Shown here: positions 1 to 30,852 of the stretch, in pieces
Position numbering within the stretch: the first letter of the stretch is position 1
How the letters are laid out: each line of letters begins with the position of its first letter
IMG/VR virus record: IMGVR_UViG_3300005663_000155
Location: 1 to 30,852 of that record
DNA length: 30,852 nt
Direction: 5' to 3' (one strand)
Origin: a virus
Notes under the pieces: model-generated
The model's database searches: none
Told to the model about the DNA's origin: nothing
What the model saw: only the letters and a program-made list of their open reading frames with translations
Program-made: the position numbers and the translations under genes

Positions 1-105
1 GAATTCTCCCACGACGTGGTCACCTTGACCTTGAAAGGCATCGCAGGGACCAAGGCTGCGGAGTTCAATGTGGGCATGGTTTACGATTTGGAGGTCAGCG
101 CATGA
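1..105 (+). CDS. Hypothetical phage protein, C-terminal end only
   Basis: An open frame runs from the window edge for 34 codons and ends in TGA at 103-105. It ends in the residues MVYDLEVSA. The stop overlaps the ATG of the next gene (ATGA), the coupling style used throughout this phage, which supports it as a real 3' end. The visible part alternates hydrophobic and polar residues like a small beta-rich protein. No family is recognised, and the start lies outside the window. Confidence 0.6.
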   Translation, partial: EFSHDVVTLTLKGIAGTKAAEFNVGMVYDLEVSA

Positions 106-350
106 CTGCGGATGTGATAGCATTCCCCCGGCTCAACGAGCTGGAGGATGCCCTGGCCGAGCTGGTAGCTGGCAACGCCACGTACATGCCGATGGTGCAG
201 GCCGTGGACTACATTCGAGGCCAGCATGCGTCAGCATTTATCAGGTCGATGACCCTGGAGATCTGGACGAAGCACATTGTTCGCCGGATGGTACGCATGG
301 AGGACCCCGACCGGCACCCGTTTGCACGAGATTTTGAGAGAGGGCTGTGA
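102..350 (+). CDS. Hypothetical protein, 82 aa
   Basis: The ATG at 102 overlaps the upstream stop, with a GGAGGTC ribosome-binding segment just before it. The product is a mainly helical, soluble protein with an acidic helix near residues 11-25 and a basic C-terminal half (HIVRRMVRMEDPDRHP). It has no cysteines, signal or membrane segment. The stop TGA overlaps the start of the next gene, so the two are probably translationally coupled. Function unknown. Confidence 0.65.
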   Translation: MTADVIAFPRLNELEDALAELVAGNATYMPMVQAVDYIRGQHASAFIRSMTLEIWTKHIVRRMVRMEDPDRHPFARDFERGL

Positions 351-1246
351 TGACCGAAGCACATACAGAGTACACGATAGAGGAAGGCTGGCCCAACACG
401 AACAGACTCCCCAGGTACAAAGCGCCGAAGGGCGTGGGTACGGTTCTGGGGGTTCCGGTGAGTCACCTGGTGATCCCCGAGCATCTGTGGGTACGTATCA
501 GGCACCTGCACGCAGGCAACAGCACGAAGAACGAGCGCCGTCGGGCGACGTTCATGACCGTGGTCGAGGTGATTAGCATCGCGACTGGCAAGGTACACGG
601 GATCTGGAAGGCATCACCACGCAACGGTGACGCGCCTAACCGAGCCCGAGGCCTACAGGTGGCCCTGGGCGGCGCGATCATCAGGGCGATGGCCGCCGAT
701 GAAGGTCTTCCGTGGATGAAGCGCAAGTCTGGGCACTGGCCTGAGGCTGCGATGAAGGCGAGGGCATTGCAGGATGCGTTCGGTGCGCCTGTGCGTTATG
801 TATTCGGTAACCCCGACCACGTGTACAAGGGGGTCGAGGATGTATCCGCGCCCGCGCCTACCCGCGCGCCCGACCGCGCGCCCGCGCGCGAGACGTTCAA
901 GGACAAGGACCTGATCGTCAAAACGGGGAAGGGGGTAGATGTCGACCTTCGAAAGGGGATCGAGAAGGCAATGGCGAAGGGCATAGAGAACGATATTCAG
1001 GAGGCCTTGGATTCCACCCAGGAGGTAGAGCCGGGCAACGCCGCGGAAGATGCGCGTCATCCTGTGCGTATGTCTCACCCCAAGCTGACGGCGGGTCAAT
1101 GCCTTCAGGTGGAGGTCTTGTTGAACAAGCACCTGCGCAAGAACACGACGATCATAGACTGGGTTCTCTACGATTACATGGTGCGGGGCAGGAATGTGGT
1201 GGGGTTTATAATGCTCAACCCGTCGATCCCGGAGAGTCAACTGTGA
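350..1246 (+). CDS. Hypothetical protein with low-complexity Ala/Pro/Arg linker, 298 aa
   Basis: I chose the ATG at 350 (TGATG overlap); a GTG at 347 in the same frame is the alternative. Residues about 35-140 look like a folded domain with a basic stretch (STKNERRRAT) and a KRKSGHWPEAAMKARAL segment. Residues about 165-182 are a low-complexity linker of repeated R-A-P units. A charged helical region follows, then a C-terminal segment around residues 245-280 containing LLNKHLRK and IIDWVLYDYM. The two-domain layout with a flexible basic linker is compatible with nucleic-acid binding or replication initiation, but no motif proves this and no family is recognised. Confidence 0.7.
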   Translation: MTEAHTEYTIEEGWPNTNRLPRYKAPKGVGTVLGVPVSHLVIPEHLWVRIRHLHAGNSTKNERRRATFMTVVEVISIATGKVHGIWKASPRNGDAPNRARGLQVALGGAIIRAMAADEGLPWMKRKSGHWPEAAMKARALQDAFGAPVRYVFGNPDHVYKGVEDVSAPAPTRAPDRAPARETFKDKDLIVKTGKGVDVDLRKGIEKAMAKGIENDIQEALDSTQEVEPGNAAEDARHPVRMSHPKLTAGQCLQVEVLLNKHLRKNTTIIDWVLYDYMVRGRNVVGFIMLNPSIPESQL

Positions 1247-1431
1247 TCAAGCGATTTTTCAAGCGACTCTGGAAGAGGTGGCGCGGGAACCTGTGGGAGG
1301 TTCGCAGGTGTGAGTTTCCATATCCCAGGGGCACCTATGGGACCTATTTGCCAAGCAAGCGCATGGTGCTGGATACAGGACTGACGAAGGAACACGCACA
1401 GGAGATCTGTGAGGAGCTGAATAAAGACTGA
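1243..1431 (+). CDS. Small basic hypothetical protein, 62 aa
   Basis: The GTG at 1243 overlaps the upstream TGA (GTGA), and GGAGAG lies 6-8 bases before it. A longer reading of this frame from 1099 would overlap the previous gene by 148 bases, so I rejected it. The N-terminus is strongly basic and aromatic (VIKRFFKRLWKRW), followed by a YPRGTYGTY segment and a C-terminal helix (KEHAQEICEELNKD). Function unknown. It is the last gene before the control region. Confidence 0.6.
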   Translation: MIKRFFKRLWKRWRGNLWEVRRCEFPYPRGTYGTYLPSKRMVLDTGLTKEHAQEICEELNKD

Positions 1432-1444
1432 ATTGGTCACCCGT

Positions 1445-1469
1445 CACCACTGGGCCCCGGCCAGCGGTG
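1445..1469 (+). terminator. GC-rich hairpin, possible terminator
   Basis: CACCACTGG pairs with CCAGCGGTG (8 of 9 pairs) around a GCCCCGG loop, 13 bases after the stop at 1431. Only TTT follows a few bases later, so termination is plausible rather than certain. Confidence 0.35.
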
Positions 1470-1529
1470 GAGCGCTTTGACATGAGGCGCGACGGGATCA
1501 TCACCTCTGCTCTACTGGCCGGGAACCTT

Positions 1530-1545
1530 ATCCATACGTGTAGAT
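1530..1545. promoter_or_regulatory. Degenerate copy of the phage palindrome
   Basis: ATCCATACGTGTAGAT matches the repeated GTCCACACGTGTGGAC site in 13 of 16 positions and keeps the ACGTGT core. It lies 67 bases upstream of a full copy. Confidence 0.4.
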
Positions 1546-1569
1546 GATCTCGTGGACGGTCAGAATCAG

Positions 1570-1587
1570 AGCCCTCGACCGAGGGCT
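1570..1587 (+). terminator. Perfect 7-bp hairpin in control region
   Basis: AGCCCTC pairs with GAGGGCT around a GACC tetraloop. No T-run follows, so it could be a pause site, a protein-binding RNA structure or a weak terminator. Confidence 0.3.
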
Positions 1588-1611
1588 GGGGAAGTTGGTC
1601 TCCACGGGGTC

Positions 1612-1627
1612 ATCCACACGTGTGGAC
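1612..1627. promoter_or_regulatory. Palindromic operator-like site, copy 1
   Basis: ATCCACACGTGTGGAC differs at only one outer base from the 16-bp perfect palindrome found again at 9199, 22994, 23598 and 29730. Here it sits 41 bases upstream of the -35 box of the 1668-1695 promoter, a position suited to a repressor or activator dimer. Confidence 0.6.
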
Positions 1628-1635
1628 GGCGATAT

Positions 1636-1695
1636 GACCGTTCGTCAGACCGTTCGTCGGGTAGTCCTTGCGATCTTCTGAATCTGGTCTATTCT
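1636..1695 (+). promoter_or_regulatory. Sigma70-like promoter with tandem upstream repeats
   Basis: TTGCGA (1668-1673) and TATTCT (1690-1695) are 16 bases apart. Upstream, GACCGTTCGTC occurs twice (1636-1646 and 1648-1658, period 12). The promoter before the gene at 17497 shares the ACCGTTCGTC element, CCTTGC at the -35, CTGAAT in the spacer and TAT at the -10 in the same order. Transcription would start near 1702 and read the long operon from 1725. The shared upstream element suggests joint control. Confidence 0.6.
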
Positions 1696-1724
1696 TGGGA
1701 TAGAGACAGACAGAGGATCTTACG

Positions 1725-1952
1725 ATGACCGACCTGAAATACCTTCACAATTTTCTTTACCACACCAGCCCTAACCGGCACGTGCTGTCGGCCGCCGATC
1801 ATGACCGGGCGTTCGCATTGTGTGACGGTTACGGGACCTTCACGGTCTCGGAGCTGAAGGCCAATGGCCTAGACTGGGACTGGTCGCACGTTCGCGATAG
1901 CACCGATGAAGCCTTGGCCGCGGCCAGGAAGTTCGTCGAGGCGCGCGTATGA
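1725..1952 (+). CDS. Hypothetical protein, 75 aa
   Basis: First gene after the control-region promoter. The ATG at 1725 is preceded by AGAGGA at good spacing. The product is small, soluble, and rich in His and Asp (residues about 15-30) with a C-terminal amphipathic helix (TDEALAAARKFVEARV). No family is recognised. First genes after phage early promoters are often host-takeover proteins, but that is only a positional inference. The stop overlaps the next ATG. Confidence 0.65.
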   Translation: MTDLKYLHNFLYHTSPNRHVLSAADHDRAFALCDGYGTFTVSELKANGLDWDWSHVRDSTDEALAAARKFVEARV

Positions 1953-2362
1953 ACATGCCGAGCAGAATGACCACGGGTCGATACCTTGTCGGCCCCGATT
2001 TCTACGGGTGCTCCAACACAGGCATGGCCCCGGCCATCCTCAAGTCGAATGCGCTCGCCAGTTACGGGCGGCTCGGCTTGGCACGCGGGTTGAAGTTCGC
2101 GGTCGGCCCCCAGGTCTACATCGCTGACGCGATCAGTGACGTAGTGCGGGGACGCATGAAGAAAGGCGCGACCTGGACAAACAACAACGGCCTTCACAAG
2201 GTGCGTCTCTTCAAGACGTACAAGGCGGCCAAGGCCTACTTCGAGAAGCTGGTTGCGGCGGCCATCGCCACGAACGTGGCTGAGCAGGTGAGGCATCGCG
2301 AGCTGTTGCGCAAGGCTAAGGCTGGCGACCAGCAAGCAGTGCTCGATCTGGCAAACTACTGA
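1949..2362 (+). CDS. Basic hypothetical protein, 137 aa
   Basis: The ATG at 1949 overlaps the previous stop and has GAGG seven bases upstream; an ATG at 1955 is the alternative. The protein is basic, with a Gly/Tyr-rich first half (VGPDFYGCSN and YGRLGLARGL) and a helical second half beginning near residue 85 (KTYKAAKAYFEKL). The charge and helices would allow nucleic-acid binding, but there is no diagnostic motif. Confidence 0.65.
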   Translation: MNMPSRMTTGRYLVGPDFYGCSNTGMAPAILKSNALASYGRLGLARGLKFAVGPQVYIADAISDVVRGRMKKGATWTNNNGLHKVRLFKTYKAAKAYFEKLVAAAIATNVAEQVRHRELLRKAKAGDQQAVLDLANY

Positions 2363-2372
2363 GGTGACTGAT

Positions 2373-2588
2373 ATGACTGACAAACAACATCGGGATATGC
2401 GTCGTGAGAATGAGCGTTTACGTGCTCTTAACGTGACTGACATAACGGAAAGGGCTGAAGCATTTTTTGTGGTTTCGTCTATAGCCGATTTTGAAGCAGG
2501 GGGTATTACTGCAAAGAATCTATTTGATTTGATGGCACAGTTTGCGGTATCCGAGCGCGACCTTGAGCGTGATAGGTTGGCGCAGTGA
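2373..2588 (+). CDS. Hypothetical protein, 71 aa, lower GC than its neighbours
   Basis: I chose the ATG at 2373 because GAGGTG lies six bases upstream; an in-frame GTG at 2364 is inside the ribosome-binding site. The product is helical and charged (KQHRDMRRENERLRAL at the N-terminus), with possible coiled-coil character. Codons such as TTT, GTT and ACT are more frequent than in flanking genes, hinting at separate acquisition. Function unknown. Confidence 0.55.
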   Translation: MTDKQHRDMRRENERLRALNVTDITERAEAFFVVSSIADFEAGGITAKNLFDLMAQFAVSERDLERDRLAQ

Positions 2589-2788
2589 TGAGTGCCCACT
2601 TTGACAAGCTCTGCAAGTACCAGGTAGGGGATCGGTTCGTTGATCCTGACCCGCGGGACTTTCTCAGGGTGTTGAAGATAGGCGGGCGCGGAGACATTAA
2701 GGGTCCACGATATTACGTGACTGATGATGACAAGCGCAGCCGGTGGGTCTCTGAGGCCTGGCTCGATGAGCAGGCGAGGATAAAGTGA
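2588..2788 (+). CDS. Hypothetical protein, 66 aa
   Basis: The ATG at 2588 overlaps the previous stop (TGATG). The protein starts MSAHFDKLCKYQVGDRFVD and ends with SRWVSEAWLDEQARIK. The pattern K-x-Q-V-G-D-R-F followed by R-V-L-K-I is typical of a small beta-barrel (SH3-like) fold of the kind common among phage accessory proteins. This is a fold impression only. Confidence 0.6.
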   Translation: MSAHFDKLCKYQVGDRFVDPDPRDFLRVLKIGGRGDIKGPRYYVTDDDKRSRWVSEAWLDEQARIK

Positions 2789-3105
2789 TGTGTGAGGTTG
2801 TGAGATTCTACAACGCGCCCAGGCTCGGGCATGCCAAGCAGCTCGGCAAGAAGGGGCACCTAGCCAACTCCGTGGCCGACGTGGGCTCCGGGGAGCGTAT
2901 AGGCCTGGTCGTGAAGCGCGGCCGGTCCCTGATTCACATCATCCTGATGGACAGCTCGGGTATCAAGGTACACAAGATCCCGAACAGTGATGACCGATAC
3001 ATCACGCAGCTTGACTATCCGGTGGCGCGTGCTAAGAAAAGGTTTAGAGCAGCATTCAAAACATTCGGCGGGACCCGTGAGGCTCGCCGGTTACTGAAGG
3101 GGTGA
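2788..3105 (+). CDS. Basic hypothetical protein, 105 aa
   Basis: The ATG at 2788 overlaps the upstream TGA. The protein is rich in Lys and Arg, with an Ile-rich centre (RSLIHIILMD) and a C-terminal helix (ARAKKRFRAAFKTFGG). It could bind nucleic acid. No recognised family, cysteine cluster or membrane segment. Confidence 0.6.
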   Translation: MCEVVRFYNAPRLGHAKQLGKKGHLANSVADVGSGERIGLVVKRGRSLIHIILMDSSGIKVHKIPNSDDRYITQLDYPVARAKKRFRAAFKTFGGTREARRLLKG

Positions 3106-3110
3106 TCAAA

Positions 3111-3317
3111 ATGACCAGACACGAACATATAGACGACATCAAGAGACGCCTGGGCGAAGCTGGGCATGCCCTGCTTGAACTCAATGGGTTAGGCCATAAG
3201 GCGAAGCTAGAGATCGCTGAAGACATGGACTCCATGATAGTGGGGCACACGACCAGTGGTTATCTGGAGTTGACGCTACTCGCGCGAGCCAATGAGATGG
3301 CGACGGAGGGGACGTGA
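3111..3317 (+). CDS. Hypothetical helical protein, 68 aa
   Basis: The ATG at 3111 has AAGGGG eight bases upstream. The in-frame GTG at 3102 overlaps that ribosome-binding site and is unlikely. The product is nearly all helix with heptad-like hydrophobic spacing (IDDIKRRLGEAGHALLEL). Unknown function. It is coupled to the next gene by a TGATG overlap. Confidence 0.6.
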   Translation: MTRHEHIDDIKRRLGEAGHALLELNGLGHKAKLEIAEDMDSMIVGHTTSGYLELTLLARANEMATEGT

Positions 3318-3571
3318 TGAAATACACGACAGAGATCCGGACCTGCCTGGAGTGTCACCACAGTGACCACAGCGGGGCGTTCACGCCGGGCGGGGCCCAG
3401 CAGATCTGTGGGCATCCGACTACGGTCAGGAAGCGCGGGTGTGACTGGAAGGCCAGGGTGCTCCCGTTCACTAAAATCACCACAGAGAAAGGCGACGGAT
3501 CGCGCACCGTAGAGATCAAGATGGAGGGGATACCAGGCTGGTGTCCGCTCAGAGCGACGGAGGTGACGTGA
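3317..3571 (+). CDS. Small Cys/His-rich conserved phage protein, 84 aa
   Basis: The ATG at 3317 overlaps the upstream stop. Cysteines and histidines are arranged as C-L-E-C-H-H-S-D-H near residues 9-17, then QQICGHP near 29-35 and a C-terminal IPGWCPLR. This CxxC/CGHP/WCPL layout is one I recognise as a recurring small phage hypothetical protein, probably a zinc-binding domain. Its biochemical role is unknown. Confidence 0.7.
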   Translation: MKYTTEIRTCLECHHSDHSGAFTPGGAQQICGHPTTVRKRGCDWKARVLPFTKITTEKGDGSRTVEIKMEGIPGWCPLRATEVT

Positions 3572-3723
3572 TGAGCATCCACGACAACATTGACATGGCG
3601 GACTTGGGCATCATGACCTGGCAGGAGAAGTGGTACTACAAGATGGGTCTATTCACCGGGTTCTGGGTTGGTCTCGTCATCGGCTTAGTGTCGGCAGTGA
3701 TCGTCTGGTACATAAGGGGGTAG
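3571..3723 (+). CDS. Small single-helix membrane protein, 50 aa
   Basis: I chose the ATG at 3571 (overlapping TGA, with GGAGG just upstream) over a frame extension back to 3541. Residues 1-26 are soluble. Residues about 27-47 form one hydrophobic helix (GLFTGFWVGLVIGLVSAVIV) followed by WYIRG. It is the first of three consecutive tiny membrane proteins. Possible roles are holin/antiholin, superinfection exclusion or a membrane anchor; none can be chosen from sequence. Confidence 0.6.
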   Translation: MSIHDNIDMADLGIMTWQEKWYYKMGLFTGFWVGLVIGLVSAVIVWYIRG

Positions 3724-3725
3724 TG

Positions 3726-3842
3726 ATGTGGAATGACATCTTTGTGATTCTGGGGATAGCCACCCACCTGGGCGTGTTGGTCGCGGTAGTGTGTGCGGCC
3801 ATCGCACGTCGACGTGGTGAGCAGATCTGGAGACGAAAATGA
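3726..3842 (+). CDS. Very small membrane protein, 38 aa
   Basis: The ATG at 3726 follows the stop of the previous gene by two bases. Residues about 5-27 are hydrophobic (FVILGIATHLGVLVAVVCAA), followed by a positive tail (RRRGEQIWRRK), which predicts an N-out/C-in single-pass inner-membrane protein. The function is unknown. A longer upstream frame extension would overlap the previous gene and was rejected. Confidence 0.5.
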   Translation: MWNDIFVILGIATHLGVLVAVVCAAIARRRGEQIWRRK

Positions 3843-3934
3843 ACGCCAGGAAGAGGATTGCGCCAGTGACAATAGGCGCGTGGGCAACATGGATCGCTAT
3901 ATTTCTGGTGGTGGCCTGGGTGATCTGGGCATAG
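3839..3934 (+). CDS. Very small membrane protein, 31 aa
   Basis: The ATG at 3839 overlaps the previous stop (ATGA). The product begins MNARKRIAPV and then has a single hydrophobic helix to the end (WATWIAIFLVVAWVIW). Positive N-terminus and helix predict N-in orientation. Size and context match its two neighbours. Supported only by coupling and composition. Confidence 0.45.
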   Translation: MNARKRIAPVTIGAWATWIAIFLVVAWVIWA

Positions 3935-3961
3935 GAAACTGAGCAGAGAGAGGTGATGACG

Positions 3962-4132
3962 ATGAGAACCAATGGCAATACGATGGTGGGTGCCCTTCTG
4001 GTGTTCAAGCAAGGCATGGACAAGAAGGCAGCGAAGAACGCGATCAAACAGATCCAGCATCTGCTGAAGGACCCGGCTGATGTGAACGAGTTTGATGGTT
4101 CCGCGGGCGGCCCAGTGTGGTACATCCCGTGA
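3962..4132 (+). CDS. Small conserved phage protein, 56 aa
   Basis: I chose the ATG at 3962 because AGAGG lies eight bases upstream; the ATG at 3956 is too close to it. The sequence runs GALLVFKQGMDKKAAKNAI, then VNEFDG, then GGPVWYIP at the end. I have seen this arrangement in small phage hypothetical proteins. It reads like a beta-alpha-beta mini-domain with an exposed aromatic C-terminus. Function unknown. Confidence 0.6.
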   Translation: MRTNGNTMVGALLVFKQGMDKKAAKNAIKQIQHLLKDPADVNEFDGSAGGPVWYIP

Positions 4133-4335
4133 TTGAGCGTATCAGACAGTGGCTGTACAATCGCCGACGCGCGCGTGAGCTTCACACGATAGCCATGGAT
4201 AAGGCTTACAGGATGAGCCTGGGATCGGCTATTCTCAGGGATGCCCAGCGCACAGCCGCGGGTCTTTGCAATATCTGCGGCCACCCCTATGTGGGGCTGG
4301 CTATGGATTGCAAGTGCACGAACTGGGGGCGATGA
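4129..4335 (+). CDS. Small Cys-rich basic protein, 68 aa
   Basis: The GTG at 4129 overlaps the preceding TGA, and extensions upstream run into the previous gene. The N-terminal half is basic and helical (RQWLYNRRRARELHTIAM). The C-terminal half has C-N-I-C-G-H near residues 47-52 and C-K-C-T near 61-64, a likely zinc-binding knuckle. It may bind nucleic acid. Confidence 0.55.
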   Translation: MIERIRQWLYNRRRARELHTIAMDKAYRMSLGSAILRDAQRTAAGLCNICGHPYVGLAMDCKCTNWGR

Positions 4336-4568
4336 TGATAGTCACGTGTAATATAGCGCATTTTCAGGCGAACGGCAGTGTGATGTATGTCCTGAGGAAC
4401 GACGTGACGGACATCAATCTGAAGATATTTGAGAAGGATGCAGGGGTGTACGAGGTTGGGAAGAGATACGTGGTGCATGACCTGCACGTGATCGGCTCCA
4501 CATTGGCCGGGAATAAGCTAATGAACGGGGGCACGTTAGAGAAGCTGCCAGAGGCAGAGGATGAGTGA
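4332..4568 (+). CDS. Hypothetical protein, 78 aa
   Basis: ATG at 4332 (or 4335, the next codon), with GGGGGCG just upstream and an overlap with the previous stop. It is predicted beta-rich (IVTCNIAHFQANGSVMYVL, KRYVVHDLHVIGS) and ends in an acidic tail. No family is recognised. It overlaps the next gene by eight bases. Confidence 0.6.
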   Translation: MMIVTCNIAHFQANGSVMYVLRNDVTDINLKIFEKDAGVYEVGKRYVVHDLHVIGSTLAGNKLMNGGTLEKLPEAEDE

Positions 4569-4770
4569 CGGCGAGTATCAATTCGTGGTAGAAGTGCTGA
4601 TGGATGACCCGGCCAAGCTGGCTATCCTGGTGCTCCACGAGGGGAACAAAGAGATCTGGATACCCAGGTCGGTTATCGAGCGACTGGAGTATGACCACAG
4701 GCCGGGCAATGAGCGCCTGGCGGCGATCACGATACCCGAGTGGCTGGCTATGAAAAAGGGGATGATCTGA
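4561..4770 (+). CDS. Small conserved phage/plasmid-type protein, 69 aa
   Basis: The ATG at 4561 is preceded by AGAGGCAGAGG. The protein reads KEIWIPRSVIE in the middle and IPEWLAMKKGMI at the end. This 'WIP-S ... PEWLA-KKG' architecture is a pattern I recognise among short phage and plasmid hypothetical proteins. It is probably a small beta-sheet domain. Role unknown. Confidence 0.65.
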   Translation: MSDGEYQFVVEVLMDDPAKLAILVLHEGNKEIWIPRSVIERLEYDHRPGNERLAAITIPEWLAMKKGMI

Positions 4771-5072
4771 TGCTGTACAAAGTGACCCTATACGCGAGTA
4801 ACAAGGCCGGGAACCGGTTCAAGCTGGAATGGCTGGTCGGGGTGGACTGGGCTGGGGACCCGGTTATGGATGAGCGGACACCCGCTGAACTGGCAGAGTC
4901 ATGCAGGAAGCGGGTCGAGGACGGCTTAGACGCCGCTGAGGGGGTCGGATACTTTAATCGGGACTGGCATGTCACTGAGGTCGAGAACGGCGTACACGCG
5001 CTGCCTGCGGTCCACGTACCAGCCCCACAGCTAATGGTGCCGCTTGTTGTGGGCGGCGATGGAGAAACGTGA
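4770..5072 (+). CDS. Hypothetical protein, 100 aa
   Basis: The ATG at 4770 overlaps the previous TGA, with AAGGGG eight bases upstream. The earlier in-frame start at 4740 is inside the upstream gene and was rejected. Beta-strands (LYKVTLYASN, FKLEWLVGVDW) precede an acidic helix (TPAELAESCRKRVEDGL) and a Pro/Val-rich C-terminus. Function unknown. Confidence 0.6.
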   Translation: MLYKVTLYASNKAGNRFKLEWLVGVDWAGDPVMDERTPAELAESCRKRVEDGLDAAEGVGYFNRDWHVTEVENGVHALPAVHVPAPQLMVPLVVGGDGET

Positions 5073-5281
5073 TGTTGAAATGGTGGATGCACCTTACGAT
5101 GGGCACGGCTCTAGGCTTTATTTTGGCCGTATCCTTTGCCACAGTGGCTGCTAGAAGTGGCGAGGTGTGGCTGAGCTGCTATGCTACATCTACGCGCAGC
5201 CCAGGCTCACCAGAGCGATGGATTATGACCTTCAAATGCGGCAAGGGCGACATCGCGAACGTGGTTGCTGAACTGCAATGA
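5072..5281 (+). CDS. Small protein with N-terminal membrane anchor or signal, 69 aa
   Basis: The ATG at 5072 overlaps the upstream stop. Residues about 8-27 form one hydrophobic segment (LTMGTALGFILAVSFATVAA), ending in an A-x-x-A-A-like region that could be a signal-peptidase site. Two cysteines (C36 and C56) in the remaining 40 residues could form a disulfide if exported. The topology suggests an envelope protein. It is too small and motif-poor to call a spanin. Confidence 0.5.
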   Translation: MLKWWMHLTMGTALGFILAVSFATVAARSGEVWLSCYATSTRSPGSPERWIMTFKCGKGDIANVVAELQ

Positions 5282-5517
5282 AGTGCAGCGAGTATCGGTG
5301 CGGCCGGGAGAGCTTGCATCAGTATCTCTACTCGATGCCCCACAGGTCAGAGACTAAGGTATATATGGCCTGGTGCGCGCTACACGCGCCGAACCACAGA
5401 TGGCTATCGCACGATCACAGGCTCTATGAGTGCCAGGGCTGTGGTCTGCAGATGGAGCAGTTGAACGAGAAGGTGCCCTTACCCAAGGGCCCATGTTTTG
5501 AGAAGGGAGTAAAGTGA
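5278..5517 (+). CDS. Cys/His-rich zinc-binding-type protein, 79 aa
   Basis: The ATG at 5278 overlaps the previous stop. Cysteine/histidine groups occur as C-x4-C at residues 3 and 8, C-A-L-H-A near 33-37 and C-Q-G-C at about 52-55, with histidines between. This suggests one or two zinc sites in a mostly irregular protein. No family is recognised. Confidence 0.6.
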   Translation: MKCSEYRCGRESLHQYLYSMPHRSETKVYMAWCALHAPNHRWLSHDHRLYECQGCGLQMEQLNEKVPLPKGPCFEKGVK

Positions 5518-5741
5518 TGAGTGAGCAAACTATCGACATGAGGAAGATCCGGGTCGAGGACTTGGATCAAGTACAGCACGCCGAGTACGCCATGAAGTCG
5601 TTGAAGAAGGCGGCCCGGTATCTGAAGTTTTTCAATGAGCTGGACACTGGCATGGAGGTGTCGTCGAAGATGATCCGCGACATCGAGCGCATGCAACGGG
5701 CGCTGAGCCATCGCCTGCATGTGCTGAAGAAGGTCGCATGA
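5517..5741 (+). CDS. Hypothetical helical protein, 74 aa
   Basis: The ATG at 5517 lies in a GTGATGAG junction overlapping the previous stop. It is almost wholly helical and mixed-charge (EYAMKSLKKAARYLKFFNEL, SKMIRDIERMQRAL), with possible coiled-coil or helix-bundle character. It directly precedes the MazG-like gene, with which its stop overlaps. Function unknown. Confidence 0.6.
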   Translation: MSEQTIDMRKIRVEDLDQVQHAEYAMKSLKKAARYLKFFNELDTGMEVSSKMIRDIERMQRALSHRLHVLKKVA

Positions 5742-6181
5742 CGGGCTCTGGACCGGTCTTGGACCGATTGATGAGCGAGCAGTTCACCAAGGACTTCCTG
5801 CCCCTGTTCAAGTACATCCAGAAGAGAGCACACAGGAACTCCAAGGATCACGGGTTCTGGGACATCCTGGAGTACATCGACAGCATGGAGGAAGAGTGCA
5901 TCATGTCGCCGCCTAAGGCCGACGGGTTGCGTGACGCGGTGCAGGCGCAGAAGATCGCTCTAATACACTCCGAGGTGAGTGAGATGCTGGAGGCTATGAG
6001 AGAGCCCACCAAGCAATGTGAGAAGGTGCCTGGCATCACGGCCATGGAGGAGGAGTGTGCGGATCTCCTGATCCGGCTGATGGACTTCTGCCAGGCATAC
6101 GGCCTGCGTCTGGGGCTTGCAACCTTGTTGAAAATGGAGTTCAATGCGGGCCGACCCCATAAGCACGGCAAGAGATTCTGA
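5738..6181 (+). CDS. MazG-like nucleotide pyrophosphohydrolase, 147 aa
   Basis: MazG-family all-alpha enzymes hydrolyse (d)NTPs to (d)NMPs with Mg. The diagnostic acidic motifs are visible: E79-x-x-E82 in LIHSEVSEMLEAMR, then E-E-E-C-A-D (E106, D109) about 25 residues later. A C-terminal helix follows with F-N-A-G-R-P-H-K-H-G, typical of phage MazG-like proteins. The HGFW segment at residues 38-41 is also common in this group. In phages such enzymes adjust the nucleotide pool or degrade alarmones. This gene shares the window with a dNMP kinase, a deoxyribosyltransferase-like protein and a family A polymerase. The start overlaps the previous stop. Confidence 0.85.
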   Translation: MTGSGPVLDRLMSEQFTKDFLPLFKYIQKRAHRNSKDHGFWDILEYIDSMEEECIMSPPKADGLRDAVQAQKIALIHSEVSEMLEAMREPTKQCEKVPGITAMEEECADLLIRLMDFCQAYGLRLGLATLLKMEFNAGRPHKHGKRF

Positions 6182-6182
6182 C

Positions 6183-6380
6183 ATGGCCAGGCATTTCACT
6201 CCTCGCGATGAAGAGATCGTATCGCTGTCGGAGTTCGTCAGGACCGTATCCAACAAGGCTACGCGCACGCGCGCGGAAGGTAAGCGCGTGAGCTACTACG
6301 CGGGACGGCGTCTGGTTGGCTACAGTGTGGACTTGGGTCGGCCAGGGCAACTGGGGTTCAAATGCGTGAGGGTAGCGTAA
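6183..6380 (+). CDS. Small basic hypothetical protein, 65 aa
   Basis: ATG at 6183, one base after the MazG stop; the ribosome-binding site is weak, so coupling is likely. The protein is very basic (TRTRAEGKRVSYYAGRRL) with little hydrophobic core. It could be a nucleic-acid-associated accessory protein, but there is no motif support. Confidence 0.55.
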   Translation: MARHFTPRDEEIVSLSEFVRTVSNKATRTRAEGKRVSYYAGRRLVGYSVDLGRPGQLGFKCVRVA

Positions 6381-6715
6381 TGAGTGAAGGTGATAGCGGA
6401 AGAAAGACGGCAGAGAGCATGGCTCGGGCTATGCGGGTGATGGCGCTGGCCATGCGTGAGTATACCTGGGGCTACCTGCAACAGGTGGCTACAGCTCGCG
6501 TGGTTGAATGCGAGAAGCGGGGTGACCCGGCCTATTGGCGTCTGAATGTGGTCTATTTTTCAGCGCTGGTGGACGTGGCCCAGACTCAGGACCAGGGCCG
6601 CGGCGTGGTTAAGTTTTTGCAGGGGCTAGAGATCCGGGCTCGGGAGAAGGGCCTAGAAACAGTGGATAAGGGACCTGACAATGGCGTGGGTGATAAGACG
6701 ACAGATCAAGATTGA
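6380..6715 (+). CDS. Hypothetical helical protein, 111 aa
   Basis: I chose the ATG at 6380 over the ATG at 6362 because GAGGGT lies seven bases upstream of 6380 and the start overlaps the previous stop. Long helices with Met-rich faces (ESMARAMRVMALAMREY) and an acidic, disordered C-terminus. It overlaps the next gene by 35 bases. Function unknown. Confidence 0.6.
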   Translation: MSEGDSGRKTAESMARAMRVMALAMREYTWGYLQQVATARVVECEKRGDPAYWRLNVVYFSALVDVAQTQDQGRGVVKFLQGLEIRAREKGLETVDKGPDNGVGDKTTDQD

Positions 6716-6911
6716 CGACTTTAACAAACAGGACACCTACTTCAAGGGCTCTGATTTTGCCCAGGCGGGCCCTGCGCAGTTCTCCTGGTCGCCTAACCTT
6801 GAGAAGGCCAAGATGTTCGATACCCAGCAGGAAGGGGTAGCCTTTTCCGTGGATAGTGGCTTGATCCATATCTATGGTCAGCGCATTCAGGTAGTCAAGC
6901 ATATTGGCTAA
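6681..6911 (+). CDS. Hypothetical protein, 76 aa
   Basis: The ATG at 6681 has AAGGGA upstream. The sequence contains a pattern seen in small phage proteins that report a 'working' state: FSWSPNLEKAKMFDT then VAFSVDSGLIHIYG. Predicted alpha/beta. No named family. The 35-base overlap with the previous gene is larger than usual here, which lowers certainty about one of the two boundaries. Confidence 0.6.
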   Translation: MAWVIRRQIKIDDFNKQDTYFKGSDFAQAGPAQFSWSPNLEKAKMFDTQQEGVAFSVDSGLIHIYGQRIQVVKHIG

Positions 6912-7020
6912 CTTGTTGATCCTGGTCGTTGACCTAGTCAAGCGCTGTCACATCCCTCTGAGGGACGCTATACTGACTGAGACGGACCACGTTGAGTTCG
7001 CATACCCAGAGGTCAGGGGG
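6912..7020 (+). promoter_or_regulatory. Short intergenic region with a possible -10 box
   Basis: About 109 bases separate two genes. TATACT at 6969-6974 resembles a -10 element, but no good -35 lies 16-18 bases upstream (TTGACC is at 6929, much too far). A small hairpin TCCCT/AGGGA lies at about 6953-6965. The open frame that extends through here would need a TTG start at 6904. Weak evidence only. Confidence 0.2.
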
Positions 7021-7290
7021 ATGAAAAAGAACAATAAACCATTGCCGTATATGTACGTGATGACGTATGAGACGGTCACTGATGAGGAGAAGCCGAGACC
7101 CGTGGTGAGGAACGTTGAGTTCAGGACCGATGGTCCGATCAAGACGAGTCACCAGATGGAGTCGGCTGAGATTTTAATCTCGATCAAGCGCGAGCAAAGT
7201 CGGCCTGTGAAGATCGTGGACATGAAGCCTATGTTCGAGGTTCGATCCCAGGAATTCAAAAGGAATGACGAGGGCTGCGGTAGACCATGA
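7021..7290 (+). CDS. Hypothetical protein, 89 aa
   Basis: The ATG at 7021 is preceded by AGAGG with about seven bases spacing, so I prefer it to a 39-codon N-terminal extension starting at a TTG. The product is charged and beta-rich (PYMYVMTYETVTDEEKP, AEILISIKRE) and ends in a basic/Cys tail. Unknown function. The stop overlaps the next ATG. Confidence 0.5.
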   Translation: MKKNNKPLPYMYVMTYETVTDEEKPRPVVRNVEFRTDGPIKTSHQMESAEILISIKREQSRPVKIVDMKPMFEVRSQEFKRNDEGCGRP

Positions 7291-7496
7291 AAGTGAAAAT
7301 AGGAGACACATATTACGATAGCAAGGACATCCCGGTTATGGTGGTCCTGGAGCCTTTCGATATGGACAACCTAAAAGCGATGTTTCAAGAGTCTCCGGAC
7401 AGCAACAAGTATATGGCCTTCATTGGTGCTCATTTTAAGACCTCCGAGGATGCGAAGTCCTGGATGGAAGACGATTTCAAGTTCATGAGTGGGTAG
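7287..7496 (+). CDS. Hypothetical protein, 69 aa
   Basis: The ATG at 7287 overlaps the previous TGA. It has a compact alpha/beta pattern: MKVKIGDTYYDSKDIPVMVVL resembles paired strands, then a helix (MDNLKAMFQES) and the C-terminal SEDAKSWMEDDF. It is acidic overall. The layout resembles a small single-domain inhibitor or adaptor, but nothing specific is recognised. Confidence 0.6.
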   Translation: MKVKIGDTYYDSKDIPVMVVLEPFDMDNLKAMFQESPDSNKYMAFIGAHFKTSEDAKSWMEDDFKFMSG

Positions 7497-7497
7497 G

Positions 7498-7701
7498 ATG
7501 ACTGAGGGGGAGAGGATTGAGATGCTGCGTATCCAGGCCGCCTTGAAGGCGGCTCTGGCCGGAGATCAGGTGCTAGGCAATTTCCTGGCGGCTAACGGCC
7601 GAACGCCGCACTGCTGTGATCCTTTGGCGCGTCTACGCCAGGGCGTGGGCCTTGCACTTGGCTGGGTCCAGACTACACTCAAGCAAGATGATAAGGGTTG
7701 A
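7498..7701 (+). CDS. Hypothetical helical protein, 67 aa
   Basis: ATG at 7498, one base past the previous stop. It is mainly helix (GERIEMLRIQAALKAALAGD), with a CC pair at residues 39-40 (PHCCDP) and a second helix. The end overlaps the next gene by 14 bases. Function unknown. Confidence 0.55.
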   Translation: MTEGERIEMLRIQAALKAALAGDQVLGNFLAANGRTPHCCDPLARLRQGVGLALGWVQTTLKQDDKG

Positions 7702-8242
7702 CGTAAGCCGCGGGGCCAACCTGCGACAAGTTCTGGTACACGAGACTGAGCCTGGGGAGATAGTTGACTCCATGGCCTGTCCGTTTTGTGAGCATGGAGA
7801 GATGCCTCCGGTGACTGAGGCCAGATGCGTCAGGTGTTCAGCCCAGGTGGGCAAGGTGGTGGTGGTAGGAGAAGACATGACAGCAAGCGCGCCGAGAGGG
7901 TATCACAAGCCGATTAGAAAATTCGGGGCAGTCGTCAAGGCTGGGGAGAGTAAGATCCAGGGCCGGGGCGATGTAGATCCCGCCTTTCATTCTCTGATGG
8001 AAGCGATGATAAAGGCGGTCGAGGCCAAGCACCTCCCGCCCACCGTGGTCGACGGCTTTGTCAGGGCCCTGGCCCAGTCCAAGCAGAAGGGGCTGTTCGC
8101 GGCCCAGAATGCGGTGGAAGACTACGAGACCAGGCTGAAGAACGGGGAGCTGGGGAATATCCCAGCGACCAAGGTGGTGACGGAGCTGAGGCGTTTACTC
8201 AACAACATGGCCCTGGGGGCCGTGGGTCATTCATTTTTTTGA
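7688..8242 (+). CDS. Zinc-ribbon protein with helical C-terminal domain, 184 aa
   Basis: Residues about 29-52 form a zinc ribbon (ACPFCEHGEMPP, then ARCVRCS: two CxxC pairs). Residues about 90-184 form helices, including AFHSLMEAMIKAVEAKHLPP and ETRLKNGELGNI. I chose the ATG at 7688 because it keeps the whole ribbon. An ATG at 7772 also keeps it. An ATG at 7877 with TAGGAG upstream would make a ribbon-less short form. Probably nucleic-acid binding by fold. The gene ends in two TTT codons within a T7 tract. Confidence 0.6.
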   Translation: MIRVDVSRGANLRQVLVHETEPGEIVDSMACPFCEHGEMPPVTEARCVRCSAQVGKVVVVGEDMTASAPRGYHKPIRKFGAVVKAGESKIQGRGDVDPAFHSLMEAMIKAVEAKHLPPTVVDGFVRALAQSKQKGLFAAQNAVEDYETRLKNGELGNIPATKVVTELRRLLNNMALGAVGHSFF

Positions 8243-8249
8243 GGGCGAC

Positions 8250-8534
8250 ATGAACGGGGATGAAGAGCACGAGAAGGTAAAGGGGTTGACCGGGGGCCCG
8301 CCACAGGTTAAGCAGGAGGCGTACCAGTACAAGCTGGTGACCGGTGATGCCAAGACACCGTTCGAGCAGGAGATCACAGATCTGCTGAATAAAGCGTGGA
8401 AGCCCATGAGCGATGTGAAAGTATTTTTCTCTCCTCGTGGGGAGATAATGCTGGCCAAGGAGATGATCTTCATGCCGGTGTCCGCTCTTACGGGGGCCAT
8501 TGCGATTCCCGTCGGCGCTGTCCCCAGGAGATAG
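8250..8534 (+). CDS. Hypothetical protein, 94 aa
   Basis: The ATG at 8250 follows GAGGGCGAC, a good ribosome-binding site. The first 30 residues are charged and flexible. The rest contains a helix (FEQEITDLLNKAWKPM) and strands ending in a hydrophobic C-terminal segment (PVSALTGAIAIPVGAVP). Its TAG stop at 8532-8534 directly abuts the tRNA gene, so the two share a transcript. Function unknown. Confidence 0.6.
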   Translation: MNGDEEHEKVKGLTGGPPQVKQEAYQYKLVTGDAKTPFEQEITDLLNKAWKPMSDVKVFFSPRGEIMLAKEMIFMPVSALTGAIAIPVGAVPRR

Positions 8535-8609
8535 CCCGGGGTAGCTCAGCCGTAGAGCAATCGGTCGATAACCGATAGGTCGGAGGTTCAAATCCTTCTC
8601 CTGGGACCA
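8535..8609 (+). tRNA. tRNA-Ile(GAU), non-canonical C33 and shortened D-loop
   Basis: A full cloverleaf folds. Acceptor CCCGGGG/TCCTGGG has seven pairs, two of them G-U. D-stem GCTC/GAGC has the loop AGCCGTA. The anticodon stem ATCGG/CCGAT holds the loop TCGATAA. The variable loop is AGGTC. T-stem GGAGG/CCTTC has the loop TTCAAAT. CCA is encoded. The anticodon GAT at 8569-8571 reads Ile AUC/AUU. Two departures are visible: position 33 is C instead of the near-universal U, and the D-loop has a single G where GG (18-19) is usual. It could decode the frequent AUC codons here, but the defects raise doubt about ordinary decoding. A T6 run follows at 8611-8616. Confidence 0.8.
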
Positions 8610-8610
8610 A

Positions 8611-8616
8611 TTTTTT
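8611..8616 (+). terminator. T-run after tRNA
   Basis: Six T residues directly follow the tRNA CCA end. Together with the GC-rich acceptor/T-arm structure they could act as a partial intrinsic terminator or processing site. Confidence 0.3.
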
Positions 8617-8646
8617 CAACGACAGAAGACTTGAGAGGCAAGGTGT

Positions 8647-9174
8647 ATGAATAGGTTTTTATTGGCGTTTGTGCTGATGTTCAGTGTGGGGATGGCGTCG
8701 GCGGGGGATAACAACCACTTGCACGCGGGGCTGGATGACTTGTGTAGGGGGGATGCCTTCTATGACACGCCTGATATGTGCGCACAGTTCGGCTACGAAG
8801 CCACAGGCGGCACTGATCACGGTCTTGTTAAGCAGTGGCCGTGGGCATTCACCCCTGAGTGCGAAGCCCTACTGAAAAGCGGAAAGACTTACGACGAGTG
8901 CTGGGATGTGAGGACCGGTGGACCTGGGGCTTTTAGCAGTCCTGGCCTCGGGCAAGGCAGTGAGGGCGGCGGTGGCGGTCCTGGCGGCGGTGGTGCCGGA
9001 GGCGGAGGTCCTGGCGGCGGTCCCGGTGGTGGAGGCCCTGGCGGCGGCGGTGGCGGTGGTCCCGATGGGGGTCCCGGTAACAGCGACGGCGACGGTGGCC
9101 CTGGTGGTCCTGGCGGAGGCGGCGGTCCCGATGGCGACGGCGGTCCTGGTCAGGGCGGCGGTGCTAGTAAGTAA
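8647..9174 (+). CDS. Secreted protein with Cys domain and Gly/Pro-rich tail, 175 aa
   Basis: Three parts are visible. Residues 1-19 form a classical Sec signal peptide (FLLAFVLMFSVGMASA with an A-x-A cleavage site). Residues 20-90 form a small domain with four cysteines (C33, C45, C72, C85) that could make two disulfides in the periplasm. Residues about 92-175 are an almost pure Gly/Pro/Asp tail of GGPGG-type units. The tail is not strict collagen G-X-Y, so it is more likely a flexible, unstructured or polyproline-II-like segment. The ribosome-binding site GAGAGGCAAGG precedes the ATG. Such exported proteins are rare in phages. Possible roles are envelope modification, virion decoration or superinfection exclusion; none is shown. 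Confidence 0.75.
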   Translation: MNRFLLAFVLMFSVGMASAGDNNHLHAGLDDLCRGDAFYDTPDMCAQFGYEATGGTDHGLVKQWPWAFTPECEALLKSGKTYDECWDVRTGGPGAFSSPGLGQGSEGGGGGPGGGGAGGGGPGGGPGGGGPGGGGGGGPDGGPGNSDGDGGPGGPGGGGGPDGDGGPGQGGGASK

Positions 9175-9198
9175 CCGGATGGGGGGTTTGGCCTCCTA

Positions 9199-9214
9199 GT
9201 CCACACGTGTGGAC
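9199..9214. promoter_or_regulatory. Palindromic operator-like site, copy 2
   Basis: The perfect 16-bp palindrome GTCCACACGTGTGGAC lies between the stop at 9174 and the ATG at 9237. As RNA it can fold into a 6-bp stem with an ACGU loop. Confidence 0.6.
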
Positions 9215-9236
9215 AGAGAGACTTTCAGGAGTCACA

Positions 9237-9890
9237 ATGGGGAAGAGGGTACTGGATCTGAAGATTATCGAGGCTGCAGATCGGGTTGTGGTCGTAGCTG
9301 AAGAGAGTGGTAGGCGTTTAATGCACGAGGCAGCGATGGAGGCTGATATGATGGACAAGTTCGATAGGGTGGAGCCGAGACACGTTCATCCATGGCGAGA
9401 CCCTCGCGGGGGTGTGAGCCAAGAGACAGCGATGGAGGCTGACATGGCGAAAGAGCAGAAGATAGGTGGCAAACTTGAATCCGTGTTCTATGATTACTCG
9501 AAAAACGAGCTGGTGATCACGATGAGGGCCCCGGCAGATGCCGGTATGAATGATTTGACCATGGACGTGGTCGGGACCGGTCAGCATGTGCAGCTCTATC
9601 TGAATCCGTGGATAAAGAAAATACAAGACGCTAGGAAGGGGGCCCCTAAGGTGCAATTTAACAGTCTCACTCCAGAGGGCACAAATCTTGAAAAGCTCAA
9701 GGGCGAAGTAGAGGTGATGGGCCTCGCAGCCATGAAGCCGAACGTCGAGGGCCAGAGAGGTCTGGCGGCGCGTGTTGCTATGCGTGCGTACTCGCGGCTG
9801 ATGCGAGAGGAAGATTCTGAGGAAGCGGAGGTGTTCTGGGAGTTAGCCAACTACTTCGACAAAAAAATGGATGGAGGAACAGGATCATGA
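9237..9890 (+). CDS. Hypothetical protein with duplicated start-like segment, 217 aa
   Basis: The ATG at 9237 has AGGAG upstream. The body (residues about 75-217) looks folded: a beta-rich SVFYDYSKNELVITM, then an alpha/beta middle and a helical C-terminus (EDSEEAEVFWELANYF). The first 70 residues contain two copies of AMEADM, encoded by near-identical 20-base segments (9331-9350 and 9427-9446). Each copy carries GGAGG six bases before an in-frame ATG, so shorter products starting at 9348 or 9444 are likely too. Function unknown. Confidence 0.65.
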   Translation: MGKRVLDLKIIEAADRVVVVAEESGRRLMHEAAMEADMMDKFDRVEPRHVHPWRDPRGGVSQETAMEADMAKEQKIGGKLESVFYDYSKNELVITMRAPADAGMNDLTMDVVGTGQHVQLYLNPWIKKIQDARKGAPKVQFNSLTPEGTNLEKLKGEVEVMGLAAMKPNVEGQRGLAARVAMRAYSRLMREEDSEEAEVFWELANYFDKKMDGGTGS

Positions 9891-10021
9891 ACAAGGCGAA
9901 GATGATATTGAAATACCTGGGGACTTTCACCTCGGGATATGTTGCCTCGTATTTCTACAGCGTGGGCGACCTTCTCGGCAGTGTGCTATCCGCCGTCGGC
10001 GGGATGCTGGGCGGTGGATAA
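9887..10021 (+). CDS. Very small, possibly membrane-associated protein, 44 aa
   Basis: The ATG at 9887 overlaps the previous stop (ATGA) and has AGGAACAGGA upstream. A basic N-terminus (MNKAKMILKYL) precedes a Tyr/Gly/Leu-rich segment (SYFYSVGDLLGSVLSAVGG) that may be a short membrane or amphipathic helix, ending in Gly. The size and composition resemble small phage toxins, holins or anchors. Not identified. Confidence 0.45.
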   Translation: MNKAKMILKYLGTFTSGYVASYFYSVGDLLGSVLSAVGGMLGGG

Positions 10022-10223
10022 CACCCATACAGCGGTATCGTTCTATTGTAAGGTGGACGGCATCAAGCAGTTCCGCGAGGAGGTGGTGTCGTCTTCTTAC
10101 ATAACAGCGGGCATAGCTGCCCTGAGGCTGTTGCTGGCCACTGGCTGTGGGATCGTCGGCGAGGTTACCGAGATTCGTGTCATAGGCTGGCGTCGACGCG
10201 GCCGGAGGAGTTATACTCCGTAG
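10014..10223 (+). CDS. Hypothetical protein with hydrophobic centre, 69 aa
   Basis: The GTG at 10014 is the first plausible start after the upstream gene; earlier in-frame starts lie inside that gene. Two cysteines flank a hydrophobic segment (ITAGIAALRLLLATGCGIVG), followed by a very basic tail (VIGWRRRGRRSYTP) that resembles the cytoplasmic end of a membrane protein. The start codon is uncertain. Confidence 0.4.
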   Translation: MDNTHTAVSFYCKVDGIKQFREEVVSSSYITAGIAALRLLLATGCGIVGEVTEIRVIGWRRRGRRSYTP

Positions 10224-10235
10224 CCTGTCGGAGTA
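10214..10235 (+). terminator. Hairpin after 10223 stop
   Basis: TACTCCG pairs perfectly with CGGAGTA (7 bp) around an eight-base loop that includes the TAG stop. No T-run follows. It may slow decay of the upstream mRNA or act as a weak terminator. Confidence 0.3.
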
Positions 10236-10249
10236 AGAGTGGAGGAGAG

Positions 10250-10726
10250 ATGAGCAAGAGCAATAAACCTTCCGTGTACCTTGCGGGGCCCATTACCGGC
10301 CTCGACTACGATGGGGTAATTGACTGGCGTGAGCATGTCAGAATATCCCTCAAGCTCGTAGGTATTGAGACCTATTCTCCGATGCGGGGGAGAGAGTCCC
10401 TGAACGATGTCAAGAAGTTCAGCCCGATGGGTGAACCGGATACGGGGCACTTGTCGACGGTTCAGGCCATTACGATGCGCGATCACTGGGATTGCAAGAC
10501 CAGGGATCTGATCTTCATAAACATGCTGGGGGCCACGAAGGTCAGCATCGGCACGGTCATGGAGGCCGCGTGGGGCTGGGCGTATCGCAAGCCTATCGTG
10601 TTGATCATGGAGCGAGATGGGAGCAACCCACATGAACACGGCATGTTCAACGAGGTGACCAGGGCCATGAGGTTCGCGACCCTGGTCGAGGGTATTGCAG
10701 CGACCAAGGTGATACTCCTCCCTTGA
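10250..10726 (+). CDS. Nucleoside 2-deoxyribosyltransferase-like protein, 158 aa
   Basis: Family members transfer 2-deoxyribose between bases or hydrolyse deoxynucleotides, using a Rossmann-like fold. Visible hallmarks are an N-terminal strand and loop VYLAGPITG (residues 9-17), the D86 of RDLIFINMLGA, and the catalytic-type glutamate E105 in S-I-G-T-V-M-E-A-A-W-G. PIVLIMERDGSNPHEH follows, which usually closes the active site across the dimer. The length matches the family (about 150 aa). The ATG at 10250 has GGAGGAGAG upstream. With the MazG-like and dNMP kinase genes it suggests remodelling of the deoxynucleotide pool. A related annotation for such proteins is DUF4406. Confidence 0.8.
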   Translation: MSKSNKPSVYLAGPITGLDYDGVIDWREHVRISLKLVGIETYSPMRGRESLNDVKKFSPMGEPDTGHLSTVQAITMRDHWDCKTRDLIFINMLGATKVSIGTVMEAAWGWAYRKPIVLIMERDGSNPHEHGMFNEVTRAMRFATLVEGIAATKVILLP

Positions 10727-10884
10727 GCAGGAATAGCAAGAATTTCAGGAAGCTGGTACGTCGACAGCGCGCCAGTGAGACACGGGCGCAGAGGACGGAT
10801 CGGTTATATTACCCTCCTGTGAAACGTGACAAGCGGGGGGCGACAATCGACCAGCCTAAGCCTAGGGGGCCTGGGGCTGCATAA
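10723..10884 (+). CDS. Small very basic protein with TTG start, 53 aa
   Basis: The TTG at 10723 overlaps the previous stop (TTGA), with AAGGTGA upstream. The product is Arg/Lys-rich (SRNSKNFRKLVRRQRASETR) with a Pro-rich tail and no hydrophobic core. It fills an otherwise empty 173-base gap in the operon. It may be a nucleic-acid-binding peptide. The start codon and coding status are inferred from coupling only. Confidence 0.4.
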   Translation: MSRNSKNFRKLVRRQRASETRAQRTDRLYYPPVKRDKRGATIDQPKPRGPGAA

Positions 10885-10899
10885 CGCGAGGAGGCGACG

Positions 10900-11136
10900 A
10901 TGGAAAAGCTACCGATGATAGTGGCCTGGGCCGAGATGGCTGACGTGGGCCTGTGGGGTTTTGTGGGCTTCATGAGCATGGGACTGGCCGGGTGGCTGCA
11001 TACGAAAGAGAAAGACTATCCTGGGTCCGCTCAGGCGGGCACAGCCTTGATCCTGGTGGGGTTCGCTATGTGGGGCTGGGCCCTGTTGGGTGAGCTGCCA
11101 GAGGCACTCAAGGCTCTGGCTTGGGCGTATTCTTGA
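10900..11136 (+). CDS. Two-helix membrane protein, holin candidate, 78 aa
   Basis: The ATG at 10900 follows GAGGAGG. Two hydrophobic helices lie at residues about 16-34 (GLWGFVGFMSMGLAGW) and 46-63 (GTALILVGFAMWGWALLG), joined by a short charged loop (HTKEKDYPGS). Length and two-helix topology match class II holins, and a lytic transglycosylase follows 1.1 kb downstream. The C-terminus lacks the usual cluster of positive charges, so holin remains a candidate rather than a call. Confidence 0.55.
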   Translation: MEKLPMIVAWAEMADVGLWGFVGFMSMGLAGWLHTKEKDYPGSAQAGTALILVGFAMWGWALLGELPEALKALAWAYS

Positions 11137-11160
11137 TTCTGGAATATAGAATGCTATGTT
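11133..11160 (+). promoter_or_regulatory. Possible weak promoter
   Basis: TTGATT (11133-11138) and TATGTT (11155-11160) are 16 bases apart in a locally AT-rich 19-base gap. The next gene has no clear ribosome-binding site. Weak matches only. Confidence 0.22.
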
Positions 11161-11407
11161 GTATACCGTGACAATGTTCTTTCCGATCATCGCTGAACTT
11201 GATGAGGGGAAGCCGAAGCAGATCGTTTATTCGGCCGAGGTGGAGGCTGGTAATGAGGTCCAAGCCTTGAAGGGGGCCTTGGAGATGGAGATTGTGAACT
11301 GTGGGGGTGGGGTGTTTGCCAAGCCCGATAACGCGGCTGTGTACTTTGTGCACGCTACGACGCCGGAGGCCGACAAAGGCAACGGAGAGAACAATGCGGG
11401 GGACTAA
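11156..11407 (+). CDS. Hypothetical protein, 83 aa
   Basis: I took the ATG at 11156; the ATG at 11174 is an alternative, and neither has a good ribosome-binding site. The sequence reads as an alpha/beta mini-domain: strands MLYTVTMFFPIIAEL and KQIVYSAEVEA, helix EVQALKGALEMEI, strand NAAVYFVHATTP. Function unknown. Confidence 0.5.
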   Translation: MLYTVTMFFPIIAELDEGKPKQIVYSAEVEAGNEVQALKGALEMEIVNCGGGVFAKPDNAAVYFVHATTPEADKGNGENNAGD

Positions 11408-11687
11408 GGCCAAGGCATTGAGGTCCCTGGCCCTGGATGCGACTGTGGGTAAGCCTTGGGTTGGGTATGCGGCGAAGGGGGATAAGTGTATCCGGAAGAT
11501 CACGAACAAGGCCCACCCGCAGTACGGGCAGACGATACAGGTGGAGATCAAGCGGATCATCCTGCACCCGGAGTGTAGCAAGGCGGCGTACAGGCGACTG
11601 AAGGCGGCGTACAAGGCCGGAAAAATGAGTTTGACGAGGAGGTCACGTGACAGAAAGCGTATTCGAGCGAGCACTGATAGCGGCTGA
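11394..11687 (+). CDS. Very basic hypothetical protein, 97 aa
   Basis: The ATG at 11394 has GGAGA six bases upstream. It is rich in Lys and Arg throughout (KCIRKITNKAHPQYGQ, RRLKAAYKAGKMSLTRRSRD), with one strand-rich core (TIQVEIKRIILHPEC). The last 41 bases overlap the exonuclease gene. It is likely a nucleic-acid-binding protein by charge; no family is recognised. Confidence 0.55.
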   Translation: MRGTKAKALRSLALDATVGKPWVGYAAKGDKCIRKITNKAHPQYGQTIQVEIKRIILHPECSKAAYRRLKAAYKAGKMSLTRRSRDRKRIRASTDSG

Positions 11688-12288
11688 CGAGCACCCCTAC
11701 ATCCAGGGGACGTTCCCGTATCATCATGTAATGCTGGATCTGGAGACCATGGGGTTGCCTCCGCGCGGGGCCATCATCAGCATAGGTCTGTGCTACTTTG
11801 ACATCAGGACCGGGGAGATCGGGCCGACGTTCGAGCGTAACATCGCCCTGGACAGCTCGGTGGAGCGCGGGATGACCATCGACCAGGGGTGCGTGGACTT
11901 CTGGAACCAGTCTGATACCCAGGTGGCCTTCGAGATCTTGAAGCAGGACCCTGTGCGGCTGGAGGTGGCGCTGATGGAGTTGATCGACTTTATCACCGAG
12001 CACAAGAAGCATCCGTGCCTATGGGGCAATGGCAGCAACTTCGACAACGTCATCCTGGAGCAAGCGTTCAAGCTCTGTGACCTGCACTTCATCGCCCACT
12101 TCAGGCAGTGGCGTGATATGCGCACCTGGGTGATGCTGGGGGCTAAGCTGCTGGGAATGAACAAGGCAGAGATGCGGGCTGATTTCAACGACGAGGGGTT
12201 CAGGAAGCACGTGGCGATTGACGACGCGATTTTACAGGCTAAAATTGTCAGTAGAATCTGGCAAGAGGCAAAGAGGAGAATCTCATGA
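11647..12288 (+). CDS. 3'-5' exonuclease, DnaQ-like fold (Rv2179c/DexA type), 213 aa
   Basis: DEDD exonucleases use four acidic residues and two metals to remove 3' nucleotides. Exo I is D31-L-E33 in VMLDLETMG. Exo II is D133 in GNGSNFDN. Exo III is H188-x-A-x-x-D193 (HVAIDDA), the DEDDh arrangement. The segment ISIGLCYFDIRTGEIGPTF after Exo I and the length match the group that includes T4 DexA and the PF16473 exoribonuclease-like family. The start is GTG at 11647 with GGAGG five bases before. It may trim RNA or DNA ends during nucleotide salvage or replication. Substrate unknown. Confidence 0.85.
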   Translation: MTESVFERALIAADEHPYIQGTFPYHHVMLDLETMGLPPRGAIISIGLCYFDIRTGEIGPTFERNIALDSSVERGMTIDQGCVDFWNQSDTQVAFEILKQDPVRLEVALMELIDFITEHKKHPCLWGNGSNFDNVILEQAFKLCDLHFIAHFRQWRDMRTWVMLGAKLLGMNKAEMRADFNDEGFRKHVAIDDAILQAKIVSRIWQEAKRRIS

Positions 12289-13079
12289 AGATGATCGTCA
12301 AGCTGTGGAGTAACTGGACCCTGGACTTTATGCACCTTGCGCTGTCACTGGTCTTGGTGCATTCGCTAATCCTGGTCATGGACATGGACAAAAAAATGGG
12401 GGAGCTGGAGAAAAGCCTGGAGTTGAAGTCCCAGACTCTGCTGTGGACCACAGCGCAGCGTGACGTGTTGCAGGACTATTACTACAACGGCGAGGTGGAC
12501 GTGGCTACTGTCGAGGAGTGGGTGGTCCTGGCTGAGTATGAGAAATTCAAGGGCACGACCGACAGGGCATGGGATATAAGCAAAATCGTCGAAGCCATCC
12601 ATCTCCTGACACAGGACAGGTACAGAGACAGGAGTGGCGGGCAAGTATACGAGATCGCGAAGGCCGTCTATGAGTCCTCGAAGGAATTCAAACTACCGTT
12701 TGAGGTGGTCCTGGCCGTGGCCTGGGGTGAGAGCCGGTATCGTGACGACATCTGTACGGGGTACATGGAGAGCCCGGTGGGAGCCGTGGGCTGTATGCAG
12801 GTGATGCCGTTCTGGGCCGAGGCGCTGGATTTTGTCGCTGATGCTGATGAGCTACGCTATGACTTGCATGTGAACATCCGGGCGGGGGCCGCGGTTCTGC
12901 GGTATTACCTGGATCGCCCGATGGTCAAGGGGGAGCACCCGTTGAAGGTGGCCCTGCTGATGTACCAGTACGGTGAGTCAGCGTATCGCTCAAGGACGCG
13001 CAGGGGGCTGGGGTTTAATGGCTACGCTGAGCGTGTGATCAAGAAGGCAGTTCAAATCAAGAAAAAGGTGCGCATCTGA
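12285..13079 (+). CDS. Membrane-anchored SLT-type lytic transglycosylase, 264 aa
   Basis: This is a peptidoglycan-cleaving enzyme acting in the periplasm. An N-terminal hydrophobic segment (residues about 16-33, HLALSLVLVHSLILV) acts as a signal anchor, followed by a linker with coiled-coil character. The catalytic domain covers about residues 120-260: E149 in AVAWGESRYRDD, the G-A-V-G-C-M-Q-V-M-P motif (166-175), then NIRAGAAVLRYYL and ALLMYQYGES, the standard SLT (GH23) order. With a membrane anchor and no tail-protein context it is more likely the lysis enzyme than a virion lysin. The AAGAGGAGA site precedes the ATG, which overlaps the exonuclease stop. Confidence 0.85.
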   Translation: MKMIVKLWSNWTLDFMHLALSLVLVHSLILVMDMDKKMGELEKSLELKSQTLLWTTAQRDVLQDYYYNGEVDVATVEEWVVLAEYEKFKGTTDRAWDISKIVEAIHLLTQDRYRDRSGGQVYEIAKAVYESSKEFKLPFEVVLAVAWGESRYRDDICTGYMESPVGAVGCMQVMPFWAEALDFVADADELRYDLHVNIRAGAAVLRYYLDRPMVKGEHPLKVALLMYQYGESAYRSRTRRGLGFNGYAERVIKKAVQIKKKVRI

Positions 13080-13672
13080 TGATATTGATCGGGATCGGGG
13101 GTAAGGCCCGGGCTGGCAAGGACACGGTGGCCCGGTATTTAGTGAGTGAGCACGGGCTATACCATGCCTCATTCGCCAGGCGTCTGAAGCAGGTGACCCA
13201 GGTAAAGTTCGGGCTCCTCGACGAGGAGTGCAGCAAGAAGAATTACAGCAAGGTGATCGAGCGCTGGGGTATAAGTTTCCGGAAGATGCTGCAGCTTGAG
13301 GGCACTGAGGCGGGATGGCAGCTATATGACAGACACATGTCCCCAGGGCCCAGCCTATGGGTCAGGCACATTGCCCACGAGTGGATGATCGTCCAGGGGT
13401 CAGAGAATTTTCAGGGCATGGTCCTCTCGGACATGCGGTTCCAACACGAGCTTGACTGGATCAAGTCTCAGGGCGGATTCGGGTGGAAGGTTTTACGCCC
13501 AGAGGCTGATGGGGACGTGGGGATCAAAGGGCACGCCAGTGAGACCTGGGAATTCGAGGCTGATGTTGAGATCCTGAATAACGCGACTATCCCCGACCTA
13601 TTCGCGCGCACAGAGCGCCAGATGAGGAAGGTGTTGCAGGGGAATGGAGTCCTTCGTAGTCATGCTGATTGA
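13079..13672 (+). CDS. Deoxynucleoside monophosphate kinase (T4 gp1-like), 197 aa
   Basis: The enzyme phosphorylates dNMPs using ATP to feed phage DNA synthesis. A P-loop lies at the N-terminus, GGKARAGKDT (residues 7-16), the G-K-x-x-x-G-K-D form typical of phage dNMP kinases. RKMLQLEGTEAGW and VLSDMRFQHELDWI (matching the family's 'D-x-R-F-x-x-E' element) follow, then a GHASET region. Length and order match the T4 gene 1 family. The start overlaps the transglycosylase stop. It complements the MazG-like and 2-deoxyribosyltransferase-like proteins. Confidence 0.85.
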   Translation: MILIGIGGKARAGKDTVARYLVSEHGLYHASFARRLKQVTQVKFGLLDEECSKKNYSKVIERWGISFRKMLQLEGTEAGWQLYDRHMSPGPSLWVRHIAHEWMIVQGSENFQGMVLSDMRFQHELDWIKSQGGFGWKVLRPEADGDVGIKGHASETWEFEADVEILNNATIPDLFARTERQMRKVLQGNGVLRSHAD

Positions 13673-13877
13673 GTTCAATAGCGATACGGATTATGTGGAA
13701 TTTTTAGAGTTCCTGGAGGATGGTGATACCACGTGCACCGGGAACCGTGACGAGCTTCAGGTTACGGTCGGTAAGGAAGACCTGCTGGGCGCGATGGAGA
13801 TGGATTCCGAGATAGGATTAGAGGGCGAGCTGACCATGCTATATGGCGGGAAGATCGAGGACTGGCACGAGGATTAA
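13644..13877 (+). CDS. Acidic hypothetical protein, 77 aa
   Basis: ATG at 13644 inside the end of the kinase gene, with CAGGGG just upstream; an ATG at 13662 is the alternative. It is strongly acidic (VEFLEFLEDGDTT, KIEDWHED), with no basic patches or cysteine pair. Acidic small phage proteins are often inhibitors or DNA mimics, but that is speculative here. Confidence 0.5.
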   Translation: MESFVVMLIEFNSDTDYVEFLEFLEDGDTTCTGNRDELQVTVGKEDLLGAMEMDSEIGLEGELTMLYGGKIEDWHED

Positions 13878-13887
13878 GGTAGTGTTA

Positions 13888-13916
13888 CCCTCCGCGCATA
13901 ATAAGAGGACGGAGGG
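13888..13916 (+). promoter_or_regulatory. Hairpin that sequesters the ribosome-binding site of 13920
   Basis: CCCTCCG (13888-13894) pairs perfectly with CGGAGGG (13910-13916) across a 15-base AT-rich loop. The 3' arm is the ribosome-binding sequence of the gene starting at 13920. Folding would hide it, and opening it would allow translation, so the regulator below may be translationally controlled. Confidence 0.5.
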
Positions 13917-13919
13917 GGC

Positions 13920-14336
13920 ATGTGGGGCGACCGTAACGCAGGACCCTGCCCGAAGTGTGGGGAGCGTTCGTGGTTCGAGGATGACGATGCCGATGTGATT
14001 CAGCGCTGTATGTGCGGTCTGCGTAAGATCGTGCGCACTCAGCAGGGGGATCAGACCATTGTCCATCTGCCGAATCCGAAGCTGGTGGTGTTGCCAAAGA
14101 AGGACACGAAGATTTCTAAGTGTCTGGGCATACTGGCCAGCTATTACCCTCGGCTCTTGTCGACCGGGGAGATGGCGAGACTCACGGGGTTTAGCACTAT
14201 CAACGCATCGACGCACTTGATACTCCTCAGGCAGCGTGGCCTGGTTGACCTGGTCAATAACAAGCGAGGCCGGGCCGGAGGCAGCCAATGGGGATTGACG
14301 ATGAAGGCCGTGGAATTACTTAATCTCAAGAGATGA
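13920..14336 (+). CDS. Zinc-ribbon / winged-helix DNA-binding protein, 138 aa
   Basis: The N-terminal zinc ribbon has C10-x-x-C13 and C30-x-C32 (PCPKCGERSW and RCMCGLRK). The C-terminal winged helix-turn-helix covers about residues 62-135. In it LLSTGEMARLTGFSTINAST is the helix-turn-helix, LILLRQRGLVDLV the second helix into the wing, and a basic wing KRGRAGG follows. It is the only clear DNA-binding regulator in the window and is therefore a candidate reader of the repeated palindrome. The ATG at 13920 follows GGAGGG inside a hairpin. Binding specificity unknown. Confidence 0.7.
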   Translation: MWGDRNAGPCPKCGERSWFEDDDADVIQRCMCGLRKIVRTQQGDQTIVHLPNPKLVVLPKKDTKISKCLGILASYYPRLLSTGEMARLTGFSTINASTHLILLRQRGLVDLVNNKRGRAGGSQWGLTMKAVELLNLKR

Positions 14337-14346
14337 GGAGGGGCAC

Positions 14347-14634
14347 ATGGGAGCATTGGTACTCAACCTGAAAAAGGGGCAGGATTTCTACATCATCAAC
14401 GCAGGCGAGAAGATCAGGGTATCTGTCGACCGTATCGACGGGCCCGTGAAGTTCAGGCTGCTAGTGGAGAAGGGATTCAATCACCTGTTCAAGATCGACG
14501 ACCGGCACAGTGAAGAGATCCACAAGAACGTGCGGGTCAGCGCCGGTATAGGCAGGCAGGACATGGCCAAGGTGACGATCATGGCCCCAGCGAATGTCCA
14601 GATCGTCCGGGGCTCGTTATTGAAGGACAAGTGA
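14347..14634 (+). CDS. CsrA-like protein with central insertion, 95 aa
   Basis: CsrA proteins are small beta-strand dimers that bind GGA motifs near ribosome-binding sites and control translation. Here LVLNLKKGQDFYI (residues 4-16) followed by GEKIRVSVDRIDG matches CsrA strands 1-3, and MAPANVQIVRG (79-89) matches the A-P-x-x-V-x-V-x-R-E strand 5. R88 stands where the RNA-contacting R44 of CsrA lies. About 45 extra residues separate the halves. The usual T-R-R of strand 1 is N-L-K-K here, so RNA contacts may differ. GGAGGGG precedes the ATG. This is a pattern match by eye, not a search result. Confidence 0.6.
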   Translation: MGALVLNLKKGQDFYIINAGEKIRVSVDRIDGPVKFRLLVEKGFNHLFKIDDRHSEEIHKNVRVSAGIGRQDMAKVTIMAPANVQIVRGSLLKDK

Positions 14635-14972
14635 GCCAGCATATATTCGTCAACAAGTCTGCCATCAGGCAGGCCATCCTCCTGGAGCTGGCCCCCAATC
14701 ATTTCAGAGGGGCTCAGCGTAAGATCGCGGAGATGGCTGCCAACTCAGCACCGTTCACACACGGGCGCGTGAATAGGCGGTATGGCGACGTGGGGCTGAT
14801 GTTGCAGGACAACACGGTCACGCGGGTGATCAAGCTGGGCCAGAAGAAGAAGGGCAAAGCAGAGGGCTGTGATACCTGTGGGGGTACTCGCAAGGTCAAG
14901 GTTCCTCAGGCTCAAAAGGGGGACCCGGCCTTCATTCCGTGTCCTGATTGTGCTATACCACTAAAACACTGA
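14631..14972 (+). CDS. Zinc-finger protein, 113 aa
   Basis: The GTG at 14631 overlaps the previous stop (GTGA), with AAGGA five bases before. The N-terminus is helical and basic (AIRQAILLELAPNHFRGAQRK). A C-terminal pair of knuckles, C-D-T-C-G-G-T-R and C-P-D-C, about 20 residues apart, resembles half of a DnaJ-type zinc-binding domain. It probably contacts nucleic acid or a partner protein. It directly precedes the DNA polymerase, suggesting a replication-linked role. Confidence 0.6.
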   Translation: MSQHIFVNKSAIRQAILLELAPNHFRGAQRKIAEMAANSAPFTHGRVNRRYGDVGLMLQDNTVTRVIKLGQKKKGKAEGCDTCGGTRKVKVPQAQKGDPAFIPCPDCAIPLKH

Positions 14973-15004
14973 CTGTGGGATAACTGGCTGGTCGAGGAGG
15001 GCCG

Positions 15005-17407
15005 ATGCTAGGATTATGGGTTCCTGCCAGAGCGTCTGGCGATAATCTTGTGAAGGTAGTGAAGCCGGTGCTGGCTGGGCATTCGGCGAAGGTCTTGCCG
15101 TTCCGGGAGGGGCAGGCGTATATCCCTGTGCCCGAGGGCACGAACCCCGTGATCCTGGGCTTTGGCAGCAAGGTCCTGCAGTTCTTGCAAGACCGTGGCA
15201 TGGCCCCCAAGGGCAGATCTCTAACCTCGATGCGGGGGAAGATCATCGAACACAACGGGGCCAGGATCATGCTGACCTGGGACCCTGGTATCATCTGGAA
15301 AGAAGACCCCACCAACAAGAAGGCCACGGGCTACGCGCGCCTGTGGGAGATCCAGTGGGATGTGGCCCTGGCCATGCGCCTGGAGAAGACAGGCAGTCTG
15401 GAGGTGCCTGGGGCTGAAGGCACCCGGTACAGGGATGTGGAGGACTTCAGCACGCTGATTGAGCTGATTGTGAGGGCCAACACCAAGTACAAGCGGCCGA
15501 TCCCCGTGGCGTGCGACACCGAGACCGTGGGCCTGGACCCATACAACCCCGAGCGCTGGATCGTGGCGATCACCTTCACGTTCAGGCCGGGCGAGAGCTG
15601 GGTAAGGTACTTCCCGAAGGGCCTTGATGAGCCGATGGAGCCGGGGGCAGACGGACTGTGGGAGCAGATCCACTGGCTGCTGAATAGCCCGAAGGTATCG
15701 ACCGTCGGCGCGAACTTCAAGTTCGATATGGGCTGGATGGCCGAGAAGTGGGGGATGGGGTGCACAAACTTCAAGCGGGACACGATCCTGATCGGTAGCC
15801 TGCTGGACGAGAACCGGGCGAACAGCGTCAACGTCCATGCCAAGATCTTCACGGAGATGGGGGGCTACGATGACGCGTTCAACGCAGAATTCGACAAGAG
15901 CCAGATGGACCTGGTGCCCAGGCCTAGGCTGATCACTTATGCAGGCGGCGACAGTGACGCGGAGTACCGGATCGACCGTCGACTGACGCCTATGTTGAAG
16001 CTGGACCCGGCGCTGGCCAACCTGTACCTGCGACTGGTGCACCCGGTGTCCCGGGTATACGAGAAGATCGAGCGCCAGGGGTTGTATATCGACGAGGTCT
16101 ACTACCGGAAGCTGGGGGTGATGGCAGAGCGCTATCTACGGGCGAAGCACAGACAGCTCGTGAAGGCGTTGCCTGTGAAGCTGCGGTACAAGTACATGGA
16201 TGACCTGTCCCTGACCAGGCCCGCGATAGTCAAGGACTTTATGTTCAACAAGCGCTTCATGGGGCTGAAGCCGAAGCGGTTCACGCCGAAGAGCGAGCAG
16301 CTACTCAAACAGAGGAAGATCACGGAGGCGGAGGCCGAACCGGCCACGGGTAAAGATCACCTGAAGATGTTCGAGAAGGACCTGCCGTGGGTTATGGGGC
16401 TGATGGATTGGCGCAGGGCGGGCAAGATCAATGATAACTACATCATCGGGTTCCTGAAGCACCTGAGGGCCGACGGTCGATTCCACCCGACGTATTTTTT
16501 GGGGAAGGAAGAGTGGGAGGGAGAAGAGGCCGGAACTAATACTGGACGCACGTCGGCGCGAGATCCGGCTGTTCAGACTACCCCCAAACATAACCCTATC
16601 TGGACCCCGAGGCTGAGGCGAGCGTTCATCGCGCCGCCTGGGCATGTGATTCTGTCCGCGGACTATGACCAGGGTGAGCTGAAGATGACCGCGGAGATCG
16701 CTGACGAGCCCGCCATGCTGAGGTTCTACCTGGAGGGAGGGCGAGAGGCTGACCTTCACAGCTATACTGGTGCCATGATCAGTGGCAACACGATGGAGCA
16801 GTTCACAGCGTTATCGAAAAACGAACGTAAGTCATTGAGGCAGAAGGCAAAATGCTTCAATTTTGGATTGATCTACGGCATGATGGCGAAGGGCTTCGTG
16901 AGGTATGCCCTGGACGTGTTCGGCGTGGTGTTCACCTTGCAAGAGGCTGAGGAGGCCATCGAGAAGTTCTTTGCCATGTACCCAGGACTGCGACCGTGGC
17001 ATGATCGCCAGATCGCGTATGCCAAGACCCACGGCTATGTGCGCAACCCCCTGGGCCGTGTCAGGCACCTGCCGCTAATCAACGCCGTTGACTTCTGGGT
17101 ATCGAGTAAGCAGGAGAGGCGCGCGATCAACAGCCCGGTGCAGGGCGGGCTCTCAGACCTGACCCAGCTCAGCATCGTGGTCTTGCACGATAGGTATGAG
17201 ATGGTGCCTTGCGATAACACCCACGACAACCTGAAGTTCTACGTGCCCGAGGAGCACGTGGAGCGAGACGCCGCGCGGATCGTGGAGGTCATGGAGAATC
17301 TGCCTACCAAGAAGCTATTCAACTGGCAGCCTAGGCTCAAGTTCACGGTAGGCCTGGAGGTAGGCCCCAACCTGGCAGAGCTGAAGGTGATGAAATTAGC
17401 TGCGTAA
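15005..17407 (+). CDS. DNA polymerase, family A, with 3'-5' exonuclease, 800 aa
   Basis: This is the replicative phage polymerase. The exonuclease domain shows Exo I D171-T-E173, Exo II D241 in VGANFKFDMG and Exo III Y312-x3-D316. The polymerase domain shows motif A with D553 (ADYDQGELK), the O-helix R612-x3-K616-x3-F620 ending in FGLIYG, and motif C H740-D741. F620 sits where E. coli Pol I has F762. Motif C reads H-D-N rather than the common H-D-E. No 5' nuclease domain is present and the first 150 residues are unassigned. The GAGGAGGG ribosome-binding site precedes the ATG. It differs from T7 polymerase in having a Phe, not Tyr, at the 762 equivalent. Confidence 0.95.
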   Translation: MLGLWVPARASGDNLVKVVKPVLAGHSAKVLPFREGQAYIPVPEGTNPVILGFGSKVLQFLQDRGMAPKGRSLTSMRGKIIEHNGARIMLTWDPGIIWKEDPTNKKATGYARLWEIQWDVALAMRLEKTGSLEVPGAEGTRYRDVEDFSTLIELIVRANTKYKRPIPVACDTETVGLDPYNPERWIVAITFTFRPGESWVRYFPKGLDEPMEPGADGLWEQIHWLLNSPKVSTVGANFKFDMGWMAEKWGMGCTNFKRDTILIGSLLDENRANSVNVHAKIFTEMGGYDDAFNAEFDKSQMDLVPRPRLITYAGGDSDAEYRIDRRLTPMLKLDPALANLYLRLVHPVSRVYEKIERQGLYIDEVYYRKLGVMAERYLRAKHRQLVKALPVKLRYKYMDDLSLTRPAIVKDFMFNKRFMGLKPKRFTPKSEQLLKQRKITEAEAEPATGKDHLKMFEKDLPWVMGLMDWRRAGKINDNYIIGFLKHLRADGRFHPTYFLGKEEWEGEEAGTNTGRTSARDPAVQTTPKHNPIWTPRLRRAFIAPPGHVILSADYDQGELKMTAEIADEPAMLRFYLEGGREADLHSYTGAMISGNTMEQFTALSKNERKSLRQKAKCFNFGLIYGMMAKGFVRYALDVFGVVFTLQEAEEAIEKFFAMYPGLRPWHDRQIAYAKTHGYVRNPLGRVRHLPLINAVDFWVSSKQERRAINSPVQGGLSDLTQLSIVVLHDRYEMVPCDNTHDNLKFYVPEEHVERDAARIVEVMENLPTKKLFNWQPRLKFTVGLEVGPNLAELKVMKLAA

Positions 17408-17430
17408 GTCATTGATTTAGCCGCCAGAAT

Positions 17431-17476
17431 ACCGTTCGTCGATTGCCCTTGCAAACGCCTGAATATAGCGTATATT
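17431..17476 (+). promoter_or_regulatory. Sigma70-like promoter, second copy of the shared type
   Basis: TTGCAA (17449-17454) and TATATT (17471-17476) are 16 bases apart. The upstream element ACCGTTCGTC (17431-17440), CCTTGC and the spacer CTGAAT match the 1636-1695 promoter in order and nearly in spacing. It drives the 17497 gene separately from the polymerase. Confidence 0.65.
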
Positions 17477-17496
17477 TAGGGGAGAGGTGATGATCA

Positions 17497-18348
17497 ATGC
17501 GAACTGACGTACACTCCGAGAAGTCACTCAAGCCTGAGAATTACGAGGTTATTGAGTACATCTACACGAATGCCCCGCCGTTTATGGGTTCAGGTGAGGG
17601 CTTCGCTGCGATCATGAAAGAGTTCCGCGCTGACATGGAGCGCATCCAGAAGATGCTCCGCGAGCGTGGTGCGATGATCCACGGCGGCTGGTCTAGCTGC
17701 GACCATTGCGGTGCCCATTACCATCACGGTGTTGTTCTTGAGCACCGTCCCACGAAGGAATTGATCACTGTCGGCTGGATATGTGCTGAGGAGCGCTTCG
17801 AGATCAGCAACCTGGCCTGGCAGCGCAAGCGCATGGAGAAGGTGATGAAGCAGATCCGTCATCGTCGTGGTCGCTTCGCCAAGCTCCGCACCTTCGCGAA
17901 AGAGAACCGCGAGGCCGTGCGTCTCCTTAGCAAGCACAGAGACAACAGCTTCTTGGGGTCCCTTCGTGACCAGCTCATGGCCAGAGGCACTCTCAGTGAG
18001 CGCCAGCTTGAGTGCATCCCGAAGGCCGCCGAGAGGCAGGCTAAGTGGGACACCGAGAAGGCCAAGCAGGAGGCCGAGCCCAAGAATCCAGCTCCTGAGG
18101 GGCGTGTCGAGATCGAGGGTGAGATCGTCCACGTCAAGCTCCAGGAGAGTCAGTACGGTGACACCTTCAAGATGCTCGTGAAGTGTGACGGGTTCCGCGT
18201 CTGGAGCACCGTGCCCAGTTCCCTCGAAGGTGAGGTGAAGGGCCGCCGCGTGAAGTTCACGGCCACCCTCACGCGCAGTGACAAGGATGAGAGCTTCGCG
18301 TTCGCCAAGCGCCCGGCGAAGGCCGAGTTCACGGCGGAGGCCGCTTAA
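17497..18348 (+). CDS. Abundant zinc-motif protein with OB-like C-terminus, ssDNA-binding candidate, 283 aa
   Basis: I chose the ATG at 17497, with GGAGAGG nine bases upstream. Residues about 65-100 hold C68-x-x-C71 (SSCDHCGAHYHHG) and C96 (VGWICAEERF). A charged helical middle is followed by a C-terminal beta-rich domain from about residue 205 (EGEIVHVKLQE, FKMLVKCDGFRVW, GRRVKFTATL), which resembles an OB-fold. Codon choice shifts strongly to CGC/CGT and CTC compared with AGG-rich neighbours. The gene has its own strong promoter and a following hairpin. Together these suggest a highly expressed DNA-binding protein such as an SSB equivalent. No SSB family signature is recognised. Confidence 0.65.
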   Translation: MRTDVHSEKSLKPENYEVIEYIYTNAPPFMGSGEGFAAIMKEFRADMERIQKMLRERGAMIHGGWSSCDHCGAHYHHGVVLEHRPTKELITVGWICAEERFEISNLAWQRKRMEKVMKQIRHRRGRFAKLRTFAKENREAVRLLSKHRDNSFLGSLRDQLMARGTLSERQLECIPKAAERQAKWDTEKAKQEAEPKNPAPEGRVEIEGEIVHVKLQESQYGDTFKMLVKCDGFRVWSTVPSSLEGEVKGRRVKFTATLTRSDKDESFAFAKRPAKAEFTAEAA

Positions 18349-18363
18349 TAGAAACGGTATAAA

Positions 18364-18383
18364 AAGGGGATATTTATCCCCTT
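18364..18383 (+). terminator. Hairpin terminator after 18348
   Basis: AAGGGGAT pairs with ATCCCCTT (8 bp) around an ATTT loop. Weakly T-rich sequence follows at 18391-18394. It lies at the end of the early/replication block, just before the head gene block. Confidence 0.5.
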
Positions 18384-18471
18384 AATACCCTCTTTCGAAT
18401 CAAAACGTACCCTTTTCTCGATTTTCTGATTCAGTGAGTGTAGACTTCTCGCATACCTGGAGGAGTCTACC
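18384..18471 (+). promoter_or_regulatory. AT-rich leader of the head gene block
   Basis: This short region is AT-rich (TTTTCTCGATTTTCTGATTC) and contains GTGTAGACT, a possible -10, then GGAGGAG as ribosome-binding site for the portal gene. No convincing -35 is seen. A late promoter here is expected from position but not proven. Confidence 0.3.
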
Positions 18472-20424
18472 GTGCCCAAAAAGAAGGACAAGAATCAAGA
18501 GCCATCCATGACCCCGGAAGAGCTTGAGCAGTCCGAAGCGCTCAAGGCCATGGGGCTCAACACCGACGTGACCCTGATTAAGCGCAGGAAACTGAGCAAG
18601 CAGGATCAGGCTGTCTTAGAGTCCAATGCGTTCACGGCCGATGACGAGTTCTCGACCCTGCACGAGGACGACCGCAGGCAGATCATCAACCCACCGTTTC
18701 ATCTGAGGCTCCTGGTCCATCTGTGTGCCCATAATAACGCCCTGATGCAGAACATCGCGGCGATGGAGGTCAACATAGACGGCACAGGGCACGAGATTGT
18801 ACCTAAGGATCTAGGCACGTCCGAGGATGAGGCAGACGATAAGCAGCCGCCTGAGGGCGAGGAACCGGTGCCCGTGGCCCCCACCCCCGAGGAGATCGCC
18901 GCCGAGGCTGAGCAGAAGAGGAAGCAACAGGTGGCCGAGGATTTTTTCAGCGAGCCCTGGCCTAACACATCGTTCATGACCATGAGGCGCGAGTTGAGAC
19001 GGGGGCTTGAGGTCACTGGCGTTGCGTATCTGGAGGTGATTCGTAACCCCAAGGGCGAGATCATGTTGGTGAACAACGTTGACCCGACGACCATCAGGCT
19101 GGTGAGGCTTGACATGGCTGTGGTCAAGGACATCACGCTCATGCGTAGGGGCCGGGAGATGAATGTGAAGCTCCTGACCAGGGAGAGGAGATACATGCAG
19201 CGCACCGGTAGTGTGCGGGCGGAGAATGTGGCGGGCACCCCGAAGATCGAGAGGGGCAAGGGAATGGTCTTTTTTAAGGAATATAAGGCCAGCCGTGAAC
19301 TGAATAAAATGACCGGTGCCTGGGAGACTGCGGATAAGCCAGTCGCGATGCCCGACCGGGCCAGCGAGCTGATTATGTTCACGGTGAACAAGATGCCGGG
19401 GACCCCGTATGGTGTGCCGCGGTGGATCAATCAGACCCCCAGTATCCTGGGCTCACGTAAGGCCGAGGAGCTGAATCTGGACTTTTTCAACAGTGGCGGG
19501 CTACCCCCGGCGATGATCATTATCCAGGGCGGTGTCCTGACCGAGGTGGTCAGGCAGCAGATCCAGACCTACCTGAGCGGCAAGGGGGCGAGCAAGAACC
19601 GGGCGATGGTCATCGAGGTACACGCGGCCGGTGGGGACATGGACAAGCCGGGCAACGTCAAGGTGCTAGTCGAGAGATTCGGATCTGAGCGCTTGAAGGA
19701 CAGCATGTTCGAGGTCTACAACACGAACAACGAGAAACGCGTGCGGTCCAGTTTCCGTTTGCCGCCGCTGTTCGTGGGCAAAAGTGAGGACATGAACTTC
19801 GCGACGGCCAAGACCTCGTACATGATCGCAGAGGCCCAGGTGTTCAAGCCCGAGCGCGAGGAGTTCGACGAGGTGATGAACAAGACGATCATGAGGGAGA
19901 TCGCCCCAGATTTTATATTTCACTCCCTGGCCATCACCCTGCGCGACGTGGACAGCCAGATCAAGGGCGTTGAGCTTGCGATCAAGGCCGGGGCCATAAC
20001 TAACAAGGATGTGGTGGAGACCCTGAACGAGATCGTCGATTTGACCTTTGAGGTCCCTGAAGAGGTTGAGATGATCAAGCCGCCTGCCCCACCGATGCCC
20101 CCAGGGGGTATTCCCGAGGGGGTTCCTAATGGGGAGGGGGGCGAATCCCTGCAGCGGGCTATGAAGATGGGCATGGAGGAGGTGATCCACCTGGCTCAGG
20201 AGTGGGCGGTGATGACCGTCGGCGAAAAAGAGCCGAGCCCAGACGCCAGGAAGACCATGGTCAGGATCGTGAAGAACCTGCCGGAGCAATACAAGGCGAT
20301 GTTCCATCACCTGGCGGCTATCAATATGATGGCTGGGTATGGCCACGATCCCGCGGGGGCCGATCAACTCAGTGAGATTGCAGCCTTGGCCATCCACCAG
20401 GATCATGACCACGGCGATGGTTGA
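18472..20424 (+). CDS. Phage portal protein, 650 aa
   Basis: The portal forms the dodecameric vertex through which DNA enters and leaves the head. The sequence shows the portal family pattern: an N-terminal arm, then strands and helices with FMTMRRELRRGLEVTGVAYLEVIRN, VNNVDPTTIRLV, PGTPYGVPRWINQ, LNLDFFNSGGLPPAMIII and SFRLPPLFVGKSEDMNFATAKTSY, as in PF04860/PBSX-type portals. An acidic Pro/Glu-rich insertion lies near residues 115-150, and the C-terminus has a Pro-rich then His/Asp tail. The start is GTG at 18472 after GGAGGAG. It is followed by the MuF protein, the usual partner. Confidence 0.9.
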   Translation: MPKKKDKNQEPSMTPEELEQSEALKAMGLNTDVTLIKRRKLSKQDQAVLESNAFTADDEFSTLHEDDRRQIINPPFHLRLLVHLCAHNNALMQNIAAMEVNIDGTGHEIVPKDLGTSEDEADDKQPPEGEEPVPVAPTPEEIAAEAEQKRKQQVAEDFFSEPWPNTSFMTMRRELRRGLEVTGVAYLEVIRNPKGEIMLVNNVDPTTIRLVRLDMAVVKDITLMRRGREMNVKLLTRERRYMQRTGSVRAENVAGTPKIERGKGMVFFKEYKASRELNKMTGAWETADKPVAMPDRASELIMFTVNKMPGTPYGVPRWINQTPSILGSRKAEELNLDFFNSGGLPPAMIIIQGGVLTEVVRQQIQTYLSGKGASKNRAMVIEVHAAGGDMDKPGNVKVLVERFGSERLKDSMFEVYNTNNEKRVRSSFRLPPLFVGKSEDMNFATAKTSYMIAEAQVFKPEREEFDEVMNKTIMREIAPDFIFHSLAITLRDVDSQIKGVELAIKAGAITNKDVVETLNEIVDLTFEVPEEVEMIKPPAPPMPPGGIPEGVPNGEGGESLQRAMKMGMEEVIHLAQEWAVMTVGEKEPSPDARKTMVRIVKNLPEQYKAMFHHLAAINMMAGYGHDPAGADQLSEIAALAIHQDHDHGDG

Positions 20425-22183
20425 TATAGCGGCTGCCCCGACTAGAGCGACAACGGAGTCCAGAGCCCCCCAGGCCACGACAGTACGCCGCGAGGCCTTT
20501 CTGGCCATCGAGGACTCCCTGGCCATCCCCACATTCAACTCCTGGAAGCGAGAGGCTTCCTCTGTGGTCCAGAAGATTGCTGACCGGTTTCAGGCCGGGG
20601 ACATCAACGGGGCATTCGCGGCCGTCGAGGAGCTGGACCTGGGGCCTGTGGCTCGCAGGCAAGAGCGCAGGGCCCGGTTCACGGGGGAGATGGCTGTGAT
20701 CTTTGGGGCTACCGACTTCGCGCGGGCCAGGAACACCCGATTCGCGAAGGAACAGGTGCCGGAGGTGGTTGACAGGGCGGTCGAGATCTTCCAGATGACG
20801 CTGATAGACACGAATGAGGTGGTTAGGAGAGAGGCTCGGATATTCCTACAGCAGAAGCTGGACGAGAAGGAAGGCCGGGTCCCTATGCAGAAGCTGGTGG
20901 GTTCGTTCGCCGTGGATCTAGGGCAGAGGGCCATTGGCGCTGGCGGCCAGAATATCTTGCTAGCGAGCAGCCTGCATGCCTCCAGGTTAGGGAGCTGGGG
21001 ATTCACTCAGGAGGCTACGGCGCGAAACGTCCAATTCTACCGGGTGTCGGAGCAGTTAGACATCCGGACTTGCCCCGTTTGTCGGGAGATGAACGGCAAG
21101 GTATTCTCAGTCGCCGGGGCCGCGGATAAGCTGAATCGCTGGCTGTCTGTGGACAACCCGAACGACATGAAGACTATCGCCACATGGCCCAGCCAGAGCA
21201 GGGCCGGGATACGGAACCTCAAGGCGATGAACACCGAGCAGCTCTCGGGAGCTGGCTGGGACACGCCGCCATATCACCCATTCTGTCGAGGGGTATTGAG
21301 GAAGAGCAGGAAGGGCCCGACCGTAGGGGCCCCGGGGGCCTTGGAGCCGGGTGTGGCTCCTCGTGTCAGGCCTGGGCGTTCAGCTCTGCCTCTGGATCAG
21401 TATGCCAAGCAATTCGACGATCCGAATATCACGGCGGGCGCGATCCTGGATGATCTGTCACCATCCGTCAGGAGAGAGGTGATCGAGAATGACATTAACC
21501 TGAGGAGGCTGCGGGCTACCGATACCGTTCACAAGGTGGACGGGGCATGGACTACGGAAAGGCTGGCTGTGCACGATAGCATTCTTGGTGACATATTCAC
21601 GACCGACGCGGTGGCCGCGGCCACGCCAGAGGCAGGGGTGGCTCCCAGATTCACTATGCTCGGGGGCCGTGGTGGATCGGGTAAGGGGGCCCTGGAGGGC
21701 AGGGTATTCGATCCGAAGACCAACATCGTCCTGGACCCGGACAAGATCAAGGCGGGGCTGCCAGAATTCAGGGGCTGGAATGCTGCCCAGGTGCATCAGG
21801 AGTCCTCATTCATATTCGCCGAGGCCCATAGAATCGCGCGGGACCTGAGACTGAACGTGGTCAGTGATGCCACGATGCGCGACCTGGCCAAGGTGCAGGG
21901 GCTGTTGAAGGACTTCAAGAAGTCGGGGTATAGCATCGAGGGCCATTATATGTTCTTGCCTAGGCAGGACGCCGCTCTGAGGGCTGTGACCCGGTTCCTG
22001 GCAAGCGGGCCGAGAAAACGTGGCAGATATGTGCCGGTGGACGTGGTCCTGAATAACATCGACAACGATGCCAACTTCCAGGCATTGAAGTCGTTTTTTG
22101 GGCGCTGGTCGATCTGGGATAACCAGGTCCCCAAAGGGAGATCCCCTCTCTTTGTTGGGGGTAAAGGGGTGGCGTTCCCTTGA
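20405..22183 (+). CDS. MuF head protein fused to a Zeta-toxin-type kinase domain, 592 aa
   Basis: Residues about 25-305 are a MuF/SPP1 gp7 head morphogenesis domain. Its hallmark block begins with RTCPVCREMNGKVFSV (C223, C226) and ends with PPYHPFCRGVLRK. A linker follows. Residues about 385-585 resemble Zeta toxin kinases: a P-loop GGRGGSGKG (K427), DPDKIKAGLPEFRG, then NVVSDATMRD, which corresponds to the family's 'E-G-T-L-R' segment, and LLKDFKKSGYSIEGHYMF. Zeta enzymes phosphorylate UDP-N-acetylglucosamine and poison wall synthesis. The P-loop has Gly where Ser/Thr usually follows the Lys, so activity needs proof. MuF proteins carrying C-terminal toxin domains are known. The start at 20405 overlaps the portal end; the ATG at 20417 is an alternative. 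Confidence 0.8.
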   Translation: MTTAMVDIAAAPTRATTESRAPQATTVRREAFLAIEDSLAIPTFNSWKREASSVVQKIADRFQAGDINGAFAAVEELDLGPVARRQERRARFTGEMAVIFGATDFARARNTRFAKEQVPEVVDRAVEIFQMTLIDTNEVVRREARIFLQQKLDEKEGRVPMQKLVGSFAVDLGQRAIGAGGQNILLASSLHASRLGSWGFTQEATARNVQFYRVSEQLDIRTCPVCREMNGKVFSVAGAADKLNRWLSVDNPNDMKTIATWPSQSRAGIRNLKAMNTEQLSGAGWDTPPYHPFCRGVLRKSRKGPTVGAPGALEPGVAPRVRPGRSALPLDQYAKQFDDPNITAGAILDDLSPSVRREVIENDINLRRLRATDTVHKVDGAWTTERLAVHDSILGDIFTTDAVAAATPEAGVAPRFTMLGGRGGSGKGALEGRVFDPKTNIVLDPDKIKAGLPEFRGWNAAQVHQESSFIFAEAHRIARDLRLNVVSDATMRDLAKVQGLLKDFKKSGYSIEGHYMFLPRQDAALRAVTRFLASGPRKRGRYVPVDVVLNNIDNDANFQALKSFFGRWSIWDNQVPKGRSPLFVGGKGVAFP

Positions 22184-22219
22184 TCCGTGTTATGCTCTAA
22201 ATGTAGAGGTGCATATTCT

Positions 22220-22957
22220 ATGGTCATGAGAGCTGACGGCAAAGACGAGATCAGATTCAAGGACAGGCTAGTCACCTTCGAGGAACTGGATGACGAGGTG
22301 ACAAAACGTGGCCTTGAAGAGGCGCGTGCTATTCCCCAGGAAGAGATTGACGCTACGATCCGGAAACTGGGACACGGTGATCGACTTGATCAGGTCCGTG
22401 AGGGAGGCTCAGTGACCAGGCATTTTCTGACCATGTTGCTGTGCGTGTCTCTGGGCGTGGTCGCGCAGGTGGCCGTGTGGGCGGTTGACGTATATGGCCG
22501 TGAGCATGACGCTCCAGTGATCGGAGAGGCCCCCTTTGATAGCCCTATCCCGTTCATCGGGCGATTCAGGGAGGTGTTCGCGGGGCCCGATGATCCGTTC
22601 CCGGGTGAAGATGTGCGCGAGTATTGCGCCACGATGTCATCGGCGTACAGCACTATACTGAAGCGCAGGCACGCGGGGATTCCAATAGGTATGGTCAGAA
22701 AGTGGCTGGCTGAGTCCCTTGCCTTGGGCGGGGATAAGGTGGAGATAGTCAGGGCACTAGAGCAAACGGACGAGGCTTATTCTGGTGATGGGTTCAATGA
22801 TACCCAGGTCTGGTTCGCTCGCGGTCAGGCGTGTATGGACAGCCGACTTGAGGGCACCTGGTATACCTACGATTGGCAAGGCGACCCCAACTACCCTAAG
22901 TCCTTTGATCCCAGGACACAGGAAAGGCTACCCCAACCTAAACGCACCACGATATAG
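22220..22957 (+). CDS. Envelope-targeted unknown protein with internal second start, 245 aa
   Basis: ATG at 22220, with AGAGG about ten bases upstream. Residues 1-64 are soluble and acidic. A hydrophobic stretch at about 66-86 (FLTMLLCVSLGVVAQVAVWAV) precedes a C-terminal domain with two cysteines (REYCATMSSAYSTILKRRHAG and ARGQACMDSRL). That C-E/A-x-M-...-R-x-A-G-I-P pattern resembles a family of exported bacterial and phage proteins of unknown function. A GTG at 22412 in the same frame has GGAGG five bases upstream and would start a protein with a clean signal peptide, so two forms are possible. Its position among head genes is unusual. Confidence 0.6.
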   Translation: MVMRADGKDEIRFKDRLVTFEELDDEVTKRGLEEARAIPQEEIDATIRKLGHGDRLDQVREGGSVTRHFLTMLLCVSLGVVAQVAVWAVDVYGREHDAPVIGEAPFDSPIPFIGRFREVFAGPDDPFPGEDVREYCATMSSAYSTILKRRHAGIPIGMVRKWLAESLALGGDKVEIVRALEQTDEAYSGDGFNDTQVWFARGQACMDSRLEGTWYTYDWQGDPNYPKSFDPRTQERLPQPKRTTI

Positions 22958-22963
22958 ACACGC

Positions 22964-22980
22964 GGGCTAGTTAGTATCAC
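22964..22980. promoter_or_regulatory. Variant of the GGCTAATTAG module
   Basis: GGGCTAGTTAGTATCAC resembles the module next to the palindromes at 23598 and 29730, but here it lies upstream of the palindrome rather than downstream. Confidence 0.35.
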
Positions 22981-22993
22981 CATGCAGTCTACT

Positions 22994-23009
22994 GTCCACA
23001 CGTGTGGAT
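22994..23009. promoter_or_regulatory. Palindromic operator-like site, copy 3
   Basis: GTCCACACGTGTGGAT has one outer-base change from the perfect palindrome. It sits between the stop at 22957 and the ATG at 23049. Confidence 0.6.
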
Positions 23010-23048
23010 GGCCGGAGCGCATGCGTGACAATCTCCCTTTGTAAGAAT

Positions 23049-23588
23049 ATGTTTGAGCGGACGTGGGTGGCCAAGCCATCTACGAGCCGTCGTCAATTCC
23101 TGCTATTTGCAGCGGCCTGTAGAAGCGCCGCGGCTGCCCGCGAGCGCGGCGTAAGCCAGCAGGTGGCCTGCGAGAACTTCCTGGAGGATATGAGACGGGC
23201 GTGCCGGAACGATAAGCACCGGAGGCTGATCGGTGTCTCGCGTGCAGCCGCGTGCAGGCGCGCGCGCGAGGGCCTGGGGGGGCGTCAGGGACGGTCTGAT
23301 AAAGGCAAGAAGAGCGTGACAGAGAGAGTCAGGGACATGCTCTTGGAGAGCCTGAAGGCAGTCCATCTCCCTGGACAAGGGAGGCGGCAATGCCCGCCTG
23401 GCATGAGGATGAGGGGCGGCAGGTGTGTGCAGGTACGGAAGCCCAAGCAGGGCCCGAATGATTTGACTGTGGATGACCTAGCCACTGAGGGCGGGTTACT
23501 TAGTCCCCAGCAAGGCCCCGAGAAGTGCCCACCGGGCAAGGTGAGGGAACCTGTCACTGGGCGATGCGTTCCCAAGAGAAGGCGATGA
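23049..23588 (+). CDS. Cys-motif protein carrying a capsid-like peptide, 179 aa
   Basis: I chose the ATG at 23049; the ribosome-binding site is weak (TAAGA), and an in-frame GTG at 23004 lies inside the palindrome and is unlikely. The N-terminal half is basic and helical with several cysteines (C24, C41, C52, C69). Two C-P-P-G-...-G-R-C-V units follow (115-127 and 160-173). Between them residues 138-155 read DLTVDDLATEGGLLSPQQ, nearly the same as residues 13-29 of the major capsid protein. It may bind the capsid or protease by mimicry. No known family. Confidence 0.6.
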   Translation: MFERTWVAKPSTSRRQFLLFAAACRSAAAARERGVSQQVACENFLEDMRRACRNDKHRRLIGVSRAAACRRAREGLGGRQGRSDKGKKSVTERVRDMLLESLKAVHLPGQGRRQCPPGMRMRGGRCVQVRKPKQGPNDLTVDDLATEGGLLSPQQGPEKCPPGKVREPVTGRCVPKRRR

Positions 23589-23597
23589 TTTAATTCT

Positions 23598-23634
23598 GTC
23601 CACACGTGTGGACAGGTAGGCTAATTAGTTCTAG
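23598..23634. promoter_or_regulatory. Palindrome copy 4 plus conserved downstream module
   Basis: The perfect GTCCACACGTGTGGAC (23598-23613) is followed, after five bases, by GGCTAATTAGTTCTAG (23619-23634). The same 37-base layout with three differences recurs at 29730-29766. It lies 12 bases before the ATG of the protease gene, with AGGGTGA between. Confidence 0.65.
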
Positions 23635-23645
23635 GGTGACCTGAC

Positions 23646-24257
23646 ATGGAGCACTTTTTGAAGATCAAGAAGGTCGATGAAGAGCTTCAGATAATCTACG
23701 CGGAAGTCTACGCGCCGGATCTCCCTGATAGCCAGGGGGACTTCATGAAGACCGAGGAGATCAGGAAGATCGCTCACGGCTTCCTGGTAGCGGGTAGAGG
23801 GCGGCAGATTGATCGCCAGCACGATAACCGAAGGGTCGGCGCAGATCTCGTCGAGTCCTTCATCGCAAGGGACGGCGATCCGGACTTCATCTTCGGGGCG
23901 TGGGTTGTAGGGATACAACTAGGCGACGTGGAGTGGCAGGCTGTCAAGGATGGCGAGATCAATGGCCTCTCGTTTGAGGGGTTTGTGCATGCCAGGGGCG
24001 CTGTACTTGAGATCGAGCTGCCGGATCAGATCGAGGGGATCACGAAGGTGGCGAATGAGGCGAAGCCTCATGATCACAAGTTCGTGGTCACCTTTAGCAA
24101 GGAAGGCGACGTATTAGGAGAGGCGCTGGCAGGGAAGGGGGACGCGAACCATACGCACAAGATAGTGCGGCCGACGCTGACCGAGGACGGACCTAACGGG
24201 GAACCTGCACACCGGTTCTCATTCTTGGAGGCCTTAAATGGCAATAGTGAAGATTAA
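23646..24257 (+). CDS. XkdF-type prohead protease, 203 aa
   Basis: Prohead proteases cut scaffold and capsid N-termini during maturation. The family pattern is visible: VYAPDLPDSQGDFM near the N-terminus, H59 in IDRQHDN, VESFIAR, then GAWVVGIQLGD and the serine motif G-L-S-F-E-G-F with S109. The order and H-S spacing match the XkdF-like (S78-related) putative serine proteases. A His-rich segment (PHDHKFVV, ANHTHK) follows. The next gene begins with a segment (RWISLVKRGANR) that in many homologs is the C-terminus of this same protein. The ribosome-binding site is AGGGTGA. Confidence 0.8.
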   Translation: MEHFLKIKKVDEELQIIYAEVYAPDLPDSQGDFMKTEEIRKIAHGFLVAGRGRQIDRQHDNRRVGADLVESFIARDGDPDFIFGAWVVGIQLGDVEWQAVKDGEINGLSFEGFVHARGAVLEIELPDQIEGITKVANEAKPHDHKFVVTFSKEGDVLGEALAGKGDANHTHKIVRPTLTEDGPNGEPAHRFSFLEALNGNSED

Positions 24258-25638
24258 GGTCACCGAATTGTTTGACGGAGATGTCCGGTGGATTTCTCTT
24301 GTAAAGCGGGGAGCCAATAGGCTACCCATTAAAATCCTAAAGGCTGAGGAGGAAAAAGCAATGGGAATTGATCTGGGAGCCATGCTCTTTCGCAAAAGGG
24401 ACGGCCAGCGTGCCACCCCCGCAACTGACGAGCTGACCATCGCAGCGGTTGTCATCCGTAAGGATGAGAAGTACACCGACAAGCTGATCGCGAAGGTCAA
24501 AGAACTCGGTCTGAAGGTCGAGGACAAAGAGGAGGATGACAACGTCATCATTCTCAAGCAGGAAAACTGGACGGACGACGAGAGTCAGATGGTCTCGATG
24601 AGGCTGAATGACGATGTCGGGATCATCTTGGGGGGTAACGCCAAGAAGTTTTTCGATCCGTTTTCCGACAGCATGGACTTCGACGAGAACGTGAGCACGA
24701 AGGGCTTTTTCCCTGGGCTGGCAATGTCCATGGAGGCTCTGATGAGCACGGTCTCCGGGATCATGCGCAACTCCGAGAAGCGCCAGGACGCAGGCGGCTT
24801 GATCGAGAGCGCGCTGGATGCTCACAAGTCGTTCGTCATGAGTCTGACTAAGAAGCTGCCGATGGTGGCTTTCAAGCTGGAGGACCTGGACGGCTTCGAG
24901 ATCATGAACAAGGGTGCCTGCACCGAATGTGGCAAAGCCAAGGCCGAGCATGAGACGAGTCATGATCGCGCCGCTGGTGAGGGCACGGACTTCCAAGGCT
25001 GCCCGCCTGGCACGCAGCGCGACGACAAGGGCAACTGCGTCGAGAGCGCGGCCGAGGAACAGGGCCACGGTATTATTGGGGCCGGTGCAGGGGCCGAGGC
25101 GACGACTGGCGACGATGGCGCGGCTATCGGCGCGACGAAGAGCCCTGGCAACCCGGACGAGAACAACGCCAACCTGAGTCCTCGGGCTGATTGCCCGGCC
25201 GGTCAGCATCTGGTCGACGGGAACTGTGTCCCGATGGAGACTGGCGCAACGAACCAGCCGCCTCCGCCCGTAGGTACGGGTGCCGGGCAGCAAGGGGCCG
25301 AGACGGGCGAGATGCTCAAGGCTCTGACTAAGGTCACGGAGACGATGCAGGCCGTTACGAACGCAATCACTGGCCTGACGACGAAGGTCGACAAGCTCGA
25401 AACGGACTCGGGCAAATCTCAGGACCGCCTGAACAGCGTGGAGGAAGCCGCGAAAGCAGCGACTAAAGCTGTGGAGGGCACGGCCCTGGTGGGCACCATT
25501 ACCCAGCCGGAAGACTTGGATGGGATGCGTGCCGACCGGACGCGCAAGGATGAAGCGCAGGTGAAGAAAGGCTTCTGGGGAAACACCCAGATGGAGAAGA
25601 TGTTCAACGCTGACTTCACCGCTGACCTGAAGGAATAG
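24238..25638 (+). CDS. Scaffold-like head protein with Cys motifs and coiled coil, 466 aa
   Basis: It sits between prohead protease and major capsid protein, the scaffold position. Residues 1-35 (RWISLVKRGANRLPIK) match the usual C-terminus of XkdF-type proteases. Residues about 60-225 are mixed alpha/beta and acidic. Cys units C-P-P-G...G-N-C-V (255-268) and C-P-A-G...G-N-C-V (319-331) lie in a Gly/Ala/Pro-rich linker. Residues about 358-412 form a coiled coil. GGAGG six bases before 24238 supports this start. A strong internal site GAGGAGG precedes the in-frame ATG 24361, which would remove the first 41 residues. Codons match highly expressed genes. Confidence 0.65.
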   Translation: MAIVKIKVTELFDGDVRWISLVKRGANRLPIKILKAEEEKAMGIDLGAMLFRKRDGQRATPATDELTIAAVVIRKDEKYTDKLIAKVKELGLKVEDKEEDDNVIILKQENWTDDESQMVSMRLNDDVGIILGGNAKKFFDPFSDSMDFDENVSTKGFFPGLAMSMEALMSTVSGIMRNSEKRQDAGGLIESALDAHKSFVMSLTKKLPMVAFKLEDLDGFEIMNKGACTECGKAKAEHETSHDRAAGEGTDFQGCPPGTQRDDKGNCVESAAEEQGHGIIGAGAGAEATTGDDGAAIGATKSPGNPDENNANLSPRADCPAGQHLVDGNCVPMETGATNQPPPPVGTGAGQQGAETGEMLKALTKVTETMQAVTNAITGLTTKVDKLETDSGKSQDRLNSVEEAAKAATKAVEGTALVGTITQPEDLDGMRADRTRKDEAQVKKGFWGNTQMEKMFNADFTADLKE

Positions 25639-25697
25639 GCGGCGATAGGGCCTAAATACCACGCTGAAAAATAACACTAGGAACTGGAGGATCTACG

Positions 25698-26669
25698 ATG
25701 ACCGACAACAAGAAACTTATCCAGAAGGCGGACTGGACGGTAGGTGACCTGACCTCAGAAGGCGGATTGCTGAACCCTGAGCAGACGGATGAGTTTATCC
25801 GGAAGCTGGTTCATGTGCAGCCCACGATTCTGCGGGATGCACGCGTCGTCCGGATGAATGCGCCCGTGCGCAAGATCAACAAGATCGGCTTCAATACCCG
25901 TATCATGGCGGCGGCTCCGTCGTCTGGCACGGCGCTGGGTGCCGGTCTGCGTTCTCGTCCCACGACCGAGCAGGTGACGCTGACGACCAGCGAGGTGATC
26001 GCTGAGGTTCGGCTGCCTTACGACGTGATCGAGGACAACATCGAGCGCGGCACCATCGACGACAACATCGCGTCTGGCCCAGCGGCTGGCAGCGGTATCA
26101 GCCGGGATGGCATCAAGGACACGATCATGACCTTGATCGCCGAGCGTGCGGCCATCGACCTGGAAGAGCTTGCTCTCCTGGGCGATACCGGCTCCGGCGA
26201 CCCCTACCTGGCTCTCCAGGACGGGTGGTTGAAGCTCTCGGGTGTCGTGAACTTCGTGGACAACGGATTCGCGACGGTCAGCAAGGACCTGTTCAAGGCC
26301 GGTCTCAAGACCATGCCTGACCAGTACCTGCGCAATCTGGCGGCTCTCCGCCACTACGTCTCCATGGACCAGCTCATCGAGTATCGTGACACGTTCGCGA
26401 CTCGCGAGACGGCTCTGGGCGATGCGCAGTTGCAGGGCACGGGTCCGGTCTTCGGCTTCGGTGTCCCGGTCAACGCGGCACTGCAGCTCCCGAACGCGAG
26501 CGGCATGTTGACCAACCCTCTGAACCTGATCTGGGGTATCCAGCGTCGGGTGACGATGGAGGTCGACAAGGACATCCGCACGCGGGAGTTCATCATCGTT
26601 CTCACGGCCAGGGTGGCTGTCGAGATCGAGGAGGACGAGGCCGTCGTCAAGTACACCAACATCGGCTAA
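25698..26669 (+). CDS. Major capsid protein, HK97 fold, 323 aa
   Basis: This protein forms the capsid shell. Features of this capsid group are visible: an N-terminal arm (residues 1-40), DEFIRKLVHVQPTILRDARVV, APVRKINKIGF and EVRLPYDVIEDN (E-loop to spine). IAERAAIDLEELALLGDTGS then leads into the P and A domains, and FGFGVPVNAALQLP precedes the C-terminal TREFIIVLTARVAVEIEE. Length fits. CGC/CGT and GGC codons match high expression, and GGAGGATCTACG precedes the ATG. A short peptide at residues 13-29 is shared with the 23049 gene. Confidence 0.9.
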   Translation: MTDNKKLIQKADWTVGDLTSEGGLLNPEQTDEFIRKLVHVQPTILRDARVVRMNAPVRKINKIGFNTRIMAAAPSSGTALGAGLRSRPTTEQVTLTTSEVIAEVRLPYDVIEDNIERGTIDDNIASGPAAGSGISRDGIKDTIMTLIAERAAIDLEELALLGDTGSGDPYLALQDGWLKLSGVVNFVDNGFATVSKDLFKAGLKTMPDQYLRNLAALRHYVSMDQLIEYRDTFATRETALGDAQLQGTGPVFGFGVPVNAALQLPNASGMLTNPLNLIWGIQRRVTMEVDKDIRTREFIIVLTARVAVEIEEDEAVVKYTNIG

Positions 26670-26702
26670 ACAGGCCGTTGAGGGGTGGGACTGGTAGCAT
26701 TA

Positions 26703-26730
26703 GGCCCGGGGTGGATACAAGCCCCGGGCC
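26703..26730 (+). terminator. Strong hairpin after the capsid gene
   Basis: GGCCCGGGG pairs perfectly with CCCCGGGCC (9 bp) around a ten-base loop, extended by GCAT/ATGC outside. No T-run follows. It may be a partial terminator or mRNA-stabilising structure that sets capsid over downstream expression. Confidence 0.45.
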
Positions 26731-26765
26731 ATGATGCCCTAACTTTGTAAGCTGGAGGAGCGAGC

Positions 26766-27416
26766 ATGTCGCATCAAGATCATTTTGACAGGAATACTCA
26801 CAAGGGCCGCGCCCTGGATGACGGTTCTCTTGGCGTGTTCGCCAATGCCCTTCTCCAGATCACGGGTGTTGTGGTGGACGGTGAGACCGTTACGGTGGGA
26901 GCTGAAGTCTACGAGTTCGATGATGACGCAAGCGTGGTCGCGGGCAATATCCTGGTCGACGTTACCGGTGACCTGACTGCAGCGAACGCTTTGGCCAAGC
27001 TCACACTGGCCATCAACGCCAGCGGCAAGAGCGGCGTCCGTGCAGAGGACCCGGTTGACGGTGTCAACATGGATCTGATCGCTCAGAAGGCCCACGACAA
27101 CGTGTCCGCAAACGTCGCCCTGGCCGAGACTATCGGCAATGGGGCCATCGACACGGCTATGCAGTTCGGCAAGAAGGGCACCCCGCCTATGAAGCTCACG
27201 CGCAGCCCGAGTGCCCTTGAGGTAGTCGCCGGTCGCATGAAGTGGTTTTTCGACCGTGAGGTCAGTGCGGTTCAGGTCCATGTCCGCACCACAGCGGGCG
27301 TTGTGAAGGCCTGGGACGGCGGAGACGGCTTCAACGACACCGAGGTCACGCTCGACAACGGTGGGGCCGTCGACTGGGTGGCCACCGACCGAGTTACGCT
27401 CGACGCGGTTCTATAA
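26766..27416 (+). CDS. Probable head decoration or structural protein, 216 aa
   Basis: The ATG at 26766 follows GGAGGAG. Beta-rich blocks (TGVVVDGETVTVG, EVYEFDDD, NILVDVTGDL) precede ANALAKLTLAINASGKS, a pattern I associate with phage structural domains. The second half is also beta-rich (VSAVQVHVRTTAGVVKAW, TDRVTLDAVL). Placement directly after the capsid gene and high-expression codons fit a decoration protein or minor head protein. The specific role is inferred. Confidence 0.55.
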   Translation: MSHQDHFDRNTHKGRALDDGSLGVFANALLQITGVVVDGETVTVGAEVYEFDDDASVVAGNILVDVTGDLTAANALAKLTLAINASGKSGVRAEDPVDGVNMDLIAQKAHDNVSANVALAETIGNGAIDTAMQFGKKGTPPMKLTRSPSALEVVAGRMKWFFDREVSAVQVHVRTTAGVVKAWDGGDGFNDTEVTLDNGGAVDWVATDRVTLDAVL

Positions 27417-27446
27417 GGCTCGATCTAGGGGGGTGGAGTCTGGGTG

Positions 27447-27472
27447 TCAGGCCTGCTATATTGCGGGCCTGA
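27447..27472 (+). terminator. Hairpin before 27508
   Basis: TCAGGCCTGC pairs with GCGGGCCTGA (10 pairs, one T-G) around a TATATT loop. TTT appears eight bases later. A terminator or processing site is likely between the structural subunits and the low-level neck genes. Confidence 0.45.
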
Positions 27473-27507
27473 TGTCCGTTTAACCCACTAAAAGAGGAGG
27501 AGACGCG

Positions 27508-27951
27508 ATGGGCATGGTGAAACTGGAGCTGGCACGCGCCAAGAATTACACGCTGGTGATCCCCGCGGGGCACAGGAAGGGCGTTGCCCAGTCATTCCAC
27601 GAGGGTAAGGAATACATGGTCGACGATGCGACCGCCGAAGTTCTCCTATCCAAAGTCGACCCCTTGGGCAATGATGTATTCAGGATCGTGATGGACGAGC
27701 CTGAGGAGCCTGCCGAGGAAGAGGAGGTAATATCCCTGGTCGAGAAAAAGACGGCCGAGGCCAAGCATCGAAAAGAGGCGAAGGCCAGGAAGACAAAGGC
27801 CAGGAAAAAGGGCAAGGGCAAGACGCTGGACGTTGAGAATATGCAGATCACCTCGAAGCCCAGCAAGCGCAAGAAGAAAAAGCCTGCAGCCGAGGGAGGT
27901 GACTCTGAAGATGCTGGTGGGGACCTCCCGTCTGAACTGATTGAAGTATGA
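27508..27951 (+). CDS. Hypothetical head-region protein with Lys-rich tail, 147 aa
   Basis: The ATG at 27508 follows GAGGAGGAG. The first 60 residues form a compact domain (YTLVIPAGHRKGVAQSF, KEYMVDDATAEVLLSKV). Acidic residues 65-80 are followed by a very Lys/Arg-rich region (AKHRKEAKARKTKARKKGKG) and KRKKKKP, then an acidic end. The basic stretch could bind packaged DNA. A short N-terminal domain of similar pattern, K-x-R/E-L-x-R-x-x-x-Y/C-T, occurs in the gene at 29791. Function unknown. Confidence 0.55.
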   Translation: MGMVKLELARAKNYTLVIPAGHRKGVAQSFHEGKEYMVDDATAEVLLSKVDPLGNDVFRIVMDEPEEPAEEEEVISLVEKKTAEAKHRKEAKARKTKARKKGKGKTLDVENMQITSKPSKRKKKKPAAEGGDSEDAGGDLPSELIEV

Positions 27952-27969
27952 CCTGAGGGGGTTCTGTAG

Positions 27970-28722
27970 ATGGCGAAGCTCGCCAGTGTCGAAGATTTGC
28001 GGCGACGGGGTGGGTTTAAGTCTCTCGACGACCTGCTCGAAACGCTGGCCTCCTACCTGGAGGCCGCTACCTTTCATCTGGCAGAGTCCCTGCGCATCGA
28101 CACGTTCGACCGAACTGACGACAACGCCGACATATTCTACCTCGACTCCAATGAGGAGCCGTTCGTTACGGGGGGCGGCGCTGGTCTGCGCAGTCACGGG
28201 CATGAGCACCACACCACACACCATCACTCTGATGCCCATGGATTTCCCAAGCTATACCTGCGCAATGCGTTCGTGGACAATGACCAGACGAACTTCCCGG
28301 TGCTCATCGAGCGGGCGCTGAACCACGAGGACTTCTCGGGGACCGAGCCGCTGCAGACCATCGAGGTGCCCCAGGTGGCGATCAATTTCGAGAAGGCCAT
28401 CCTGACGATCACCGACTCCGATACCCTTATCTCGAAGCTGTTTATCGGGCCCCACGTGGACCGTGAATTCTTGCGTGTGAGTTACACGTCAGGCTTCACG
28501 ACCAAGAATGAGGCGGATGGCTTTGGCAAGATATTCAAGGGTGTGCCAGGCTGGCTTGAGGAGGCCGCGATACTCACGGCGCTCAAGTTGTTCGGGACGA
28601 CCGGTAAGTGCTCGAAAGAAGATGCGGCCCGGTGTCTGGCGCTCTCCCTGATGCTGCCACAGTTCCTCGACAAGCATATCCGATTCGTGCCGAACGCCAG
28701 GAAGCCGATCAACTATCCATGA
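27970..28722 (+). CDS. Head-tail connector candidate with His-rich loop, 250 aa
   Basis: The position after the capsid genes and before the virion morphogenesis gene is that of the gp6-like connector. N-terminal helices fit the family (LASVEDLRRRGGFKSLDDLLETL, YLEAATFHLAESL), and a C-terminal helix with VPGWLEEAAILTALKLF is typical of adaptor proteins. Residues about 76-92 are an exposed His cluster (SHGHEHHTTHHHSDAHG) that could bind metal. The ribosome-binding site is GGGGG. Confidence 0.55.
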   Translation: MAKLASVEDLRRRGGFKSLDDLLETLASYLEAATFHLAESLRIDTFDRTDDNADIFYLDSNEEPFVTGGGAGLRSHGHEHHTTHHHSDAHGFPKLYLRNAFVDNDQTNFPVLIERALNHEDFSGTEPLQTIEVPQVAINFEKAILTITDSDTLISKLFIGPHVDREFLRVSYTSGFTTKNEADGFGKIFKGVPGWLEEAAILTALKLFGTTGKCSKEDAARCLALSLMLPQFLDKHIRFVPNARKPINYP

Positions 28723-28740
28723 TAAAGACAGGGGGATAGC

Positions 28741-29226
28741 ATGGGCGAGTTTATCGGTGCCGAGATTAAAGGGGGCAAGGCTCTCGAAGTGTTCTTCAGG
28801 CGGCTGGGGGACCAGCTCACCAGTGAGCAGGTGCTGGATACGGTGGGGGCCTTGTTGCTCGATAGGCATCGGAAGCGGTTCCTGGACGAGGTGAACCCTG
28901 ATGGGGTGCCCTGGGAGCCGAGCATCGCTGGCTTTTTCCGTAGGGGAGAGGGCGACACCGGCACCCTGTTTGACACCGGGTCTCTATTCAACAGCATTGA
29001 CCTGTTCAGGAAGTCTTCGAACGTCAGGTCTATTGGCGTGAACCCGTCGACCCGAAACAGGGAGACCGGTGAGCCGGTGGAGAATTACGCTCTGATACAC
29101 CAGCTCGGGCTGGAAGGCCAGCCGAAGCGTGAGTTCCTGGGGTTCGGCGCAGATGACGGGTCGGCTGTGGAGGCCGTGATGCTGTCACTATTCAAGCGAG
29201 CCGCTAGAGCCGCGAGGACGAGGTAA
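28741..29226 (+). CDS. Phage virion morphogenesis (neck/tail completion) protein, 161 aa
   Basis: It matches the P2 gpS / Mu gpG type pattern: a helical N-terminus, RFLDEVNPDGVPWEP, then LFDTGSLFNSIDLF and IGVNPSTRNRE. ALIHQLGLEGQPKREFLGF is the family's H-Q-x-G ... R-x-F-L-G end. It is followed by the tail terminator candidate, consistent with the neck order. It acts in joining head to tail. Confidence 0.75.
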   Translation: MGEFIGAEIKGGKALEVFFRRLGDQLTSEQVLDTVGALLLDRHRKRFLDEVNPDGVPWEPSIAGFFRRGEGDTGTLFDTGSLFNSIDLFRKSSNVRSIGVNPSTRNRETGEPVENYALIHQLGLEGQPKREFLGFGADDGSAVEAVMLSLFKRAARAARTR

Positions 29227-29727
29227 ATGGCTAACCCGGTTGACGATGCGATTCAGGATCTGATTACCAAGATCAATGCCCTGCCCGAGGTCCAGGATAA
29301 GACCCTGTATGTGTACACCCAGGAGAAGCTCCTGAGTGACTTGGAGGGGGTAGAATTCCCGGCCGTAGGGGTGATCTATAGCGGCATGGTCAAGGTCGGT
29401 GAGCAGAAGCAGGGGCGGACTCAGATGCTTTCAGCGGACGTGGTGTTGACCATGGGTGACTTGTGCGAGGCCACGTATGGTGACGCTGACGAGAAGCCCG
29501 CGGCCACAGAGTTACTGGACAAGATTCGTAACCAGATCATCGCTGAATGTGAGACGGCCCCTGGGGGCCATAAATGGTGGTTTCAATTCGAGGTCCCTGC
29601 ATATTTGACGATCACCCGGTCGACGAGCACGGACACGGCCAAAGGAAAGGCCCAGATTCTAATGTATGTACAGCGCTGGTCTACCCGCGTGATAGTGGGC
29701 ATCGGGGCTGTGACTGCAAGCACCTAG
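29227..29727 (+). CDS. Tail terminator / minor tail protein candidate, 166 aa
   Basis: The ATG at 29227 is one base after the previous stop. It has helix-strand alternation of tail terminators (DAIQDLITKINALPEV, EFPAVGVIYSGMV, MLSADVVLTMGD, ATELLDKIRNQIIAEC). Its place between the morphogenesis protein and the tail tube candidate supports the role of ending tail-tube growth. No diagnostic residue motif. Confidence 0.5.
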   Translation: MANPVDDAIQDLITKINALPEVQDKTLYVYTQEKLLSDLEGVEFPAVGVIYSGMVKVGEQKQGRTQMLSADVVLTMGDLCEATYGDADEKPAATELLDKIRNQIIAECETAPGGHKWWFQFEVPAYLTITRSTSTDTAKGKAQILMYVQRWSTRVIVGIGAVTAST

Positions 29728-29729
29728 GC

Positions 29730-29766
29730 GTCCACACGTGTGGACAAGCGGGCTAATTAGTTCTAG
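29730..29766. promoter_or_regulatory. Palindrome copy 5 plus conserved downstream module
   Basis: The perfect GTCCACACGTGTGGAC (29730-29745) lies two bases after the upstream stop. After five bases comes GGCTAATTAGTTCTAG (29751-29766), identical to 23619-23634. It precedes the gene at 29791. Confidence 0.65.
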
Positions 29767-29790
29767 TTTCTACCCTGGAGGATTGCTGAA

Positions 29791-30003
29791 ATGATCAAGG
29801 TAAGGCTCACCAGGGGCTGCACGGTCAGTGGGATATTGCACCCGCGCGGTACGATCATCGAGGTAGAGAATTACATTGCCGAGCGCATGGAGAAGAGGGG
29901 CGTGGGAGAGCCGCTGGTTAGCGGTTTAATACTTCCATCGTCAATCCGGAAATCGAAGAAAGGCAAGCCTAAGAAACAGCAACGCGACCACGAGGGGGAT
30001 TAA
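29791..30003 (+). CDS. Small basic hypothetical protein, 70 aa
   Basis: The ATG at 29791 follows GGAGGATT. A compact N-terminal part (MIKVRLTRGCTVSGIL, GTIIEVENYIAERM) precedes a Lys-rich tail (RKSKKGKPKKQQRDHEG). Domain layout, folded head then Lys-rich tail, parallels the 27508 gene. Function unknown. It lies just before the tail tube candidate and after an operator-like site. Confidence 0.55.
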   Translation: MIKVRLTRGCTVSGILHPRGTIIEVENYIAERMEKRGVGEPLVSGLILPSSIRKSKKGKPKKQQRDHEGD

Positions 30004-30006
30004 AAC

Positions 30007-30708
30007 ATGGCAGGTCAAACTTGCGTAGTAACGCAGTATTTTAGTGGTCAGGGCCCAGTGCTCCTGGCAACGCGCGATCCCAGTACAGGAGCCCCCGAGG
30101 GTTTTCTGCCCGTGGGGAACGTGTCGTCCTTGGTCATCGCAATCGAGCGCGAGGAGTTTGAGCACAAAGAGTCCTGCTCAGGGGCCCGTGCCATCGACCT
30201 CACGATCACCCAGGAAATTTCCGCGACCGTCACCATGGTGATGGAGTCGATCAACAAGGAAAACCTGGCGCTCGCCCTGTTCGGCACCGAGGCAGTGATT
30301 GCCGGGGCGTCGGTGGTTACCGAGAACATCATCGCGCGCCTCGACAAGTTCGTGCCGCTGGCCCATATCAAGGTCAGTATGGTGGTCGTGACGGGCGCGG
30401 CGGGTACACCTGTCTTCGTGCTGGACACGGACTACACCGTGAATCTGGAGTTCGGCACTATCTGTCCTCTGAGCACGGGGGCGATTACCGAGGATTTACC
30501 TCTTGAGGTCGATTATGATTTCGCCTCCCAGGAGGAGGTCCAGGCTATCACCTCCAGCACGCCGCCCGAGCGGGCGATGCGCTTCGAGGGGTTGAACACT
30601 GCCGCAGACCCGAACAAGGAGCTGTTGGTCGACGTGTTCCGGTTCGCGGCAGCGCCGCTCGCGCGCCGGAGCGCAGGTCGACGCCCGGATCGCGAATCTC
30701 CAAGCTGA
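30007..30708 (+). CDS. Tail tube protein candidate, C-terminus replaced at a join
   Basis: The ATG at 30007 starts a protein of beta-rich tail tube character (LPVGNVSSLVIAIER, EFEHKESCSGARAIDLT, ITQEISATVTMVMESI and VDYDFASQEEVQAITS), with RFEGLNTAADPN near the end, a tube-family type segment. The authentic phage sequence probably ends between 30628 and 30682. Beyond that, the frame reads Arg-rich nonsense (APLARRSAGRRPDRESPS) before the stop at 30706-30708. The upstream ribosome-binding site is weak (GAGGGGG). Confidence 0.6.
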   Translation: MAGQTCVVTQYFSGQGPVLLATRDPSTGAPEGFLPVGNVSSLVIAIEREEFEHKESCSGARAIDLTITQEISATVTMVMESINKENLALALFGTEAVIAGASVVTENIIARLDKFVPLAHIKVSMVVVTGAAGTPVFVLDTDYTVNLEFGTICPLSTGAITEDLPLEVDYDFASQEEVQAITSSTPPERAMRFEGLNTAADPNKELLVDVFRFAAAPLARRSAGRRPDRESPS

Positions 30709-30852
30709 GCACGCTGCGGGCGTCCGGCCGATTTGGCAAAAGTGCCAGTTCTTTCAGCTCGTCCTCGAAGCGGCTGCTCGACAGCAACACGCCGTCGGCG
30801 TCGAAGGCGTACGTTTCGCCGCTCGCCCCGGGCCGCGCGACGTTGAGGATCT
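30662..30852 (-). CDS. Foreign bacterial gene fragment, sensor-like, both ends cut
   Basis: On the - strand an open frame reads GETYAFDADGVLLSSSRFED, then LPNRPDARSVLSLEIRDPG. This is a periplasmic sensor or kinase-type segment resembling proteins I associate with planctomycete-like bacteria. Codons are GC-rich with NNC/NNG endings, unlike the adjacent phage genes, and it is the only - strand coding signal in the window. It has neither start nor stop here. It probably marks an assembly or cloning chimera. The exact join (30628-30682) and the family are inferred. Confidence 0.45.

What the first reader, a model, noticed from the sequence alone, without database searches (positions are those of the whole stretch)
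20405..22183. Capsid MuF protein fused to a Zeta-type kinase: virion-delivered toxin candidate
The C-terminal ~200 residues carry a P-loop, a D-P-D-K segment and a D-A-T-M-R segment in the order of Zeta toxins, joined to a MuF head domain. MuF proteins travel with the particle, so the kinase could act on the new host or on competitors. No epsilon-like antitoxin is obvious next to it, and the P-loop has Gly after the Lys instead of Ser/Thr.
Basis: partly seen in the sequence, partly recalled or inferred. Interest (0 to 1): 0.72.

Follow-up and report, generated by a model that had tools for sequence, protein, structure and literature searches.

The report
Phage capsid protein carrying a kinase
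A minor capsid protein of an uncultured bacterial virus ends in a Zeta-toxin-like kinase that the particle probably carries into the new host; such fusions were already described, but published mass-spectrometry data and pocket residues collected here suggest that they really travel in virions and may phosphorylate something other than the cell-wall precursor usually assumed.

Summary
Window 20405-22183 (start more likely 20417) encodes a MuF-type minor head protein fused to a Zeta-family kinase: PF06414 E=3.5e-19, AlphaFold pLDDT 93.6, best solved matches Zeta, AvrRxo1 and PezT. It sits between portal and head-protease/capsid genes. A metagenomic sibling and three further MuF-Zeta clusters rule out misassembly. 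In 57 phage sequences the P-loop Lys, catalytic Asp, metal-site Asp and both arginines are invariant. Gly after the P-loop Lys is unusual (S/T in 54 of 57) but recurs in P-SS2, haloviruses and Bacteroides phages, and the domain is under purifying selection. No epsilon antitoxin in 14 phage records.

MuF-Zeta fusions are prior art (Iyer 2017, PMC5512222). What I add: the cyanophage P-SS2 MuF-Zeta protein was detected in purified virions with 96.5 peptides, listed as 'major capsid protein' (PMC2784084); the domain also sits in head operons of haloarchaeal viruses, whose hosts lack peptidoglycan; two UDP-GlcNAc-contact residues are not conserved, while an AQVHxESS motif shared with the NAD kinase AvrRxo1 is. 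Best reading: a virion-carried small-molecule kinase effector, substrate unproven. New member of a known kind.

The parts
20417..22183 (+). muf-zeta gene, 588 aa from the likely start (592 aa from the ATG at 20405); start overlaps the portal stop
   Evidence: conserved start in sibling L002, whose codon 1 equivalent is not a start
20483..21334 (+). MuF-type minor head domain (residues 27-310), with CPxC at 223 and HPxCR at 291
   Evidence: predicted mostly helical, pLDDT 83.4; no PDB fold match
21335..21439 (+). linker between the two domains (residues 311-345)
   Evidence: low pLDDT at the end of the MuF model; domain limits
21440..22159 (+). Zeta-type kinase domain (residues 346-585); Pfam match 409-551
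   Evidence: PF06414 E=3.5e-19; pLDDT 93.6, pTM 0.90; Foldseek to Zeta 3q8x E=1.5e-8
21662..21688 (+). P-loop GGRGGSGK (420-427) followed by Gly428 in place of the usual Ser/Thr
   Evidence: S 51, T 3, G 2, A 1 at this position in 57 phage sequences
21740..21742 (+). Asp446, equivalent of the zeta catalytic base Asp67; invariant
   Evidence: alignment; 57 of 57; role from PMC3062530
21785..21805 (+). AQVHQES motif (461-467), same as AQVHxES in AvrRxo1; absent from zeta and PezT
21866..21880 (+). DATMR (488-492): Asp488 = zeta Glu116 (metal), Thr490 = Thr118, Arg492 = Arg120
21992..22027 (+). Arg530 and Arg541, equivalents of zeta Arg158 and Arg171; invariant
   Evidence: 57 of 57; essential in zeta (PMC6356619); correspondence of these two by order and spacing
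18472..20424 (+). portal protein gene just upstream
   Evidence: phrog_12 E=7.2e-24; TIGR01540 E=2.4e-36
22187..22957 (+). downstream gene with a putative membrane segment; not a Zeta-specific immunity gene
   Evidence: homologue follows the Zeta-less MuF gene of L089
23646..24257 (+). XkdF-type head protease gene (context)
   Evidence: PF14550 E=2.6e-24
25698..26669 (+). major capsid protein gene (context)
   Evidence: phrog_1623 E=1e-94, phrog_10

Best explanation
The gene encodes a minor head protein with a cargo enzyme. The MuF domain places a few copies in the capsid near the portal (inferred from SPP1 and Mu). The C-terminal Zeta-type kinase travels inside the particle and reaches the cytoplasm of the newly infected cell with the DNA. 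There it phosphorylates a hydroxyl of a small nucleotide-type metabolite, using Lys427 to hold ATP, Asp446 as base and Asp488 plus Arg530/Arg541 for metal and phosphates, to help infection along. The fusion, the intact catalytic set and the head-operon position are shown here. Virion carriage is shown for the P-SS2 homologue only. Delivery, activity, substrate and benefit are inferred.
For: Zeta profile E=3.5e-19; confident model matching Zeta, AvrRxo1 and PezT. Catalytic positions invariant in 57 sequences. Purifying selection on the Zeta domain against the sibling: dN/dS 0.215, core 0.167, MuF part 0.045. The same MuF carries Zeta in four clusters, while relatives of this MuF carry ART-, GNAT-, ParB- or JAB-like tails, or none. 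Zeta is also joined to portal, protease and two other MuF types, and about half of the 37 upstream genes tested are portals. The P-SS2 MuF-Zeta protein gave 96.5 virion peptides on average; its MuF region offers only 24 fully tryptic 6-30-mers, so peptides beyond it were probably seen. No epsilon antitoxin.
Against: No experiment on this phage, which is a metagenomic contig. P-SS2 has a different MuF type and a 1500-aa protein; its peptides are not assigned to regions, and that search used no enzyme specificity. Gly428 removes the Mg2+-contacting Ser/Thr; in AvrRxo1 the change T167N left only weak activity. MuF ejection is known only for model phages and not for Zeta fusions.
Confidence: 0.6

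Rival explanations
1. UDP-GlcNAc kinase: the injected domain makes UDP-GlcNAc-3-phosphate, blocks peptidoglycan synthesis and weakens the wall for DNA entry or later lysis. This is the proposal of Iyer et al. 2017.
For: Closest solved relative by profile and fold is zeta, a UDP-GlcNAc kinase; Asp67, Thr118, Arg120, Arg158 and Arg171 equivalents are present; literature proposal.
Against: UDP-GlcNAc contacts Glu100 and Thr128 are Ala472 and Leu500 here and vary in the family, though mutants of these two in zeta keep some toxicity. The same domain lies in head operons of Haloarcula viruses, whose hosts lack peptidoglycan (general knowledge). AvrRxo1, the other close relative, does not use UDP-GlcNAc.
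Confidence: 0.2
2. MuF polymorphic toxin: a temperate phage uses the particle to poison competitors, and lysogens are protected by an immunity gene.
For: MuF plus variable C-terminal tail fits the MuF toxin layout; related Stenotrophomonas phage DLP5 is temperate (PMC5834331).
Against: No epsilon homologue; the next downstream gene also follows a Zeta-less MuF; no lysogeny gene seen among the window proteins scanned, though the record is a fragment.
Confidence: 0.12
3. Degenerate kinase kept as a structural or binding module.
For: Gly or Ala replaces the conserved Ser/Thr after the P-loop Lys in both the window and its sibling, while the MuF-Zeta clusters L043, L067 and L073 keep Thr or Ser; the Zeta part evolves faster than the MuF part.
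Against: All other catalytic residues are kept and the core dN/dS is 0.167. GKG also occurs in P-SS2, HVTV-1, HCTV-1, HCTV-5, Bacteroides phage DAC19, L070 and L151, and adenylate kinases have GKG too (general knowledge).
Confidence: 0.15

Closest known systems
Zeta-like kinases fused to MuF in phages (polyvalent proteins; Iyer et al. 2017, PMC5512222)
   Same: same domain pair and head context; injected-effector logic
   Different: that paper gives a short passage and proposes cell-wall weakening; here pocket residues, archaeal-virus occurrence and published virion peptides are added
Cyanophage P-SS2 ORF030 (ACT65592.1)
   Same: MuF followed by Zeta in one protein, GKG P-loop; found in virions
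   Different: 1499 aa with further domains including an ART-like one; different MuF type; Zeta about 31% identical
Zeta/PezT toxins of epsilon-zeta systems (1GVN, 3Q8X, 2P5T)
   Same: fold and catalytic residues
   Different: no antitoxin; Ser/Thr after P-loop Lys lost; Glu100 and Thr128 not kept; fused to a capsid protein
AvrRxo1 (NAD 3'-kinase, 4Z8Q)
   Same: longest fold alignment (about 260 columns), ER..LH helix and AQVHxESS motif
   Different: plant-pathogen effector with a partner protein; Walker A Thr present; NAD use untested for the phage domain
MuF polymorphic toxins (Jamet et al. 2017, PMC5576092; Apk2, PMC12226406)
   Same: MuF N-terminus with swappable enzymatic C-terminus
   Different: no small immunity gene found; the searched texts do not mention Zeta
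Haloarcula virus zeta proteins (HVTV-1 gp115, HCTV-1 gp109, HCTV-5 gp114)
   Same: Zeta domain in the head operon, GKG P-loop, HxE motif
   Different: not fused to MuF but encoded next to it or close by; archaeal host

Membership tests
PF06414 Zeta_toxin domain family | profile score above the curated cut-off | tested here: met
   69.5 bits vs 22.3
PF06414 Zeta_toxin domain family | Zeta/polynucleotide-kinase fold | tested here: met
   model pLDDT 93.6; Foldseek to 3q8x E=1.5e-8
PF06414 Zeta_toxin domain family | Walker A with Ser/Thr after Lys (a usual trait, not part of the profile-based definition) | tested here: not met
   Gly428; S/T in 54 of 57 sequences
PF06414 Zeta_toxin domain family | catalytic Asp, metal acidic residue, two Arg | tested here: met
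   D446, D488, R530, R541 invariant
epsilon-zeta toxin-antitoxin system | adjacent epsilon antitoxin | tested here: not met
   no PF08998 match in the window or 13 related records
epsilon-zeta toxin-antitoxin system | UDP-GlcNAc contacts Glu100 and Thr128 | tested here: not met
   Ala472, Leu500
epsilon-zeta toxin-antitoxin system | UDP-GlcNAc kinase activity | not testable with these tools
   needs enzyme assay
MuF minor head protein | Pfam/TIGRFAM score above cut-off | tested here: not met
   20.5 vs 29.6 bits; 28.4 vs 39.65 bits
MuF minor head protein | head operon position next to portal, CxxC...HPxCR signature, minor-head PHROG matches | tested here: met
   works in the MuF slot although curated cut-offs are missed
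MuF polymorphic toxin | MuF N-terminus with exchangeable C-terminal enzymatic domain | tested here: met
   relatives carry ART-, GNAT-, ParB-, JAB-like tails or none; most tail types read from sequence
MuF polymorphic toxin | small immunity gene downstream | tested here: not met
   next gene is 256 aa and also follows a Zeta-less MuF
MuF polymorphic toxin | toxic activity | not testable with these tools
   needs expression test
Virion-delivered (polyvalent) effector | presence in virions | tested here: inconclusive
   shown by published mass spectrometry for P-SS2 ORF030; not for this phage
AvrRxo1-like NAD 3'-kinase | ER..LH and AQVHxESS motifs | tested here: met
   alignment; 57 sequences. 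Not proven to be NAD-specific motifs
AvrRxo1-like NAD 3'-kinase | Walker A Thr | tested here: not met
   Gly428
AvrRxo1-like NAD 3'-kinase | NAD phosphorylation | not testable with these tools
   needs enzyme assay

The most novel reading that the evidence does not exclude
Phage heads carry a kinase of the AvrRxo1 type that phosphorylates NAD or another adenine nucleotide at the start of infection, in bacteria and archaea alike, for instance to blunt nucleotide- or NAD-based defences, rather than a UDP-GlcNAc kinase that attacks the cell wall.
Probability: 0.25. Interest if true: 0.8.

Novelty: new member of a known kind. Interest (0 to 1): 0.5.

Why it matters
Enzymes shipped inside capsids act before any phage gene is expressed, yet few besides T4 Alt are understood. 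A large family (175 viral contigs confirmed in one scan) puts a Zeta-type kinase on portal, MuF or protease proteins, and the published P-SS2 proteome shows that one such protein is a strongly detected virion component. That makes it directly testable what a capsid-borne Zeta kinase phosphorylates, and whether the cell-wall idea can be right for archaeal viruses too.

Tried and rejected
Misassembly or chance fusion: rejected, because L002, L043/L046/L047, L067/L068 and L073 show the same MuF-Zeta joint. ORF 22187-22957 as cognate antitoxin: rejected, homologue next to a Zeta-less MuF. HD-type phosphohydrolase genes downstream of Zeta as antidotes: PHROGs hinted at it in 7 of 31, but Pfam found no HD domain in the six tested and one weakly matches a minor capsid family, so dropped. 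Full-length folding of both domains: alignment A9 put MuF rows onto the Zeta region, so the two parts were folded apart. MuF model against PDB: no match. PADLOC: no match for this protein. One clade for all MuF-Zeta fusions: not recovered, 12 partner changes on the tree, but weak support and a quick search. A direct comparison with the plant effector's own sequence was left out; only the alignments printed by the search tools were used. The virion proteome paper of HVTV-1 is not held.
Full report
What is there. The window is a 30,852-base IMG/VR virus record. The gene at 20405-22183 follows the portal gene (18472-20424), overlaps its stop, and precedes a membrane-type gene, a small basic gene, an XkdF-type head protease and the major capsid gene. 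Upstream lies a family A DNA polymerase. The same order (polymerase, portal, MuF) is found in Vibrio phage VHB1. The start is probably 20417 rather than 20405, because the sibling contig L002 lacks a start codon at the earlier place.

Domains. Residues 409-551 match Pfam Zeta_toxin at E=3.5e-19. The N-terminal part is a diverged MuF: weak in Pfam and TIGRFAM, clear in PHROGs, with CPxC and HPxCR conserved in relatives. The Zeta domain folds with pLDDT 93.6 and pTM 0.90 from 57 sequences. Foldseek's best solved matches are zeta (E=1.5e-8), AvrRxo1 (1.9e-7, longest alignment) and PezT (6.3e-7). A profile search of PDB sequences gives the same three.

Relatives. One scan of viral contigs confirmed 175 relatives and kept 80 loci; a genome scan found only 23 loci. 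Four clusters share this very MuF type with Zeta: the window with L002, L043, L067 and L073. In other contigs Zeta is joined to portal proteins (8 of 57; L007), to a second MuF type (L039, L052, L075), to a protease-like protein (L085; one protease match), or stands alone among head genes (L003/L004). About half of the 37 upstream genes tested are portals. In turn, relatives of the window's MuF carry ADP-ribosyltransferase-, GNAT-, ParB- or JAB-like tails or nothing (several of these read from sequence only). L004 even has an operon of MuF, a separate Zeta and a separate ADP-ribosyltransferase. On a quick tree of the Zeta domain the partner changes at least 12 times, with modest support. This is how exchangeable cargo looks.

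Active site. Mapping onto zeta by the alignment: Lys46=Lys427, Asp67=Asp446, Glu116=Asp488, Thr118=Thr490, Arg120=Arg492; Arg158 and Arg171 correspond to Arg530 and Arg541 by order and spacing. Except for Arg492 (Arg or Lys in 50 of 57), these are invariant in 57 sequences. Asp67, Glu116, Arg158 and Arg171 are essential in zeta (PMC6356619). Thr47 is replaced by Gly428, and by Ala in the sibling. At this position 54 of 57 have Ser/Thr. The scan patterns fixed the P-loop up to Lys but not this residue, so the count is not forced. Gly is also found in L070, L151, P-SS2, HVTV-1, HCTV-1, HCTV-5 and DAC19. Between window and sibling dN/dS is 0.215 for the Zeta domain, 0.167 for its core, 0.16 for portal and 0.045 for MuF (one pair only). 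So the domain is maintained, and Gly428 does not prove it dead. In AvrRxo1 the T167N change left low but detectable NAD kinase activity (PMC5491322), so reduced activity is possible.

Virion carriage. Iyer et al. 2017 already wrote that zeta-toxin-like kinases are fused to MuF in phages and might weaken the wall for DNA injection (PMC5512222). The P-SS2 protein matched here (L005; MuF, Zeta and an ART-like part) is ORF030 of the P-SS2 paper, listed there as 'major capsid protein' and detected in purified particles with 96.5 peptides on average, second in the rows read to the tape measure protein at 102 (PMC2784084). Its MuF region yields only 24 fully tryptic peptides of 6-30 residues, so peptides beyond MuF were probably detected. 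Caveats: the paper's search used no enzyme specificity, peptides are not assigned to regions, and the MuF type differs.

Substrate. The zeta contacts to the uracil and ribose of UDP-GlcNAc, Thr128 and Glu100 (PMC3062530), are Leu500 and Ala472 here and not conserved in the family; both are partly dispensable in zeta. Instead the family has an invariant Glu in an A-Q-V-H-x-E-S motif plus an ER..LH helix, both visible in the AvrRxo1 alignment and absent from the zeta and PezT alignments. A standalone cellular zeta (L171) also lacks the motif, while another cellular protein (L170) has a related H-E-D-A-S, so the motif marks a wider group and is not proof of NAD use. AvrRxo1 lacks the UDP-GlcNAc motif and phosphorylates NAD (PMC5087710). 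Haloarcula viruses carry the domain next to gpF-like and capsid genes; their hosts have no peptidoglycan (general knowledge), so wall attack cannot be the general role.

Immunity. No epsilon family member occurs in the window or 13 related records. The gene after muf-zeta has a homologue in L089, where MuF has no Zeta tail. A late head gene whose product is sealed in capsids may need no antidote; this is inference.

Verdict. Real feature, well placed, new member of a known kind; virion carriage has indirect experimental support; substrate and effect are open and testable.

Noticed in passing
window 23004-23588 and 25698-26669: The C-terminal part of the small basic head-operon protein (DLTVDDLATEGGLLSPQQ) copies the N-terminus of the major capsid protein (DWTVGDLTSEGGLLNPEQ); local score 65, none of 1000 shuffles reached it. 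That part is conserved in L089. Possibly a capsid-contact or maturation peptide.
   Followed up: partly
Cyanophage P-SS2 ORF030 (GQ334450 17648-22147; L005 6786-11285): Listed in the proteome paper as major capsid protein, but it is a MuF-Zeta-ART-like fusion of 1499 aa with 96.5 virion peptides; the real major capsid gene of P-SS2 may be another one, for example ORF025.
   Followed up: partly
L004 4024-7950: Effector island in a head operon: MuF with a GNAT-like tail, a separate Zeta kinase and a separate ADP-ribosyltransferase (PF03496 E=2.3e-29), the last two starting with a similar NPxHxxxGxF peptide.
   Followed up: partly
L007, L040, L053, L070, L074, L078: Short HPRxxxGQF / NxxHDxxGRF peptides precede the Zeta domain in many portal-fused or separate copies; possible packaging or cleavage signal.
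   Followed up: no
L009-L081 group (about 35 clusters): A long N-terminal region with GDHVYF...GHK-type SH3/KOW-like repeats before Zeta, with portal just upstream; function unknown.
   Followed up: no
window 13079-13672: A second, unrelated nucleotide kinase: deoxynucleoside monophosphate kinase, phrog_139 E=1.1e-33.
   Followed up: no
window 8535-8609: tRNA-Ile gene, anticodon GAT.
   Followed up: no
window 12285-13079: Endolysin/transglycosylase-like protein (phrog_669, phrog_13449) inside the replication region rather than a lysis cassette.
   Followed up: no
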